Positions 1-64,000 of a stretch of DNA of 64,000 bases are shown piece by piece. The position numbers and the translations under genes are program-made. The notes below the pieces were generated by a model. That model was not told the DNA's origin, searched no databases, and saw nothing but the letters and a program-made list of their open reading frames with translations. Positions within the stretch are counted from its first letter, which is position 1, and each line of letters starts with the position of its first letter. The DNA comes from Mariniflexile fucanivorans (GTDB taxonomy: Bacteria > Bacteroidota > Bacteroidia > Flavobacteriales > Flavobacteriaceae), in NCBI RefSeq assembly GCF_004341235.1, contig NZ_SLUP01000005.1:1-64000 (forward strand), given 5' to 3'.

Positions 1-381
1 ACCATCGTAGTGCCCGGAACCACCACTGGTGGGGATGTGCTAGGACTTGTAACCTCTAACGGACTGTGCGCTTCATTGGATGTAACCGGTGCGCCTATTG
101 TGGTAGAATCTAGTTTAAGCATCGATGATAATAATCTAAATAAAAGCTTAAAAATATACCCAAATCCCGTAATTGATGATTTAATTCTTAATAATTTGAA
201 AGGGATTAACATAAAATCCGTTAATTTATACGATGTGTCAGGTAGAATTGTAAAAAGTATCAATTTAAACAACAATGTCCCAAATATTCGTATTAACATC
301 TCGAATCTAAACACAGGCACCTATTTTATCTTAATAGATTCTGACATGGGGCAATTAAGAAAACAGTTAATGAAAAACTAA
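1..381 (+). CDS. T9SS-secreted protein, C-terminal part (partial gene)
   Basis: The reading frame is open from the first base, so this is the 3' end of a longer gene cut by the window edge. The last ~75 residues form a type A type IX secretion sorting domain: a 'KIYPNPV' start, the 'VNLYDVSGRIV' strand, and an 'LNTGTYFILI' end followed by a short basic tail. Such domains send outer-membrane-crossing cargo to the cell surface or medium in Bacteroidetes. The visible ~45 residues before it (Gly/Thr/Val-rich) do not identify the catalytic or binding part. A strong hairpin terminator follows the stop. Confidence 0.85.
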   Translation, partial: TIVVPGTTTGGDVLGLVTSNGLCASLDVTGAPIVVESSLSIDDNNLNKSLKIYPNPVIDDLILNNLKGINIKSVNLYDVSGRIVKSINLNNNVPNIRINISNLNTGTYFILIDSDMGQLRKQLMKN

Positions 382-410
382 TAAATTTATTTCAAAAAAA
401 ATAATATGGA

Positions 411-443
411 AAAGAGGCTATCTTGGTAGACAGCCTCTTTTTA
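411..443 (+). terminator. Rho-independent terminator
   Basis: A stem AAGAGGCT / AGCCTCTT with a loop of about 12 bases is followed by a T run, 30 bases after the stop of the partial T9SS gene. Confidence 0.8.
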
Positions 444-467
444 TGCAACCTACCAAACAAATAATAT

Positions 468-475
468 TATATTTG
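468..475 (+). promoter_or_regulatory. Bacteroidetes -7 box TATATTTG
   Basis: TATATTTG matches the TAnnTTTG -7 consensus and ends only 4 bases before the ATG of the next gene. Transcription would begin at or next to the start codon, so the message may be nearly leaderless. No clear -33 TTG is seen. Confidence 0.45.
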
Positions 476-479
476 AATC

Positions 480-1934
480 ATGGTAATAAGCACTAATTTT
501 TTAAAACTTAACAGAACTCCTTTACTATGGATTTTTTCCAGTGTTTTATTCTATATTTCTTTTGCTTACGATTTGGTTAGAACAGATTACTTAAAGCTTT
601 TAATGCTTTATTCTGCATTGTTTTTTCTATTTTATAAATTGGTTCAAATTTTAAAAACGCAGCTTATATTTTTAACTTGGTTAGCCTTTTTATTTAGAGC
701 TATTTTTATTTTAGCCATACCAAATTTGTCCCAAGATTTTTATCGTTTTATTTGGGATGGCAGAATGCTTTTAGAAGGTTTAAACCCCTATTTGCATACG
801 GTAGAAGCATTTATTAGCGTTAGCGAATTCCCCGTAGATCAAGCCCAGGAACTTCACCGAGGCATGGGAGCGCTTAATGCAAGTCACTTCACCAACTACC
901 CACCTATAAACCAATTATGTTTTGTTATTGCTAGTATGTTTGCAGGAAAAAGTATTTTGGGTTCGGTTGTGGTGATGCGCTTTCTTATCATTTCTGCCGA
1001 TTTTGGCACTCTTTTTTTTGGAAAGAAGCTTTTAGAAAGGTTAAATATCCCTGTTCATAATATCTTTTGGTATATTTTGAATCCCTTTATAATTATTGAA
1101 TTAACGGGCAATCTTCATTTTGAAGGTGTGATGATTTTCTTCTTGATTTGGAGTTTATATTTATTGCATTCAGGTAAATGGAAAATAGCTGCTGTTATTT
1201 TAGGATGTTCTATTTCAGTAAAATTGATTCCTTTAATGTTTTTACCTTTGTTTTTTAAGTGGTTTGTGAAGCATGAAAATGTTTCGACTGCGCCAAATCT
1301 TACAAATGACGATGAGATTATTTCGTCAACTTCTCCTCGCAATGACGTAATACGAGTTTCTGTTTTTGCAGGATTAACAAAGTTAACTGGGTTTTATGCC
1401 ATCACTTTACTAACTACTGCCTTATTCTTTCTTCCATTTTACTCAAAACAATTCATAAGCAATTATGCGAAAACCGTTGGTTTATGGTTTCAGGATTTTG
1501 AATTTAATGCTAGTTTATATTATATAGCCAGAGAAATTGGCTATCAATTTAGAGGCTATAATGAAATTGCTACTATTGGTAAAATAACACCTGTTTTGGT
1601 TGTGCTTTTTATATTAAGCATGGCTTTTTTTAGAAAAAACAAAAACACAATTCAACTTATTACCAGTATGCTACTGGCTTTATCATTTTATTATTTTACG
1701 GCAACCACGGTTCATCCTTGGTATGTGGCAACACTTTTAATTCTATCTGTATTTACAAATTATAAATTCCCTCTGGTTTGGAGTTTTGCTATTATACTAA
1801 GTTATTTGGCTTATATGAATACCAACAATACAGAAAACCTTTGGATTCTTACGTTGGAATATACTATTGTTTATAGTGTATTTATTTGGGAGGCTTTTAT
1901 AAACAAAAAAAAGGCTGTTAAAAGCCTTTTTTAA
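480..1934 (+). CDS. Polytopic membrane mannosyltransferase-like protein
   Basis: A 484-residue protein with about ten to twelve hydrophobic segments. The first extracytoplasmic loop carries 'DFYRFIWDGRMLLEGLNPY', the signature seen in polyprenol-phosphate-sugar-dependent glycosyltransferases of the GT-C type (flavobacterial 'mannosyltransferase' proteins related to MptB/GT87). It probably transfers a lipid-linked sugar on the periplasmic side; the sugar is unknown. Residues ~267-290 are a hydrophilic stretch whose DNA matches interspersed palindromic repeats (see separate entry), between two membrane segments. The last codons lie inside a hairpin terminator. Monocistronic and convergent with the VOC gene. 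Confidence 0.7.
   Translation: MVISTNFLKLNRTPLLWIFSSVLFYISFAYDLVRTDYLKLLMLYSALFFLFYKLVQILKTQLIFLTWLAFLFRAIFILAIPNLSQDFYRFIWDGRMLLEGLNPYLHTVEAFISVSEFPVDQAQELHRGMGALNASHFTNYPPINQLCFVIASMFAGKSILGSVVVMRFLIISADFGTLFFGKKLLERLNIPVHNIFWYILNPFIIIELTGNLHFEGVMIFFLIWSLYLLHSGKWKIAAVILGCSISVKLIPLMFLPLFFKWFVKHENVSTAPNLTNDDEIISSTSPRNDVIRVSVFAGLTKLTGFYAITLLTTALFFLPFYSKQFISNYAKTVGLWFQDFEFNASLYYIAREIGYQFRGYNEIATIGKITPVLVVLFILSMAFFRKNKNTIQLITSMLLALSFYYFTATTVHPWYVATLLILSVFTNYKFPLVWSFAIILSYLAYMNTNNTENLWILTLEYTIVYSVFIWEAFINKKKAVKSLF
1281..1349. repeat. REP-like palindromic repeats inside a coding region
   Basis: Two pieces lie in the open frame of the mannosyltransferase-like gene: GTTTCGACTGCGCC at 1281-1294, the same core as the intergenic element at 1983-1997, and a segment at ~1310-1348 whose reverse complement begins CGTCATTGCGAGGAG, a motif I recognise as an interspersed repeat common in Bacteroidetes and other genomes. 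The frame is kept. Confidence 0.65.
1907..1933 (+). terminator. Terminator overlapping the end of the mannosyltransferase-like gene
   Basis: AAAAAGGCT - short loop - AAGCCTTTTTT. The hairpin and T run encode the last residues (Lys-rich, then SLF) and the stop, so the terminator is inside the coding sequence. Confidence 0.75.
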
Positions 1935-1981
1935 TGTCAGTTCAAGCGTAATAGACATCTGTTAATACTCTAGATAAAATA

Positions 1982-2006
1982 GGTTTCGACTGCGCTCAAC
2001 CTGAAA
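1982..2006. repeat. Interspersed repeat, GTTTCGACTGCGCTCAACC type
   Basis: GTTTCGACTGCGCTCAACC lies between two convergent genes. Its reverse complement GGTTGAGCGCAGTCGAAAC is the familiar core of short interspersed repeats in flavobacterial genomes. A related core occurs in the gene to the left (1281-1294). Confidence 0.6.
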
Positions 2007-2011
2007 TAATA

Positions 2012-2425
2012 TTACTTTTTAAATACGGATTCTGAGTTTTTAAAACTCTTGAATTCCACCATATAATCGTTTGGGTCTTTTACAAAAAACGACACATGTT
2101 CTCCTGTTTTACCTTCTAAAAACTTTGAGTCTGTAACCAAATCAAGCTTTTGTTGTTTGCATGTTTCGTAAATTCGTTCCCAATCTTTTAACTCTACAAT
2201 CACACCAAAATGAAACGAGGGTAATATCTTCCCTTCGAAAACATAATTAGGACTGTTAAAGTTAAATTTTTCAGCCTTTATAAATGTTATTTGATTGCCA
2301 AATAAATTGATATCGACCCAACTTTGTGTTTTCCTTCCTAAGGAAGCGCCCATATTTTCAACATAAAAATTTTCTGTGCTTTTTATGCTCAAACAAGGCA
2401 ACGACATATGAAATGATGCGCCCAT
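2012..2425 (-). CDS. VOC-family (glyoxalase/bleomycin-resistance fold) protein
   Basis: A 137-residue single vicinal-oxygen-chelate domain. It begins with 'LPCLSIKSTENFYVENMGA', the typical first beta-alpha unit, has a 'SFHFGVIV' strand, and ends with 'FFVKDPNDYMVEFKSF', the usual last VOC motif with the metal-type Glu. The substrate is unknown; the family includes lyases, dioxygenases and binding proteins. It is the last gene of the polyamine operon, 12 bases after the small protein before it. Confidence 0.75.
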   Translation of the reverse strand: MGASFHMSLPCLSIKSTENFYVENMGASLGRKTQSWVDINLFGNQITFIKAEKFNFNSPNYVFEGKILPSFHFGVIVELKDWERIYETCKQQKLDLVTDSKFLEGKTGEHVSFFVKDPNDYMVEFKSFKNSESVFKK

Positions 2426-2437
2426 AATATAATAGGA

Positions 2438-2668
2438 TTAAAGAGGTTTTAAACTTTCAACTCTGTAAATTACAAAATCTTCGTCTTCATCTTCAAAATC
2501 TTCAACAAAAGTTATTCTAAAACTTTTGTCAATGTAACTTTTGTCGTTCTTTAAATCGTATTGTTTTAATACTCTTGGGTGTACTTCCTCGAATACTAAT
2601 TCTTCTCCATTTTCAAACCAAAACGTAAAGTAACCGTTTTTGTAAGACTTAAAAACAGCTGTTCTCAT
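2438..2668 (-). CDS. Small conserved-type hypothetical protein
   Basis: A 76-residue soluble protein, mostly predicted beta strands ('GYFTFWFENGEELVFEEV') with an acidic 'EDFEDEDEDF' stretch near the C-terminus. I recognise no domain. It sits 19 bases after the acidic-tail protein and 12 before the VOC gene, so it is co-transcribed with the polyamine genes. The tight spacing and clean frame support a real gene. Confidence 0.6.
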   Translation of the reverse strand: MRTAVFKSYKNGYFTFWFENGEELVFEEVHPRVLKQYDLKNDKSYIDKSFRITFVEDFEDEDEDFVIYRVESLKPL

Positions 2669-2687
2669 AGCTAATATCTACTTTGAA

Positions 2688-3101
2688 TTAATCAATATCA
2701 TCATCTTCGTCATCCTCATCGTAATCAGAATCGGCATCATCCATATCAGCATCGTCGTCGTCGTCGCCATCATCATCCATACTCGGTTTTTTAACAACCA
2801 CATCATCATCGTCGTCGTCATCTAAATCAGCATCAGCATCATCTACTTTTACTTCTTCAAAATCTTCAGTAGCATCTGAATCATCATCACCGAAATCTTC
2901 CATAGCTTGAACAAGGCGCTTACCAACTTTAACTAAGTAAATAGTATCATCTGTTCTAACCTCTACAGCTTCTATAATTTCATTTTGTGCATTTCTAAAA
3001 GAAATCACATCGGTTTCATCGTATCCATCAGGAAACTTTTCAACAAGAAGATTTAATATATCTTCATTTAGTTTTTTGTAATCTACAATTTTCCGTAACA
3101 T
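2688..3101 (-). CDS. Flavobacterial protein with Asp-rich low-complexity tail
   Basis: 137 residues. The first ~72 form a compact domain ('KLNEDILNLLVEKFPDGYDETDVISF ... VEVRTDDTIYLVKV' region); the rest is almost entirely Asp/Glu, encoded by a long GAT-rich tract. Homologues of the N-terminal part are common in Flavobacteriia and, as I recall, are often labelled 'DNA primase' with no motif to justify it; I see no primase motif. The acidic tail could bind cations, polyamines or basic proteins (inference; it lies in a polyamine operon, 16 bases after the deoxyhypusine-synthase-like gene). Confidence 0.65.
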   Translation of the reverse strand: MLRKIVDYKKLNEDILNLLVEKFPDGYDETDVISFRNAQNEIIEAVEVRTDDTIYLVKVGKRLVQAMEDFGDDDSDATEDFEEVKVDDADADLDDDDDDDVVVKKPSMDDDGDDDDDADMDDADSDYDEDDEDDDID

Positions 3102-3117
3102 TTTTATTTGGGTTGAG

Positions 3118-4095
3118 TTATTGGTCTAACAAATATGCAAAAATTAATGGTGCAACAATAGTTGCATCACTTTCTATGATGTATTTTGGAGTATCAACAT
3201 CTAATTTACCCCATGTAATTTTTTCGTTTGGAACAGCCCCAGAATAAGAGCCATAGCTTGTTGTTGAGTCACTTATTTGGCAAAAATACCCCCAAAACGG
3301 GATGTCGTGCATTTCCATATCTTGGTAAAGCATTGGCACGACGCATATTGGGAAATCGCCCGCAATACCACCACCAACTTGGAAGAAACCTACACCTTTA
3401 CCACCAGAATTTTTAGGGTACCAATCTGCCAACCACATCATGTATTCAATACCGTTTTTGGTAGTTGTTGGTTTAAACTCCCCTTTAATACAATACGATG
3501 CAAAAATATTACCCATGGTACTATCTTCCCATCCTGGAACTACAATTGGTAAGTTTTTTTCAGCAGCAGCAACCATCCAAGAATCTTTAGGGTCAATTTC
3601 ATAATACTGCTCTAAAACACCTGAATTTAGCATTTGATACATAAATTCGTGAGGAAAATAACGTTCACCTGCTTTATCAGCTTTATTCCAAATATCGTAT
3701 AAATGCGATTGTAAGCGTCTAAAAGCTTCTTCTTCAGGAATACACGTATCAGTAACACGATTGAAATGATTGTCTAACAAATCTCTTTCTTCTTGTGGCG
3801 ATAAATCTCTATAATTTGGTACTCTTTTGTATGAATTATGAGCCACCAAATTCATGATATCTTCTTCAAGGTTTGCCCCTGTACAAGAAATGATATGAAT
3901 TTTATCTTGACGAATCATTTCTGCCAACGATTTTCCTAACTCTGCAGTACTCATAGCGCCAGCTAAGGTTACCATCATTTTCCCACCTTCTAACAAATGG
4001 GTTTCGTAGCCTTTTGCTGCATCAACCAAAGCAGCAGCGTTAAAATGTAAATAATTTTTTTCTATAAATTGTGATATAGGTCCTTTAGTACTCAT
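3118..4095 (-). CDS. Deoxyhypusine-synthase-like polyamine enzyme (probable homospermidine synthase)
   Basis: 325 residues from the ATG at 4095; a longer frame upstream lies inside the preceding gene and is unlikely. The fold matches deoxyhypusine synthase: a 'TLAGAMSTAELGKSLAEMI' NAD-binding region, 'SCTGANLEEDI', 'GGGIAGDFPI', and near the C-terminus 'ITWGKLDVD' with the Lys (about K297) equivalent to the catalytic Lys that forms the enzyme-aminobutyl intermediate in eukaryotic DHS. Bacteria lack eIF5A, so bacterial members act on free polyamines, transferring the aminobutyl group of spermidine or putrescine to putrescine (family knowledge). The start overlaps the agmatinase-like gene by 11 bases, indicating translational coupling. 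Confidence 0.8.
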   Translation of the reverse strand: MSTKGPISQFIEKNYLHFNAAALVDAAKGYETHLLEGGKMMVTLAGAMSTAELGKSLAEMIRQDKIHIISCTGANLEEDIMNLVAHNSYKRVPNYRDLSPQEERDLLDNHFNRVTDTCIPEEEAFRRLQSHLYDIWNKADKAGERYFPHEFMYQMLNSGVLEQYYEIDPKDSWMVAAAEKNLPIVVPGWEDSTMGNIFASYCIKGEFKPTTTKNGIEYMMWLADWYPKNSGGKGVGFFQVGGGIAGDFPICVVPMLYQDMEMHDIPFWGYFCQISDSTTSYGSYSGAVPNEKITWGKLDVDTPKYIIESDATIVAPLIFAYLLDQ

Positions 4096-5011
4096 CGTCG
4101 TCATTAAATTTTGATGCGTTATTTTTTTGTTTTGAATTATCGTAAGCATTATCATAATCATCGCCTACTTCTTGATCCATAAATTTATAACTTAACATTT
4201 TATAATACAATTTTGCGGCTAAAAAATCGGAAGATTTTTGTTTTACGCTTGGGCATAAATCAACTATATCAAACCCAACTACATTTTTTTCAGCAAAAAC
4301 TTGCTTTAAAAAATCTAAAGTTTCGTACCAAAACAGACCACCTGGTAAAGGTTCTGGTACATTTGGCATGATGGAAAGATCTAAACCGCTTAAACTAAAG
4401 TTAATAAATACAGTATCCGTCATTTGGTCAATAGCAGAGTCCATCCACGTATCATCAACCGCCATTTCATGTGCAAAATAGGTTTTATCTGGATCTGCAA
4501 TTGTTTTTTCATTCGCACTCATCGAGCGAATACCCACTTGTATTAAATTGGTTGTTTGGCTTGCTTCATGCAATGCACAAGCATTATTTACAGATTCACC
4601 ATTATGATTTTTACGCAAATGCGCATGCGCACCAATGTTTAAAACCGTTAAACTTGAAAACATTTCGTTAAAAGCACGAATGGTTCCTATAGAAATAGCA
4701 TGTTCGCCACCAAACAAGGTTACAAACTTATTTTTCTTAATATATTTTTTTGTGGTTTGGTGAACAGCATCAACCAATGCTTCAGGCGACTCATTATCAT
4801 CAACAGCATCGGCTAAATGAATACCTTGTTGGTAAACCTCAGTATCTGTTTCTATGTCATACAGTTCCATGTTACTTGAAGCTTTTAAAAAGGCTTCTGG
4901 CCCTTTTTGAACCGTACTAGTTGCATCATAAGGCACCGGTATTAAAACAATTTTAGACTGTTCTAATTTTGAAAATTCCTCTGGTATACCAGCATACGTG
5001 TTATTTGTCAT
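4085..5011 (-). CDS. Agmatinase-family protein with a degenerate metal site (possible pseudoenzyme)
   Basis: 308 residues of clear ureohydrolase fold ('GGEHAISIGT', 'SQTTNLIQVGIRSM', 'FWYETLDFL', 'VVGFDIVDLCP', 'KSSDFLAAKLYYKMLSY'). Agmatinases bind two Mn ions with His, the DAHxD motif and a DxD motif. Here DAHAD is GAHAH (residues 127-131) and the DxD is SLS (206-208), so four of six ligands are changed; H104 and H129 remain. The usual GADKGP near residue 37 is shortened, and the TGTPEPGGL region is altered. The frame is intact, 11-base overlaps join both neighbours, and a ~25-residue polar/acidic tail follows. Hydrolysis of agmatine looks unlikely; a structural or regulatory role is inference. 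Confidence 0.8.
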   Translation of the reverse strand: MTNNTYAGIPEEFSKLEQSKIVLIPVPYDATSTVQKGPEAFLKASSNMELYDIETDTEVYQQGIHLADAVDDNESPEALVDAVHQTTKKYIKKNKFVTLFGGEHAISIGTIRAFNEMFSSLTVLNIGAHAHLRKNHNGESVNNACALHEASQTTNLIQVGIRSMSANEKTIADPDKTYFAHEMAVDDTWMDSAIDQMTDTVFINFSLSGLDLSIMPNVPEPLPGGLFWYETLDFLKQVFAEKNVVGFDIVDLCPSVKQKSSDFLAAKLYYKMLSYKFMDQEVGDDYDNAYDNSKQKNNASKFNDDDEY

Positions 5012-6398
5012 AACCTAAAATTTTAAGTAAGTCTTCACTTTTTTGTTGTTCACTAAATAATTCGGTTGTGATGTTTCCATCTGCATCCCTATCAATTAAA
5101 ATATGTTTTGGCATGGGTATTAAGCAGTGTTGTAAACCACCAAACCCGCCAATAGTTTCTTGGTAAGCACCTGTATTAAAGAAACCAATATATAATGGTT
5201 TTTCTTTATTGTATTTTGGCAAATAAATAGCGTTCATGTGCTGTTCACTATTATAATAATCGTCACTATCACAGGTTAAACCACCTAATAAAACGCGTTC
5301 GTAACTTTCGTACCACCTGTTAATGGGCAGCATAACGAAGCGTTTGTTTATAGCCCAAGTATCTGGTAAGGTTGTGATGAAAGATGAGTTAATCATATTC
5401 CACTTCTCACGATCATTTTGCTGCTTTTGGTATAAAACCTCATAAATTGCACCACCACTTTCACCTACTGTAAAACTTCCAAATTCTGTAAAAATATTTG
5501 GCACTTCAACTTCCTCTTCCTCACAAACCAATTTAATTTGATTCAAGATTTCATTAACCATGTATTCATAATCAAAATCGAAAGCCAATGAGTTTTTAAT
5601 AGGGAATCCGCCGCCAATATTCAAACTATCTAAAGTTGGGCATATACGTTTTAAGCTTGTGTAAACCTTTAAACATTTCGCCAACTCGTTCCAATAATAT
5701 GCATTATCGCGAATACCTGTATTGATGAAAAAGTGAAGCATTTTAAGCTTAATTTTTTTGTTTTCTTTAATCTGACTTCTGTAAAAAGGTAAAATATTTT
5801 TATAACCAATACCTAAACGTGAGGTATAAAACTCAAATTTCGGTTCTTCTTCCGAAGCAATTCTAATACCAATATTAAACTTTCCTTTTATTTCTTTTGA
5901 AAGCAAATCAATTTCCTCGTAATTGTCAATAATGGGGATACAGTTTTTGTGTCCGTTATTAATCAATCGCGCAATGTTAGAAATGTATTGATCCCTTTTA
6001 AAACCATTGCTAATCACATAAGTTTTATCGGTAATTTTACCTTCAGCTTTTAAGCTTTCAACAATATCAATATCAAAAGCAGACGATGTTTCAATATGTA
6101 TATCGTTCTTTAAAGCCTCATCAAGCACATGCTTAAAATGCGAACTTTTAGTACAGTAGCAATAACTATATTTACCTTTATATTTATTAGCTTTAATAGC
6201 TTTATCAAACCAACCTTTTGCCCTATTAATATTGTTCGATATTTGTGGTAAATACGTGAATTTTAAAGGTGCTCCATATTGTTCTACCAATCCCATAAGG
6301 TCAATGCCATGGAACTGTAAGTGTCTGTCTTTTAGATCAAATTCTTCTTGAGGAAAATAAAAAGATTGATTAATTAAATCAATGTATTTGGTATTCAT
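5001..6398 (-). CDS. speA: Arginine decarboxylase, short flavobacterial type
   Basis: 465 residues, a PLP-dependent fold III (alanine-racemase-like) decarboxylase. The PLP Lys is in 'YCYCTKSSHF' (about residue 84); the phosphate-binding 'NIGGGFPIKNS' and C-terminal 'GGLTCDSDDYYN' catalytic Cys/Asp region are intact, as are 'FTEFGSFTVGESGG' and 'GFFNTGAYQETIGGFGG'. It is shorter than the ~650-residue enterobacterial SpeA but matches the flavobacterial form. It should make agmatine from arginine. First gene of a six-gene operon that also holds an agmatinase homologue with a damaged active site and a DHS-like enzyme, so the step from agmatine to putrescine needs explaining. Confidence 0.85.
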   Translation of the reverse strand: MNTKYIDLINQSFYFPQEEFDLKDRHLQFHGIDLMGLVEQYGAPLKFTYLPQISNNINRAKGWFDKAIKANKYKGKYSYCYCTKSSHFKHVLDEALKNDIHIETSSAFDIDIVESLKAEGKITDKTYVISNGFKRDQYISNIARLINNGHKNCIPIIDNYEEIDLLSKEIKGKFNIGIRIASEEEPKFEFYTSRLGIGYKNILPFYRSQIKENKKIKLKMLHFFINTGIRDNAYYWNELAKCLKVYTSLKRICPTLDSLNIGGGFPIKNSLAFDFDYEYMVNEILNQIKLVCEEEEVEVPNIFTEFGSFTVGESGGAIYEVLYQKQQNDREKWNMINSSFITTLPDTWAINKRFVMLPINRWYESYERVLLGGLTCDSDDYYNSEQHMNAIYLPKYNKEKPLYIGFFNTGAYQETIGGFGGLQHCLIPMPKHILIDRDADGNITTELFSEQQKSEDLLKILGYDK

Positions 6399-7082
6399 TC
6401 TTTATTTTTAGATGTAATAGTTTCATATTATTTTTTTAAAGTTAAGAAACATTCGTTTCTATACAAATTATATTTACTATTAATCAAATTCGGATGGGAC
6501 TTTGTGTAGTTGCAACAAAGCCATATATATGCTGGCTACCAGCAATAGTATAAGCAGAAGTTAGCTCTAAAATTCGGTTACTTTTTCTATAAGCTGCTTT
6601 TGAAAATAACTTCTTAAATTTCAAAAACCCGAACATATAAACACGTCTCAATTTGTTCAGCAATTACATTACAAATGAAATATAAAAAATTTAATTATAA
6701 AGTAATTTAGATTTTTTTTTTAGTTTTTTTTTGAAATGGATTTTGGGCGTTACCCACAAGGGGTCGGGCTTTACGTTTCAAGTCCTCGCTCCTGCGTCGC
6801 TGTGGGCTTTCCACTGCAATCCCTAACGCGGATATGCCGTAAAACAAGTTAGCTTTTAGCAAAAGTGATATATAGAAAATATAGCGTGTTTTTTTACAGA
6901 AAATAATTTTATATTTACGGGATAATGGTAGCAATAAACTTAGTGTATTTTGGCTTATTTATGGATATTAGTAAGGTTTGTATATCAAGAGATGGCAAAC
7001 ATTTGACAGCACTATGTATAGGAATAATATTAATTCTTTATTATTTAAGTAATTTCAAATTTCACAACTAAAAAGATGAGTC
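6399..7082. other. 684-bp spacer between divergent genes, with repeat-like segments
   Basis: AT-rich and without a convincing gene. It should hold the speA promoter on its left side. A GC-richer island at ~6745-6831 is bounded by GCGTTA and TAACGC (separate entry). AGTTAGCT occurs at 6559 and again at 6847 as a direct repeat 288 bp apart. A 75-codon minus-strand frame crosses the island, but it is Lys/Arg-rich and looks like chance. Confidence 0.5.
6745..6831. repeat. Structured intergenic element bounded by GCGTTA / TAACGC
   Basis: GCGTTA (6747-6752) and TAACGC (6824-6829) form an inverted pair about 80 bp apart, enclosing a GC-rich interior with two GGGCTTT copies. The wording of the sequence resembles intergenic elements I have seen repeated in flavobacterial genomes. 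The ends recall integron attC core sites but are in the opposite orientation, so a cassette site is not shown. Confidence 0.4.
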
Positions 7083-7496
7083 ATGAGAGAAGGTGATAAA
7101 CCTAGAGCGGTACCCGATATGTTACATCAAGTAATATTTCATCCAGATATTAAAATGGCTCAGATATCTTATGACACACTTTATATTAATCTACAATCAA
7201 CAAAAATTAATCTGACTCCTGATTTTCAAGTATTAGAGTGGAGTTCGCAAACGTTTTACAGACTTGATAAAAGGAAAGTTGTTCTAATTATGAGTGATAA
7301 TGACATACCGAAATTTATGGAAGGTCACAACAACATCGAAATAGCAAGTAGAACTAGATTAACCTTACATTATCGAACAGCTAAATTCCGATCTTCCAAC
7401 TGGGTGATTTTTGCAACAATAACGGATATATTTAGAGTTAGAAAAGGCGTAGATTTAACTGAACCAAGATTTAAAATGGAAAAAATTAAATTTTAG
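7083..7496 (+). CDS. Hypothetical protein
   Basis: 137 residues, no signal peptide or membrane segment, mixed alpha/beta composition with a basic C-terminus. I recognise no family. It begins just after the repeat-bearing spacer and is the first of three same-strand small genes of unknown origin (7083-8565); 35 bases separate it from the next. The frame is long for this base composition and followed by close neighbours, so it is probably real, but it could be a recent acquisition. Confidence 0.5.
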   Translation: MREGDKPRAVPDMLHQVIFHPDIKMAQISYDTLYINLQSTKINLTPDFQVLEWSSQTFYRLDKRKVVLIMSDNDIPKFMEGHNNIEIASRTRLTLHYRTAKFRSSNWVIFATITDIFRVRKGVDLTEPRFKMEKIKF

Positions 7497-7531
7497 AATT
7501 TAACGAAAACAAACTCAAGAAGAACACAACC

Positions 7532-8119
7532 ATGAAACAAAAACTATTACTAACTCTAATACTAATTTTCACAATTAAAACATTTTCTCAAGACTCAAAA
7601 TTAAGTCTAGAATTAAGTTATCCAGTACCAATTGATGAAAATTTTATCGGACAAAATTATAACGGAATTGCAGACTTAGGACTTAAATATCACTTCTCGA
7701 ATTTAGAATTACTAAATATAGGAATTGGAGTAAACGCCGGAATGTATAAAAACACAAAAAACGACAGAGTTCAACCTTTTGACGTTACAACATATATATT
7801 TAGTCCTAAAATATTTGCAGAACTAAACTTAAAACCACTCACTAAGCTTCATCCAACTATAGGAATTGGTTACTCTTTTATAAATGCGAATTCGACTGAT
7901 GTTGAAGGCTTTAACATAGAAAACTATAGTTCTATCAGTTCAAGCGAAACCGAAAGCGGAATGAATTTGAATTTAGGAATAGCTTATGATATAACAGATA
8001 AGATATTCGCCCAAGTTCAATATGATTTTATTAAAATAGGAGTTAACAAGGATGTACCTGATATAAAATATAATACGAATATAAATATTTTGAAAATTGG
8101 TTTGGGTTACCGATTTTAA
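7532..8119 (+). CDS. Small outer-membrane beta-barrel protein
   Basis: 195 residues. A Sec signal peptide (Lys, then a 14-residue hydrophobic core ending 'IKTFSQ|D') is followed by alternating beta strands with aromatic-rich ends and a C-terminal 'KIGLGYRF', a typical outer-membrane beta-barrel ending in Phe. It resembles the eight-stranded OmpA/OmpW-like 'porin family' barrels of Bacteroidetes. Ligand and role unknown. Confidence 0.7.
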   Translation: MKQKLLLTLILIFTIKTFSQDSKLSLELSYPVPIDENFIGQNYNGIADLGLKYHFSNLELLNIGIGVNAGMYKNTKNDRVQPFDVTTYIFSPKIFAELNLKPLTKLHPTIGIGYSFINANSTDVEGFNIENYSSISSSETESGMNLNLGIAYDITDKIFAQVQYDFIKIGVNKDVPDIKYNTNINILKIGLGYRF

Positions 8120-8169
8120 AAAATATTGCTTCTTTTAGCTAAACCAATCTCAATTCTGTGATTTGAGGA

Positions 8170-8565
8170 ATGAAACAAACAATTAACAAAAACGATAAAA
8201 ACTTAAGAATTCTGAACAAGCTAATTGTTAATGGATTCTATAATGGGTATGTCGAAACTGAAAAGTTTGAATTAATACGAAATCATTTCCCTAATAATTA
8301 CAGACTAATCGGAATTTTAAATGACACAGGAAATTTCGATTTGAAGTTTGACTTCAAATCAACAATGAAAATTCATGCAAAAATTTTATTCGTACTCGGT
8401 TTTCTGATTTCTATAATCTCGCTGATTAAAGGAATTTGGATTTTACCAATTTTATTTGTTGTTTTCGGACTGATTATGTTTACAGACTTCAAACTAAAAC
8501 AGAAAAAAGAAATAAATATATTTACAGACAAGCTTTTGGAATTTCATAAAACCGAAAGCAACTGA
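8170..8565 (+). CDS. Hypothetical membrane protein
   Basis: 131 residues: a ~70-residue hydrophilic N-terminal part, two adjacent hydrophobic segments (about residues 76-93 and 97-113, joined by 'KGI'), then a charged C-terminal tail. A hairpin-type inner-membrane protein with both ends probably cytoplasmic. No family recognised. It converges with the RluB-like gene 20 bases further on. Confidence 0.5.
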   Translation: MKQTINKNDKNLRILNKLIVNGFYNGYVETEKFELIRNHFPNNYRLIGILNDTGNFDLKFDFKSTMKIHAKILFVLGFLISIISLIKGIWILPILFVVFGLIMFTDFKLKQKKEINIFTDKLLEFHKTESN

Positions 8566-8585
8566 AATATAAAACCAAAACCCAA

Positions 8586-9467
8586 CTAAAGCATTTTCAA
8601 ATTATTCAATTCTTGCTCGGTTAAATGTTTCCAATGCCCACGTGGTATATCTTTTTTAGTAAGTGGTCCAATAGCAACACAATCTAAACTAACAATTTCG
8701 TATTTAAAATGATCGAAAATAGTACGAATTAACGTATTCCCTATATTCTTAATTTTTAAACCTATTTGGTTTTTAGACTCCCCATCAATATAGCTAATCT
8801 CTTCAACCGAAATAAGTTTACCTTCCACTTTAAAACCAGCTTGAATGGCTTTTAAATCGTCTAGCTTCAAATTTTTATCTAATTCAATTTGAAACAACCT
8901 CGCCACCCCATTTTTAGAATTGGTGAATTTTGCAGCTATAACATCATCGTTTGTAAACAACAACAAGCCTTTCGAGTTTCTGCCCAAACGCCCGATTGGT
9001 TTTATTCTAGAAGTAGTCGCATTCGCCACCAAATCCATGACGGTTCTACCTTTACCTTCGCTAGTAGTGGTCGCAAAACCTTTAGGTTTATTTAGTAAAA
9101 CGTAGGCTTTTTTCTCTGGGTTAATACGGGCACCATCGTAACGCACTTCATCATCAAGCTTCACTTTATAACCCATTTCGGTAATTACTTTACCGTTTAC
9201 GGTTACAAGACCTGTGGCAATATGCACATCGGCTTCTCTACGAGAACACATACCTGAATTGGCAACGTATTTATTCAAACGAATTTCGTCTGGGTTAGAT
9301 GGCTGTTTTTTTGATGGTGGATTTACATTTCTTATAGGCGCATTTCCTCTGGCAAAACTTTTCCCTTTTGAAGCGCTACCACCTCTACTGGTATTTTTAC
9401 CGTTACCATTTTGCTGTCCTCTTCCTGAAGGTTTCCCTTTTCCACTTGTTCCTTGCGTTCTACTCAT
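8586..9467 (-). CDS. RluB/RsuA-family pseudouridine synthase homologue lacking the catalytic Asp
   Basis: 293 residues from the ATG at 9467; an upstream TTG at 9485 lies within the -7 box and is rejected. A ~55-residue Gly/Ser/Lys/Arg-rich tail, an S4 RNA-binding domain ('IRLNKYVANSGMCSRREAD', 61-107) and a pseudouridine-synthase domain. The family motif GRLD(R/xx)T has the catalytic Asp; here it is 'GRLGRNSKGLLLFTND' with Gly at residue 162 (codon GGC). The later GRNRxVRRMF motif is also eroded to 'GNTLIRTIF'. So RNA binding may persist while isomerisation is doubtful. 'LTKKDIPRGHWKHLTEQE' at the end is normal. Confidence 0.8.
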   Translation of the reverse strand: MSRTQGTSGKGKPSGRGQQNGNGKNTSRGGSASKGKSFARGNAPIRNVNPPSKKQPSNPDEIRLNKYVANSGMCSRREADVHIATGLVTVNGKVITEMGYKVKLDDEVRYDGARINPEKKAYVLLNKPKGFATTTSEGKGRTVMDLVANATTSRIKPIGRLGRNSKGLLLFTNDDVIAAKFTNSKNGVARLFQIELDKNLKLDDLKAIQAGFKVEGKLISVEEISYIDGESKNQIGLKIKNIGNTLIRTIFDHFKYEIVSLDCVAIGPLTKKDIPRGHWKHLTEQELNNLKML

Positions 9468-9482
9468 CACTTTTATTTTTTG

Positions 9483-9490
9483 CAAAGATA
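9483..9490 (-). promoter_or_regulatory. -7 box of the RluB-like gene (TATCTTTG on the minus strand)
   Basis: TATCTTTG ends 15 bases upstream of the ATG at 9467 and fits TAnnTTTG. It overlaps the TTG that would begin the longer frame, which settles the start. Confidence 0.55.
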
Positions 9491-9530
9491 CTTTTAAAAT
9501 TTACGATTTACGATTTTTGATTTACAGATT

Positions 9531-10436
9531 TTATAAAATCCTATTCAATAATAGGTTAACATCTATCAATAAAATACTAAAAACCCCCAAAAGAATAATA
9601 AACTTTAAAATATTATGCCCGATTAGATAGTGTAATTTGGTTTTAGAACGCCAGAGCAATACCAAAAAAACCACTAATAAAATAATACTTAAATAGAAAT
9701 AGACATACATATAACCTATTTCGAATTTATACAATAACAAATAAATGGGTATGAGTGTTAAAATAGATAATGCGGTAAGCATTTTTTTGGAAACATTTTC
9801 GCCATAAACAATGGGAATGGTATGGTAATTTAGGGTTAAATCGCCTGTAATATTCTCCAAATCTTTGGTAAGTTCTCGCATCGAGATAAGTAAAAACAAG
9901 AAAATAGCATGTACAAAAATGACAGTTTCGAAATTTTTATAATACATGAAAATGGCAAAAAATGGTGTAATGGTTAAAATTGCCGAAGTTAAATTACCCA
10001 CAAAAGGCATTTTTTTCAATTTATGCGAATAAAACCAAATACCAAAAATATAAATGGAGAAGAAAACAACGGCTTTAAAAGACACGTAACTGACCATGAT
10101 AACCGCTAAAAAATTCAAAACAAAATAAAAAGACAATTTGGTGTTTTGATTCACCAATTTATCCAATTTCGATTTTAATGGACGATTGATTAAATCTTTC
10201 TCTGAATCGTAAAAATTATTGATAATATATCCTCCAGCAATGGTGGCCGATGAAGCCAAAACCAGTAAGAATAAATTAATATCTAAAACAACATGCCGTA
10301 GTGGTTTATCGTGCGCCAAAATATAAATAGACGCTAAATATTGAGCGATTACAATAATTAAAATATTGTAACCTCTAATAACAGAAAACATACTGAAAAA
10401 CTTAAGAAGTATGTGCTTTTGCTTTCTGGATAACAT
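9531..10436 (-). CDS. UbiA-family prenyltransferase (geranylgeranylglycerol-phosphate type)
   Basis: 301 residues with about eight to nine membrane helices. The two Asp-rich motifs of the UbiA superfamily are intact: 'NNFYDSEKDLINRP' (NDxxDxxxD type, ~residue 73-83) and 'KDLENITGD' (~190). The flavobacterial relatives are annotated geranylgeranylglycerol-phosphate geranylgeranyltransferase; quinone or lipid prenylation cannot be told apart from sequence. The context of two mevalonate-pathway genes upstream fits use of polyprenyl diphosphates. Probably the last gene of that operon. Confidence 0.75.
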   Translation of the reverse strand: MLSRKQKHILLKFFSMFSVIRGYNILIIVIAQYLASIYILAHDKPLRHVVLDINLFLLVLASSATIAGGYIINNFYDSEKDLINRPLKSKLDKLVNQNTKLSFYFVLNFLAVIMVSYVSFKAVVFFSIYIFGIWFYSHKLKKMPFVGNLTSAILTITPFFAIFMYYKNFETVIFVHAIFLFLLISMRELTKDLENITGDLTLNYHTIPIVYGENVSKKMLTALSILTLIPIYLLLYKFEIGYMYVYFYLSIILLVVFLVLLWRSKTKLHYLIGHNILKFIILLGVFSILLIDVNLLLNRIL

Positions 10437-10453
10437 GAAAAACTATTTTGGTA

Positions 10454-10480
10454 AAATTCTGAAACACGTTCAGGATAACA
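10454..10480. repeat. REP-like intergenic palindrome
   Basis: TTCTGAAACACGTTCAGGATAA with the stem CTGAA/TTCAG lies in the short gap between the GHMP kinase and the UbiA gene. It resembles the interspersed 'TGCTGAAACAAGTTCAGCA' repeats of flavobacteria. Confidence 0.5.
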
Positions 10481-10488
10481 AAAGTGAA

Positions 10489-11418
10489 TTAAAAATTATA
10501 AACAACTTCTAATTTATAATCTTTTAATGCTTGTTTTGCCTTATTTATATCTTCAGTAAAACCTAAAATATAACCACCACCGCCAGAACCACAAAGTTTC
10601 AAGTAGTAATCGTTGGTTTCGATGCCTTTTTTCCACAGTTCATGAAACTGAACAGGAATCATGGGTTTAAAGTTATTCAAAACCACTTTTGATAATTGCT
10701 TCGTGTTTTTAAACAACGATTTGATATCGCCTTTTAAGAAATCATCTACACAAGCATCGGTATGTTTTATAAACTGGTTCTTAAGCATATTCCGAAATCC
10801 TTCCTGCTTCATATTTTCCATAAAAATACTCACCATAGGTGCCGTTTCGCCTATAATACCACTATCTAATAAAAACACAGCTCCTATTCCATCAACTTTT
10901 TGCGAAGGAATTCCTGTTGCTTCAATATTATCTTTTGAATTTATAAGGATTGGAATACTTAAATAACTATTTAAGGGATCTAAACCTGAAGATTTTCCAT
11001 GAAAAAAAGACTCCATTTCAGAAAAAATTGATTTTAAAGTCAGTAATTTTTCTCGGGTTAAATTCTCTAAAACCGTAATTTTGTTGTGAGCATAATTGTA
11101 ATAAATAGCCGCAACTAATGCTCCACTACTACCAACACCATATCCTTGTGGGATAGACGAATCAAAATACATACCCGCCTCTACATCACTCTTTAAAGCC
11201 TCAATATCAAACGTTACTAATTCAGGATTTATAGCTTCAAGGTAAGTAACAAAACGTTTTAAACTTTCGTTAGATTTAATTGCAGCTTCCGATGGGTTTA
11301 TATCTGTTTTTAAAGCCCCATTATAAAAATTATAAGGTATAGATAATCCTTTGGAATCTTTAATGATTCCATACTCACCAAAGAGTAAAATTTTAGAGTA
11401 AAATAATGGTCCTTTCAT
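10489..11418 (-). CDS. GHMP kinase, mevalonate-kinase-like
   Basis: 309 residues from the ATG at 11418 (an earlier TTG lies in the repeat flanking the preceding gene). GHMP features: 'SKILLFGEYGIIKD' substrate motif, the ATP loop 'PQGYGVGSSGALVAA' (about 92-106), 'GKSSGLDPLNS' with the likely catalytic Asp, and the C-terminal 'LCGSGGGGYILGFT'. It should phosphorylate mevalonate; the next-but-one upstream gene is diphosphomevalonate decarboxylase, which supports this. A separate phosphomevalonate kinase is not in the window. Confidence 0.75.
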   Translation of the reverse strand: MKGPLFYSKILLFGEYGIIKDSKGLSIPYNFYNGALKTDINPSEAAIKSNESLKRFVTYLEAINPELVTFDIEALKSDVEAGMYFDSSIPQGYGVGSSGALVAAIYYNYAHNKITVLENLTREKLLTLKSIFSEMESFFHGKSSGLDPLNSYLSIPILINSKDNIEATGIPSQKVDGIGAVFLLDSGIIGETAPMVSIFMENMKQEGFRNMLKNQFIKHTDACVDDFLKGDIKSLFKNTKQLSKVVLNNFKPMIPVQFHELWKKGIETNDYYLKLCGSGGGGYILGFTEDINKAKQALKDYKLEVVYNF

Positions 11419-11419
11419 A

Positions 11420-11456
11420 TAATTCAATTGATAATTAACAATTAATAATTGAAAAT
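11420..11456. repeat. AT-rich palindromic repeat flanking the four-helix-bundle gene (left)
   Basis: Tandem and inverted CAATTGATAATTAACAATTA units immediately beyond the stop of the four-helix-bundle gene; similar units (TTATCAATTATCAATTTTAC) flank its other end at 11810-11838. Confidence 0.5.
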
Positions 11457-11809
11457 TATTTTTGTTTTGATGTTTTTATGATACTTGTAAGAAGTTTTAA
11501 AATTTCTTTTATATCAACCTGAATACTAATATACTCAGAATTATTCAAATAACTTGTTTCTTTAAGCAAATCTATCCAATACTCTGTTTCGTTTGCTTCT
11601 TTTAAAGCAATTGACAACTTATGGATAAAATCGGCTTTACTTTCTGCATGCTCAGCTTCTCTAACGTTTGCTCCAATTGATGTTCCGGAGCGTAATAATT
11701 GTTTTGAAAGCACAAACTCCTTTCTATCTTCAACTAAAAACTTATACAAATTTACAACTCTAACAGCAAATTGATAACTTTTAGTTCTAATAATATTTCC
11801 ATCCTTCAT
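11456..11809 (-). CDS. Four-helix-bundle protein (23S rRNA intervening-sequence protein family)
   Basis: 117 residues from the ATG at 11809. Matches the S23/IVP family: 'SYQFAVRVVNLYKF', 'LSKQLLRSGTSIGANVREAEHAESKADFIHKL', 'ALKEANETEYWIDLL', all family hallmarks. First known from insertions in 23S rRNA helices; in Bacteroidetes it mostly occurs as free-standing copies of unknown function. Here it separates mvaD from the GHMP kinase and is bracketed by AT-rich repeats, suggesting later insertion into the operon without breaking it. Confidence 0.85.
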   Translation of the reverse strand: MKDGNIIRTKSYQFAVRVVNLYKFLVEDRKEFVLSKQLLRSGTSIGANVREAEHAESKADFIHKLSIALKEANETEYWIDLLKETSYLNNSEYISIQVDIKEILKLLTSIIKTSKQK

Positions 11810-11838
11810 TATCAATTATCAATTTTACATTGTTAATT
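11810..11838. repeat. AT-rich palindromic repeat flanking the four-helix-bundle gene (right)
   Basis: TTATCAATTATCAATTTTAC followed by ATTGTTAATTG, overlapping the last codons of mvaD ('QLTM' and stop). It is the counterpart of the repeat at 11420-11456. Confidence 0.5.
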
Positions 11839-12910
11839 GTTTGGCTCCAAAACCAATTTGGTCGCAAATATAATGAGCGTTTTGACAATATGCAACTAAT
11901 TCATTTTTAATGAATTCCAAAACTTCAAACGACTCATTTTTTGGATATAACACATGAACGTTTGCGCCAGCATCTAAAGTAAAACTAATATGCAGACCCG
12001 TTTCTTGACGGAACTTCCAAATTTTATTAATAATTTCTAGAGTGTTTGGTTTCATTAAAATGAAATACGGCATGCTGGTCATCATCATGGCATGAAGGGT
12101 TAAGGCTTCACTTTCTATTAATGCGATAAATGCGTCTAAATCTCCAGATTCTAATATAAGTTTTAACTTTTCAAGGTTATCATGCGCTTGTTGAAACCTG
12201 TTTTTTGCATACGGATGGTTATGCATTAAGTTATGACCAACCGTGCTACTTACCTGTTTTTCACCTTTATCAACCAGCAATATGGTATCTTGATATTCTT
12301 TGAAGTTTTCATGAACTTTATAAGGATATTTTACACCAAACAAATCACTGCTACCGTCAATAGCATTGGATTGTCCCCAAACAATTAAATCGCCTTCAAT
12401 ACTTCTACAGGCAGACCCAGAACCTAAACGCGCTAAAAAGGATGCTTTTTGGTTGAAAAAAGATTCTGTTATTTCTGTAGCCAATTGTTTTTCAATACTC
12501 ATTAAACACAAAGCCAAAGCGCTCATACCACTTGCAGATGATGCAATTCCAGAACTGTGTGGAAAAGTGTTTTTGGTTTCAATTTTAAACTTGTAATGCT
12601 TTAAAAAAGGCAAATAGCCTTCAACACGCTTAAAAAAAGTTTCAATTTTTGGTTTAAAATCATCCTTCTTTTCGCCATCTAAGAATACTTCAAATTCAAA
12701 ATCAGAAGCATGTTCATTTTTTGAAAAAGTTAAAGTTGTGATTGTTTTACAATTATTCAGCGTAAAACTTATGGATGGGTTTTCTGGAATTTGGTCTTTC
12801 TTTTTTCCCCAATATTTTACTAATGCAATGTTACTGGGCGATTCCCAAGTTACTTTGCCATTTTCAATGGTATTTGAATATGCTTTTGGAATAAATTGTT
12901 GTTCAGTCAT
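11825..12910 (-). CDS. mvaD: Diphosphomevalonate decarboxylase
   Basis: 361 residues. Hallmarks: 'SPSNIALVKYWGKKKDQIP' near the N-terminus, ATP loop 'PHSSGIASSASGMSALAL', 'RLGSGSACRSIEGDLIVW', and the catalytic Asp in 'TLDAGANVHVLYP' near the C-terminus. Converts mevalonate diphosphate to isopentenyl diphosphate with ATP. Its 3' end overlaps the repeat next to the four-helix-bundle gene, so the final residues may have been altered by that insertion. It starts 3 bases after the DUF1697 gene. Confidence 0.9.
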   Translation of the reverse strand: MTEQQFIPKAYSNTIENGKVTWESPSNIALVKYWGKKKDQIPENPSISFTLNNCKTITTLTFSKNEHASDFEFEVFLDGEKKDDFKPKIETFFKRVEGYLPFLKHYKFKIETKNTFPHSSGIASSASGMSALALCLMSIEKQLATEITESFFNQKASFLARLGSGSACRSIEGDLIVWGQSNAIDGSSDLFGVKYPYKVHENFKEYQDTILLVDKGEKQVSSTVGHNLMHNHPYAKNRFQQAHDNLEKLKLILESGDLDAFIALIESEALTLHAMMMTSMPYFILMKPNTLEIINKIWKFRQETGLHISFTLDAGANVHVLYPKNESFEVLEFIKNELVAYCQNAHYICDQIGFGAKQLTM

Positions 12911-12913
12911 TTC

Positions 12914-13447
12914 TTAATTTTCAGCAGACAAAGATAATAGTTTTACCATGGTTTTATAATTTCTTGAGGTGCCAACAACGTTTAATTTGCGCTCGTAAGT
13001 ATTCATATTGAATTTTGTGCGTCCATAACCTGTTGAACAACAAAAGTAAATACAGTCGTTTTTAATGATAATTTCTTCATTTTCATAAGCTATTTTATCA
13101 ACTTCTTTTACCAAATTAGAATCTGGAATTTTATTAAGCATTATGAAATAACTTTTTTCCTTTTTTTCTTCTGATAACGGGCAATTATCTAAAATTACTT
13201 GAAGCTGTTTGTTAGTTTTTATAATCACTGAAACTTCAAAACCAAAATGATTATAAATACTTTTTTGAATTATTTTCTCCAATTTGGAAATTTCTATAGA
13301 AGATTGAAAAACAACATTACCACTTTGTATATATGTTTGAACGTTTTGAAAACCTGTTTTAGTTAACAAATCACGGAACTCTATCATGGAGACTTTTTTA
13401 TGTCCGCCAACGTTAATACCTCTTAATAAAGCGATATAGGCTTTCAT
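12914..13447 (-). CDS. DUF1697 family protein
   Basis: 177 residues beginning 'YIALLRGINVGGHKKVSM', then 'GFQNVQTYIQSGNVVFQS', the two signatures of DUF1697; the end 'YGRTKFNMNTYERKLNVVGTSRNYKTM' is also typical. Biochemical function is not established. The 4-base overlap with the flavoprotein gene upstream and 3-base gap to mvaD place it inside the operon. Confidence 0.85.
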   Translation of the reverse strand: MKAYIALLRGINVGGHKKVSMIEFRDLLTKTGFQNVQTYIQSGNVVFQSSIEISKLEKIIQKSIYNHFGFEVSVIIKTNKQLQVILDNCPLSEEKKEKSYFIMLNKIPDSNLVKEVDKIAYENEEIIIKNDCIYFCCSTGYGRTKFNMNTYERKLNVVGTSRNYKTMVKLLSLSAEN

Positions 13448-14685
13448 TGCGAAATAGATTTAGCCACGATATAAGCCCCAGTCCATGCATTTTGAAAGTT
13501 AAAACCGCCTGTAATAGCATCTACATTAATAACTTCACCTGCAAAATAAAGGTTTTTACAAAGTTTACTTTCAAAGGTTTTGAAGTTGATTTCTTTTAAA
13601 TCGACACCACCAGCAGTTACAAACTCTTCTTTAAAGGTGCTTTTTCCATCTACTTTAAAAATGGCTTGGGTAAGTTGTGAAGCCAATGCTTCTAATTGGC
13701 TTTTATTTAAATCTGCCCATCGGGTTTCTTCATTCATGTTTGAAGCTAACACTAATTTTTGCCAAAGCCGTTTTGGTAAGTCGAATTGCGTAGATTTGAA
13801 TACTGTTTTTTTTGCTAAATCGTGTTTTAATTCTTTTAGAATTTCTAAACAATCGCGAAAAGCCTGTTTTATAAAATTGATTTCAATCTCGAATTTATAA
13901 TCTCGGTTTGCTAATTCTACGGCACCAAAAGCTGATAGTTTTAAAATAACTGGCGCACTCATACCAACATGGGTAATAAGCAAAGGGCCTTCACTCCATA
14001 AATTGGTTCCTAAAACTTTGACCTCAACATTTTGAGCAACAACTCCTGGAATATCTTTTATCCGTTCATCATTAATATCAAAAGTAAACAATGAAGGAAC
14101 AGGTTGTGAAATGGTATGCCCTAGCGCTTCTAAAAGATTCCAGATTTTCGGGTTGCTGCCAGTAGCAACGAGTAATTTTTCGCAAGTAAAGAATGAATCT
14201 TTAGTTGAAATTTCAAAACCTCTCGACTGCACTTCGACAAGTTCAGTGTGACTAGATCGTGGAGAAATGGCTGTTACACTTTGGTTATATAAAATCTGAA
14301 CGTGATGTTTTTTAGCTTCATTTAAAAAGCAATCAATAATGGTTTGAGACGAATTGGAAACGGGAAACATTCTGCCATCATCCTCTATCTTAAGCTCAAC
14401 ACCTCGTTTTTCAAACCATTCAATAGTATCGCCCGTCATGAATTGATGAAAAGGACCTAATAATTCCTTTTCACCACGAGGATAATTTTTTATTAATTCT
14501 TGGGGAATAAATTCGGCATGGGTTACATTACATCGTCCACCTCCAGAAACTTTTACTTTTTGTAAGCCTTCGCTTCCGCGTTCAAGAATGGTGACTTTCA
14601 ATTTTGGATTTTGTTCGGCAATGTTAATAGCTGCAAAAAAACCCGCAGCACCACCACCAACAATAATCACATCCTTTTGAATCAT
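13444..14685 (-). CDS. BaiN/HI0933-family FAD-dependent oxidoreductase
   Basis: 413 residues. The N-terminal Rossmann motif 'VIIVGGGAAGFFAAINIAEQN', the family's 'KVSGGGRCNVTH' and the C-terminal 'FAGEVINVDAITGGFNFQNAWTGAYIVA' are intact. The physiological substrate of most members is unknown (BaiN acts on bile acids in gut bacteria). Residues ~142-158 contain 'SSHTELVEVQSRG', which is not family sequence: its DNA is an interspersed palindromic repeat inserted in frame in a surface loop region before 'FEIS'. Overlaps neighbours by 4 bases on both sides. Confidence 0.85.
   Translation of the reverse strand: MIQKDVIIVGGGAAGFFAAINIAEQNPKLKVTILERGSEGLQKVKVSGGGRCNVTHAEFIPQELIKNYPRGEKELLGPFHQFMTGDTIEWFEKRGVELKIEDDGRMFPVSNSSQTIIDCFLNEAKKHHVQILYNQSVTAISPRSSHTELVEVQSRGFEISTKDSFFTCEKLLVATGSNPKIWNLLEALGHTISQPVPSLFTFDINDERIKDIPGVVAQNVEVKVLGTNLWSEGPLLITHVGMSAPVILKLSAFGAVELANRDYKFEIEINFIKQAFRDCLEILKELKHDLAKKTVFKSTQFDLPKRLWQKLVLASNMNEETRWADLNKSQLEALASQLTQAIFKVDGKSTFKEEFVTAGGVDLKEINFKTFESKLCKNLYFAGEVINVDAITGGFNFQNAWTGAYIVAKSISQ
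14219..14263. repeat. Interspersed repeat inserted in frame in the BaiN-like gene
   Basis: On the coding strand it includes CACTGAACTTGTCGAAGTG and then CAGTCGAGAGG, the common flavobacterial repeat that reads 'TELVEVQS' in this frame. It contains the partial palindrome CACT-GAACTTGTCGA-AGTG. Confidence 0.75.
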
Positions 14686-15356
14686 AATCTATCAGGAAAA
14701 TCGGAAATAATACCATCTACACCATACGATTTAATTCGTTTTATAGGTTTTAAATTGTTTACCGTATAAGTGAACACTTTAAAATTTTCTTTTAAGTTCT
14801 CAACAATTTCTTGTGTTAACATGGTATAATCTATATGAATTGATACCGCATTTATTTTTTTGGCAAAAGCTACAGCATCTTCTAAATTGGTATCGACCAA
14901 TACGCCTAAAGGTATATTTTTGTTGGTATTATAAACGGTTTCCAGCAATTCTTTTTGAAAACTAGAAACTATAATGTTTTTATAATCCCACCCTTTTTTT
15001 TCAATAAAAAAAGTAATTAACCTACTGGCTTCCTGCGCTGTATCATGCCCTTTTAACTCGATATTTACCAGACATTTATTGTTTACAAAGGTTAAAACTT
15101 CCGATAAGGTTGGAATTTGACAACGCCCTTTAACCTCAACTTGCTTTAATTGGTTCAGGGTGTGTTTAGAAACTTCACCTGTTCCATTCGTCATTCTATC
15201 AATTGTAAAATCATGAAAAACTACCAATTGCCCCGAAGCACACCTATGTATATCTATCTCAATCCCATCAACACCTAAAGACAATGCTTTTTTGATAGAT
15301 TCAATCGTATTTTCGGCCAAATGCCCTTTTGCTCCTCTATGACCAATAATCAACAT
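14682..15356 (-). CDS. Glycerophosphodiester phosphodiesterase
   Basis: 225 residues from the ATG at 15356 (TTG at 15368 is the alternative). GDPD catalytic residues are present: 'GHRGAKGHLAENT' (His, Arg, Glu) and 'GVDGIEIDIH...LVVFHDFTIDR' (Glu, Asp, His). Cytoplasmic, no signal peptide. Hydrolyses glycerophosphodiesters to glycerol-3-phosphate and alcohol. First gene of the isoprenoid operon; overlaps the flavoprotein by 4 bases. Confidence 0.85.
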   Translation of the reverse strand: MLIIGHRGAKGHLAENTIESIKKALSLGVDGIEIDIHRCASGQLVVFHDFTIDRMTNGTGEVSKHTLNQLKQVEVKGRCQIPTLSEVLTFVNNKCLVNIELKGHDTAQEASRLITFFIEKKGWDYKNIIVSSFQKELLETVYNTNKNIPLGVLVDTNLEDAVAFAKKINAVSIHIDYTMLTQEIVENLKENFKVFTYTVNNLKPIKRIKSYGVDGIISDFPDRL

Positions 15357-15470
15357 ATTTTTATCCAATTAAAATTTTATTAAAATAACTCGGTAAATTT
15401 AGCACTATTAAAACAGATACTAATGCATAAATAATATTTCTTAATTATTTTAAGCATAATCTTTCCTTTT

Positions 15471-16337
15471 TTATTTTGAAATAGGCCGCATCAAACCCTC
15501 CTGTGCTACCGATGCCACTAATTTCCCATCTCTAGTAAAAATATTCCCTCGGGCAAAACCTCGGGCGCTGGAAGTGCTTGGAGATTCCATGGAATATAGT
15601 AACCAATCATCAAAATCGAAATCCCTAAAATACCACATGGAATGATCCAAACTCGCCGTTTGTGTATTGCCCCAATGTGCTTTACTGGCATGCGGATTGA
15701 GTGTAGAACCTAAAATATTATAATCTGAAATATAGGTTAAAATCTGTTGTTTTGTGGCTAAATCTAAATTTTTAGCATCACCCTTTAGCTTAAACCACAC
15801 ATCGCTAAAAGGCGGTAAATCTTTCTTATCGAATGGATTTACAACAACTGTTGGTTTAAATTCAACAGGACGTTCAATCTCTAAAAACGCTTTCATGCTT
15901 TTTGGTAAGAAATCTCCGGATTGCTCAAGAATATCTGTCCAACCCAATAATTCTTCTGGTTGTTTTATGTTTGATTTTATTTCTATTTGATGATTATATC
16001 CAGCTTCTTTTTTATGGAACGATGCCGATAATATAAAAATAGTGCGTTCTTTTTGATGCGCTGTAACACGACGCACCGAAAAACTACCTCCATCTCTAAC
16101 AATACTTACATTATAAGTAATAGGCAGTTCCAAATTTCCAGCTTCCAGAAAATAGGAGTGCATGGAGTGCAACACCCTATTATTGTTAATGGTTCTACTA
16201 GCCGCATTTATAGCTTGTGCCAATACCTGACCTCCAAAAACTATGGGGCTACCAATAGTTTTACTTATGCCATTAAATTCGGTTTCACTAATTTTTTCAA
16301 GAACTAATAGGTTTAATAAATCGTTTACAGAAGTCAT
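15471..16337 (-). CDS. tesB: Acyl-CoA thioesterase II
   Basis: 288 residues with the double hot-dog fold of TesB. Seen: 'FGGQVLAQAINAASRTI', 'LHSMHSYFLEAGN', 'ISYNVSIVRDG'-type strand, and the C-terminal 'ASLDHSMWYFRDFDFDDWLLY' with the catalytic Asp followed by '...QEGLMRP'. Hydrolyses medium/long acyl-CoA to free fatty acid. Likely its own transcription unit, with a -7 box 31 bases upstream. Confidence 0.9.
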   Translation of the reverse strand: MTSVNDLLNLLVLEKISETEFNGISKTIGSPIVFGGQVLAQAINAASRTINNNRVLHSMHSYFLEAGNLELPITYNVSIVRDGGSFSVRRVTAHQKERTIFILSASFHKKEAGYNHQIEIKSNIKQPEELLGWTDILEQSGDFLPKSMKAFLEIERPVEFKPTVVVNPFDKKDLPPFSDVWFKLKGDAKNLDLATKQQILTYISDYNILGSTLNPHASKAHWGNTQTASLDHSMWYFRDFDFDDWLLYSMESPSTSSARGFARGNIFTRDGKLVASVAQEGLMRPISK

Positions 16338-16367
16338 AAAATCACTTTAATTTCGAATAATTATTAA

Positions 16368-16375
16368 CAAAAGTA
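16368..16375 (-). promoter_or_regulatory. -7 box of tesB (TACTTTTG on the minus strand)
   Basis: TACTTTTG fits the TAnnTTTG consensus and lies ~31 bases upstream of the tesB ATG. Confidence 0.4.
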
Positions 16376-16421
16376 CAAGAGATAAATTTTTAAAAATAAT
16401 TATTTGCTCTTTTATATTCTA

Positions 16422-16937
16422 TTATTCTGTTAAATGACTCAACTTTTCAATATTGGTGTGGTGTGAAAATTGTTCTAACAACAATTTTAACTTCGGATTT
16501 ATAAACGTTTCACAAAATGGTTTTTCAGGATTTTTTTGATAATAATTCTGAACAGCTTCACGCGATGCTTTAAAGGAATGAAATGGGTACACTTTTGTGA
16601 TTAATTTATTATCAAATTCCTTTTGAAAGCTTTTGATAATAGCTTCGGATTGTGAATTATGGTCTTCTGAAAACGTATAAATTGCCGAACGATATTTGGT
16701 TCGCATGGAATGATTACTGGTGCTTTTATGCGTATACAAATGAATTTCAATAAGTGTTTCCAAAGAAATCAATTCAGAATTAAAATGAACAATAACAGCT
16801 TCTGAAAATGCATTATTTCCATCAACTGATGACACATAACCCTGTTCTACATTTTCAACACCAATTAACGATTGAAAAACAGCTTCGGTACACCAATGGC
16901 AGCCACCTCCCAAAGCTATTTTTGAAATTAATTCCAT
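16422..16937 (-). CDS. Divergent MsrA-like protein
   Basis: 171 residues. Starts like MsrA ('IALGGGCHWCTEAVFQSLIGVENVEQGY') with the catalytic Cys kept but the usual GCFWC Phe is His. The Glu after the first half ('AFSEAVIVHF') is kept, yet the HDPTxxNRQGxDxGTQYRS block is reduced to 'HKSTSNHSMRTKYRS', losing the Asp that helps bind the sulfoxide. The C-terminal 'NYYQKNPEKPFCE' retains a Cys. A second, canonical MsrA is encoded in the same operon, so this copy may have a different substrate. Overlaps the aldo/keto reductase by 10 bases. Confidence 0.75.
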   Translation of the reverse strand: MELISKIALGGGCHWCTEAVFQSLIGVENVEQGYVSSVDGNNAFSEAVIVHFNSELISLETLIEIHLYTHKSTSNHSMRTKYRSAIYTFSEDHNSQSEAIIKSFQKEFDNKLITKVYPFHSFKASREAVQNYYQKNPEKPFCETFINPKLKLLLEQFSHHTNIEKLSHLTE

Positions 16938-17872
16938 TGTAATTCCTTACGCTCGTTCCAATACCAAGTTGGTTTTACTTCAAAACTTTTTAATTGATTT
17001 AATTCGTCTTCGGTTAAAACGAATAATCCTACTTTTAAATTTTCTTGCAATTGAGTAACGGTACTCGCACCGCTTAACACCATACTTTCAGGAATGGTTT
17101 TAGCACAGAATTGTAGCGCAATGGCATCTACACCAACGCCGTATTTTTTTGATAAGCTTTCAAGTACGTTATAAAAATCGGCATATTTAGGATAATTTGA
17201 ATTTCTAAAAATCCGTCCATTTGCCAAAGTTTCTTTTAAAATTAATTTTTTACCCTCCTGCTTTAAAGTATCTGCAATACTTAAAATACTTTGGTCTAAA
17301 ATATTATAAGTGCTTTGAAAGGTATCAAATAAAGATTTACCTTCAACAACAACATCCAATGCTTTTTTAATAACTTCTACCTGATTTTCGCCTGTGGTTG
17401 AAATCCCCATTTTCAAATTGAATTCACTTTTCAAATAGGCCAGTTCATTTAAAACCGACTCATTTTCTAACACACCCGTTTCTAAAGTAGCCGAATGAAT
17501 TTGGTAAGTAGTTAAAAAAGGTAACAATTTTTTAGAAACTTGCCATTGCTCTTTTAATTTAGAAATGCTGTGTTCCTTCACTTCGTGAACTGTCGCATTT
17601 TTATCAAAATTTGCTGTATACGTGTAGCCCCATTTGGTAGCCACTTTTATACTTTTATCATTTTTGGTTGTTAACCATTCAATTAACAAATCTTCTGCCA
17701 ATCCATAACCTGGTGCCGTATCAAAATAGCGTACACCCAAATTATAAGCTTCATCTAGTACTTTAAAACCATTAGCTTTCAGTTCGTTTACATCGCTTTT
17801 CGCAACAGTATTGGTTCTCACATTAATATAATGCAATCTTCCAATAGCCGCCATTCCTAATCCTAAATTCAC
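16928..17872 (-). CDS. Aldo/keto reductase
   Basis: 314 residues, GTG start at 17872 so that the conserved first strand 'LGLGMAAIGR' is included (the next ATG is seven codons in). The catalytic tetrad is present: Asp in 'VRYFDTAPGYG', Tyr in the same motif, Lys in 'KVATKWGY', His in 'TYQIHSA'. NADPH-dependent, substrate unknown. Lies between SelO and the divergent MsrA, so likely part of a redox-repair operon. Confidence 0.8.
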   Translation of the reverse strand: MNLGLGMAAIGRLHYINVRTNTVAKSDVNELKANGFKVLDEAYNLGVRYFDTAPGYGLAEDLLIEWLTTKNDKSIKVATKWGYTYTANFDKNATVHEVKEHSISKLKEQWQVSKKLLPFLTTYQIHSATLETGVLENESVLNELAYLKSEFNLKMGISTTGENQVEVIKKALDVVVEGKSLFDTFQSTYNILDQSILSIADTLKQEGKKLILKETLANGRIFRNSNYPKYADFYNVLESLSKKYGVGVDAIALQFCAKTIPESMVLSGASTVTQLQENLKVGLFVLTEDELNQLKSFEVKPTWYWNERKELQWN

Positions 17873-17898
17873 TTTTTATTTTTATTAAATAACATTAT

Positions 17899-19464
17899 TT
17901 ATGAACTACACGACAACATAGAACAACCTACTTTATGGCGTGCCCAATCGGGACGTTTGGCAAACCATTTTTCATGTTCTGGCTGCTCATTATACGGGTT
18001 TTTTAGCAATTGAAATAAGTCGTCAATTAACTTATAATTACCTTTATCGGCATCATCGATCGCTAATTGTGCCATATAATTTCGCAACACATACTTGGGG
18101 TTCACCAAATTCATTTTTTCTTTTCTTTCTTCAGAAGTTACTTCTTCTCGAGATAGACGTTCAGCATACTTTTCAAACCAAGTATTCCATTTTTGTTGAA
18201 TGTCTTCCGTTATTTCTTCTGAAATGTAAAAAGCATCTTTAACAACTTTTATACCTTCGGAAGCTTTTTCATTATTGAAATCGCTTAATTTCCGAAAGAA
18301 AATAGTCATATCCGTTTCCGTTAGCAATAAATTATTTTCCAAATCTTTAATTAAAGCTACATCCGAATCATCTTTAATTAACAATCCCAATTTTGAACGC
18401 ATCATCTCTAAAAATTTCACTTCAAAACCTGTTTTGTATTCATCTAAAATAGCCTCAAGCCCATCTGTTTCTTCAATTAATGGATACAAAGCGTTTGCTA
18501 ATTTATACAAATTCCACAATCCTATATTTGGTTGATTGCCGTAACGGTAGCGTTTATGTTGGCGATCGGTCGTGTTGGGTGTCCAGCCATAATCGAAACC
18601 CTCCAACCAGCCATACGGACCATAATCGATGGTTAGACCAAGAATAGACATATTATCGGTATTCATAACACCATGCACAAAACCCACGCGTTGCCAGTGG
18701 ATAATCATATCCAAAGTGCGTTGGGAAACTTCACTAAAAAACGCCAAATAGGTTTCTTTTGAAGGCTCTCCTAAATGAGGGAAAAAATGTTTAACCGTAT
18801 AATCTACCAAAATTTTTAATGTACTAAAATCTTGTCGGGCAGCTAAAATCTCATAATTACCAAAACGCAAAAATGATGGTGCTACTCTACAAACAATGGC
18901 TCCTTTTTCGTATTCTGGATTTCCATTATACAATACATCACGCAACACTTGGTCGCCAGACAATGCCAACGATAAAGCTCTGGTTGTTGGAACGCCTAAA
19001 TAATACATGGCTTCGCTACATAAATACTCACGTATAGACGAGCGCAATACCGCAAACCCATCGGCAGTTCTGGAATACGGTGTTGCTCCTGCTCCTTTTA
19101 ATTGAAGTGCCCAACGCTTATTTTTATGTGTAACTTCGGCTAAATTTATAGCACGGCCATCGCCCAATTGTCCTGCCCAATTCCCAAATTGATGGCCGCC
19201 ATAACACATGGCATAGGGTTTTGTATTTGGCAACAGTGTATTTCCTGTAAAAATTTTTAAAAAAATATCGCTTTGCGAATCTTCTTTAGAAAGCCCCAAA
19301 TTTTCAATCATTTCGGGAGATACATGAAGTAATTCTGGCTTTGAAGTTCTTTTAGGATGTACATATGAAAAACAGGCCTTTTCAACCTGCCTTCTTGAAT
19401 TTTCCAGAATAGGATCTGCTGGTAATTCTTTATTAAATGTATCCTTTATGTTTAAGTTTATCAT
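17899..19464 (-). CDS. selO: SelO/YdiU pseudokinase-fold AMPylase
   Basis: 521 residues, full length for SelO. Diagnostic stretches: 'MCYGGHQFGNWAGQLGDGRA', 'LQLKGAGATPYSRTADGFAVLRSSIREYL', 'VMNTDNMSILGLTIDYGPYGWLEGFD'. SelO transfers AMP to Ser/Thr/Tyr of target proteins and protects against oxidative stress (family knowledge). The C-terminus 'MLSCSS' has Cys where some relatives have selenocysteine. Overlaps msrA by 4 bases, linking it to methionine-sulfoxide repair. Confidence 0.9.
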   Translation of the reverse strand: MINLNIKDTFNKELPADPILENSRRQVEKACFSYVHPKRTSKPELLHVSPEMIENLGLSKEDSQSDIFLKIFTGNTLLPNTKPYAMCYGGHQFGNWAGQLGDGRAINLAEVTHKNKRWALQLKGAGATPYSRTADGFAVLRSSIREYLCSEAMYYLGVPTTRALSLALSGDQVLRDVLYNGNPEYEKGAIVCRVAPSFLRFGNYEILAARQDFSTLKILVDYTVKHFFPHLGEPSKETYLAFFSEVSQRTLDMIIHWQRVGFVHGVMNTDNMSILGLTIDYGPYGWLEGFDYGWTPNTTDRQHKRYRYGNQPNIGLWNLYKLANALYPLIEETDGLEAILDEYKTGFEVKFLEMMRSKLGLLIKDDSDVALIKDLENNLLLTETDMTIFFRKLSDFNNEKASEGIKVVKDAFYISEEITEDIQQKWNTWFEKYAERLSREEVTSEERKEKMNLVNPKYVLRNYMAQLAIDDADKGNYKLIDDLFQLLKNPYNEQPEHEKWFAKRPDWARHKVGCSMLSCSS

Positions 19465-20000
19465 TTTAATCTATCTCCGTACAATTTTCTAAGTTTTGCC
19501 AATTTCGGCGTAATTACAAAACTACAATACCCTTGTTCCTTGTTATTTCTATAATAATCTTGATGATAGTCTTCCGCTTTGTAAAATGTTGCTAATGGAC
19601 TAATCTCGGTTACAATAGGGTTATCGTAATATGCTGCTACTTTTTTTACAACTGCTTCGGCTATTTTTTTTTGATTTTCATCATGAAAATAAATTACCGA
19701 ACGGTATTGCGTACCTACATCGCCTCCTTGCTTGTTTAAAGTTGTAGGATCGTGTGTGGTCATGAAAATAACTAAGATATCTTCATAGGAAATAACATCG
19801 ACATCGAAAGTAATTAGAATAACTTCAGCATGTCCTGTTAATCCAGAACAGATTTCTCGATACGTGGGATGCCCTGGAACATTACCTCCAGAATAACCCG
19901 ACTCCACTTTCTCAACCCCTTTTACTTCTTGAAACACTGCTTCGGTGCACCAAAAACAGCCGCCACCCAATGTGGCTAATTCTAATTTTTTATTTATCAT
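19461..20000 (-). CDS. msrA: Peptide-methionine (S)-S-oxide reductase
   Basis: 179 residues, canonical MsrA: 'GGGCFWCTEAVFQEVKGV' with the catalytic Cys, 'GLTGHAEVILITFD' with the Glu, and 'HDPTTLNKQGGDVGTQYRSVIY'. Reduces S-epimers of methionine sulfoxide in proteins. Its ATG overlaps the msrB stop by one base, so translation is coupled. Confidence 0.95.
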   Translation of the reverse strand: MINKKLELATLGGGCFWCTEAVFQEVKGVEKVESGYSGGNVPGHPTYREICSGLTGHAEVILITFDVDVISYEDILVIFMTTHDPTTLNKQGGDVGTQYRSVIYFHDENQKKIAEAVVKKVAAYYDNPIVTEISPLATFYKAEDYHQDYYRNNKEQGYCSFVITPKLAKLRKLYGDRLK

Positions 20001-20458
20001 TACTTCGCTTCCTTTCCTGTTTCTAACACCATAGACTCTGAATTAATGCAATATCGCAACCCACTAGGTTCTGGTCCATCTGGAAACACATGCCCCAAAT
20101 GCGCATCGCAGGTATTACACATCACCTCAACACGCACCATCCCAAAGGCCATATCTCGTTCGTACTTAATAGCGTTTGGTTTAATGGGCTGTGTAAAACT
20201 AGGCCAACCGGTACCTGAACTAAATTTAATAGTAGAATCGAACAACGGTGTGTTACAACACACACAATTGTATTGTCCTTCATCATAAATACTACAAAGT
20301 TCACCACTATGCGGACGTTCTGTACCTTTTTGTCTTGTAATACGGAATTGTTCTGGGGTTAATTGAGATCTCCATTCAGCTTCGGTTTTTTCAACACGAC
20401 GGTCTGGAGTTGGATTTCCTTTTACTGAAAAATTAATAACTTCTTTCCAAGTAATCAT
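20000..20458 (-). CDS. msrB: Peptide-methionine (R)-S-oxide reductase
   Basis: 152 residues, SelR domain: two CxxC zinc pairs ('YNCVCCNTPLF' and 'VMCNTCDAHLGHVF'), 'SGTGWPSFTQPI', and the catalytic Cys in 'GLRYCINS'. Reduces R-epimers of methionine sulfoxide. First gene of msrB-msrA-selO-AKR-msrA-like. Confidence 0.95.
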   Translation of the reverse strand: MITWKEVINFSVKGNPTPDRRVEKTEAEWRSQLTPEQFRITRQKGTERPHSGELCSIYDEGQYNCVCCNTPLFDSTIKFSSGTGWPSFTQPIKPNAIKYERDMAFGMVRVEVMCNTCDAHLGHVFPDGPEPSGLRYCINSESMVLETGKEAK

Positions 20459-20904
20459 ATGTGTTTTATCTTTCTTTTAAATTATAATATATTTCAAACA
20501 TAAAGTAAGTCGTAATTTCCGTTTAAACCTAACTATTTATTAAATCATACAGTTAATGCATAAATAAATTGGCTTTCAAGATTTAAAACCACTTAAAAAA
20601 GTCTTTATATTGTCTATAGATGGATCTAAGGTTTATGCCATAGAATTTAAATGCATAGATTTTCATATTCAAAGTTCTGTTAATTTTAATAACTCCACAA
20701 CTATTTTTCCAGCCTAAAATAGTAAGTCCACAATGCTATTGAATGCCTATTGAGAGAATAATATATAAAAAAACCACTAATTATCCAATTGACAATTAGT
20801 GGTTACTATTATACTTTAATCAAATTTTTGATTGGTTAAGGAGACGATATTTTCAACTAGACCCCTTAAATTAATTGTGACTTACCTATCTTCTTATAAA
20901 ACAA
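20459..20904. other. Spacer upstream of msrB and downstream of the uronate operon
   Basis: 446 bp, AT-rich, no gene. It should hold the msrB promoter (no clear -7 box picked) and contains the terminator of the uronate operon at 20768-20805. Confidence 0.5.
20768..20805 (-). terminator. Terminator of the glucuronate operon
   Basis: Stem AACCACTAATT / AATTAGTGGTT with an 11-base loop; on the minus strand it is followed by TTTTTTTATAT. It lies ~100 bases past the stop of the last operon gene. Confidence 0.75.
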
Positions 20905-21696
20905 TTAAATTTCATTTGAAGGTTTGCCTATGGTTGCCAAAATACCACCATCAACATAAACAACGTGTCCGTTTACAAAATCACTAGCTTTAGAACTTAA
21001 AAAGATAGCTGCACCTTGTAAATCTTCAGGATCTCCCCAACGACCAGCAGGTGTTCTGCTAATAATAAATTCGTTAAAAGGATGTCCGTCCACACGAATT
21101 GGAGCTGTTTGACTGGTTGCAAAATAACCTGGCCCAATACCATTAGTTTGAATATTAAACTTAGCCCATTCTGTAGCCATATTTTTGGTCAACATTTTTA
21201 GACCTCCTTTTGCTGCTGCATAAGCACTTACTGAGTCTCTTCCTAACTCACTCATCATAGAGCAAATGTTTATTATTTTTCCTCCACCTCTTTTTATCAT
21301 GCCTTTAGCTACGGTTTTGGAAACGATAAATGGCGCCACTAAATCTACTTGAATTACCGCATTAAAATCTGCTACTTCCATTTCTATCATTGGGGTTCTT
21401 TTAATAATTCCTGCATTATTAATTAAGATATCGATTGGTCCCACTTCAGATTCTATTTTATCAACACTCTCTATAACCGCCTTTTCATCGGTTACATTGA
21501 AAACATAACCATATGCCTCTATGCCTTCCGATTTGTATTCTGCCATGGCCTTATTTATAGCTTCTTGAGACAAATCATTAACTACTATTTTTGCTCCAGC
21601 ATGCCCTAAACCTTTAGCCATTGCCATTCCTAGCCCATGAACTCCTCCAGTTATTAAAGCTACTTTTCCTGTTAAATCAAATAATTTTATTGACAT
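20905..21696 (-). CDS. kduD: SDR dehydrogenase, probable 2-dehydro-3-deoxy-D-gluconate 5-dehydrogenase
   Basis: 263 residues, classical short-chain dehydrogenase: 'ALITGGVHGLGMAMAKGL' cofactor loop, 'NNAGIIKRTPMIEM', catalytic Ser in 'NICSMMSELGRDSVSAYAAAKGG' with the YxxxK, and 'GPGYFATSQT'. Closest in style to gluconate 5-dehydrogenase/KduD proteins. Its place directly after kduI argues for the KduD reaction, 2,5-diketo-3-deoxygluconate to KDG, in breakdown of unsaturated uronates. Ido/gluconate oxidation is the alternative. Confidence 0.75.
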   Translation of the reverse strand: MSIKLFDLTGKVALITGGVHGLGMAMAKGLGHAGAKIVVNDLSQEAINKAMAEYKSEGIEAYGYVFNVTDEKAVIESVDKIESEVGPIDILINNAGIIKRTPMIEMEVADFNAVIQVDLVAPFIVSKTVAKGMIKRGGGKIINICSMMSELGRDSVSAYAAAKGGLKMLTKNMATEWAKFNIQTNGIGPGYFATSQTAPIRVDGHPFNEFIISRTPAGRWGDPEDLQGAAIFLSSKASDFVNGHVVYVDGGILATIGKPSNEI

Positions 21697-21724
21697 TTTT
21701 ATTTATAATTTTATAATTATTATT

Positions 21725-22567
21725 CTATTTTAATTCAGTTATTTTACAAACATCCATATCGCCATAATCTAAATTTTCTCCTGCCATACCCCAAATAAAA
21801 GAGTAGTTACTTGTACCTGAACCTGAGTGAATAGACCATGGTGGAGATATTACAGCTTGATTGTTTCCCATCCAGATATGTCTGGTTTCTTGTGGTTGAC
21901 CCATAAAATGGCATACTGCTTGACCCTCTGGTATTTCAAAATAAAAATACACTTCCATTCTACGATCGTGCACATGTGCTGGCATGGTGTTCCAACTACT
22001 TCCTTGTTTTATAGAGGTCATTCCCATTTGTAATTGACAAACATCGACAACACTGTTCACTATATACTTTCTTAAAGTTCTGGCATTGGCTGTTTCTGGT
22101 GCACCCAATTCGATAACTTCAACATCCTTAATCCCTATCTTTTTAATTGGATATGCTTTGTGTGCAGGTGTTGAGTTTAAATAAAATTGTGCAGGACTAT
22201 TGGAAGATTTACTAGAAAATACAACTTTTTCATTTCCTTGACCAACATATAATGCTTCTTTGTTTTCTAGAACATATTCGGTTCCATCAACAGTTACACT
22301 TCCTGTGCCTCCAACATTTATTATACCTAGCTCTCTTCTTTCTAAAAAGTAGGGCGCTTTTAATGGATCTATTGTTAATAATTCGATTGCTTTATTTACT
22401 GGTAAAACTCCTCCAGTTATAAATCTATCATAATGTGAATAAACCAGATTTAACTTATCTGATTCAAATAAATTTTCAATTAAAAATTCGCTTCTTAATT
22501 GATTCGTATCATAAGCTTTAACTCCTTGCGGACTTGACGCATAGCGCGTTTCGTAATTAATTGACAT
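21725..22567 (-). CDS. kduI: 5-dehydro-4-deoxy-D-glucuronate isomerase
   Basis: 280 residues, KduI cupin. Zinc ligands are visible in 'MPAHVHDRRMEVYFYFE' (two His and Glu) and 'PPWSIHSGSGTSNYSFIWGMAGEN' (His). Isomerises 5-keto-4-deoxyuronate, the product of unsaturated uronate opening, to 2,5-diketo-3-deoxygluconate. Followed by the KduD-type SDR, so the two consecutive steps are co-expressed. Confidence 0.92.
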   Translation of the reverse strand: MSINYETRYASSPQGVKAYDTNQLRSEFLIENLFESDKLNLVYSHYDRFITGGVLPVNKAIELLTIDPLKAPYFLERRELGIINVGGTGSVTVDGTEYVLENKEALYVGQGNEKVVFSSKSSNSPAQFYLNSTPAHKAYPIKKIGIKDVEVIELGAPETANARTLRKYIVNSVVDVCQLQMGMTSIKQGSSWNTMPAHVHDRRMEVYFYFEIPEGQAVCHFMGQPQETRHIWMGNNQAVISPPWSIHSGSGTSNYSFIWGMAGENLDYGDMDVCKITELK

Positions 22568-22611
22568 TGTATTATGGTTTTAAATTCTATTATTTATATT
22601 TTCAACAATTG

Positions 22612-22636
22612 TAAGAGCCTACAAAAACAGCTCTTC
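22612..22636 (-). other. Intercistronic hairpin
   Basis: AAGAGC-N11-GCTCTT between the MFS gene and kduI, without a clear U run; could stabilise or weakly attenuate the message. Confidence 0.25.
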
Positions 22637-22642
22637 AGTGTT

Positions 22643-23971
22643 TTACTCTTTAACAACTACTGGGTTTAAATTTTCATCTAAAGGATTCATATTTGGCATT
22701 AACAAATGTACGAAACCTAAAATAATAAGGTATAAAGAACCTGCTACCAAAAATGCCCAAAAGAATCCCTCTTTTTGAGTTGTATCTAATACAGAACCTA
22801 AAGCGATACTGCTTATAAATCCTGCAAATCCGCCAACCATTCCACCGATACCTACAACAGATGCTGTTGCTTTTTTAGGAAAAATATCTGACACTAAAGT
22901 AAATATATTTGCAGACCAAGCTTGGTGTCCTGCGGCTCCAAGACCTATTAAGCAAACGGCTACCCATTTACTATCTGTAAATGCTACAAAACAAACTGGT
23001 AAAATAATAATTGCACAAATTAATAAGGTCATTTTTCGCGCTTTGTTTACCGACCAACCTTTTTTCATAAACGTACCAGAAAGCCATCCACCTAAAATAC
23101 TACCGGTGTCAGCTAAAAGATATATCACTAAAAATGGCATGCCCATTTCCTTAATTTTTACATCAAAGTTTTCAGCTAAAAATATAGCTCCCCAGAATAA
23201 ATAAAACCACCAAACAGCATCGGTAACTTTAGCTAAAGAAAATGCCCAAGTTTGACGTTTTCCAAGAACACTTTTCCATGGTAATCGCTCTTCGTTTTCA
23301 ACTTCAGAATCACTTAATATATAGGCTAATTCTTCTTTAGAAACTTTTGGATGTACTTCAGGTTTTTTATAGGTACGTATCCATAAAAACACCCATATGG
23401 CACTTAACAAACCTGTAATTAAAAAAGGGATTTGCCAAAGTTTTAATTCTCCAACACCTCTTTCGCCTCCTGTCCAATACACGATGCCACCAATTACAAA
23501 TGGTGCGGCTATAGCACCTACACTTGTTGCAGCATTAAAAATTCCAGTAGCAAATGCCCTGTCTTTTTTCGGAAACCATTCGGCTGTTGTTTTTATAGCT
23601 GCCGGGAAATTTCCTGCTTCTCCAATACCTAAACCAAAACGAGCGAGTACAAACCCAATAAAACTAAACCCTTTGCCCACGGCTGCATGTAACATTCCAA
23701 ACAAACTCCAAATTCCAATAGAAAGTATGTATCCTTTTTTAGTTCCTAATTTATCGATAAGACCTCCCATAATTAACAAACCAAACATGTATGCTAATTG
23801 GAAAGACCCCACAACTAACGAATAATCTTGTTTAGTCCAATCAAACCATTCAATTAGTTCGGGAGACATTATCCCCATTAAACTACGATCAAAATAATTA
23901 ATGGTAGTTGCGAAAGCTAACAGCGCTAGTATCCGGTATCTGTAAGTCCCTATTTTTTTTGGTTCACTCAT
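22643..23971 (-). CDS. MFS hexuronate transporter (ExuT type)
   Basis: 442 residues, 12 membrane segments. Family motifs: 'TTINYFDRSLMGIMSPEL' in helix 1, 'GEAGNFPAAIKTTAEWFPKKDRAFATGIFNA' after helix 4, and 'GHQAWSANIFTLVSDIFPKKATASVVGIGGM' in the second half. This is the anion:cation symporter branch with ExuT/GudP. In this operon it should import glucuronate or unsaturated uronate monomers. A paralogue is at 33322. Confidence 0.85.
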   Translation of the reverse strand: MSEPKKIGTYRYRILALLAFATTINYFDRSLMGIMSPELIEWFDWTKQDYSLVVGSFQLAYMFGLLIMGGLIDKLGTKKGYILSIGIWSLFGMLHAAVGKGFSFIGFVLARFGLGIGEAGNFPAAIKTTAEWFPKKDRAFATGIFNAATSVGAIAAPFVIGGIVYWTGGERGVGELKLWQIPFLITGLLSAIWVFLWIRTYKKPEVHPKVSKEELAYILSDSEVENEERLPWKSVLGKRQTWAFSLAKVTDAVWWFYLFWGAIFLAENFDVKIKEMGMPFLVIYLLADTGSILGGWLSGTFMKKGWSVNKARKMTLLICAIIILPVCFVAFTDSKWVAVCLIGLGAAGHQAWSANIFTLVSDIFPKKATASVVGIGGMVGGFAGFISSIALGSVLDTTQKEGFFWAFLVAGSLYLIILGFVHLLMPNMNPLDENLNPVVVKE

Positions 23972-24011
23972 AATTTCATTGTTTAGTTGGTTTTATATTT
24001 ACTTCTATTAA

Positions 24012-25418
24012 TTAAAATTTAAAATAGTTTTTGGCGTTATAATAGCAGATATTTTGGACCATTTTACCCAAGAATTCAATATCATTAGGCACCAATCCTT
24101 TCTTTACATCTTCGGCCAATAAATCGCATAAAATACGTCTGAAATATTCATGTCTTGGAAATGACAAAAAACTTCGGCTATCTGTGAGCATACCAACAAA
24201 CCTGCTAAGTAATCCCATATTTGACAAGGCATTCAATTGTTTTTCCATACCGTCTTTCTGGTCTAAAAACCACCATCCTGATCCCCATTGCATTTTCCCT
24301 GGAATATCAGCATTGAAATTCCCCATCATGGTAGCAAACACTTCGTTTTGTGATGGATTCAAATTGTAGGTTATGGTTTTTGCTAATTGATTGGTTGAAT
24401 TAAGCGTATTGAACAATTTCGACATAAAATCTGCCATAGGATAATCGCCAATAGAATCACAACCGGCATCTAATCCAATTTGTTCTACTAATCTGGTATT
24501 ATTATTTCTAATAGGTCCTAAATGGTATTGTTGCACCCAATTATATTCGTGAAACTTTTTTCCTAAATGAATAAAAACAGCCGATTTATATTTATTAATT
24601 TCTAAGATTGAAAGCGTTTCTCCTTTTAAACATTTACTAAAAATAGAATTAACTTCTTCTTGTGTATAAGTTTCAATTGAATGAGCTCCGCCAACACCAA
24701 AATCTGACAACTTACAGCCTTGTTCGTTAAAATAAGCGATTCTTATATCGATTGCTTTTAATAAATCTGAAAAATCTTTAATTTGAAATTCAACACTACT
24801 GCTCAATTTCTCCAAATACTTTAAATATTTAGGTTCCGAAATAAAAAACAGTTCGTCTGACCGAAACGTGGGCAATACTTTCGTGTAAAAATTTTGTTTG
24901 GCTATTTGTTTGTGATATTCTAAAGAATCGGTTGGGTCATCGGTTGTACAAACAACTTCCACTTTCATGGCTTCTAGTAATTGAGCCGGTGTTTTTTGTT
25001 CTAAAACTGTATTTGCTTTTTTATAAATGTCATTTGCTGTGCTTGGTTGCAGTATGGCATCAATATCAAAATAGCGTTTCAGTTCTAATTGGGTCCAATG
25101 AAATAATGGATTTCTTAACGTGTAAGGCACTGTTTCTGCCCATTTTTCAAACTTTTCTTCTAAGTTAGATTGTCCGGTAATAAATTTTTCATCAATACCA
25201 TTGGCACGCATACCGCGCCATTTGTAATGATCGCCACCTAACCACGCTTCCGTTATATTGTTTACCGGCTTGTTTTCAGCTATTTGCTTAGGAGATAAGT
25301 GGTTATGGTAATCTATTATAGGGAGTTCTTTTGCGTACTGATGGTATAAGGTTTCTGCCTCTTTTGAATTCAGTAAAAAATTATCAGTAATAAACGTACC
25401 AGACTTTATTTGATTCAT
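24012..25418 (-). CDS. uxaC: Glucuronate isomerase, copy 1
   Basis: 468 residues, full length. 'LPIIDYHNHLSPKQIAEN' carries the metal-binding His pair; 'HFHWTQLELKRYFDI'-type region, 'CTTDDPTDSLEYH', 'QYHLGPIRNNNTRL', 'GVDAGCDSIGDYP'-like motif and 'FVGMLTDSRSFLSFPRHEYFRRILCD' are typical. Converts glucuronate to fructuronate (or galacturonate to tagaturonate). Together with the SDR and UxuA of this operon it most likely serves glucuronate. Two bases separate it from uxuA. A second copy is at 31907. Confidence 0.93.
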   Translation of the reverse strand: MNQIKSGTFITDNFLLNSKEAETLYHQYAKELPIIDYHNHLSPKQIAENKPVNNITEAWLGGDHYKWRGMRANGIDEKFITGQSNLEEKFEKWAETVPYTLRNPLFHWTQLELKRYFDIDAILQPSTANDIYKKANTVLEQKTPAQLLEAMKVEVVCTTDDPTDSLEYHKQIAKQNFYTKVLPTFRSDELFFISEPKYLKYLEKLSSSVEFQIKDFSDLLKAIDIRIAYFNEQGCKLSDFGVGGAHSIETYTQEEVNSIFSKCLKGETLSILEINKYKSAVFIHLGKKFHEYNWVQQYHLGPIRNNNTRLVEQIGLDAGCDSIGDYPMADFMSKLFNTLNSTNQLAKTITYNLNPSQNEVFATMMGNFNADIPGKMQWGSGWWFLDQKDGMEKQLNALSNMGLLSRFVGMLTDSRSFLSFPRHEYFRRILCDLLAEDVKKGLVPNDIEFLGKMVQNICYYNAKNYFKF

Positions 25419-25420
25419 TA

Positions 25421-26596
25421 TTAAATACTTTTTGAAATTCCTAGTTCTAAACCTCTTAACTCTGCCAAGCCTCGTAATCTTCCAATTCCTGAATAACCGG
25501 GGTTTGTTTTTTTATGTAAATCGTCTAACATTTGATGACCATGATCTGGTCGCATAGGTATTAAAGCGTCTTTCATACCAGCAGTTTTTCTTCTGCGTTC
25601 TTCAATAACCACTTCTTTTACGACGCTGTACATATCTACATCGCCTTCTAAATGATTAGCTTCATGAAAATTCCCTTGCGCATCGCGTTGTGTACTTCTT
25701 AAATGTAAAAAGTGCACCCTATCGGCAAATCGTTTGAATATTTGTACTAAATTATTATCGGCTCTAACCCCTAAAGATCCTGTACAAAAGGTGATACCGT
25801 TGGCTCTGTTAGGAACTTCTGAAAATAAATACGCATAATCTTCTTCAGTACTTACCACCCTTGGTAATCCTAAAATAGGATATGGCGGATCGTCTGGATG
25901 GATACACATTAACACCTCGTTTTGAGAAGCTACTGGGATAATTTCTTTTAAAAATGAAGCTAAATTTTCTCTTAATTTTTGAGCATCAATGCCGTTATAG
26001 GTATCTAATATTGTTTGAAATTGCTCTAAAGTGTAGCCTTCTTCCGCACCCGGTAGGCCTGCAATTATATTATTGATAAGCTTTTGTTTTTCCTCATCCG
26101 AAAGCTTTTCAACATATGCTTTTGCTTCTCTTTTTTGAGCTTCAGAATACACGTTTTCTGCTCCTGGTCTTTTCAATAAATACAATTCAAACGCCGCGAA
26201 AGCAATCATATCAAAACGAAGCGCTTTAGACCCATCCGTTACTTCAAAAGCTAAATCGGTGCGTGTCCAATCTAAAACCGGCATAAAATTATAACATACA
26301 ATGTGTACGCCACAACTTGCTAAATTTTCAATGCTTTTTTTGTAGTTTTCAATATACTGTTGAAAGTTACCCGAACGCGTTTTTATAGTTTCATGCACCG
26401 GAATACTTTCTACTACACTCCATGTAAGTCCTGTGCTTTCAATTATTTCTTTTCGTTTTGTAATTTCTTCAACGGTCCAAACTGTTCCGTTTGGAATATG
26501 ATGTAATGCCGAGACAACACCTGTTGCACCCGCTTGTTTTATATCTAATAAGGATACTGGATCTTTAGGTCCGTACCAACGCCATGTTTGTTCCAT
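25421..26596 (-). CDS. uxuA: Mannonate dehydratase
   Basis: 391 residues. Begins '[34 protein letters not shown]', the UxuA signature, and has '[21 protein letters not shown]', '[11 protein letters not shown]', '[21 protein letters not shown]' and '[10 protein letters not shown]' with the metal-binding His/Cys/Asp residues. Dehydrates D-mannonate to KDG. Confidence 0.95.
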
Positions 26597-26613
26597 TATA
26601 ATTTTATTTAAAT

Positions 26614-27441
26614 TTAAACACCACTATATGCCGCAAATCCACCATCAATAGGTATCACAACACCTGTTACAAAAGCTGATGCATCATCGCATAAATACAA
26701 GGTTGTACTTATTAAATCTTCTGGTACGCCATAACGCCCCATTGGAGTCTGGTCTATAATTTGCTGACCTCTCTGTGTTAGGCTTCCGTCTTGATTTGTT
26801 AATAAGGTTCTGTTTTGGTCTGTTAAGAAAAACCCTGGCGCTAACGCATTCACACGAATACCTACCTTAGAAAAATGCACCGCCAACCATTGTGTAAAGT
26901 TAGAAACCGCTGCTTTTGCCCCACTATAAGCTGGTATTTTTGTTAATGGCGTAAAAGCATTCATAGATGAAATATTTAAAATACTACATCCTTTTTTTCC
27001 CACCATATCTTTGGCAAAAATTTGTGTTGGCAATAATGTTCCAATAAAATTTAAATTGAATACAAATTCAATTCCTTTAGGATCTAAATCGAAAAAGGTT
27101 TTAAAACCTTCGGTCGTATTTTTTAAATCCTCCTCTATAAGATATGGATTGGATGTCGTTCCCAGTGGATGGTTACCTCCTGCTCCATTAACCAAAATGT
27201 CACAGCTTCCTAATTTTGAGTTTATTTCCGCTTTTGCCGTTTCTAAAGACGCTTTTTCTAATACATTGGCAGCAACACCTATTGCTGTTCCTCCGTCTGC
27301 ATTAATTTCATTAGCAACTTTTTCTGCTGCATCCAATTTTAAATCTAAAACAGCAATTTTATGCCCCTGTTTGGCTAATGCTTTTGCAAGGGTGCTACAT
27401 AAAACACCTCCAGCACCTGTTAATACAATTACTTTACTCAT
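26614..27441 (-). CDS. SDR-type fructuronate reductase (D-mannonate oxidoreductase)
   Basis: 275 residues, SDR fold: '[19 protein letters not shown]', '[14 protein letters not shown]', catalytic '[22 protein letters not shown]' (Ser, Tyr, Lys), '[16 protein letters not shown]'. This type replaces the longer UxuB in several Bacteroidetes and Firmicutes. With uxaC and uxuA it completes glucuronate to KDG. First gene of the operon, downstream of two palindromic operators. Confidence 0.8.
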
Positions 27442-27482
27442 GGTTTAGTTGTTAATATTCATCAATAATTTCGAACACTTTC

Positions 27483-27525
27483 GTGTGCGCACACACAAAA
27501 ATAATAAAAAATAGTGTGCGCACAC
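27483..27525. promoter_or_regulatory. Twin LacI-type operators GTGTGCGCACAC in a divergent promoter region
   Basis: Two perfect 12-bp palindromes, 27483-27494 and 27514-27525, centres 31 bp apart (about three helical turns, same face). On the minus strand a -7 box TATTTTTG (27503-27496) ends one base before the first operator, so a bound repressor would block the start of the uronate operon. The divergent LacI gene is the obvious binder. No other exact GTGTGCGCACAC was noticed in the window. Confidence 0.75.
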
Positions 27526-27628
27526 AAAAAATATCATAATTTAGTCAAAAAATTAATAATTTATTAGTTTTATAAAGTTTAACGCTTTTTATTTACCCTA
27601 ATTATTAATAAGTTTTATTCATTTATAC

Positions 27629-28684
27629 ATGATTACTATAAAGGATATAGCCAAAGAAGCAAACGTATCTGACGGAACTGTAGATAGAGTTTTACATAAT
27701 CGCGGTGGTGTTTCAAAAAAAACAGAAGCTAAAATTAGAACGATTCTTGAAAAACATAATTTTAGTGTCAATCCGGTCGCAAGTGCGTTGGCATTAAAGA
27801 ACAAATTTTATATTGCTGCATTAATTCCTGGCTATAATAACGATGATTTATTTTGGAAATCGCCTTATTTAGGAATTTTAAAAGCTACTGAAGATGTAAA
27901 AAACTTTGGCACACAAGTAGATACTTTCAAGTATAACCAATACGATTCTGCATCTTACCTAGAGATGTTTAAAAAATTGATAAAAACGGAACCATCTGCC
28001 GTTTTATTGGTGCCTACTTTTTTAAATGAAACAACAGAAATTGTAAAGTCGTTGGAACAATTAGAAATTCCCTATTTCTTTTTAAATGTAGACCTTGAAG
28101 GTTTTAAGAATACGGCTTTTATTGGGCAGGATTCTTATACAGCAGGCTATATTGCAGGTAAACTTATGTATTTAAACATATCGAAATCTTCAAGTTTTTT
28201 AATTATTCAATCCAGACGTAACATTACTAAAAACAATGCCATCTTTAAACGAATAGAAGGTTTCAATGATTTCTTCATTAAGAACAATATAAATTCACAA
28301 TCATTTACTTTAAAAATTGAAAACTTAACGAACCTATTAGAAACAAAAGAAAAAATTAATGACTATTTAAAACAACATCCAGAAATTGAAGGCGTATTTG
28401 TTCCATCGAGTAGAATTTATTTAATAGCAGACTGTTTAGAAGATCCATATCTAAAAAAACTTCAACTAATTGGGTTTGATAATACCCCTCAAAATATTGA
28501 CTGTTTACTAAACGACTCGGTTTCGTTTTTAATTTCTCAAAAACCGTTCGATCAAGGTTACGAGTCTATTAGAATTATCGCCGACTATTTAATTAAAAAC
28601 AAAACCCCAAACAATAAAACATTCCTTCCTATAGAGATTTTGCTAAAAGAAAATGCGATATACGTAGACCGACATGAAGAGTAA
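27629..28684 (+). CDS. LacI-family regulator of the glucuronate operon
   Basis: 351 residues. N-terminal helix-turn-helix 'ITIKDIAKEANVSDGTVDRVLHNRGGVSKKTEAKI' and hinge, then a periplasmic-binding-like sensor domain ('KFYIAALIPGYNNDDLFW', 'GQDSYTAGYIAGKLM', 'QLIGFDNTPQNIDCLL', 'SFLISQKPFDQGYESI'). The effector is probably a uronate-pathway metabolite (inference from the divergent operon). Confidence 0.85.
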   Translation: MITIKDIAKEANVSDGTVDRVLHNRGGVSKKTEAKIRTILEKHNFSVNPVASALALKNKFYIAALIPGYNNDDLFWKSPYLGILKATEDVKNFGTQVDTFKYNQYDSASYLEMFKKLIKTEPSAVLLVPTFLNETTEIVKSLEQLEIPYFFLNVDLEGFKNTAFIGQDSYTAGYIAGKLMYLNISKSSSFLIIQSRRNITKNNAIFKRIEGFNDFFIKNNINSQSFTLKIENLTNLLETKEKINDYLKQHPEIEGVFVPSSRIYLIADCLEDPYLKKLQLIGFDNTPQNIDCLLNDSVSFLISQKPFDQGYESIRIIADYLIKNKTPNNKTFLPIEILLKENAIYVDRHEE

Positions 28685-28919
28685 AGTCAAAATAAATTGA
28701 TTATTCTTAATTTAGGATATATATTTTTTCCAACTAATTTAATAAACCTTGACAAACGGTTTTGAAACAGAAATGTAAACCAAAATATAGCTACTTTAAA
28801 TAGCACAACTTTTTTTAGTCTAATATTGTAAGTACAGTTTCGAATGAAGCATGGGTTCTATTTGTTTAAGTAAGCATGAAAATTAGAGCATAAGTCTAAT
28901 TAAAACAATTCATATCAAG

Positions 28920-28927
28920 TATCTTTG
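28920..28927 (+). promoter_or_regulatory. -7 box of the methyltransferase gene (TATCTTTG)
   Basis: Fits TAnnTTTG, 17 bases before the ATG; no good -33 TTG seen. Confidence 0.4.
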
Positions 28928-28944
28928 TTGGCAAATTAGATATT

Positions 28945-29670
28945 ATGAGTTTTTACCAGCAAATAGCGCCCTATTATCATCATATTTTTAAAATCAATGT
29001 GAATCAAATTGATTTTATCAAGTCGAAAATACCAGATTTTGATAGTCATATTATTGACGTTGGATGCGGTATTGGAACGCTTTCATTCGAACTAAATCCA
29101 TATTACAAAAATGTTCTCGGAATTGATATGGATACTGAAATGATACAAGCCGCTTTAAGCAAAACGAAAAACAATTCAAACGCTATTGAATTTCAGCAAA
29201 TAAGTATGCTTGAATTAAATACGCTACATGATAAAAATTCTGTAGACGGCATCATTTGTTTTGGAAATACCTTAGTCCATTTAAATTCATTGGATGATGT
29301 AGCCTATTTTTTACGACAAGCAAAAGCAGTACTTAAAGTAAATGGTAAATTATTAATGCAAATTGTGAATTACGATAAAGTACTTTCAAAAAACATTAAG
29401 CAGTTACCGCTTATAGAAAATGAGGATATTATTTTTGAACGTCATTATTGTTACCGAAAATTAGAAAATAAAATTGATTTTAATACGCGATTAACCGTTA
29501 AATCTACTGAAGACATCATTGAAAATAGTATTGAATTGCTACCGCTTTTAAAGGAAGAACTAAGAGGTTTATTGCAAAAAGCTGGTTTTAATTTTTGTAA
29601 CTACTATGGCAATTTTAATCAAGAAGCCTATACAATGGATAGTCCTGCATTAATTGTAGAAGCTTGGTAA
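28945..29670 (+). CDS. Class I SAM-dependent methyltransferase
   Basis: 241 residues. SAM-binding motif I 'IIDVGCGIGTLSFEL' (about 36-50), 'VLGIDMDTEMIQAA' motif II, 'VDGIICFGNTLVHL' motif post-I/III. The substrate is unknown. No signal peptide. It precedes a thioredoxin-like gene and thiE on the same strand but appears to have its own promoter. Confidence 0.8.
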   Translation: MSFYQQIAPYYHHIFKINVNQIDFIKSKIPDFDSHIIDVGCGIGTLSFELNPYYKNVLGIDMDTEMIQAALSKTKNNSNAIEFQQISMLELNTLHDKNSVDGIICFGNTLVHLNSLDDVAYFLRQAKAVLKVNGKLLMQIVNYDKVLSKNIKQLPLIENEDIIFERHYCYRKLENKIDFNTRLTVKSTEDIIENSIELLPLLKEELRGLLQKAGFNFCNYYGNFNQEAYTMDSPALIVEAW

Positions 29671-29739
29671 TCTGCTTATTTTATAAACCTATTAAACCCC
29701 TAAATTTGCAGTCATTCCTAAAAACAGAAAAACTTAAAA

Positions 29740-30186
29740 ATGAATAGCACGATACAATCCATACCCGTAATAGATTTAGATGGTTTTCCTGTCGATTTAA
29801 TAACATCCTATAAAAATAAAATATTGCTAATTATCATTTACAACAACGATTGTTTGGGTTGTACCGGGCGCGCCATTCCTTTAGCTTACGAATTTCAGCA
29901 GCAATATCCAACCATTCAAGTCATAGGGATTCACGCCGATTTTGTGAACAGAGAAGGTACAAAAGACACTATCAAACGCGTATTTACTAGTGGCGAGATT
30001 CCATTTCCGATTTTTATAGACAGACATCACAAGGTTTTCGACCAATTTAACGCCGAAGGCACACCACAATGGCTGCTAATTTCAGAAGAAGGCGAGCTAT
30101 TTCGTTCTATTTTTGGGTCGCAAGATAATGCACAGAACCGTTTGTTTTATGCGCTGGAAAGTCTAGTAGAAAACACTAACAACTAA
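29740..30186 (+). CDS. Thioredoxin-fold (TlpA/AhpC-like) protein
   Basis: 148 residues, no signal peptide, so cytoplasmic. 'LIIIYNNDCLGCTGRAIPLAYEF' holds a CxxC redox pair after the first strand; 'FIDRHHKVFDQFNAEGTPQWLLI' includes the conserved cis-Pro. A disulfide reductase or peroxiredoxin-like protein. A -7-like TAAATTTG lies at 29701-29708. 24 bases precede thiE, so the two may be co-transcribed. Confidence 0.75.
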   Translation: MNSTIQSIPVIDLDGFPVDLITSYKNKILLIIIYNNDCLGCTGRAIPLAYEFQQQYPTIQVIGIHADFVNREGTKDTIKRVFTSGEIPFPIFIDRHHKVFDQFNAEGTPQWLLISEEGELFRSIFGSQDNAQNRLFYALESLVENTNN

Positions 30187-30210
30187 CAAAAGCACGAAAC
30201 TACTAAAGAA

Positions 30211-30855
30211 ATGATTATACCTAAACTACATTATATATCTCAAGGAATTTCGCCAAACGAGCATCTGGAAAACATACAAAAAGCCTGCTCTTCTGGTGCC
30301 GAATTAGTGCAATTACGTTTAAAAAATGTTTCAGAAAAAAAATATTTAAAAATAGCAACAGCCGCTAGAGAAATCACTTCTCATTTTCAAACCAGATTAA
30401 TCATAAATGACGATTACAAAACAGCCAAGGCCGTGAAAGCAGATGGTGTGCATTTAGGAAAAACGGACGCCTCCCCTACGATTGTTAGAAAACATTTATA
30501 CACCTGGCAAATTATTGGGGGAACCGCAAATACCTTACAAGATTGCGAAGTATTAATTGGTGAAGAAGTCGATTATATTAGTTTAGGCCCTTTTAGATTT
30601 ACAACAACCAAAGAAAATTTACCAAAGTTTTTAGGTTTGGATGGTTATACGGCAATTCTAGAAGCCTTAAACACGGAAACACCCATTATTGCAGTAGGTG
30701 GCATTATAACGAATGATGTTGCAGACATATTAGAAACGGGTATTTCTGGTATTGCGGTTTCTGGTGAAATAACCAGAAATTTTGATTCTATAAGAACCTT
30801 TAACCTTTTACTAAACGCTTCAGCAACCGAGGAGCAACTCTATACTTTTAAATAG
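30211..30855 (+). CDS. thiE: Thiamine-phosphate synthase
   Basis: 214 residues, TIM barrel: 'ELVQLRLKN', 'RLIINDDYKTAKAVKADGVHLGKTDA', 'IIGGTANTLQD', 'DYISLGPFRFTTTKENLPKFLGLDGY', 'PIIAVGGIITNDV', 'GIAVSGEI'. Joins HMP-diphosphate and thiazole phosphate. It stands alone; no other thi gene or TPP riboswitch is seen here. Confidence 0.9.
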   Translation: MIIPKLHYISQGISPNEHLENIQKACSSGAELVQLRLKNVSEKKYLKIATAAREITSHFQTRLIINDDYKTAKAVKADGVHLGKTDASPTIVRKHLYTWQIIGGTANTLQDCEVLIGEEVDYISLGPFRFTTTKENLPKFLGLDGYTAILEALNTETPIIAVGGIITNDVADILETGISGIAVSGEITRNFDSIRTFNLLLNASATEEQLYTFK

Positions 30856-30972
30856 AACGAAACGTTTTTGGCGTTTCAGAAGTTTAGAAAAAAAGCAGAT
30901 TGTAAATAATAGCAATCCTTATTTTGAACATGAAAACAGACCAACTCTGTACTTATTCTGTACTGGACACCA

Positions 30973-31004
30973 TAAAAAAAGGGATTCAATCTCTTGAAAC
31001 CCTT
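30973..31004 (-). terminator. Terminator downstream of the tRNA-Met fragment
   Basis: Imperfect stem AAGGGNTTCAA / TTGAANCCCTT; on the minus strand it ends in TTTTTTTATGG, just past the 3' end of the tRNA fragment. It would be the native terminator of the once-intact tRNA gene. Confidence 0.55.
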
Positions 31005-31013
31005 GTTATTCCT

Positions 31014-31064
31014 AGTAGCGGGAACTGGACTCGAACCAGTGACCTTCGGGTTATGAGCCCGAAT
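31014..31064 (-). pseudogene. tRNA-Met(CAT) 3'-half remnant, probable attachment-site scar
   Basis: On the minus strand the anticodon arm (TTCGGG stem, loop CTCATAA with anticodon CAT, CCCGAA), variable loop GGTCA, T arm (CTGG-TTCGAGT-CCAG) and acceptor strand TCCCGCTA are perfect, but the D arm and 5' acceptor strand are missing: upstream of the anticodon stem the sequence turns into AT-rich non-tRNA DNA. Such 3'-end duplications are left when integrative elements insert at tRNA genes. The element would lie to the right, the intact tRNA beyond the window. Confidence 0.85.
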
Positions 31065-31906
31065 AATTAGATTTTTATCTATTTACCGTTTTTCAAAACG
31101 CTGAACAACAGATTGTTAATATTTTATTTTAAATTTTAAAAACACAAACCGTATACGGTTCTGTATGCGCTTTTGTTCTGCTAATATACTATTTTTTTTA
31201 AAAACCTATAGGTTTTATGAGAGGTTAAAATTTCGTAGTTTGCACCAATTGCAAAAAACGGCAAGACAATACCACCCTCGGCGGAAAAAAGTGAGCATAG
31301 TTAAATTATAAATAACTCATTATATTGTATTAGTTTAATGCCGTAAATGATCTGGTTCAAATTATCAGCTTTTAATGGTTTTCATCATCCGCTCCATCCA
31401 CCTCATAGCTAACAAACTAACACCTCAAAATCTAAGAAAACATCTCACTTAATTGAATAGTTTATATACTAATCTTTAAAATATTTTAAAAACCCAGTAT
31501 AAATAATTGGTTTTTCGATAATTTATTTTACATTTGTGTAATCGATTACAAATATTTATAGTATAATGACAAAACATCACTTCTAATATGTAACAAATCT
31601 GAATAATGTTTTAGAATATGACACTAAAAAAAGATTAAGTGTACAATTATCAATTCATTAAATGCTTTAAAAAAAACAATCATAATATAGGTGTCTTTTA
31701 CATAAAAGATATCTTAACAATTGGATAATCACATTTAAAAAAATTAAAATTGGATAAAATATATTTGAAAACTGAAACTTTATAGTAAAAAGTGCTAGAA
31801 CTCTTTCATGTCATCTATTAAAACTGAAACTCAGTAGTTAACGTATAACTTTATTCAAAAGGAAGTAAAAACTAAATAACTATGATTGATTTTAAAAATT
31901 AGAATT
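31065..31906. other. Long AT-rich region between the tRNA scar and the galacturonate operon
   Basis: No gene found. It holds the promoter/operator at 31509-31552 and then a ~360-base untranslated leader. No integrase gene or fragment is visible. Confidence 0.5.
31509..31552 (+). promoter_or_regulatory. Promoter and operator of the galacturonate operon
   Basis: TTG at 31509-31511, 19 bases, then TACATTTG at 31531-31538: a perfect TTG-N19-TAnnTTTG promoter. The 14-bp palindrome TGTAATCGATTACA (31539-31552) follows without a gap and would cover the transcription start. Confidence 0.8.
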
Positions 31907-33307
31907 ATGCATAATAAATTTATAAATGACAATTTTTTATTAGAAAACAAGTATGCCGAAGAATTATACCATAATTATTCAAAGCGCCAACCTATTATTG
32001 ATTATCATAACCACTTGCCCCCACAGCTAATTGCAGAAGATGTAACATTTAATAACATTACGAATGTATGGATAAATGGAGACCATTATAAGTGGCGCGC
32101 CATGCGTACATTGGGTATAAATGAAGAATTTATAACTGGTAAAGCATCTGATAAAGACAAATTTTTAAATTGGGCAAAAACAGTTCCCTACACCATGCGT
32201 AATCCATTGTATCATTGGACACATTTAGAATTGGCCAGATATTTTGATATTTACGATTTACTCAATGAAAAATCTGCCGAAAAAATTTGGGAACAGACCC
32301 AAGATAAATTAAATTCAGACGGCTATAGCTGTAGAGGGTTGCTTAATAAAGCCAATGCTGAATTGGTTTGCACCACAGAAGATCCTACTGATACTTTAGA
32401 ACACCATCAAAAATTAGACAAAAGTGATTTTAACGTAAAAGTGAGCACAGCTTTTAGACCAGATAAGGCCATTTTAATTTCAAACGACGGCTATAACGAT
32501 TACATAAATTCTTTAGGAAACGTTGCAGGTGTATCAATAAATTCATTTGCCGACTTATGTGATGCTTTAAGAAAACGAATTGAATTTTTCAATGCTAATG
32601 GTTGTAAGATATGCGATCATGGTTTAGATCAAATCTATTTTGAAAACTACACTGAAAATGAAGTCAATACTATTTTCAAAAAGAAAAGAGAAAACAAAGC
32701 TATTAGCAATGAAGAAGCTTTAAAATTCCAAAGTGCTGTATTGGTGTTTTTATGTGAAACCTATCACGAATTTGGATGGGTTCAGCAATTTCATTTAGGT
32801 GCATTACGAAATAATAACGCACGTATGCACCGCATTTTAGGTCCTGATACTGGTTGGGATTCTATAGGCGATTATCCTCAAGCACAAAAACTATCAGCTT
32901 TCTTAAATGCTTTAGACAGTAAAGATAAATTAACAAAAACTATTATTTACAACTTAAACCCTGCCGATAACGAAGTTATGGCAACCATGATAGGTAACTT
33001 TAATGATGGAAGTGTTAAAGGAAAAGTACAATTCGGCTCTGGTTGGTGGTTTTTAGACCAAAAAGATGGTATGACCAAACAGTTAAACGCCCTTTCAAAC
33101 ATGGGGTTAATTAGTTGCTTTGTAGGTATGCTAACAGATTCACGTAGCTTTTTATCGTTTCCAAGACACGAATATTTTAGACGTATTTTATGCAACTTAC
33201 TAGGTGATGAAATAAATAGAGGTGAGCTACCAAATGATATGGAGTGGATTGGCAAAATGGTTTCAGATATTAGTTATAATAATGCCAAAGAGTATTTTAA
33301 TTTATAG
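31907..33307 (+). CDS. uxaC: Glucuronate/galacturonate isomerase, copy 2
   Basis: 466 residues from the first ATG (an upstream TTG at 31886 is the only earlier start). 'QPIIDYHNHLPPQLIAED' with the metal His pair, 'CTTEDPTDTLEHH', 'QQFHLGALRNNNARMH', 'GWDSIGDYPQAQKL', 'MLTDSRSFLSFPRHEYFRRILC' as in copy 1 at 24012. It heads an operon with tagaturonate reductase and altronate dehydratase, so its substrate here should be galacturonate, the main pectin sugar. Confidence 0.93.
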   Translation: MHNKFINDNFLLENKYAEELYHNYSKRQPIIDYHNHLPPQLIAEDVTFNNITNVWINGDHYKWRAMRTLGINEEFITGKASDKDKFLNWAKTVPYTMRNPLYHWTHLELARYFDIYDLLNEKSAEKIWEQTQDKLNSDGYSCRGLLNKANAELVCTTEDPTDTLEHHQKLDKSDFNVKVSTAFRPDKAILISNDGYNDYINSLGNVAGVSINSFADLCDALRKRIEFFNANGCKICDHGLDQIYFENYTENEVNTIFKKKRENKAISNEEALKFQSAVLVFLCETYHEFGWVQQFHLGALRNNNARMHRILGPDTGWDSIGDYPQAQKLSAFLNALDSKDKLTKTIIYNLNPADNEVMATMIGNFNDGSVKGKVQFGSGWWFLDQKDGMTKQLNALSNMGLISCFVGMLTDSRSFLSFPRHEYFRRILCNLLGDEINRGELPNDMEWIGKMVSDISYNNAKEYFNL

Positions 33308-33321
33308 TATAAAAATAATAA

Positions 33322-34776
33322 TTGACTTTGAATAATAACACAACAACAAAAGCAACAACGTATAGATGGACCATCTGTGGTCTTCTATTCATGGCAACAA
33401 CCATCAATTATCTAGACAGGCAGGTCCTTTCTTTAACATGGAAAGATTTTATAGCTCCTGAATTTCATTGGACAAACAATGATTACGGAAACATAACAGC
33501 CTTGTTCTCTATTTTTTATGCTGTTTCTTTATTATTTGCTGGTCGTTTTGTGGATATTATGGACACGAAAAAAGGCTTTCTTTGGGCCATCGGTGTTTGG
33601 TCGGTTGGTGCTTGTTTGCATGCTTTTGCTGGTATTGCAACCTCAGGTTATTTAACAGGAGAATGGTTTGTTGGTTTTGCCGAAGCGAAAGAAATTATTA
33701 GTACAGTGAATGATACTGGTTTAGTAATTTCTGTAAGTGTTACCTTGTTTATTTTCGCTCGTTTCGTTTTGGCTTTAGGAGAAGCTGGAAATTTTCCAGC
33801 CGCCATTAAAACTACGGCGGAATATTTTCCTAAAAAGGACCGAGCTTTCTCTACAAGTATCTTCAATGCAGGAGCGACTGTTGGCGCATTAGCTGCACCC
33901 ATTTCAATTCCTTTTATTGCAAAAGCTTATGGTTGGGAAATGTCCTTCATCATTATTGGGGCATTAGGTTTTGTATGGATGGGCTTTTGGGTATTTATGT
34001 ATGAAAAACCAGAAAAACACTCCAAAGTAAATGCTGCAGAATTAGAATACATTCAACAAGACATCATTTCAGATAGTAAAATAGAAGGATATGTTCCTGA
34101 AAGCACTAAAAAAGTTTCCTTAATAGACTGTTTTAGATACAAACAAACCTGGGCGTTTGCCTTTGGAAAGTTCATGACCGATGGCGTTTGGTGGTTTTTC
34201 TTATTCTGGACACCAGCTTATTTAAGCTCGGTTTACGGCATGGACTCTGCACAAGCCGCTTTCCCGTTATTTATTTTATATGCCATTACATTGCTTTCAA
34301 TTATAGGCGGTTGGTTGCCCACTTATTTTGTAGAAAAAAAAGAAATGAATCCTTATGAAGGAAGAATAAGAGCCATGTTAATTTTTGCATTTTTTCCCTT
34401 ATTGGCATTAGTTGCTCAACCTTTAGGACATTATACTTATTGGATTCCCGTAATAATTATTGGAATTGCAGGTGCTGCACACCAAGCTTGGTCTGCAAAT
34501 ATTTTTACCACCGTGGGCGATATGTTTCCTAAAAAAGCCATTGCAACGGTTACCGGTATTGGAGGCTTAGCAGGAGGATTAGGTTCAACGTTTATCAATA
34601 AAGGCTCTGGACTTCTATTTGATTTTAGTGAAAATACAAATATGGCATTTATGGGATTCCAAGGAATTGAAGCAGGATATTTTATCGTTTTTTCAATATG
34701 TGCCGTTTGTTACTTAATAGGTTGGGTGGTTATGAAAAGTTTAGTACCACATTACAGACCAATAACAGATTTATAA
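33322..34776 (+). CDS. MFS hexuronate transporter (ExuT type), copy 2
   Basis: 484 residues, 12 membrane segments with a longer loop after helix 3 than copy 1. 'TTINYLDRQVLSLTW', 'GEAGNFPAAIKTTAEYFPKKDRAF' and 'GAAHQAWSANIFTTVGDMFPKKAIATVTGIGGLAGG' match the ACS/ExuT branch. No ATG exists before helix 1; TTG at 33322 or 33328 must be the start, 14 or 20 bases after uxaC. Likely galacturonate importer. Confidence 0.85.
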   Translation: MTLNNNTTTKATTYRWTICGLLFMATTINYLDRQVLSLTWKDFIAPEFHWTNNDYGNITALFSIFYAVSLLFAGRFVDIMDTKKGFLWAIGVWSVGACLHAFAGIATSGYLTGEWFVGFAEAKEIISTVNDTGLVISVSVTLFIFARFVLALGEAGNFPAAIKTTAEYFPKKDRAFSTSIFNAGATVGALAAPISIPFIAKAYGWEMSFIIIGALGFVWMGFWVFMYEKPEKHSKVNAAELEYIQQDIISDSKIEGYVPESTKKVSLIDCFRYKQTWAFAFGKFMTDGVWWFFLFWTPAYLSSVYGMDSAQAAFPLFILYAITLLSIIGGWLPTYFVEKKEMNPYEGRIRAMLIFAFFPLLALVAQPLGHYTYWIPVIIIGIAGAAHQAWSANIFTTVGDMFPKKAIATVTGIGGLAGGLGSTFINKGSGLLFDFSENTNMAFMGFQGIEAGYFIVFSICAVCYLIGWVVMKSLVPHYRPITDL

Positions 34777-34807
34777 AACAATAATTTAATTATTCAAGAG
34801 AAACAAA

Positions 34808-36262
34808 ATGCTAACAATCAATAAATTAAATAGAAAAAATACAGGTTTGGAAGAAAAACTTCCAATAAAGATAGTGCAATTTGGAGAAGGTAATTTCTTA
34901 AGAGCTTTCATTGGATATGCATTTCAAGAATTGAATAAAACAATTAATTTCAATGCAGGAATTGCTGTAGTTCAACCTATTGATAAAGGTTTGGTAAACA
35001 TGCTAAACGATCAAGATGGTCTATACACACTTTTTATGAAAGGTGTTAAAAAAGGTGAAGAAATCCAAGAAGTAGAACTGATTTCTAACATCGTTAAAGC
35101 AGTAGATCCTTATGCTAACTTTCAAGATTATTTAGGTTTAGCTAAAGAGTCATCGTTAGAATTTATTATTTCAAATACTACCGAAGCTGGAATTGCTTAT
35201 GTAGGTTCAGATGCACCAGAAATGGAACCTCCAAGTTCATTTCCAGCAAAACTAACAGTGCTTTTACACGAACGTTTCAAACATTTTAATGGTGATTCTA
35301 GTAAAGGTTTAACAATCATTCCTTGCGAACTTATCAATCATAATTCTGAAACATTAAAAGAGATTATTTTAAAATATATTTCAGATTGGAATTTAGGAGA
35401 TGCTTTTAAAAATTGGATTTTAGAAAGCAATTCATTCCACAGCACTTTAGTTGATAGAATTGTACCAGGTTATCCAAAAGATGAAATTGAAGCTTATAAC
35501 GCTCAATTAGATTATGCCGATAATTTAATTGTGGCTGCCGAAGTATTTTTACTTTGGGTTATTGAAGGTGGTGATGCTTTAAAAGCAAAATTACCATTTC
35601 ATAAAACAGATTTGGATGTTAAGATTGTGGATGACATGCAACCTTATAGAACTAGAAAGGTTAGAATTTTAAATGGTGCACATACGGCTATGGTCCCTTT
35701 TTCGTTGCTTTACGGAAACAAAACAGTTAAACAATCTGTTGATGGCGCATTTACTGGACCTTTTATAAACAAAGCTGTATTTGACGAAATTAGCGACACA
35801 CTTGAGATGGATAGAGATGAGCTAAATAGTTTCTCTGAAGAAATATTTGATCGTTTCAGAAACCCCTTCATCATTCACAATTTATCAAGTATTGCTTTAA
35901 ATTCAATTTCTAAATTTACTGTAAGAGTACTTCCAAGTTTGCTTGGATATATAAAAATCCATAATAAAGTGCCTACCAACTTAACTTTTGCGTTTGCTTG
36001 TTTAATACGTTTTTACAAAGGTACTTGGCAGGATAAAGCATTACCTGTTCAAGATAGTGAAGATATACTGGCCACTTTTTCCAAAATTTGGGAATCGAAC
36101 GATTATACTGAAGTAGCCAAAAATGCCTTAAGTATTGAAGACTATTGGGGTGAAGATTTAACAAAAGTTGAAAATTTAACAGAAGCTATTTCTTTAGCTC
36201 TAAATGAAATTGATACGAACGGTATTGAAGCAGGATTTGCTAATTACAGCAAAAAGTTTTAA
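34808..36262 (+). CDS. uxaB: Tagaturonate reductase (altronate oxidoreductase)
   Basis: 484 residues, polyol/mannitol-type long-chain dehydrogenase: 'KIVQFGEGNFLRAFIGYAFQ' NAD loop, 'EFIISNTTEAGI', 'IIPCELINHNSETLKEII', 'VDRIVPGYP', and the catalytic-Lys region 'RKVRILNGAHTAMVPFSLLYG'. Reduces tagaturonate to altronate with NADH. 32 bases after the transporter. Confidence 0.92.
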   Translation: MLTINKLNRKNTGLEEKLPIKIVQFGEGNFLRAFIGYAFQELNKTINFNAGIAVVQPIDKGLVNMLNDQDGLYTLFMKGVKKGEEIQEVELISNIVKAVDPYANFQDYLGLAKESSLEFIISNTTEAGIAYVGSDAPEMEPPSSFPAKLTVLLHERFKHFNGDSSKGLTIIPCELINHNSETLKEIILKYISDWNLGDAFKNWILESNSFHSTLVDRIVPGYPKDEIEAYNAQLDYADNLIVAAEVFLLWVIEGGDALKAKLPFHKTDLDVKIVDDMQPYRTRKVRILNGAHTAMVPFSLLYGNKTVKQSVDGAFTGPFINKAVFDEISDTLEMDRDELNSFSEEIFDRFRNPFIIHNLSSIALNSISKFTVRVLPSLLGYIKIHNKVPTNLTFAFACLIRFYKGTWQDKALPVQDSEDILATFSKIWESNDYTEVAKNALSIEDYWGEDLTKVENLTEAISLALNEIDTNGIEAGFANYSKKF

Positions 36263-36288
36263 AACAGAACTAATTATAAATTATTAGT

Positions 36289-37896
36289 ATGCAAAAGAAA
36301 ATCATGAAAGTAAATGCATCCGACAATGTTGCAGTTGCTTTAGTAAATTTAACAGCAGGAGACGTTATTTCTTTTGAAGGACAAGACATTAAAGTGCTGT
36401 CTGATACAAAATCGAAGCATAAAATAGCTTTGGAAAAATTTGAATCGGGTGCTAGAATCATTATGTACGGCGTTTTGATAGGTTCAGCAAATGGTGATAT
36501 TGAAAAAGGAGATGTTTTAACTACAGAAAACGTGAAACATCAAAGTGAAAAAGTATTTGGAAGAACCGAAACTTTCAACTGGACGGCGCCTGATGTTGAT
36601 AAATGGAAAGACAAAACTTTTTTAGGATACCATAGAGAAGACGGGCAAGTAGGAACAGAAAACGTATGGTTATTTTTTCCATTGGTATTTTGTGAAAATC
36701 GGAACATTGAAATTTTAAAAGATGTTTTTGAAAAAGAACTTTTAAAACAACAGGCTAATCCATATCAGAATCTGCTTCGTTCATTAGTTAGTGGCAAAGA
36801 AGAAACGGCAGAAGTATCAACATCAACGAATGTTTTTGAGAATATAGATGTAAAATTCATCACACACCCAGGTGGTTGTGGTGGTATTCGTCAAGATTCT
36901 GAAAGTTTAGCAAGACTATTAGCAGGATATGTAAACAATCCAAACGTAGCCGGTGCCACCGTGTTGAGTTTAGGATGCCAAAATCTTCAAATAAGTGTAT
37001 TCAAAGAAGCACTCGATACTATCAACCCTCACCTAAATAAACCTGTTCTAATATATGAACAACAAAAAATGGGAACGGTTCAAGACATGCTATCTGCTAT
37101 CGTAAAAGATTCTTTTGAAGCTATTAAAAAAGCGAATGTTGCAGAGCGTAAACCAGCACCTTTATCTAAACTAAAAGTAGGTTTAGAATGTGGTGGCTCC
37201 GATGGGTTTTCAGGAATATCTGCAAACCCTACTTTAGGAGCGGTATCTGATTTGTTGGCAGCACTTAATGGAACTGCCATTTTAGCTGAATTTCCAGAAT
37301 TATGTGGTGTAGAACAAGAATTAGTAAACCGTTGTGTTGACGATGAGGATGGTAAAAAGTTTTTACAGTTAATGAAAGCTTATGAGAAATCTGTTGTTGA
37401 TGCGGGTTCTGGTTTTGACATGAATCCATCACCTGGTAATATTAAAGATGGTTTAATAACAGATGCTATGAAATCTGCTGGTGCTGCTAAAAAAGGCGGT
37501 ACATCACCCGTGCAAGATGTTTTAGATTATGGTGAATATATTACAAAACCAGGTCTTAATTTATTGTGCACACCAGGAAATGATGTAGAAAGTACAACAG
37601 CATTAGTAGGATCTGGAGCCAATGTAGTTTTATTCACTACAGGCCTTGGAACTCCAACAGGTAATCCCATTGCTCCGATTATTAAAGTATCTTCAAATAC
37701 AGAACTTAAAGAGCGCATGCCGGATATTATTGATATTGAAACGGGTGCTGTAATACGTGGAGAAAAAACAATAGAAGAAATGGCTGATGAAATGCTTGAA
37801 TTTATTATTAAAGTAGCGAGTGGAGAAATTCAAACGAAAGCCAAGTTACTAAACCAAAATGATTTTATTCCTTGGCGACGAGGGGTCTCATTATAA
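36289..37896 (+). CDS. uxaA: Altronate dehydratase
   Basis: 535 residues, the full two-part protein: N-terminal SAF domain (~1-95) and C-terminal dehydratase ('FLGYHREDGQVGTENVWLFFP', 'ITHPGGCGGIRQDSESL', 'LSLGCQNLQ', 'LKVGLECGGSDGFSGISANPTLG', 'FTTGLGTPTGNPIAPIIKVSSNT'). Dehydrates altronate to KDG. Last gene of the operon; a strong bidirectional terminator follows. Confidence 0.95.
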   Translation: MQKKIMKVNASDNVAVALVNLTAGDVISFEGQDIKVLSDTKSKHKIALEKFESGARIIMYGVLIGSANGDIEKGDVLTTENVKHQSEKVFGRTETFNWTAPDVDKWKDKTFLGYHREDGQVGTENVWLFFPLVFCENRNIEILKDVFEKELLKQQANPYQNLLRSLVSGKEETAEVSTSTNVFENIDVKFITHPGGCGGIRQDSESLARLLAGYVNNPNVAGATVLSLGCQNLQISVFKEALDTINPHLNKPVLIYEQQKMGTVQDMLSAIVKDSFEAIKKANVAERKPAPLSKLKVGLECGGSDGFSGISANPTLGAVSDLLAALNGTAILAEFPELCGVEQELVNRCVDDEDGKKFLQLMKAYEKSVVDAGSGFDMNPSPGNIKDGLITDAMKSAGAAKKGGTSPVQDVLDYGEYITKPGLNLLCTPGNDVESTTALVGSGANVVLFTTGLGTPTGNPIAPIIKVSSNTELKERMPDIIDIETGAVIRGEKTIEEMADEMLEFIIKVASGEIQTKAKLLNQNDFIPWRRGVSL

Positions 37897-37920
37897 TTAG
37901 ATTGATTAATAGCAATTAGT

Positions 37921-37953
37921 AAAAAAAACCAAGAATTACATCTTGGTTTTTTT
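37921..37953. terminator. Bidirectional terminator
   Basis: AAAAACCAAGA - ATTACA - TCTTGGTTTTTTT between the convergent uxaA and LacI genes; runs of A and T on both sides serve both strands. Confidence 0.85.
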
Positions 37954-37981
37954 ATGTTTATATCTAAAATATTCTATCAGA

Positions 37982-39019
37982 TTAATTTGATAATACCTCA
38001 GACTTCAACGATGATTTTCTAACAATTAATTCAGGAGTCAAAACAACTTGCTTCTGTGTCTTTATTTTTTTACCGTTGCCTACTTCTTCTAAAAAAACTT
38101 GAGCAGTTATTCTTCCCATTTCTACTGGTGACTGATCTACCGATGTTATTGAGAGTTCCATAAAACGTGTAAATGGTTCATTACTAAATCCAATAACACT
38201 TATATCATTTGGTATTTTAAGACCTTGTTCTTTAATTTCTTCTATAGCTCCCAGCGCAGTAAAATCACTAGATGAAAAAATAGCGTCTGGAGGGTTATCC
38301 ATAGCCAAAAGAATTTTAGTAGTTTTTCTACCTTCTAATACTTTACTCATTGTTTCTATTACCAAGCTTTCATCAAACTCCAGACCATTATCAATAATAG
38401 CTTGTCTGTAGCCTAAATACCTGTTTTTAAAAATTAATATTTCGCGGTTGTTTGATAAATGTGCAATACGTTTACATCCTTGATTTATTAAATGCTGGGT
38501 AGCATCATAGCCCCCTTTAAAGTCATCAATAGTTACTGAACTTACACCCGGAATGTCTTTTTTTCTATCAAAAAAGATTAAGGGAACTCGTTTGTTTAAC
38601 AGTTTATGAAAATGCTCTGTTGTTTCTAATTTTGCGTTTGATATAGACATTAATATCCCATCAACCTGTGCGTTTAATAACGAATTTATATTTGCGATTT
38701 CTAAATCTTCTTGGTCATGCGTTTGACAAATAATAACATGGTAGCCTTTTGGATATAATTCTTCTTCAATACCACGAATTACCGATGCAAAAAAGTTACT
38801 ATCTATACGAGGTACAATAACACCCACATTATAACTTTTACCACTTTTAAGTGCTAGAGCAAGTGTATTTTGCTCGTAATTCATCTCTTTAGCGGTATCG
38901 TTAACTAGCTTGCGTGTAGCTTCGCTAATTTTAGGATTATTATTTAAAGCTCTTGAAACTGTAGCGGCAGTAATTTCTAGCTTTTTAGCAATATCGTAAA
39001 TAGTTGTTTTTTTTTCCAT
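37982..39019 (-). CDS. LacI-family regulator, candidate regulator of the pectin locus
   Basis: 345 residues from the ATG at 39019, which begins 'MEKKTTIYDIAKKLEITAATVSRALNNNPKISEATRKLV', a complete LacI HTH; the six residues of the longer frame are not family sequence. 'NVGVIVPRIDSNFFASVIRGIEEEL' and 'DISVIGFSNEPFTRFMELSITSVDQSPVEMGRITAQVF' show the sensor core. The GTAATCGATTAC palindromes in this locus have LacI-type symmetry and this is the only LacI gene within the locus, so it is the best candidate binder (inference). Confidence 0.85.
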   Translation of the reverse strand: MEKKTTIYDIAKKLEITAATVSRALNNNPKISEATRKLVNDTAKEMNYEQNTLALALKSGKSYNVGVIVPRIDSNFFASVIRGIEEELYPKGYHVIICQTHDQEDLEIANINSLLNAQVDGILMSISNAKLETTEHFHKLLNKRVPLIFFDRKKDIPGVSSVTIDDFKGGYDATQHLINQGCKRIAHLSNNREILIFKNRYLGYRQAIIDNGLEFDESLVIETMSKVLEGRKTTKILLAMDNPPDAIFSSSDFTALGAIEEIKEQGLKIPNDISVIGFSNEPFTRFMELSITSVDQSPVEMGRITAQVFLEEVGNGKKIKTQKQVVLTPELIVRKSSLKSEVLSN

Positions 39020-39094
39020 AATGATTACAAACACCAAAAGTATTATAATTTGCTAAAATTAAGCGTTTATGTGTTAAATAATTAATTAATTGAA

Positions 39095-40603
39095 TTATTG
39101 AATGGAAATTATTTTACTGTTTCTTTGGTTATTTATTCCTTTTACAACTAATAAGTAATGTCCTGATGATAATTTATTCCTATCTAAAATTATTGAATTC
39201 TTTCCTGTTGGATACATTTTTTCAGGTATGGCACCCACTTCTAACCCAACCAAATTATAAATAGATATTTGTATTTTAGAAGCTTGCTTTAAATTGAAAA
39301 CAATAGTAGTTTCTGAAGAAAACGGATTTGGAAAATTATTAAAGCTTTCAACTACTTTTATATCTTGCAAACCTAACGTACCGCTTTCAAAAGGTCCTAA
39401 ATCTGGTGCTGGACCATTAAATGGCAAACCAACATTAATACCTTTATCAATTAAATCACTACCAGAAACAAGTTTCATAAAATCGACATCGGGCAAACTA
39501 CCATCTGCTTTTCTTGGAGCAATTAATAAATTAATATCCAAGCTAACATAATCTGCTGCATTGGCAACTAATCCGTTTTGCCAGCTATTATTAGTTATAT
39601 CAGTAGTGGTTGCAGAAAACCCGTCAGAACTGACACTACTTACTGAAACGGTATTTTTAATTTTAAGAAAATCAGCAATGTTAGAAGTGCTAAAACTTAT
39701 ATTTTTCCCATTGCTATAAGCGCCACAGTTGTATAATTCCACATTACCCCTATTGCTATTATGATCAAAACCATCAAAAACATTTCCTACGGCCATACAA
39801 TTTTTATAAATGGCATTATGTTTTAATAATTTATCATCACTTCCACCTGTTTTAAAACCGTTACCATCACCATTACCAACCAATCCGCTTTTTAAATAAC
39901 CATTTTTTATAGCCCAACAGTTTTCATAAGTTGTTGTAATGTTATCAGCACCTCTTAAGTAACCATCCCATCCGTCATCAAGATTTTGCCATGCTCTACA
40001 ACCTACAAATTTATTTCCTGTACCCGCATCTAGTTTACAGGCAAAACCATCGGCATTTTCTTCCGAGGAATCAGCATTATAATAAGAATCACAATTTAGA
40101 ATGGTATTGTTACTTGCTCCACTGCCAATTTGCAAACCAGAATCTTTACATTCACTAAAAGAACAAAACTCGACTAAATTATTGTTTCCACTAATAAACA
40201 TGCCATTATCTCCAGCTCCAAATACATCAATTCCTTTAATGTGCCAATAACTCCCAGATACTGAAATAGCTCTATTTCCTGAGTTTTCAGCCATTGAAGA
40301 AAAATCAAATTTAATTCTTGTTGTGTTAGAAGGATTTGGTGATAATGAAATTAAATTACCATTGGTTCCATTTTTAGTAATACTTATTTTAGTACTAAAA
40401 GTATAAGTACCGCCATTGCTATCACTAATATAAATATTGCTTCCAGCAGTTGCTCCAGAAAGTGCCGTTAGTAATTCTTGTGGCGTAGTCACAAAAAAAT
40501 CAGCAACTGCAATAGTGTTCATTTCTTTGTTTTCATTTTTAATTGTTGCAAATGAAACAAAACTATTTAAGAACATAAAAGTTATTATAATTTTCGTGGT
40601 CAT
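39095..40603 (-). CDS. PL9-type pectate lyase with T9SS sorting domain
   Basis: 502 residues from the ATG at 40603, which gives a clean signal peptide; an ATG ten codons upstream is possible. Right-handed beta-helix with 'NADGFACKLDAGTGNKFVGCRAWQNLDDGWDGY', the Ca-binding Asp cluster of PL9, and 'GNGFKTGG' with the likely catalytic Lys (about 251). The C-terminal ~80 residues ('FNNFPNPFSSETTIVF ... LVGLEV ... SGHYLLVVKG') are a T9SS type A domain. Cuts polygalacturonate or rhamnogalacturonan by beta-elimination at the cell surface. Confidence 0.82.
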   Translation of the reverse strand: MTTKIIITFMFLNSFVSFATIKNENKEMNTIAVADFFVTTPQELLTALSGATAGSNIYISDSNGGTYTFSTKISITKNGTNGNLISLSPNPSNTTRIKFDFSSMAENSGNRAISVSGSYWHIKGIDVFGAGDNGMFISGNNNLVEFCSFSECKDSGLQIGSGASNNTILNCDSYYNADSSEENADGFACKLDAGTGNKFVGCRAWQNLDDGWDGYLRGADNITTTYENCWAIKNGYLKSGLVGNGDGNGFKTGGSDDKLLKHNAIYKNCMAVGNVFDGFDHNSNRGNVELYNCGAYSNGKNISFSTSNIADFLKIKNTVSVSSVSSDGFSATTTDITNNSWQNGLVANAADYVSLDINLLIAPRKADGSLPDVDFMKLVSGSDLIDKGINVGLPFNGPAPDLGPFESGTLGLQDIKVVESFNNFPNPFSSETTIVFNLKQASKIQISIYNLVGLEVGAIPEKMYPTGKNSIILDRNKLSSGHYLLVVKGINNQRNSKIISIQ

Positions 40604-40682
40604 ATTAAGTGTTTTTAGAATTGAATAAATCATGTTTTTAATTGATTTATTTTAATTTATTTTTAGGATGTTTTCAGTTTAA

Positions 40683-41645
40683 TTAAAAATTTGTGTCATA
40701 TTTAAATACCTTATTTAGGAAAGCGATTGTATAATTTAAAGTGGTTTCAAACCAAGGATGCATTAACCAAAAAGAATGTGGACTCTCTGTAATAGTGTAC
40801 ATTTCATTATAAATGTGATACTTATTCAACATGGTTATCATATCATCACGCCCTGCATGAAAACGGGGTTGCGTACTATTTATAAATAATGTTGGAGGCG
40901 TATTTTTATCTACATATTCTAAAGGCGAAGCTTCTTTCCAGTTTTTATAATTTTCTTCTTTAGAACCATTAAGCCAAATTCTTGCCATTTTTCCTTCTGA
41001 AGAGGCTTCCGGATGAACAAAAGATGTAATACCATCAATGTTTATTATAGCCTGAACTTCATCTGAAATTTTAGCATCAGGTTCATAAAGTGATGAATTA
41101 GGTGTAACCCCAACAAGCGTTGCTAATTGAGCTCCAGCTGATGCTCCCAAAACAGCTATCTTATCTGTATTAACATGATATTTTTTTGCATTTTTTCGCA
41201 TGTAAACAATGGCATCTTTTAAATCGATAACCCCTGCTGGATATGGAGCTTCTAAACCTAATCGATACGAAACCGAAATACCAACATAGCCTTTTAAAGC
41301 TAAATATTGAGCCATTATCCGTTGGTTTTCTTTACTCCCAGTAAGCCATCCGCCTCCATGAATTAGTAAAACTGCAGGATAGATTATATTACTATCAATA
41401 TTAGGAATATAAACATCTAATTTTAATTTGGATGTATTCGTTTTTTTATAGACTATGTTCTCTTTATATTTTATTTCCTTTGATTTTAAAGGTTCAATGG
41501 GTGTGATAAAAGGGTAATCTTTTTTTAGTTTTTGATAGGTTAATTCAATAGTATAAGGTGGAAATGATGGTTTTTCTTGGGCAATAGCGTTCGTAACAAT
41601 ACAGATTGTTAAAATCAAACTTGCTATGTATTTAAACCCTTTCAT
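40683..41645 (-). CDS. Secreted alpha/beta-hydrolase esterase
   Basis: 320 residues with a Sec signal peptide ('...IVTNAIAQ|E'). Oxyanion motif 'VLLIHGGGWLTGS', nucleophile elbow 'VLGASAGAQLA' (Ser), and C-terminal 'ESPHSFWLMHPW' with the likely His. Resembles BD-FAE/acetyl-esterase-type enzymes; in this PUL it probably removes acetyl or methyl esters from pectin fragments. Not assignable to a CE family with certainty. Confidence 0.75.
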   Translation of the reverse strand: MKGFKYIASLILTICIVTNAIAQEKPSFPPYTIELTYQKLKKDYPFITPIEPLKSKEIKYKENIVYKKTNTSKLKLDVYIPNIDSNIIYPAVLLIHGGGWLTGSKENQRIMAQYLALKGYVGISVSYRLGLEAPYPAGVIDLKDAIVYMRKNAKKYHVNTDKIAVLGASAGAQLATLVGVTPNSSLYEPDAKISDEVQAIINIDGITSFVHPEASSEGKMARIWLNGSKEENYKNWKEASPLEYVDKNTPPTLFINSTQPRFHAGRDDMITMLNKYHIYNEMYTITESPHSFWLMHPWFETTLNYTIAFLNKVFKYDTNF

Positions 41646-41667
41646 TTATAAAATATAATTTATACTT

Positions 41668-43296
41668 TTATTTAGTGATTTTAAAATAATCAATATCTGC
41701 ATAACCACCCCGTTTAGCTTCCTGTGTACTTATGCTGAATAAACCAATTTTAGCACCTATCCACTTGCCTTCTTTAGCTTTAAATGCTTTTCCTATTTTT
41801 TTGAATACCCTTCCGTTTTCAGAATATAAAAACTGGCACATAGCATTTGGTGCAGATACTTCCACTTTAAAGTATGCCGAATTTGAATTTAACTTTATTT
41901 CCTCATTAATGCTTTCATCAACACCATCTATAGCATTAATAGCTTCATTTTGCTTTATAAAATAGCCGTTTTCATTATGGGTAATACTTAAGGTTGCATA
42001 ATCCATTCCCATAATAATGAGTCCAGCAGTTTTACCGCTTTCTGCTTCTTCTGGATACAAAGCAATCTTAGTTGTTGCTGTAAAGTTTGTGGCAGGGAAT
42101 TTCTGAAGAAGTAAGTTTGGAACCATCCATAAGTTTGGTGTAGCTTCTGGAATTTTAATAGAAAATAGTCTTAAATAATTATTACCTGGTAATTTTGCAT
42201 GCCAAATAACTTCTGAATTTGCATTCCATTGCCATTGTAATCCTATATTGAAACCATCAAAATTATCGGTTTCAGAAGGTGTTACAATTGGATATGTTTT
42301 GCCAATATTTGGTTTTTTATGTGTTTGAACAGGTTCTCCAATATCATTTTTATCAAAATCTTCTCCCATAATTGGCCAATCATTTTTCCAAGACATAGGC
42401 TGTAAATGTACAATTCTGCCATAAGCCTGAACATCTTGAAAATGATAAAACCAAGATTCTCCGTTAGAAGTATCAACCCATGCACCTTGATGTGGCCCAT
42501 TAATTTTAGTGCTCCCTTGTTCTAAAACCACTTTTCTTTCATATGGACCATAAATATTCTTAGACCTTAAAACAACTTGCCAACCCGTAGAAACCCCACC
42601 AGCAGGTGCGAAAATATAGTAATAGCCGTTTCGTTTATAAAATTTTGAACCTTCAATAGTATCATCTTTTTCATGACCATCATAAACATGAGTGCCAGCA
42701 TCTATTACTTTAGTACCTTCAGCATTCATTCTGTTTACAGTTAATAAACTTTTAACCCCCGCTCTACTTCCTGCATAAGCATGTACTAAATAAGCTTCTC
42801 CATTATCATCCCAAAGCGGACAAGGATCTATAAGTCCTTTTCCTTGCATTACTAAAATAGGTTCATCCCATTTACCATAAGGATCTTTGGTTTTTACCAT
42901 ATAAATACCAAAATCTGGATCACCCCAATAAATATAAATTTCACCTTTATGGAAACGAATTGCAGGTGCCCAAACCCCATTACCATGCTGTGGTATTTTA
43001 AAATTATCTAAAGGTACTTGTTGTGGTAGCGCATGGTTTATTAGTTTCCAATTAACCATATCATTAGAATGAAGAATTGGTAATCCTGGAGTTGCATTAA
43101 AACTAGAGGCAGTCATGTAAAAATCATCGGCAACCCTTACTACATCAGGATCGGAATAATCAGCATAAATAATTGGATTTTTATAAAACCCATTACCATT
43201 ATCTGCTATCCAAACTTCGGACACATAAGGTTTGTTTGATTGAGCCCATAGAAGCGTATTAGTGAAAATCAGGATTAAAAATAAAACTCGCTTCAT
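41668..43296 (-). CDS. Glycoside hydrolase family 43 protein
   Basis: 542 residues with a signal peptide. Five-bladed propeller motifs with catalytic acids: 'YADYSDPDVVRVADDFYMTASS' (base Asp), 'GLIDPCPLWDDNGEAYLVHA' (Asp), 'DTIEGSKFYKRNGYYYIFAP' (acid Glu). The C-terminal ~200 residues form a second beta-sandwich as in beta-xylosidase/arabinofuranosidase GH43 enzymes. Likely trims arabinose, xylose or galactose from pectin side chains. Confidence 0.87.
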   Translation of the reverse strand: MKRVLFLILIFTNTLLWAQSNKPYVSEVWIADNGNGFYKNPIIYADYSDPDVVRVADDFYMTASSFNATPGLPILHSNDMVNWKLINHALPQQVPLDNFKIPQHGNGVWAPAIRFHKGEIYIYWGDPDFGIYMVKTKDPYGKWDEPILVMQGKGLIDPCPLWDDNGEAYLVHAYAGSRAGVKSLLTVNRMNAEGTKVIDAGTHVYDGHEKDDTIEGSKFYKRNGYYYIFAPAGGVSTGWQVVLRSKNIYGPYERKVVLEQGSTKINGPHQGAWVDTSNGESWFYHFQDVQAYGRIVHLQPMSWKNDWPIMGEDFDKNDIGEPVQTHKKPNIGKTYPIVTPSETDNFDGFNIGLQWQWNANSEVIWHAKLPGNNYLRLFSIKIPEATPNLWMVPNLLLQKFPATNFTATTKIALYPEEAESGKTAGLIIMGMDYATLSITHNENGYFIKQNEAINAIDGVDESINEEIKLNSNSAYFKVEVSAPNAMCQFLYSENGRVFKKIGKAFKAKEGKWIGAKIGLFSISTQEAKRGGYADIDYFKITK

Positions 43297-43307
43297 AACC
43301 TATTTAG

Positions 43308-44552
43308 TTACTTATTTAATTCTAAACTTGCCATAATGAAAGGTCCCGTTCCTTTTGGGTCGTTAGATCGGATAGGTTCATTTGTATAATATTCATAAGA
43401 ACCATCTCTATATGGATTTCCACCCAAACCGGCAACGGCACAACATTTATTAAGGTTTACTATACCGTTTTCTTCAACTGATATTAAATTATCTATAAGA
43501 CCAGTATATGCTTTATTTGCAACTTCTAAAAATTTTTCTGGCAAATAGCCTTTACGAACACCTTTAGCAAATGTATAGGTAAACATAGAAGTTCCTGTAG
43601 CTTCTAAATAGTTTCCTTCTCTGTTACCTTGGTCTAAAACTTGCCACCATAAACCAGACTCGTCTTGTACATTAGTTATGGCTTCAGCATATTGATTCAA
43701 ATATTTTATGATTTTTTCACGACCTGGGTGATTTTCAGGTAAAAAATCCAGCACATCTACCATAGCCATTCCGTACCACCCCATACCTCGTGACCAGAAA
43801 TGTTGAGAATTTCCAGTTTCTTTATTTGCCCATTTTTGCTCTTTACTTTCATCCCAACCGTGGTAAAGTAAACCTGTTTTCTCGTCTTTGCTGTGTTTCT
43901 GTATTAAATCGAATTGCAAAACAACATCGTTATAAATTTTTTCCGTTTTAACAGGGTCATTTACATAATCTCTTGCATAATGTGTATGAAAAGGTTCTGC
44001 CATGTACAAACCGTCTAACCACATTTGATTAGGGTAGATTTTTTTATGCCAATAACCGCCATCCGATGTTTTTGGCTGAGATTCCAACTGAGCATTTAAA
44101 GTTTCCATAGCCTTTAAAAAACGATCTTCTTTTGTTTTTGGATATAAAAACAATAACACGTCGCCAGACTTAATCATGTCTAGGTTTTGATTTGATAGTT
44201 TATAAGTATCAATAGTTCCTGTACTATCAATGAGTGTATTAGCATAATCATAAATATAATCGTAATATTTTTGATTATTTGTTTGCTCGTAAACCCTTGC
44301 ACATGCACTTAACACTAAACCTGGTGTATAGGTCCAACGAGGTTTATCTGAAAAATCAAGTTTTGTTGCCTCTGGAAAACGTTCAATTTCAGAAAGCATC
44401 ATACGTTCAGACCATTTTAAGTTTTCTGGAACAATATTTTCTATAGTTTTAGTATCAACTACTTTTTCATTTTCTTTAGCATTTTTGCAAGCTGTAGTTA
44501 ATAAAACTAAAGCTATAGCAAATGGTACTATTTGTTTTATAGAATTTTTCAT
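43308..44552 (-). CDS. GH105/GH88-type unsaturated uronyl hydrolase lipoprotein
   Basis: 414 residues; lipobox 'LLTTACKN' makes it a lipoprotein. (alpha/alpha)6-barrel signatures: 'WLDGLYMAEPFHTHYA' with the catalytic Asp, 'SRGMGWYGMAMVDVLDFLPENHPG', 'EATGTSMFTYTFAKGVRKGYL'. Releases the unsaturated uronic acid from the ends of lyase products; these enter the KduI/KduD route encoded at 20.9-22.6 kb. Confidence 0.88.
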   Translation of the reverse strand: MKNSIKQIVPFAIALVLLTTACKNAKENEKVVDTKTIENIVPENLKWSERMMLSEIERFPEATKLDFSDKPRWTYTPGLVLSACARVYEQTNNQKYYDYIYDYANTLIDSTGTIDTYKLSNQNLDMIKSGDVLLFLYPKTKEDRFLKAMETLNAQLESQPKTSDGGYWHKKIYPNQMWLDGLYMAEPFHTHYARDYVNDPVKTEKIYNDVVLQFDLIQKHSKDEKTGLLYHGWDESKEQKWANKETGNSQHFWSRGMGWYGMAMVDVLDFLPENHPGREKIIKYLNQYAEAITNVQDESGLWWQVLDQGNREGNYLEATGTSMFTYTFAKGVRKGYLPEKFLEVANKAYTGLIDNLISVEENGIVNLNKCCAVAGLGGNPYRDGSYEYYTNEPIRSNDPKGTGPFIMASLELNK

Positions 44553-44559
44553 TAAAATA

Positions 44560-45576
44560 TTATTTTAAAATGTTCGTATTATCTAATGCTTCTAACTTAG
44601 TATTTAAATCTTGAATAAAAGCTTCTTGGGTTTTAATACCATTTTGCTCTTGTTCCCATGCACCTAAAAAATAGTACGTTATGGGTTTAATTGTTGGTTT
44701 AAAAATTACTAAGTGGTCATCAACTCCTGTTTTTTGTTCAGCTACATCCTCAAGATTGTAAAATAACGCCATTCCTAAATTGTCTGGTGGACTTGCTAAA
44801 GTCTGTTTTCCATAAGTGGCTATATATGCCCATTTTTTTTCTTCTTTTTTTATAAGTGGAATTTCTTTAAATTTAACAATCCCTGTACAAATACCCGCAA
44901 TTTCTTTGGATGGTGTTAGTTCTGATTTGGTATATCTGTCTTGAGGATAAATGGTTAGTTTTGTGTTTAAATCGATACTTTCGTTTCCCGATTCCCAACC
45001 CTGATAACGAATGTTCACAGATGAATTATTATCTGTATTATCAATTTTCGCAAAGGTGTTTTTTACACTTTGAAAATGAACCACAGTATCTGCAACTATA
45101 CGCCCAAAACTGCCAATTCCCATAGATTTCCCTGCTTTTAGAATATCCTGACCCCAAGGTGAAGGTTCATGATATGAATCAAACCCATCTTGTCCAACAT
45201 AAGGAAGCACTAAAGAATCTACTTTTTTTCCAAAAATATCTATGGCATTTCTCCAATCTAGATATAAACGATAACCAATTTGGTTATTTTCCCAACCTGG
45301 ACCTTCATAGCGTAAAAACCAAGTATGGTCTGTATGTTCTGAAGGAACTTGAAGTTCATCTACATTTTTAAAAGACGTTCCAGCACTATATTCTTTATGT
45401 CCTCTTGAACCATCAACCCAATCCCCGCCTTGAGCAATAGAAATTTCAGCATAAGTTTTGTGAGCTAATTTTACTTCTACATTATCATTTAGTGTGTTTT
45501 TAATACTATCTGTTTTTTTCTCTTTACAAGAAAAAAGAGTAAAAATAAATAGGGTTATAATGACTATGTTTTTCAT
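44560..45576 (-). CDS. DUF4861 lipoprotein of unknown function
   Basis: 338 residues, lipobox 'FTLFSCKEKK'. Matches DUF4861-type proteins: 'ISIAQGGDWVDGSRGHKEYSAGTSFKNVD', 'HTDHTWFLRYEGPGWENNQIGYRLYLDWRNAIDIFGKK', 'HEPSPWGQDILKAGKSMGIGSFG'. These recur in pectin/uronate PULs next to GH105 enzymes, as here. Beta-rich; conserved Asp, His and Trp residues could form a binding or active site. Function not established as far as I know. Confidence 0.78.
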   Translation of the reverse strand: MKNIVIITLFIFTLFSCKEKKTDSIKNTLNDNVEVKLAHKTYAEISIAQGGDWVDGSRGHKEYSAGTSFKNVDELQVPSEHTDHTWFLRYEGPGWENNQIGYRLYLDWRNAIDIFGKKVDSLVLPYVGQDGFDSYHEPSPWGQDILKAGKSMGIGSFGRIVADTVVHFQSVKNTFAKIDNTDNNSSVNIRYQGWESGNESIDLNTKLTIYPQDRYTKSELTPSKEIAGICTGIVKFKEIPLIKKEEKKWAYIATYGKQTLASPPDNLGMALFYNLEDVAEQKTGVDDHLVIFKPTIKPITYYFLGAWEQEQNGIKTQEAFIQDLNTKLEALDNTNILK

Positions 45577-45592
45577 AATATACTATTACTTT

Positions 45593-47032
45593 TTAATTAT
45601 ATTGTTTACCGTTTATTGTTGTGTTCTTATATAGGATAGGTTCACAATTTTCTACCGACAACGGTGTTTCTGCATTTTCAATATGAACGTTTGTAAACGT
45701 TACGTTTTTTACAAAACTTTCTGGTCTGCCTTTTATTAAGACACCATATTTTCCACCATTTTCAACTTTAATATCTTGTAAATGAATGTTTTTAACAGAT
45801 GGCATAAAATTGCCTTCTTGCGGACCGTAGATAGCGTAATATAAATTAATTCTTAAAAGGGATTCTTTTACTTGACCTACCTCAATGTTTTTAACGTACA
45901 CATTCTCTACAAAGCCACCTCTCAAGGTATTTGTTTTAATGCGGATAGCTCGGTCTAACTCCGGACTATTCATTTTGCAATCTCTAACGTACACATTTCT
46001 TACACCTGCCGAAATTTCACTGCCCATTACTACGCCTCCATGACCATCTTTCATATTGCAATTTTCAACCACAATATTTTCACTTGGAATATTAACCACT
46101 CTACCATCGTTGTTTCTACCAGATTTGATAGCAATACAATCATCACCAGTATCAAAAACACATTTATTTATATGTACATTTTTTGAGTATTCTGGATCGC
46201 AACCATCATTATTTGGTCCATGACTTTTTACAGTTACTCCTTCTACCCTAACATAATTACATTTTATAGGATGTATTACCCAAAACGGTGCGTTTGTAAA
46301 CGTAACACCTTGTATTAATACATTTTCACAATCAAAAGGTTGAATAAAAGAAGGACGTAATTGATAACCTTCTCCAAAAACACGTTCGGAAACGGGCGTA
46401 TTATTTTCAGACATAGCCCATAAACGTGGTAAGTTATGCTCATCTTTTTGCTGAGGCGTGCCTTCTATGTATCCGTATTCTTCTTTACTGCACCAAGGCC
46501 ACCAATTAGTATTGCTAGCTTGACCATTAAAAATTCCTTTACCTGTTACTGCAATGTTCTTTTGTTTGTAAGCATAAATTAATGGTGAATAATTCATTAA
46601 TTCTTGACCTTCATACGATGTGTGAACAACGGGTAAATAATCTTTTTTTTCAGTTGAAAAAAGGACTTCTGCTCCTTCTTCCAAATGAAGATTAATATTG
46701 CTTTTCAAATGAATGGGTCCCGTTAAAAAACGACCAGAAGGAATGATAACTTTACCTCCACCAGCTTCACTACAAGTCGCAATAGCTTTTTTAATGGCTT
46801 CGCTATTATTAGTTACTCCATCTGAAATTGCACCAAAATCAACAATATTATAAGTGCTGTTAGGGAATTCAATATCTTTTATTGAGCTTATGATTTTGTC
46901 GGCTTCATCAAAAACATCTGCTTCTTTTACTGAATTCTCTTTAGTTTTACAAGCATTAAAAAGCACTGCAACTAAGGAAAAACAAATAAAAGAATATACT
47001 GAATAAGGCTTGTTTATTTTCATAAGAATCAT
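45593..47032 (-). CDS. GH28 polygalacturonase lipoprotein
   Basis: 479 residues; lipobox 'LFNACKTK'. Beta-helix with the four GH28 motifs: 'NNDGCDPEYSKN', 'DTGDDCIAIKSG', 'DGHGGVVMGSE', 'RAIRIKTN'. 'YNIVDFGAISDGVTNNSEAIKKAI' begins the domain. Hydrolyses galacturonan, probably exo-acting on oligomers at the membrane surface. Confidence 0.92.
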   Translation of the reverse strand: MILMKINKPYSVYSFICFSLVAVLFNACKTKENSVKEADVFDEADKIISSIKDIEFPNSTYNIVDFGAISDGVTNNSEAIKKAIATCSEAGGGKVIIPSGRFLTGPIHLKSNINLHLEEGAEVLFSTEKKDYLPVVHTSYEGQELMNYSPLIYAYKQKNIAVTGKGIFNGQASNTNWWPWCSKEEYGYIEGTPQQKDEHNLPRLWAMSENNTPVSERVFGEGYQLRPSFIQPFDCENVLIQGVTFTNAPFWVIHPIKCNYVRVEGVTVKSHGPNNDGCDPEYSKNVHINKCVFDTGDDCIAIKSGRNNDGRVVNIPSENIVVENCNMKDGHGGVVMGSEISAGVRNVYVRDCKMNSPELDRAIRIKTNTLRGGFVENVYVKNIEVGQVKESLLRINLYYAIYGPQEGNFMPSVKNIHLQDIKVENGGKYGVLIKGRPESFVKNVTFTNVHIENAETPLSVENCEPILYKNTTINGKQYN

Positions 47033-47140
47033 ATTATTTTGATGGCAATTTATTGAAATTTTGTTTTAAGATTATATTGAAAGAGGTATGCAAAACCACA
47101 TACCCCTTTTCAATTATTATAATCTATGTATGTGTACTTA

Positions 47141-48685
47141 TTAAAGTCTCCAACGTGGATCTCCCACATTATTGTCTTTTAAAGTTTGGTTTGAAATGGT
47201 AAAGTTTCCACCTGCTGCATTTGTAAAACCAGGATTAAGTGTTGTGTATGTAGTAGTACTATCAAACACGGTACTAGTAGCATAGAATGCTGGAGCATTA
47301 TAATAATTATTTTTCGAAAATGTAGGTGTCGGGTCTGTTTTACTTTGATTTGAGTAATATGCCGATGTTTCAGCAAATAAATTATTTGTAACAGTAATTT
47401 TATTTGTTTGGAATCTTACATATAAAATTCTATCGTCTGTATTTGAACAGCCATATAGAGTACATCTATCTAGAAGTACGTTACATACTACTCCTTTTTG
47501 AGTTGATGTTCCTGCATCGTCTAACCTAAAAAAATCACGACCAGGCGCACAATTATTAAAGGTACTTGTATTAACATTAACATTTAAAACATCTGAATTT
47601 CTGAAATCGATAAAATCACCTCCATTAGTTAAAATATTGGTAGCAATGCAGTCTTCAACTGTAAGAGATTGCACAATAGCATCGGTAACGTTACCCGCTA
47701 TGAAAGATCGATCATAATCGTGAATATTACAACCACTGATCAATAATGAATTATAATTACCAACATCTGAATATCTAACAACATCAATGATCATTGAAGG
47801 TGTGTCTCCTGTTAAATTTAAATCAATTAGACTAACATTGGCGGCACCAGTAACTATTGAGAAACTAACTTTTAACGATGGCTTAAAATCTCTTCTTAAC
47901 CCTTGTATAGTAATCGATTTATCTAAAGTTATTGTACCGGTCTGTGAAGTGTAATCGCCTTGTTCTAATAATAAAATATCTCCAGGTGCAGCATCAGCAA
48001 TCATTTGAAATAAATCATCAGTAGGTAATACCAAAGTATTATCCCCTACATCAATTCCAGTAGTAAAGGCTGCTGTTCCTCTAATTTTGGCTGAATTGAA
48101 TAATTTAGCTGTATAGGCAGTTTCACCAGTCAATCCTGTTACGGTTGCTATCCCATCTGTTTTTTCTTGAGCGGTTATAATATGGGTTATATCACCTGGC
48201 TGAAGAACAAGTTGAGTGACATTACTGTTTGCAACCCATCGAAAAGTAACTTTAGTTGCGGCAACATCACCTGGTTCAAATGGCAACATAATTTGCTCCG
48301 TTAAAGTTGTGGCAGTTTCAATGGCCCATGTAGAGTCTTCCAAACCAATTGAACTTATAGCTTTAACTCTAATAGAATACACTGTTTCACCTTCTAAAGC
48401 AACTTGGATTGGTAATTGAGATGGTATTACTTCAACTGTTTTAAAAATAGAAGTAAAATTTGGGTCGTCTGCACTAAACTCTACAAGATATTTAGATATA
48501 TTTGGGCGAACGGTCCAATTCAATTCTACAGTAGTTTGATTTCTAATGTTTGCAGTTAGTGCAACAGGAGCAAATGCTCTGTTTACGTCCAGATCATTAA
48601 TCACCTCTTCATCATAACCACAACTAGTAATGGCAAATGTTAGGCATAGTATAAACAATGCTTTTATTATATATTTTGTTTTCAT
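47141..48685 (-). CDS. SusE/F-position surface lipoprotein with FN3 and DUF5123/DUF4957-like domain
   Basis: 514 residues; lipobox 'AITSCGYDEE'. Two FN3-like modules (~35-210: 'TTVELNWTVRPNISKYLVEF', 'KVTFRWVANSNVTQLVL'), then a beta-helix-like region (~225-510) beginning 'DLFQMIADAAPGDILLLEQGDY' and ending 'NNVGDPRWRL', as in PUL lipoproteins with DUF4957/DUF5123. No lyase catalytic motif seen. Its place right after susD argues for surface glycan binding. Confidence 0.75.
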   Translation of the reverse strand: MKTKYIIKALFILCLTFAITSCGYDEEVINDLDVNRAFAPVALTANIRNQTTVELNWTVRPNISKYLVEFSADDPNFTSIFKTVEVIPSQLPIQVALEGETVYSIRVKAISSIGLEDSTWAIETATTLTEQIMLPFEPGDVAATKVTFRWVANSNVTQLVLQPGDITHIITAQEKTDGIATVTGLTGETAYTAKLFNSAKIRGTAAFTTGIDVGDNTLVLPTDDLFQMIADAAPGDILLLEQGDYTSQTGTITLDKSITIQGLRRDFKPSLKVSFSIVTGAANVSLIDLNLTGDTPSMIIDVVRYSDVGNYNSLLISGCNIHDYDRSFIAGNVTDAIVQSLTVEDCIATNILTNGGDFIDFRNSDVLNVNVNTSTFNNCAPGRDFFRLDDAGTSTQKGVVCNVLLDRCTLYGCSNTDDRILYVRFQTNKITVTNNLFAETSAYYSNQSKTDPTPTFSKNNYYNAPAFYATSTVFDSTTTYTTLNPGFTNAAGGNFTISNQTLKDNNVGDPRWRL

Positions 48686-48713
48686 AATAACTTATTTTAA
48701 ATATTTTAAATTC

Positions 48714-50492
48714 TTAATAGTTATAATCGTTGACCAATTTACCATTACTTCCGTCTATAAATACTTGCCAAATAGGCCAAAATTGTCTATTATCTGGATT
48801 TACACCTGTTTTGAAAAGCGAATTCACTTTGATATCCGTTAACGCATTCCAAGTTTTAGCAGTGTATTCTGGACCTGGATCTGTGGTTTCTCCTCTATTC
48901 AAACCATAAATTTCCAGGGTTTCATTGTCTGCCTTATATTTATAATATAATGTAGTAGGGACATCGGCATAATCACCTGTACGATTTTTTAAATTCGCCA
49001 TTTTAACTTTTGCTTCTGCTAAATTTGAACCAAGTAAATTCCAACGAATAAGGGCTTGTTTACGAGTCATTTCGCCAACAAATTCAAATTTATGTTCTTT
49101 TACAATAGCATCGAACATGCTTTGTTTTGTTGTTAGGGTATTGAAGTAAGCATCTACTTTTATAGGTCGGTCTGCTGGGGCAAATGCTCTATTACGAATT
49201 TCTCTTAGATAAGGAGCTGCTGATGCTGGCCCTTCCAATTCATTAGCAGCCTCGGCAGCTATAAGAAGTACTTCAGAATAGCGCATATACATAAAATTAA
49301 CACCATCATCATTTGTTGAAGTTACAAATCGTTTCATCCATTCATATCTGTATTTTCCAAAATACCAGGTATAGGAGTTTACTAATTCTTGTTTTGCAAT
49401 ACCATTTATTGGAGTTCCCCAACCATAAGGCACACAACTTACATCTCTGCGAGAATCCGTTTCGTCATAATCGTAAAATAAGTTTGGTAATGGACCTGCA
49501 TTACCTCCTCTTGGTTGCGCTGTATATTGATCTGATCCATTGTGTCTTACTGCAAACGAAAATAACACACGACCACGTCCGTCTGCAAAAGGTATTTCCC
49601 AAAGCGATTCACCACCAGCGGTAAGATTTTCTTGGTTATATTTCATCCAAAAGTCTTGAAAAGATGGTTCTAATGAAGCTTTTCCACTATTAATAACATC
49701 TCGACATTCACTAAGTGCTAATTGGTACATCGCAGCGACAGAAAGTTCTGGATCAGTACTTCTTCTAACAGCGTCCGGATATTGTTGAAAGCCACTGGCA
49801 ACCATTGCTAAACGTGCTCTAAACCCTTTTACAAAGGCTTTATTGATACGTTCTACTGTTGTAGTAGAAGAGGTTTCGTTAGGCCATGCGACCAATGTTG
49901 AAGCTTCTCCCAAATCGGCAATAAGTTGCTTGTAAATAATATCGCGACTTGATTTTGCGATGTATAAAGTTTCTGAGTTTATAGGTTCAAAACGCGCAGG
50001 AACATCACCCCAAGCTTTCATTAAATCGGCATAATAAATAGCTCTTAAAGTTAAAGCTTCTCCTAACAACTGCCCTAGTTCTGTCCCAGGTTCTGGGTTG
50101 CCAAAAGTTCGTAAACCTCTAATACATATATTTGCACGTTCAATACCTGTGTACATTTGCGACCAAGCATTGTTCTCAGTATTCATTTGCGAATTGTTTG
50201 GTTTCGCATCATAAATCATAAGATCTGCCTGTGCATCATTCTCTTTATCTGAGTTAAGGTTCCATTCTGCATCTGTATTAAAACCATAAAAAGGTATAAA
50301 ACGTCCTCTATATGAGTTTGTTTGACCAAATGGCTCTTTTATTCCATCTACGGCACCTTTAGCTAATCCAGCATTGGAAAAAATTATAGATTCGTCTAAG
50401 GTTGATTTTGCTGGTGCTTCTAAAAAGTCTTCCTGACAAGAGGTAAAAAGACCTGTTGTTATTCCAATAATTATTATGAGTATTTTTTTCAT
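48714..50492 (-). CDS. susD: SusD/RagB-family surface glycan-binding lipoprotein
   Basis: 592 residues; lipobox 'LFTSCQED'. N-terminal 'DEDFLEAPAKSTLDESIIFSNAG'-type region, TPR helices, 'EALTLRAIYYADLMKAWGDVPARF', and C-terminal 'FMYMRYSEVLLIAAEAANEL...LREIRNRAF' and 'EHKFEFVGEMTRKQALIRW', all SusD hallmarks. Acts as the lid of the SusC pore, binding pectin oligosaccharides. Confidence 0.93.
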   Translation of the reverse strand: MKKILIIIIGITTGLFTSCQEDFLEAPAKSTLDESIIFSNAGLAKGAVDGIKEPFGQTNSYRGRFIPFYGFNTDAEWNLNSDKENDAQADLMIYDAKPNNSQMNTENNAWSQMYTGIERANICIRGLRTFGNPEPGTELGQLLGEALTLRAIYYADLMKAWGDVPARFEPINSETLYIAKSSRDIIYKQLIADLGEASTLVAWPNETSSTTTVERINKAFVKGFRARLAMVASGFQQYPDAVRRSTDPELSVAAMYQLALSECRDVINSGKASLEPSFQDFWMKYNQENLTAGGESLWEIPFADGRGRVLFSFAVRHNGSDQYTAQPRGGNAGPLPNLFYDYDETDSRRDVSCVPYGWGTPINGIAKQELVNSYTWYFGKYRYEWMKRFVTSTNDDGVNFMYMRYSEVLLIAAEAANELEGPASAAPYLREIRNRAFAPADRPIKVDAYFNTLTTKQSMFDAIVKEHKFEFVGEMTRKQALIRWNLLGSNLAEAKVKMANLKNRTGDYADVPTTLYYKYKADNETLEIYGLNRGETTDPGPEYTAKTWNALTDIKVNSLFKTGVNPDNRQFWPIWQVFIDGSNGKLVNDYNY

Positions 50493-50515
50493 TTTATTTT
50501 TTAATAAATGATTAA

Positions 50516-53500
50516 TTAAAAGTTAAGGTTTAGACCCAAAACCAAAGATCTACTTCTTGGAAATGCCGAATAATCTACCCCAGGTGTTAAAGGTGTTTTT
50601 CTTCTTGTAGAAACCTCTGGATCTAACCCTGAATAGTTTGTAATAATGAATACATTATTAGCCGTAACATACAATCTTAGTTTAGAAAGTCCCATTTTGG
50701 AAGTGATTAACTCTGGAGCTGAATAACCTAAAGTTAAAGTATTCAATCTTAAAAAAGAAGCATCTTCTACTGCCCAATCACTAAAAACATAATTGGTAGA
50801 ATAAGGTGACCACATGGTAGTGTTTGCGTTAAGTGCTGCTAATTGAGTAGGCTCTGTTACTAAAGTTCCAGTAGCAACATCTAAATTTGTCCATCTATTG
50901 CCATCTACCATAATAGAGCTTAAATTTCTATATTGCCCGTTATTATTAGAAGTAGTATACTCAATTTTATTAGCATTATACACATCATTCCCAACACTCC
51001 AATTAAAAGCTGCAGAAAGATCAAAACCATAAGCATTGGCATTAATAGTCATACCCCCTGTATGTTTTGGAAGCGCATTCCCAATAATAGTATTGTCATT
51101 TACATCTACCACTCCATCCCCAGTTATATCTTTCAATTTCATATTTCCAGGTCTTGGAACTCCAACAATACCACTATTATTGGCAACACCAGATTTTAAA
51201 GTATAAGCACCTGTGGTTGTGTTGTAATCAAAATCTGATACCTCATAGCGACCATCACTCTTGTAACCGTACATAACACCTAATGATTGCCCTACATTTA
51301 TAATATAGTCATTTCCTATTTGTGAAGATGCCCAGTTTGTGTTAGCCCCAAAATCTTCTAGTAAACCAAGTGAATTTACTTTGTTCTTATTAACCCCTAT
51401 GTTGAAAGCAAAATTTAGCCCATAATCGGCTTTTTGTATAGCGGCAATACTTAAAGAAGCTTCTATACCTGTGTTTTGATTTTCACCCATGTTTCTGTAT
51501 TGGGTATCATAGCCTGTTCCTGGAACAGGGAAATTGATTAAAAGATCACTTGTGAGGTTTTTATAAGCTTCTACAGAACCACTAACACGACCCTTAAATA
51601 AATCGAAGTCTAAACCAATATTTTGAGTAACCATAGTTTCCCATTTTAAATCTGGGTTTGCTAAAACTTTTGACGCTGCCCAATAATTTGCTACACCGTT
51701 AATATATGTAGTAGTGCTCGATTGAAAGCTTTGTACAGTTTGACCTGATGGAATATTATTATTTCCTGCTTCACCGTAACTTACCCTAACTTTTAACAAG
51801 TCTAACCAAGAAACATCCTTTAAGAAGCTTTCTTCTGAAACTTTCCATGCTACTGCTGCAGATGGAAAATATCCCCAAACATTATCTCCTATGAATTTAC
51901 TGGATCCATCGGCGCGATAGGTAGCAGTAAGTAGATAACGATTTTTATAATCATAATTCACACGACCAAAAAAGGACAATAATCTATCATTTGGACTGTA
52001 AAAGTTATCTACAGAAATAGGTGTACCTTGTGAGGTAAGCTTTTGGGAAGTACTAAAATCAAAGAATTTTGGAAGCCCTTGTATTTCAGTTGTTAGTTCA
52101 TTTCTTGTTGAAAAAATCATTTCTTCACCAATAAGGAGTTTTAAACCATGGTCATCACCCAATAATTTCTTAAAATCATAGTTAAGAGTATTTGCATTTC
52201 TAAAACTCTCTCTTTTTTCATCACTGATAAGTATGGATGGCAACCCTTGGTTTTCTGCAGATGGTCTGTTGCTTGCATAGTATGTGGAACGACCATAAAA
52301 ACGATAGTCTAAGTCATTTCGGTTATCCAAACCTAAATCCATTTTGTATTGAAGGTTATCAATAATTTTCCATGAAAAACTACCAAGCATATTGAAATTT
52401 TTTCTAAGTTGTTGGCGTTGGTTATCTGCTACAGCCACAAAAGGATTTACCAAATAAGAAGATAATGCCTCATCTGTATTGTCTGTAGTTAAACCTGGAA
52501 GCGGTATTGGCGAATATCCAACTACGTGCTTATAACGAGAATCTGCAGAAGAAACCTCATTTTGTTCATTAGCACCACCCCCATTAATTTCAGTATCTGA
52601 GTATCGTAATGTGAAGGACAAATCTATTTTCTCACTAGCCTTACTTTTTAAGGATAATGATATATTGTCTCTTTTATAATCAGAACCAACCATGATGCCT
52701 TTAGCATCATAATGAGCATAATTGAAATTATAATTGATTTTTTCAGAACCTCCTCGAATGCCAAGGTCACGGCTTTGGGTCTCTCCCATTTTGCCATAAA
52801 TTTGTTTTTGCCAGTTGTTCCCTTTTAACCCATTATATTGGTCTGCATCTTGCCAAAGTCCAAATATACTTTCGTAAGTCTCTACTCGGTCTCTAAGCAA
52901 AGCGTACTCATATTGCCATTTTACAAAATCACTAGGATTTAGCACATCAATTGTTTCTGCTATTTTAGACACGCCATAGAACATATTGAAATTTACAGAC
53001 ATTTTACCGTCTTTTCCGCTTTTGGTTGTTACAATAATAACTCCATAAGCACCTCTTGAACCATAAATAGCTGTTGAAGAAGCGTCTTTTAAAACCGTAA
53101 TGGTTTCAATATCAGAAGGAGTTACGTCACTTAAACTGTTTACAGGAAAACCATCTACAATTACTAATGGTGAGCTATCTTGAGTTAACGACCCTCCTCC
53201 ACGAATTCTAATGTTGACTTCGGCATCTGGCGAACCCTCAGAAGAGGTTACCTGTACACCTGCTAAACGACCTGTTAAAGCTTCAGACACACTGGCAATA
53301 GATTGTTTTTGTAAATCCCCACCTCCAATTGAAGCTACCGATCCAGTTAAATCTGATTTTTTTGCAGTTCCATAACCAATCACCACAACTTCATCTAATG
53401 CTTCTAAATCTGGTTTTAAAATTATGTTTATGCTGCTTTTACCTGCAACTTTAAGTTCTTGAGAGGTGTAACCAACATATGAAACTACCAAAGTAGCATT

Positions 53501-53773
53501 TGTATTAACATTGCTTAAGGTGAAATTTCCATCGAAATCTGTAGAAGTACCATTTGTAGTACCTTTAACAAGAACGGTAGCTCCAGGTAGTGGACCTCCT
53601 AGATCACCATCGGTTATTACTCCGCTTATTGTTTTGCTTTGTGCTTGTAAATTATTTGCAATTAGCAAAAACGCACCTATAATTAAAGCTGAAAAAGCCT
53701 TTTTATAGAGATTAATTTTTTCTCGCCCTTTAGGAAACGATAAAAGATAATCAAATAATGAATGGTTTGTCAT
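50516..53773 (-). CDS. susC: SusC/RagA TonB-dependent outer-membrane receptor
   Basis: 1085 residues. A ~24-residue cytoplasmic lead, signal segment (~25-45), a carboxypeptidase-like domain (~48-130, 'ISGVITDGDLGGPLPGATVLVKGT'), the TonB-box region 'LDEVVVIGYGTAKKSDLTGSV', plug with 'SSTAIYGSRGAYGVIIVTTK', and a 22-strand barrel ending 'LGLNLNF'. Imports oligogalacturonides with SusD. First gene of a long minus-strand operon that runs at least to the esterase at 40683, with gaps mostly under 110 bases. Confidence 0.95.
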   Translation of the reverse strand: MTNHSLFDYLLSFPKGREKINLYKKAFSALIIGAFLLIANNLQAQSKTISGVITDGDLGGPLPGATVLVKGTTNGTSTDFDGNFTLSNVNTNATLVVSYVGYTSQELKVAGKSSINIILKPDLEALDEVVVIGYGTAKKSDLTGSVASIGGGDLQKQSIASVSEALTGRLAGVQVTSSEGSPDAEVNIRIRGGGSLTQDSSPLVIVDGFPVNSLSDVTPSDIETITVLKDASSTAIYGSRGAYGVIIVTTKSGKDGKMSVNFNMFYGVSKIAETIDVLNPSDFVKWQYEYALLRDRVETYESIFGLWQDADQYNGLKGNNWQKQIYGKMGETQSRDLGIRGGSEKINYNFNYAHYDAKGIMVGSDYKRDNISLSLKSKASEKIDLSFTLRYSDTEINGGGANEQNEVSSADSRYKHVVGYSPIPLPGLTTDNTDEALSSYLVNPFVAVADNQRQQLRKNFNMLGSFSWKIIDNLQYKMDLGLDNRNDLDYRFYGRSTYYASNRPSAENQGLPSILISDEKRESFRNANTLNYDFKKLLGDDHGLKLLIGEEMIFSTRNELTTEIQGLPKFFDFSTSQKLTSQGTPISVDNFYSPNDRLLSFFGRVNYDYKNRYLLTATYRADGSSKFIGDNVWGYFPSAAVAWKVSEESFLKDVSWLDLLKVRVSYGEAGNNNIPSGQTVQSFQSSTTTYINGVANYWAASKVLANPDLKWETMVTQNIGLDFDLFKGRVSGSVEAYKNLTSDLLINFPVPGTGYDTQYRNMGENQNTGIEASLSIAAIQKADYGLNFAFNIGVNKNKVNSLGLLEDFGANTNWASSQIGNDYIINVGQSLGVMYGYKSDGRYEVSDFDYNTTTGAYTLKSGVANNSGIVGVPRPGNMKLKDITGDGVVDVNDNTIIGNALPKHTGGMTINANAYGFDLSAAFNWSVGNDVYNANKIEYTTSNNNGQYRNLSSIMVDGNRWTNLDVATGTLVTEPTQLAALNANTTMWSPYSTNYVFSDWAVEDASFLRLNTLTLGYSAPELITSKMGLSKLRLYVTANNVFIITNYSGLDPEVSTRRKTPLTPGVDYSAFPRSRSLVLGLNLNF

Positions 53774-53953
53774 AAATAGTTTATTTAGTTGTTAATAATA
53801 GTATGTTTAGCAGTTAATATTTGCTTTAAGCTAACCTCTTAAGTCATATCACAAATACATTTACATTTTATATTGCTTTTAATTAAATTAAAAGCACCAC
53901 ATGAACACATTTAAAGAATTATCAATCAAAACAAAATATTAACAACATCTAAA

Positions 53954-53997
53954 TGTAATCGATTACGCAAATATATAAAAAAAAACTTTGCAACCAA
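53954..53997 (-). promoter_or_regulatory. Promoter and operator of the susC operon
   Basis: Minus strand: TTG (53997-53995), 19 bases, TATATTTG (53975-53968), then CGTAATCGATTACA (53967-53954) directly after it. A perfect TTG-N19-TAnnTTTG promoter with the operator over the start site; leader ~190 bases. Confidence 0.8.
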
Positions 53998-54389
53998 ATT
54001 ATTTGAGTAAATTAACATGGATTGAACCTGAAAAATGATTAATGTGTTTTTCTATTTTTCTTTAATTTTACAATTTAACATCAGATAGTTTTAACTATTT
54101 ATTGATTTTAATAATAAGTTCTTCTGAATTAAATGAATTCTATTTTCTTGTATTACCCGCTAAATAAAACTACAAAATTAACACAGAGTCAGAGCTTAAG
54201 CATAGCTGCCTTTCATTAAAATTAGAGCATAATTAAAAATTTAACTAAAATTAATTACTTACTTAAGATTTTTTCACCTCAAAATAAAATAGATAAAAAC
54301 TTAAATTTTGAAATCATATAAATAAAAAGATCAAAAAATTTAAACTATTAATTATCAACAAGAGACAAATAAAAATAATTTCAAAAAAC

Positions 54390-54433
54390 TTGGTAAATAA
54401 AATTTTAACACTAAATTTGAGCAATCGATTACA
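54390..54433 (+). promoter_or_regulatory. Promoter and operator of the large pectinesterase gene
   Basis: TTG (54390-54392), 19 bases, TAAATTTG (54412-54419), then AGCAATCGATTACA (54420-54433), two mismatches from the perfect palindrome. Confidence 0.75.
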
Positions 54434-54452
54434 ATTTTGTAAATTATATAAT

Positions 54453-54466
54453 TTTAATCGATTGCC
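54453..54466 (+). promoter_or_regulatory. Second, degenerate operator-like site
   Basis: TTTAATCGATTGCC keeps the TAATCGATT core, 33 bp after the operator at 54420 (about three helical turns). Confidence 0.5.
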
Positions 54467-54566
54467 CTTCTTCTGAATTCCTAATAAATAATTCAATAAT
54501 CAATTACCTATTACTAATTTTTTTGAAAAATAAAAAAATCGAATTATAACTAAACTAAATAAACTC

Positions 54567-57500
54567 ATGAAAAAACTTTCTTTTTTATTAATGATTCCCC
54601 TATTGCTGTTTTCAGTTATAGTAAAAGGACAAACGACAACCTCTTATGACTTGAGAGATGGATCTACTTTTAATAATAGCAATCCAATTACCCAAACAAC
54701 TAGTCCAGATGGTAAACTAAGAACACAGGCGGCAACTACACAATACCACAGTACGGGTTATGGTGTTGTATTCAAAAACAATAACTCGCTAGAAGTTGAT
54801 GTTGCTGAAGGAAAAAATACCATTCGTTTTTATGGTTCTGTATATAGCGCAGGAACCATGAACGGAGGCTCAACCCTTGGGGGTAATGACTTAGGCAGCC
54901 AAAATGTATTGGTGGCAATTGATAAAACAGGCTATTATGAATTTACTTATACTGGTGGTGCCATTACATTATATTTCACTTTTATTGGTGCTAACGCATA
55001 TACACCCATCATTGATGTAACCCATGAGATGGTTTTAATAACTAAGACGGATGTTTGGGATTTTGGGGCACAACAATTAGATCCCGTGTTATATAATAAT
55101 ATGTTAACAGAGTCTGTTATAAACTCATTTTATACATATACTACACCTCAAATACCAGGACAATCGGGGAGAAATCTTCCTTCGTTTACAGCTGGCGATT
55201 TTGGTTATGTTACTAATAGTACAACTAGTGATAGACTTAGAACATCGAATTTAAATGTTACCAGATGGGATGAAAACATTGCAAGTTCTACAAAATTTAC
55301 TGGTAGATTGTATGTGAATTCTGGAGGTAATGTAAATAGATATTTAACCTTGAATTTAAATGAAGATGATGAAGTTACTCTTGAAACAAGAACAGATGGT
55401 GGTGGAATATATCATTTTAAATATGTAGCAGATCCTTTGGCACAAACAGATATAATAGAGGTACCCGCTGCTGAAACTACTGTTAAATTGGTTGCAAAAT
55501 CTGCAGGACTCTATCATATAACAGATGTTGTTGGAAAACCAAGCTACTTTAGAGTTTATAGAAAGGCAGCACAATATGTATCATTAACTGGGAATGTTAA
55601 TGAAACCAATGCTCCTGGTATTCCTTCTGGATATTCAATTAATTTTACTAATGAAGCTGGCAAAACTTGGTCTGCAGTAGTATCTAGTGGCACATATACT
55701 ATCAATTTACCTGTAGAATATACCTATACAGTAAGTTTAGGAGATGCTAACGGTTATGTTATTGCAAGTGCCTTAACTTTGAATGCAACAGAGACTACTA
55801 CAAATTTTGATGTTACTGTTCTTCAAGTTGATTTATTCACGGTTAGTGGAAATATTACAGGATTATCCGATCTTTCAAACCTAGTATTAAGTTATACACC
55901 AGATCCCCTTGCTAATAAAATTTACAACCCTATTGTTTCAATAAACACTGGAGCTTCAACCTATTCTGTAGATTTAGAAGCTAATGTGGAATATACAATT
56001 TCCGCACAAGGTGTTAATGATTACGAGATTTTAGCAAATACTATTACTATAACTGGTGCTCAATCTGCCGATATTAACTTTACCCCAAAACCTGTATATA
56101 ATGTAACAATAAACACACCTGATTTAAATGCAACCCAGAAAAGCAAATTGAGTTTGACTTTTAAAAATTTAAACGAAACTGGCTATTCTTACAATTTCAC
56201 TGATGCTAATGCGGTAGTTTTAAGAGATGGTGCTTACAGTGTAAGTTATAGTGGATTGGATGAATACGCTATTGAAATGGCATTAACTTCCAACTTGACT
56301 ATAGCTGGTTCAAACACTTCAAAAGATTTGGCATTTAAACCAATTACAGAATGGGTTTTTAAAGATAGAAGTATCACCGCAGCTACGGCTTACAAGGGAC
56401 TTTTATTTACAGGAAGTGTGAATGTAAGAGGCCTATCGAATGGAGATTTACTTGCTAGCTCTGGGGCTACTATTTCTATTCCCGTGCAGGTAGGTGATAA
56501 ATTATTGATAACTGATTATTACCAATCTAACTATTCCATTGATGGTGGAGCAACAATTAACAACACCTCAAATAGCACAAGCACCAGAATAACAACTAAA
56601 TATGTATATCCAGGTGTATCTGACGGTATGGTAACTTTAACTACAGGAGGTTCATCATATTTTGTGTCTATTAAAGTTTTACAAATAGTCCCTTATTCTG
56701 CTACTATTACAGTTGGTACTGGTAAAGACTATCAAACAATTAATGAAGCATTGAATGCTATCTCAAGAATGGATCGCCCAAGTAATGAACGAGTTACTGT
56801 ATTGATAGATCCGGGCAATTACGAAGAAATGCTCGTAATTAGCAGTCCAAATGTTACTTTAAAAAATGCAGCTTCATCGCCAAGTATTGCGCTTTTAAAT
56901 AAAGGTATTGATATTGATGCAAATGCTGTAAGGATTACTTCTTATTATGGTCAAAAGTATAACTTCTTTAGCCAAGGAACCGATAATAAATGGCATGCCG
57001 ATGTGTTAGCTGTTAACACGGCAAATGGTTATACTGAATATGTGAACCAAGAAGGAACTGGTGGTGGTTCTTCATACTGGAATGCTACGGTAGTTGTAGA
57101 ATCAACTGGATTTACTGCTGAAGATATTATATTGGAAAACTCATTTAATCAATATATTTCTTTGAAAGAATCACAAGACGAGGTACAACCTAAAGGAGGT
57201 GACCCTATAAGACCAACAAATTATGGTAATATATCCGTTCAAGATCGTTCTGCTGGTTATGTTACACAAGCTGCGGCTATAGGAATTGCTGCTTCTGCAG
57301 ATAAGGTAGTTCTAAACAATTGTCGTGTTATTGGTCGTCAAGATTCTTTTTATGGTGCTGCTCCAGCAAGAGTTGTGATTTATAAAGGCGCTGTGATGGG
57401 TGCTGTTGATTATCTATTTGGAGCTATGAATGCTGTATTCTATAAAACAGATTTAGTTTTAAATACGAGTGATTCAAATAGTGATGTTGCCTATATTACG

Positions 57501-58160
57501 GCGGCGCAACAAAGTAGCGGCAGAGGTTATTTAATGTATCAGTGTCATGTAAAATCACCTGTCCCTGGTATTGAAACAGCTTCCATTAATGGGTCTAAAC
57601 CAGGCTATTTTGGGCGTCCTTGGAGCCCAAATACTAGTGAAGTGGTATTTTTTGAAACAACCATTGATGCATCAACTTATCCAGATAATGTTGGTCAGTC
57701 TTTAATAGTCCCTGTTGGCTGGAATAACACATTGGGAGGCACATCTCCTTATATGTATGAACGCAGTACTATGGAACTTTCTGGAGAAAATAATTCAGCA
57801 AGTCGTGCTGCTTGGTCTACAATACTTTCGCAAGATCAATTAACAGATGGTACGCCCATAACAACCTTCAATTTCACTAAAGGAAATGATAATTGGGATC
57901 CTATTGCAGAATTAAACAGTTTGAGTGTTGATGATATTATTAAAACATCCTCAAAAGTAAATTTAGCGGCGTATGGTGGTAAAGTTTATATTTCAAATGT
58001 AAAATCAAATACTCAAATTAATATCTATAATATTACAGGAGCTTTGGTTAAATCTATAGCAACAAAAAACGATACTAACTTCGATTTTATAAACGGTCTA
58101 TTTATTGTAAAAATTAAAGATGCCGATGGAAAAAAGACAGTTAAATTAATAGCTCACTAG
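54567..58160 (+). CDS. Large multidomain CE8 pectinesterase, secreted by T9SS
   Basis: 1197 residues. Signal peptide (~1-22). Residues ~25-340 hold two related beta-sandwich modules ('SYDLRDGSTFNNSN' and 'VWDFGAQQLDP' starts); ~345-590 three Ig/FN3-like repeats; ~590-705 another beta module; ~711-1110 the pectinesterase beta-helix with 'GRQDSFYG' (D926), 'GAVDYLFGAMNAV' (likely nucleophile D948) and 'YFGRPWSPN'. The last ~70 residues ('VYISNVKSNTQINIYNITGALVKSI') form a T9SS sorting domain almost identical in plan to that of the next gene. Removes methyl esters from pectin outside the cell. Confidence 0.88.
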   Translation: MKKLSFLLMIPLLLFSVIVKGQTTTSYDLRDGSTFNNSNPITQTTSPDGKLRTQAATTQYHSTGYGVVFKNNNSLEVDVAEGKNTIRFYGSVYSAGTMNGGSTLGGNDLGSQNVLVAIDKTGYYEFTYTGGAITLYFTFIGANAYTPIIDVTHEMVLITKTDVWDFGAQQLDPVLYNNMLTESVINSFYTYTTPQIPGQSGRNLPSFTAGDFGYVTNSTTSDRLRTSNLNVTRWDENIASSTKFTGRLYVNSGGNVNRYLTLNLNEDDEVTLETRTDGGGIYHFKYVADPLAQTDIIEVPAAETTVKLVAKSAGLYHITDVVGKPSYFRVYRKAAQYVSLTGNVNETNAPGIPSGYSINFTNEAGKTWSAVVSSGTYTINLPVEYTYTVSLGDANGYVIASALTLNATETTTNFDVTVLQVDLFTVSGNITGLSDLSNLVLSYTPDPLANKIYNPIVSINTGASTYSVDLEANVEYTISAQGVNDYEILANTITITGAQSADINFTPKPVYNVTINTPDLNATQKSKLSLTFKNLNETGYSYNFTDANAVVLRDGAYSVSYSGLDEYAIEMALTSNLTIAGSNTSKDLAFKPITEWVFKDRSITAATAYKGLLFTGSVNVRGLSNGDLLASSGATISIPVQVGDKLLITDYYQSNYSIDGGATINNTSNSTSTRITTKYVYPGVSDGMVTLTTGGSSYFVSIKVLQIVPYSATITVGTGKDYQTINEALNAISRMDRPSNERVTVLIDPGNYEEMLVISSPNVTLKNAASSPSIALLNKGIDIDANAVRITSYYGQKYNFFSQGTDNKWHADVLAVNTANGYTEYVNQEGTGGGSSYWNATVVVESTGFTAEDIILENSFNQYISLKESQDEVQPKGGDPIRPTNYGNISVQDRSAGYVTQAAAIGIAASADKVVLNNCRVIGRQDSFYGAAPARVVIYKGAVMGAVDYLFGAMNAVFYKTDLVLNTSDSNSDVAYITAAQQSSGRGYLMYQCHVKSPVPGIETASINGSKPGYFGRPWSPNTSEVVFFETTIDASTYPDNVGQSLIVPVGWNNTLGGTSPYMYERSTMELSGENNSASRAAWSTILSQDQLTDGTPITTFNFTKGNDNWDPIAELNSLSVDDIIKTSSKVNLAAYGGKVYISNVKSNTQINIYNITGALVKSIATKNDTNFDFINGLFIVKIKDADGKKTVKLIAH

Positions 58161-58180
58161 TACTTTTCAGATTTATTTTT

Positions 58181-58213
58181 AAAAAAGGTTATCTTAACAG
58201 ATAGCCTTTTTTT
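58181..58213 (+). terminator. Terminator after the large pectinesterase
   Basis: AAAAAAGGTTATC - TTAACA - GATAGCCTTTTTTT (one G-T pair), 20 bases past the stop. Confidence 0.8.
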
Positions 58214-58282
58214 GATAATTCTCAAACACATCTTTTAACATACCAAACTTCAAAAAAATACTATTTATAAAAAATATTTTTA

Positions 58283-58322
58283 TATATTTGGTAATCGATT
58301 ACAGTAACTGTAATCAATTAAC
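58283..58322 (+). promoter_or_regulatory. -7 box and operators upstream of the T9SS orphan gene
   Basis: TATATTTG (58283-58290) runs directly into GTAATCGATTAC (58291-58302); a degenerate TGTAATCAATTA follows at 58309-58320. No TTG is found 19 bases upstream of the -7 box. Confidence 0.65.
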
Positions 58323-58338
58323 TTAAAACTAATTAAAC

Positions 58339-59148
58339 ATGAAACAAAAATTACTTTATTTTATTTTAACCGTTTTGTTTTTTACGGCGAACTTACAGGC
58401 CCAAGATAAGATTTGGGACTTTGCTAACCCATCGGCAAATTGGCCGTTAAATTTCGCTGGTGCATCTACACCAACAATAATCGACAATTTAGCACTAGTC
58501 CCCGGTAGTGGAATTACTAATTTAGGTCAGATTGATGGAAATAATACATCTTGGACTGATGGTTTTACAGGCTCGCAAAGAATAAAACAAAATGGAGCTG
58601 GTGTAGATACCGGAATCATACCTGAAACGGACATGGTCTTTATTCCAACCAAACGTCATATGTATTTTGCCGTTAATGGAGCGTGTACAGTAAAAATATG
58701 GTTTAGAGGTGGTGGCACAAGTGCTCGTACACTTTATGTAACTGATGGTTCTGCAGTAGTTGGTAAATTCACAACGGCTAATACGGATCAACAGATTGAG
58801 ACATTTAACTATTCAGGAGGTGCAGCAAATTTATATATATTTGGTGTTGACAATGCTTTTAATTTATATAAAATGGAAGTGTCCCCTGCCAGTGCTCTCA
58901 ATACAACTACTCTTGGTTTAGGTTCTAAAGTCTCGGCTGTTTCAACTAATTTACAAGCAATCGGCAACAGAATTTTTGTTTCAAACGTTAAGACAAGCTC
59001 AGAAGTGAATATTTACAGTATTACAGGAGCATTAGTAAAATCATTCAAAACAAATAGTGATATAGATTTTGCTTTCAAAACTGGGTTGTTTATTGCTACA
59101 ATTAAAACTTCAGAGGGTCAAAAAGTAGTTAAACTATTAACCAATTAA
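58339..59148 (+). CDS. T9SS-secreted protein with a beta-sandwich domain, possible carbohydrate-binding protein
   Basis: 269 residues. Signal peptide ending 'TANLQAQ|D', one beta-sandwich-like domain (~22-185, beginning 'KIWDFANPSANWPL', with 'HMYFAVNGACTVKIWFRGGG' and 'TLYVTDGSAVV'), then a T9SS sorting domain ('IFVSNVKTSSEVNIYSITGALVKSF') that is a close paralogue of that of the preceding gene. No catalytic motif seen. The domain resembles accessory modules of flavobacterial pectate lyases; a free-standing pectin-binding protein is my inference. Confidence 0.65.
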   Translation: MKQKLLYFILTVLFFTANLQAQDKIWDFANPSANWPLNFAGASTPTIIDNLALVPGSGITNLGQIDGNNTSWTDGFTGSQRIKQNGAGVDTGIIPETDMVFIPTKRHMYFAVNGACTVKIWFRGGGTSARTLYVTDGSAVVGKFTTANTDQQIETFNYSGGAANLYIFGVDNAFNLYKMEVSPASALNTTTLGLGSKVSAVSTNLQAIGNRIFVSNVKTSSEVNIYSITGALVKSFKTNSDIDFAFKTGLFIATIKTSEGQKVVKLLTN

Positions 59149-59175
59149 GCTTGATAATAATTTAAAAAATAATAT

Positions 59176-59200
59176 AAGGATATCCAACTGGGTATCCTTT
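59176..59200 (+). terminator. Terminator after the T9SS orphan gene
   Basis: AAGGATA - 10-base loop - TATCCTTT, 28 bases past the stop; weak T run. Confidence 0.5.
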
Positions 59201-59220
59201 ATACTATAAAAAAAATTAAA

Positions 59221-59661
59221 ATGAGAAAACAAAAAGGTTGTTTATTATTATCATTAATTTTAGTGTCGTTAGCCCATGGTCAAGAAATAAAAGAGGTTTT
59301 AAATGATTCTATAAAAAATTACACCATACAAAATTGTGTTAATCAATTTAATATAGAACAAGCTATACCTACCAAAGTGGGTTACCAATATTGGTTTGCT
59401 GATAAAGATTTTATTGATGGAAGAACTCTTAAATTAAGTGTTGTAGTACCTCATCAATCTACCCACGCTCCACACAAACATATTGAAGATGAATTCTTTT
59501 TTGTTTTAGAAGGTACTGCAGAATTTTTTCTAGATGGCAAAACCCAAACAGCAGGTCCTTATACCAGTTTTTATTGTCCGTCTAACTCAATGCACGGCAT
59601 TAGTAATGTTGGAGATACCGAACTTAAGTATTTGGTGATTAAAAAATATAAGATAGATTAA
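59221..59661 (+). CDS. Secreted cupin-domain protein
   Basis: 146 residues; signal peptide '...LVSLAHGQ|E'. One cupin barrel: motif 1 'HAPHKHIEDEFFFVLEGTAEFFLDG' (His, His, Glu) and motif 2 'YCPSNSMHGISNVG' (His). KdgF, which speeds opening of unsaturated uronates to 5-keto-4-deoxyuronate, is a single-domain cupin found in such loci; this one is periplasmic and may do the same (inference). 21 bases before the PL10 gene. Confidence 0.7.
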   Translation: MRKQKGCLLLSLILVSLAHGQEIKEVLNDSIKNYTIQNCVNQFNIEQAIPTKVGYQYWFADKDFIDGRTLKLSVVVPHQSTHAPHKHIEDEFFFVLEGTAEFFLDGKTQTAGPYTSFYCPSNSMHGISNVGDTELKYLVIKKYKID

Positions 59662-59682
59662 ATTGAAAAAAAGTAAACAAAC

Positions 59683-60792
59683 ATGAATTATTTAAAAAGA
59701 AATATAATTACGCTATTTAGTATTTGTGCCATAACTATAAGCATTCAAGCACAAATTCTTGATAAATCTTGGAAAGAAATAACCGAAATGGATGAAGGTA
59801 CTTGGTTTGCTTCACAAGAAGCAAAAGATATAGCTGAAAATGTATTGCTTTACCAACATAATATTGGTGGTTGGGAAAAAAATATTCAAATGCAAAATCC
59901 TTTAAGTGCCGAAGAAAAAGAAAAATTAAATAAAGAAAAAAGTAATACAGATCATGTTACTACGGACAATGGCGCAACATATCAAGAAATGGTTTTTCTT
60001 TCAAAAATGTACAGACAAGTACCAGACGAAAGATACAAGAAAGCATTTCTGGCGGGGTTAGATTATGTTCTGGAAGCACAATATGATAATGGTGGTTGGC
60101 CTCAATTTTATCCATTAAGAAAAGGCTACTATACACACATTACTTATAATGACGATTCTATGGTGAATATCCTGAATATTCTTAAGGAAATAAAAGATAA
60201 ATCGGATTACTTTTCAATAAAACCTTCATCTGAAACCATAGAAAGAGTTACGAAAGCTTTTAACAAAGGCATTGATTGTATTATTAATACCCAATATAAA
60301 CAAAATGGCGTATTAACAAGTTGGTGCGCGCAACATGACGAAAATACGTTGTTACCTGCTAAAGCTCGTGCTTATGAATTACCTTCATTAAGCGGTAAAG
60401 AATCTGCTAAAATAGTATTGTTACTCATGGAAATTGAAAACCCTTCCAAAAAAGTTATTAATGCTGTAAATCGTGCTTATAATTGGTTTCAAAAAGTAAA
60501 AATAACTGGATTGAGAGAGGAACGTATTTTCAACGAATCTGGAAAAATAATTGATAAAAAAATGATACCAGATGCTGATGCCCCACCCCTTTGGGCACGT
60601 TTTATGAATTTGGAAGATAACAAACCTTTTTTCTGCGATAGAGATGGTATCAAAAAGTCTACTTTAGAAGAAATTGGAGCAGAACGCAGGAATGGCTATG
60701 CTTGGTACACTAATCAACCAAAAGAGGTGTTAAAAAAATATCCTAGATGGAAAGAGAAATATGATAATTCGCTTTCCGAAAAAAAAAAGTAA
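59683..60792 (+). CDS. pelA: PL10 pectate lyase
   Basis: 369 residues; signal peptide '...ISIQAQ|I'. (alpha/alpha)3-barrel PL10 motifs: 'DHVTTDNGATYQEMVFL', 'YDNGGWPQFYPLRKGYYTHITYNDDSMV', 'LTSWCAQHDENTLLPAKARAYELPSLSGKES', 'DADAPPLWARF'. Cleaves polygalacturonate by beta-elimination. It ends 'SEKKK' at a run of ten A's: the last codons read A AAA AAG TAA. The next gene lies in the -1 frame and is open back to this run, so a PL10-CE8 fusion may be made by frameshifting. Confidence 0.92.
   Translation: MNYLKRNIITLFSICAITISIQAQILDKSWKEITEMDEGTWFASQEAKDIAENVLLYQHNIGGWEKNIQMQNPLSAEEKEKLNKEKSNTDHVTTDNGATYQEMVFLSKMYRQVPDERYKKAFLAGLDYVLEAQYDNGGWPQFYPLRKGYYTHITYNDDSMVNILNILKEIKDKSDYFSIKPSSETIERVTKAFNKGIDCIINTQYKQNGVLTSWCAQHDENTLLPAKARAYELPSLSGKESAKIVLLLMEIENPSKKVINAVNRAYNWFQKVKITGLREERIFNESGKIIDKKMIPDADAPPLWARFMNLEDNKPFFCDRDGIKKSTLEEIGAERRNGYAWYTNQPKEVLKKYPRWKEKYDNSLSEKKK
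60780..60792 (+). promoter_or_regulatory. Candidate -1 frameshift site A AAA AAG before the PL10 stop
   Basis: A run of ten A's (60779-60788) plus G and the stop TAA (60790-60792). In the PL10 frame it reads A AAA AAG, the dnaX-type slippery heptamer. A -1 shift reads on as 'KVKSPKDDYNMLVSKDG' into the CE8 gene with no stop. Transcript slippage adding one A would give the same product. Confidence 0.5.
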
Positions 60793-60815
60793 AGTCGCCA
60801 AAGGATGATTATAAC

Positions 60816-61700
60816 ATGCTAGTTTCAAAAGATGGAACTGGTGATTTCACAACAATTCAAGAAGCCATAAATGCCTCAAAAGCGTTTCCCTATCAACGTG
60901 TTCTTATTCATATAAAAAATGGTGTTTATAATGAAAAAGTACATGTTTACTCCTGGAACACGCACATTTCATTAATTGGAGAAAGTAAAGAAAACACGAT
61001 TATTACTTTTGATGACTATTTTGATAAAATTGATTTAGGACGAAATAGCACCTTTCACACCTCTACCCTATTAGTTGAAGGCAATAATTTTATTGCTAAA
61101 AACTTAACTGTTCAAAACACCTCTGGTACTGTTGGACAAGCCATCGCGTTATCGGCAAACGCGGACAAATGCTATTTTGATAATTGTTCGTTTTTAGGCT
61201 TTCAAGATACTCTTTACACATCAGGCGAAGGTTTTAAGCAATACTTTAAAAATTGTTTTATTGAAGGAAGTACCGATTTTATCTTTGGTGAAGCGACCGT
61301 TTTGTTTGAAAATTGTGAAATTCGTAGTAAAACCAATTCGTACATTACAGCAGCTTCAACTCCTAAAACCCAAGATTTTGGGTATGTTTTTAAGAACTGT
61401 AAACTAACTGCCGATGAAAATGTTTCCGAAGTTTATTTAGGAAGACCCTGGCGCATGTATGCTAAAACCGTATTCATAGAATGCAAGATGGGCAAACATA
61501 TAAAACCGGAAGGTTGGCACAACTGGTCTAATAAAGAAGCCGAAACCAATACATTTTATGCTGAATTTAATTGCAGCGATGAAGGATACAAACCTGAAAG
61601 TAGAGTTAATTGGTCTCATCAATTAAAAAAATCTCAAGCAAAAAAATACACCATAGATAATATTCTTAAATCAAACACAAAATGGTATCAAAATCTGTAA
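60816..61700 (+). CDS. CE8 pectinesterase domain, no signal peptide of its own
   Basis: 294 residues from the ATG. Almost pure CE8 beta-helix: 'LVSKDGTGDFTTIQEAINA' at the very start, 'GFQDTLYTSG' (D131), 'GSTDFIFGEATVLFEN' (likely nucleophile D154), 'YLGRPWRMYAKTVF'. No export signal, although pectin is extracellular. The frame is open upstream of the ATG into the A run ending the PL10 gene, so the exported form is probably the second half of a PL10-CE8 protein (inference); otherwise a frameshift mutation or sequence error split the gene. Confidence 0.85.
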   Translation: MLVSKDGTGDFTTIQEAINASKAFPYQRVLIHIKNGVYNEKVHVYSWNTHISLIGESKENTIITFDDYFDKIDLGRNSTFHTSTLLVEGNNFIAKNLTVQNTSGTVGQAIALSANADKCYFDNCSFLGFQDTLYTSGEGFKQYFKNCFIEGSTDFIFGEATVLFENCEIRSKTNSYITAASTPKTQDFGYVFKNCKLTADENVSEVYLGRPWRMYAKTVFIECKMGKHIKPEGWHNWSNKEAETNTFYAEFNCSDEGYKPESRVNWSHQLKKSQAKKYTIDNILKSNTKWYQNL

Positions 61701-61705
61701 TTAAA

Positions 61706-62449
61706 ATGAAAAATATAATCAAAATTAAATTCGTAATTCTTTTATTAGTGACTTCTAGTTGTATGGCTCAACAAAGCACCATTTACATGATTGGCGACTC
61801 CACAATGGCGAATAAAAAAAACCCTGAAACCAACCCAGAACATGGTTGGGGGCAAGTTTTACCTGAATTTTTTAATAAACAAATAAAAATAGATAACAGA
61901 GCTGTAAATGGCAGAAGCAGCAGAAGTTTTATTGTTGAAAAACGATGGGATTCTATATATAATACATTAAAAAAAGGTGATTACGTTTTTATTCAATTTG
62001 GTCATAACGATCAAAAAATTAACGACCCGAAACGCTATGCCAACCCGCATACAGCATATCGGAATAATTTAGTTCGTTTTGTATTGGAAACTCGCGAAAA
62101 AGGCGCTACTCCTATTTTGTTTTCATCTATAGTTAGACGAAATTTTAATGAAGAAGGTACTTTAGTTGATACACATGGTGAATATCCATTGGAAGTGCGG
62201 TTAGTTGCAAATGAGTATCAAGTATCTTTTATTGATTTACAATACCAAACCGAACTACTTGAAGAAACCTATGGTGTTGAGAATTCAAAAAAACTACATT
62301 TACATTTTGAATCTGGCGAAAACCCGTATTACAAAGAAGCGAAACATGATGATACCCATTTATCAAGATTAGGAGCCACAGAAATATCTAAACTTGCCGT
62401 CAGTCAATTAAAAAAACAAGTGCCTAGCTTAATTAAATTCATCCTTTAA
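61706..62449 (+). CDS. Rhamnogalacturonan acetylesterase-type SGNH hydrolase (CE12)
   Basis: 247 residues from the ATG at 61706, which starts the signal peptide ('...VTSSCMAQ|Q'; the Cys may also form a lipobox); an ATG at 61682 overlaps the CE8 gene. SGNH blocks: 'YMIGDSTMANK' (Ser), 'AVNGRSSRSF' (Gly/Asn), 'FIQFGHNDQK' (Asn), 'HDDTHLSRLGA' (Asp, His). Removes acetyl groups from rhamnogalacturonan. Confidence 0.87.
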   Translation: MKNIIKIKFVILLLVTSSCMAQQSTIYMIGDSTMANKKNPETNPEHGWGQVLPEFFNKQIKIDNRAVNGRSSRSFIVEKRWDSIYNTLKKGDYVFIQFGHNDQKINDPKRYANPHTAYRNNLVRFVLETREKGATPILFSSIVRRNFNEEGTLVDTHGEYPLEVRLVANEYQVSFIDLQYQTELLEETYGVENSKKLHLHFESGENPYYKEAKHDDTHLSRLGATEISKLAVSQLKKQVPSLIKFIL

Positions 62450-62474
62450 AAAAATCATTCTTCTTTTATATCTA

Positions 62475-62507
62475 TTAAAAAAGGGTTAGATATTCTAACC
62501 CTTTTTA
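62475..62507. terminator. Bidirectional terminator
   Basis: AAAAAGGGTTAGA - TAT - TCTAACCCTTTTT between the convergent CE12-type and PL1-type genes. Confidence 0.88.
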
Positions 62508-62526
62508 TATTAACTAATAAATCTTT

Positions 62527-64000
62527 TTATCTTTTAACAATAATTTGCTTGTGTGTACCTTGCTCTGTTTGAATACTCACTAAATAATTTCCTCTACTTA
62601 GGTTGCTCAGATCTACAGATTTTGAATTTCTAATACTCTTTACTAAAACCCCCATAATAGTATAAACATGCACTTGCTCTATGTTCGCAATTGAAGCTAT
62701 TTCAAAACTATTTGTTACAGGATTTGGATATAGTTTTAATTTCAGAATCTCTGCATTTTTGCCTAAACCCAAGGTATTATAAACTGTTTTTATATAAAAT
62801 AGGTTTGCTGTATTATTTTTTGTTATTTCATGTGCTCCAGCTGGAATGTTTGGAATTGTTACTACACCTGCTGATGCGGTATAATCTACACCATCCAATT
62901 TAATTTTTCCAGTGAAAGAATCATCAAATACTAAAGTCAATGTAGAAATTGCCGTAGTAGTATAAGTAATTGAAGTTGAACTTTCAATTTTAAGACGTCT
63001 TGTTAAAGTTAAACCGTCATAGTTTACAGAACCATTAGTGCTATTCATATTTCCTGTAATGTTGTAGAATGAACTAACTTTTTCTGATAATGTGAAATTG
63101 TGAATTTCTTCCCCTGTAGTACTTCCAGGAGGAACTACTGTAATGGTTCCAGATTCTGATATTGGAGTGCTAATCGTACCAACGGTTGTAACTGAATAGG
63201 AAACGTTAGCTGTAGGTGTACCAGTAATAGTAACGGTTTTAGCTATACCATTTTTCACAAAGCTTAGTCCTGATGCTGGTAAACCACTAACCGAAACATC
63301 GGTAGCATCGCCACCCCACGTAAATATAATGGTTTCCATTGCTTCACCTTCAATGACATCTTGACTCGCATTGCTTGTTGTTACAATAAGTGTATGTGTA
63401 CTTGGTACAGCTTCTCCTTGTATATAAACCAAACTAGTTTCATAATTTACAAGTGCTGTTTTTAATGGTGTATTTACAGCTGATGATGTATCATCCGCAG
63501 GTAAAAAAGTCCAATTAAAATCACCACCATTCATACGTCCTGCATATTGGATTACTTTTGCTTTTGCCACCTCGGGCGTATCAGGAACTAAATTTTTAAC
63601 ATATAGAGCTACATCGGTATCAAAATTATTATAGGTATTGGCTCCTTGTTTTGAAACAACTGAAGATGGGACAACTTCACTTCTTGTAGTTGCTAAATAA
63701 GCGTCAAAATCTGAAGTAGAGCTAATTTTTCCAGCAATATTGTATAAAGGATTCGTGTCTCCATAAGCAACAAAACGCATCGAGTTAGTTGCATTATCAG
63801 CATCAAAAGTATTGTTGAATGCTTTAATAGTACCACCATCTTCACCCGAAAATATTCCTTGATTATTTGGGTCATTTTGTTGGGTTGAATTATTCCATAC
63901 ATCTGTCCCCTGCATGGAGGTCATCATTGGGTTTTTACTATTACGGAAATAATTTCCTTCCACAAATAATGATGAGCCTTCAGTAGAACCAGAACCATAT
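62527..64000 (-). CDS. PL1-type pectate lyase with T9SS domain (5' end beyond the window)
   Basis: The frame is open to the right edge. The first visible part reads 'LFVEGNYFRNSKNPMMTS' and 'GGTIKAFNNTFDADNATN', typical of the late coils of PL1/Amb_a_1 pectate-lyase beta-helices. Then come linker and Ig-like modules ('TLIVTTSNASQDVIEGEAMETIIFTWGG'), a small beta domain ('HNFTLSEKVSSFYNITGNM'), and a T9SS type A sorting domain ('LKLYPNPVTNSFEI ... VYTIMGVLVKSI ... LSRGNYLVSIQ'). The catalytic centre is outside the window. Confidence 0.8.
   Translation of the reverse strand, partial: YGSGSTEGSSLFVEGNYFRNSKNPMMTSMQGTDVWNNSTQQNDPNNQGIFSGEDGGTIKAFNNTFDADNATNSMRFVAYGDTNPLYNIAGKISSTSDFDAYLATTRSEVVPSSVVSKQGANTYNNFDTDVALYVKNLVPDTPEVAKAKVIQYAGRMNGGDFNWTFLPADDTSSAVNTPLKTALVNYETSLVYIQGEAVPSTHTLIVTTSNASQDVIEGEAMETIIFTWGGDATDVSVSGLPASGLSFVKNGIAKTVTITGTPTANVSYSVTTVGTISTPISESGTITVVPPGSTTGEEIHNFTLSEKVSSFYNITGNMNSTNGSVNYDGLTLTRRLKIESSTSITYTTTAISTLTLVFDDSFTGKIKLDGVDYTASAGVVTIPNIPAGAHEITKNNTANLFYIKTVYNTLGLGKNAEILKLKLYPNPVTNSFEIASIANIEQVHVYTIMGVLVKSIRNSKSVDLSNLSRGNYLVSIQTEQGTHKQIIVKR

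What the first reader, a model, noticed from the sequence alone, without database searches (positions are those of the whole stretch)
60770..60830. PL10 lyase and CE8 esterase joined by a dnaX-like slippery site
The PL10 gene ends in a run of ten A's read as A AAA AAG directly before its TAA. In the -1 frame there is no stop from this run to the CE8 gene, and the CE8 domain starts within a few residues of its ATG without any export signal. A AAA AAG is the classical -1 slippery heptamer, and long A runs also cause transcript slippage. One locus could thus make both a free lyase and a lyase-esterase fusion, with the fusion being the only exported esterase. A sequencing error or a mutation in the A run would look the same.
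Basis: partly seen in the sequence, partly recalled or inferred. Interest (0 to 1): 0.85.

Follow-up and report, generated by a model that had tools for sequence, protein, structure and literature searches.

The report
Slippery A-run joins two pectin enzymes
In this marine bacterium and a number of relatives, a run of nine or ten A's between a pectin-cutting enzyme and a pectin-demethylating enzyme probably makes the RNA polymerase stutter, so that one gene yields both the short enzyme and the two-enzyme fusion.

Summary
The PL10 lyase gene ends A10-G-TAA, and CE8 is open in the -1 frame across that run. It is not a one-off. Among 130 distinct adjacent PL10-CE8 loci of Flavobacteriales, mostly Flavobacterium, 107 are continuous and 23 split. 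All 23 splits have 9 or 10 A's and CE8 in the -1 frame at the run; none of the 71 loci with shorter runs is split. The state changes at least eight times on a weakly supported tree. Split clades are strongly diverged, yet CE8 is as constrained as the lyase beside it. In 18 of 23, CE8 has no start codon before its domain. Elsewhere in these genes A9+ is avoided (5 seen, 40.5 expected), A6-A7 is not. Single-sequence folds and SD-like words show nothing consistent. New: in fused genes with A9-A10, the +1A frame stops within one codon of the run in 28 of 36, against 5 of 71 with shorter runs, although 32 of those 36 stem from one inferred gain. Both phases may make free lyase plus fusion. No RNA or protein data were available.

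The parts
59683..60792 (+). PL10 pectate lyase ORF (369 aa); unslipped product
   Evidence: PF09492, E 6.9e-110; solved relatives 1r76 and 1gxm, query 39-358 and 50-348
59683..59754 (+). putative signal peptide (by eye, MNYLKRNIITLFSICAITISIQAQ)
   Evidence: read from the translation; no predictor was run
60779..60788 (+). A10 run, the proposed slippage site, in the linker between the two domains
   Evidence: a linker run of 9-10 A's in all 23 split loci
60783..60789 (+). in-frame A AAA AAG heptamer
   Evidence: present in 8 of 22 split loci only
60790..60792 (+). TAA stop of the unslipped PL10 frame
60768..61700 (+). CE8 pectin methylesterase frame (-1 relative to PL10), open across the run
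   Evidence: PF01095, E 1.8e-77
60816..60818 (+). only ATG/GTG/TTG of the CE8 frame before the DGxGD anchor; corresponds to a Met inside the domain of fused relatives
59221..59661 (+). cupin-domain gene, neighbour in the pectin locus
   Evidence: PF07883
61682..62449 (+). GDSL-type esterase, next gene, overlapping the end of CE8
   Evidence: PF13472
54567..58160 (+). large protein with a second, distant CE8-like domain

Best explanation
The A10 run is a site of productive transcriptional slippage. RNA polymerase copies it faithfully in most transcripts, and the ribosome stops right after the run, giving a complete exported PL10 lyase. In a share of transcripts one extra A is added, which puts the ribosome into the CE8 frame and gives a PL10-CE8 fusion that carries the lyase's export signal. 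Relatives seem to use the same run either way round: where the DNA frame is continuous and the run is A9-A10, the extra A usually brings a stop directly after the run and gives the free lyase. Shown here: the sequence layout, its recurrence, constraint on CE8, scarcity of such runs elsewhere in these genes, and placement of stops. Inferred: that slippage happens, its rate, that RNA polymerase and not the ribosome slips, and the use of having both products (lyase and esterase acting on methylated pectin in a set ratio).
For: Split versus fused by run length: 23 split of 59 loci with A9-A10, 0 split of 71 with shorter runs (with L149 left out, Fisher 1.6e-9, relatedness ignored). The frame relation is -1 in 22 of 22; the 23rd (L149) shows +1 overall because of a second break inside PL10 and is -1 at the A-run itself. 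At least eight changes of state on the tree. Six- and seven-species split clades keep A10 or A9 exactly, with mean pS 0.51 and 0.61 and CE8 pN/pS 0.09 and 0.20; PL10 in the same clades 0.10 and 0.19. 18 of 23 split loci have no ATG/GTG/TTG in the CE8 frame before the domain. Lys-Lys-Lys is all-AAA in 1 of 45 cases in gene bodies but 39 of 56 in linkers. A9+ in bodies 5 seen, 40.5 expected; A6-A7 1117 seen, 1034 expected. Fused loci with A9-A10: +1A stop within one codon 28 of 36, -1A 2 of 36; shorter runs +1A 5 of 71, -1A 15 of 71; body runs of 4-9 A's +1A 0-8%, -1A 10-22%. Synonymous resampling after the run gives 19.4 on average, at most 24 in 300 trials. The codon before an AAN codon right after the run ends in T in 18 of 20, 9.6-9.7 expected, p about 5e-6 to 3e-5 if species count as independent; 4 of 18 with shorter runs. 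New loci fetched afterwards: 2 of 2 with A10 have the early stop, 0 of 10 with shorter runs. In the predicted structure of the fused relative, residues 364-370, the run site, are one of five segments with pLDDT under 50. Direction agrees with RNA polymerase data from E. coli and Buchnera: insertions are mostly single bases in homopolymer runs (PMC5574713, passages). A11 before the stop of tssM1 slips in Citrobacter rodentium (PMC4256274, abstract and one section).
Against: No RNA, protein or read data. Within the window's genus only the window is split: G001, G002 and G003 are fused, G005's best CE8 has no adjacent PL10, G004 has no match. No second genome of its species was seen. In fused loci the number of A9+ runs equals what codon use and peptide predict (36 seen, 36.3 expected), so the run is tolerated there, not shown to be selected. 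Early stops: 32 of the 36 fused A9-A10 loci (25 of the 28 early stops) fall under one inferred gain of the run; of the six single-tip gains 3 have the early stop. The tree-corrected pair test is only suggestive: 12 supported pairs, on average 5.4 agree and 0 disagree, median p 0.0625. For split against run length there are only 4 supported pairs (3.2 agree, 0 disagree). The tree is weak (26 of 127 inner branches starred). Two of five split groups have CE8 pN/pS (0.20, 0.26) above the fused controls (0.08-0.13), though PL10 there is about equally high. [quoted passage not shown] A -1 ribosomal shift gives the same products. The small later set held no split locus (0 of 12).
Confidence: 0.72

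Rival explanations
1. Ribosomal -1 frameshifting at A AAA AAG / A AAA AAA in the run, as in E. coli dnaX, makes the fusion.
For: The heptamer is in frame in the window; A AAA AAA is in frame in 22 of 22 split loci (L149 left out); the direction (-1) fits.
Against: A AAA AAG itself in only 8 of 22. A run of 6-7 A's would be enough for a ribosomal slip, yet splits occur only at 9-10. In-frame A_AAA_AAR is common in gene bodies (295 in 246 kb, in 121 of 129 loci). Downstream single-sequence folds: window z -1.83, 1 of 23 below -2, the rest scattered around zero; SD-like words upstream in 4 of 23.
Confidence: 0.16
2. Sequencing or assembly error in the A-run of this one genome; the gene is really one continuous fusion.
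For: Closest relative is fused with A8 at the same site; homopolymers are error-prone; assembly of 29 contigs.
Against: The window differs from that relative by two A's, not one. The same layout recurs in 22 other loci, strongly diverged, including single-contig genomes (G709, G751). For the 15 split loci with A10 (the window's kind) loss of one A would imply A11 originals, and no fused locus with A11 was seen among 107. For the 8 with A9 this argument does not hold, since fused A10 loci exist.
Confidence: 0.08
3. Phase variation: the DNA run changes length in the population and switches the gene between fusion and lyase only.
For: Relatives differ in run length and phase (A8 fused L003 against A10 window; A10 fused L138 against A9 split L042).
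Against: Six- and seven-species split clades keep the same length exactly, and none of the 130 loci lies in the +1 phase at the run, which free length change would produce. It can act beside transcriptional slippage.
Confidence: 0.1
4. CE8 is translated on its own from ATG 60816 after the lyase stop, or is a decaying remnant.
For: The window has an ATG 23 bases after the stop.
Against: No export signal follows it; the Met is a domain residue in fusions; 18 of 23 split loci have no start at all; CE8 of split groups is under purifying selection; window end branch 0.13, shorter than the fused L003's 0.26.
Confidence: 0.05
5. The linker merely tolerates A-runs; slippage there is noise without a role, and splits are near-neutral accidents rescued by polymerase errors. 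(Overlaps with the best explanation as to how, differs as to why; the odds are not exclusive.)
For: Run frequency in fused linkers equals the synonymous expectation. Most early-stop loci share one inferred gain of the run.
Against: Immediate stops in the +1A frame of fused genes exceed the synonymous expectation, with T-ending codons 18 of 20. Splits persist unchanged over long divergence in two clades.
Confidence: 0.3

Closest known systems
Citrobacter rodentium tssM1 (poly-A transcriptional frameshifting, PMC4256274; abstract and one results section read)
   Same: A-run directly before the stop; extra A's restore the frame and give a short and a full-length protein from one gene.
   Different: Secretion-system membrane protein, A11; here two separate enzyme domains are joined or not, in many species. 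Slippage itself is not measured here.
Thermus thermophilus dnaX (A9; from passages of PMC1088944 and PMC5009743)
   Same: The continuous-frame loci with A9-A10 resemble it: slippage leads to a stop near the run and a shorter protein.
   Different: Replication protein; here the same family also holds the mirror layout, where slippage makes the longer protein.
Escherichia coli dnaX -1 ribosomal frameshift
   Same: A AAA AAG in frame in the window.
   Different: No conserved heptamer and no consistent SD-like word or stem-loop; splits only at runs of 9-10.
Saccharolobus solfataricus alpha-L-fucosidase (-1 frameshift; PMC8037382 abstract read)
   Same: A recoded sugar-degrading enzyme.
   Different: Archaeal, ascribed to the ribosome, one interrupted enzyme rather than a choice between one and two domains.
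Intact PL10-CE8 fusion genes of Flavobacteriales
   Same: Same domains and order; 107 continuous loci.
   Different: The window is split at the linker run.

Membership tests
Genes using transcriptional slippage (criteria after Baranov et al. 2005, PMC1088944, one section and passages read) | Run of at least 9 A or T in the overlap of the two frames | tested here: met
   A10 in window; A9 or A10 in 23 of 23 split loci
Genes using transcriptional slippage (criteria after Baranov et al. [quoted passage not shown]
   22 other split loci
Genes using transcriptional slippage (criteria after Baranov et al. 2005, PMC1088944, one section and passages read) | Such runs under-represented in other coding sequence of these organisms | tested here: met
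   only in the lyase and esterase bodies of 129 loci: 5 seen, 40.5 expected in 246 kb; window 8 against 26.7 from shuffles, coding and non-coding together; whole genomes not tested
Genes using transcriptional slippage (criteria after Baranov et al. 2005, PMC1088944, one section and passages read) | mRNAs of mixed run length | not testable with these tools
   no RNA data
E. coli dnaX-type -1 ribosomal frameshift (features recalled) | Conserved A AAA AAG in frame | tested here: not met
   present in window, but in 8 of 22 split loci
E. coli dnaX-type -1 ribosomal frameshift (features recalled) | SD-like word upstream | tested here: not met
   none of four words in the 22 bases before the run in the window; 4 of 23 split loci have one
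E. coli dnaX-type -1 ribosomal frameshift (features recalled) | Stable downstream stem-loop | tested here: inconclusive
   z -1.83 in window, 1 of 23 below -2; single-sequence folds of 60 bases only, no alignment-based test
PL10 pectate lyase | Pec_lyase domain complete before the run | tested here: met
   PF09492 1-292 of 292 at 58-350; 1r76 matched at 39-358
CE8 pectin methylesterase | Pectinesterase domain | tested here: met
   PF01095 2-297 of 298; pectinesterase structures matched. Motifs QDTLY, DFIFG, LGRPW present by eye (recalled as active-site motifs)

The most novel reading that the evidence does not exclude
A two-way slippage device. In one enzyme family the linker A-run makes free lyase plus fusion whichever phase the DNA is in: continuous-frame genes slip into an immediate stop, split genes slip into the fusion. 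A change of one or two A's in the DNA would then only flip which product is the majority, giving an easily evolved ratio switch for polysaccharide-degrading enzymes. (Odds lowered from 0.5 to 0.45 on rereading: most early-stop loci descend from one inferred gain of the run.)
Probability: 0.45. Interest if true: 0.82.

Novelty: new variant of a known kind. Interest (0 to 1): 0.72.

Why it matters
Such genes are likely to be annotated as frameshifted or split (inference). If slippage is real, dozens of Flavobacteriales loci make two pectin-degrading products from one gene. It would be a polysaccharide-utilisation case of transcriptional slippage in Bacteroidota; no listed paper of my searches (lists capped at 12-20) is on it by title, within that library. 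Baranov et al. wrote that slippage giving a truncated product is hard to judge by comparison (PMC1088944). The early stop in the +1A frame of fused genes offers such a comparative signal, and it can be tested in ordinary laboratory bacteria.

Tried and rejected
Hold-out attempt: (Flavobacterium genus again, other centre, other size) drew genomes already drawn and gave no new loci for the count. Searches gave a small new set: 12 distinct fused loci, no split. Ribosomal signals: single-sequence folds and SD-like words, nothing consistent. Selection for the run in fused linkers: tested and not found (36 against 36.3). Tree-corrected early-stop test: suggestive only, most loci under one inferred gain. 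Paper searches: slippage with pectate lyase (0 papers); with Flavobacter (3 papers, listing only); programmed frameshift with carbohydrate-active (2 papers; one abstract read). Antonov et al. 2013 (PMC3711429): pectate, pectin, esterase and lyase do not occur in its main text; the 2016 review PMC5009743: pectate and pectin do not occur in the 300,000 of 475,107 characters held. The Mariniflexile litorale paper PMC11278836 reports abundance of PL10 and CE8; in the passages seen nothing on a fusion.

Rows dropped before counts: loci with CE8 identity under 55%; 14 loci identical to another over the 400 bases compared; loci whose PL10 hit is not on the same strand within 400 bases went into the 48 without PL10. 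L149 was left out, except the start-codon count, which covers 23. In one search it is in the CE8 values; L043 and L149 are out of the PL10 values.

Full report
What is there. The window (an organism in the genus of G003, whose locus L003 is identical over the 400 bases compared to L028, Mariniflexile gromovii) holds pectin-related genes at 54.5-62.4 kb. PL10 (59683-60792) ends TCC GAA AAA AAA AAG TAA with ten A's at 60779-60788; CE8 follows in the -1 frame, open from 60768 to its stop at 61700. Pfam places the lyase domain at 58-350 of 369 and the esterase domain from residue 12 of the -1 frame, so the run lies in the linker. In the predicted structure of the intact relative L003 the run site, residues 364-370, is one of five segments with pLDDT under 50. 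Matches to solved PL10 structures end at residue 358 or before, so the unslipped product should be a complete lyase.

Relatives. I collected CE8 relatives from named genomes (80 loci kept of 244) and unnamed ones (9 of 60 relatives; 44 of 397 in the family; 2 of 7 in the genus of G255; 117 of 398 in the genus of G344, which is Flavobacterium by identity of several loci with named ones). After removing duplicates and CE8 under 55% identity, 178 loci remain: 107 fused, 23 split and 48 without adjacent PL10. Of the 48, 46 have a hydrophobic N-terminus by a crude test.

The split loci. All 23 carry A9 (8) or A10 (15) in the linker, and all are in the -1 frame at that run. L149 shows +1 overall because its PL10 has a second break; at the A-run it is -1. 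The 107 fused loci have longest linker runs of 4-8 (71) or 9-10 (36). So splits are 23 of 59 with A9-A10 and 0 of 71 without. Sites differ: the linker end in the window and three Lutibacter loci, the W-KKK motif in a seven-species Flavobacterium clade, SEKKK in a six-species clade. On the CE8 tree the state changes at least eight times (a quick tree, 26 of 127 inner branches starred). The formal pair test there has only 4 supported pairs (3.2 agree, none disagree).

Not error, not decay. Split groups are strongly diverged (mean pS 0.46-0.62), yet run length and phase are unchanged in the two largest clades. CE8 pN/pS is 0.09-0.26 in split groups, against 0.10-0.23 for PL10 in the same groups and 0.08-0.13 for CE8 in three fused control groups; two split groups lie clearly above those controls, together with their PL10. 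In 18 of 23 loci no ATG, GTG or TTG precedes the domain in the CE8 frame, so without a shift no whole esterase domain can be started there. The window's own ATG is a domain residue of intact fusions.

Which machine slips. A9 and longer are scarce in the lyase and esterase bodies (5 seen, 40.5 expected), A8 mildly (48 against 86.3), A6-A7 not at all (1117 against 1034.4). Lys-Lys-Lys is all-AAA in 1 of 45 cases there but 39 of 56 in linkers. In-frame A_AAA_AAR occurs 295 times in the bodies. So a length near nine matters, not the heptamer. Single-sequence folds and SD-like words show nothing consistent. Published work gives nine as the length of evident avoidance in a large share of bacterial genomes (PMC1088944, abstract and passages) and reports that RNA polymerase insertions in E. 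coli and Buchnera are mostly single bases in homopolymer runs (PMC5574713, passages); the same paper found no case of a restored reading frame. That direction, +1, is the one that would join the frames in all 23 split loci. These points favour RNA polymerase, but a ribosomal -1 slip gives the same proteins and is not excluded.

The mirror layout. In fused genes with A9-A10, adding one A in the transcript leads to a stop within one codon of the run in 28 of 36, against 2 of 36 for removing one A, 5 of 71 (and 15 of 71 for removing one A) in fused genes with shorter runs, and 0-8% for runs of 4-9 A's in gene bodies. Resampling synonymous codons after the run gives 19.4 on average and never more than 24 of 36 in 300 trials. 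Where the codon after the run is followed by an AAN codon, it ends in T, making TAA in the shifted frame, in 18 of 20 (9.6-9.7 expected); with shorter runs 4 of 18. Loci fetched after the idea was formed agree (2 of 2 against 0 of 10), though both A10 linkers resemble ones already seen. Against this: 32 of the 36 loci, with 25 of the 28 early stops, fall under one inferred gain of the run, and of six single-tip gains 3 have the early stop; tree-based pairs agree in direction but do not reach 0.05. The frequency of A9+ in fused linkers is just what the peptide predicts (36 against 36.3). The run may thus be tolerated rather than selected there, while the stop after it seems selected.

Stand-alone case. 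In G575 (L252) a CE8 without PL10 has a signal-peptide-like ORF in one frame and the CE8 domain in the -1 frame, overlapping at A9. There the slip would give the only exported form of that esterase.

Judgement. The mechanism is most likely transcriptional slippage giving lyase and lyase-esterase fusion. For the window itself one caution remains: within its genus only this genome, of those searched, shows the split, the closest relative being fused with A8, so the state may be young there and rests on one assembly of 29 contigs. Kind: known (poly-A slippage genes such as tssM1 and Thermus dnaX). Variant: a pair of carbohydrate-active enzymes, several origins, and two mirrored layouts in one family.

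Noticed in passing
L252 (G575), upstream of its CE8 gene: CE8 without nearby PL10, whose signal-peptide-like ORF and catalytic domain are in different frames (-1) overlapping at A9.
   Followed up: partly
L149 / L251 (G709): PL10 carries a second frame break at a T run inside the lyase domain, besides the A10 linker run; single-contig genome.
   Followed up: partly
window 19664-19672 (ORF 19461-20000, - strand) and 39007-39015 (ORF 37982-39037, - strand): Two other A9 runs on the coding strand of ORFs in the window, which otherwise has few.
   Followed up: no
window 6712-6732: T10 and T9 two bases apart, between the ORFs ending at 6398 and starting at 7083.
   Followed up: no
window 54567-58160 and 58339-59148: Both proteins end in a similar tail (VKLIAH, VKLLTN) like type IX secretion tails (recalled), whereas PL10 and CE8 lack one by eye.
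   Followed up: no
L176 (G579): CE8 without adjacent PL10, with A9 in its N-terminal linker, in frame.
   Followed up: no
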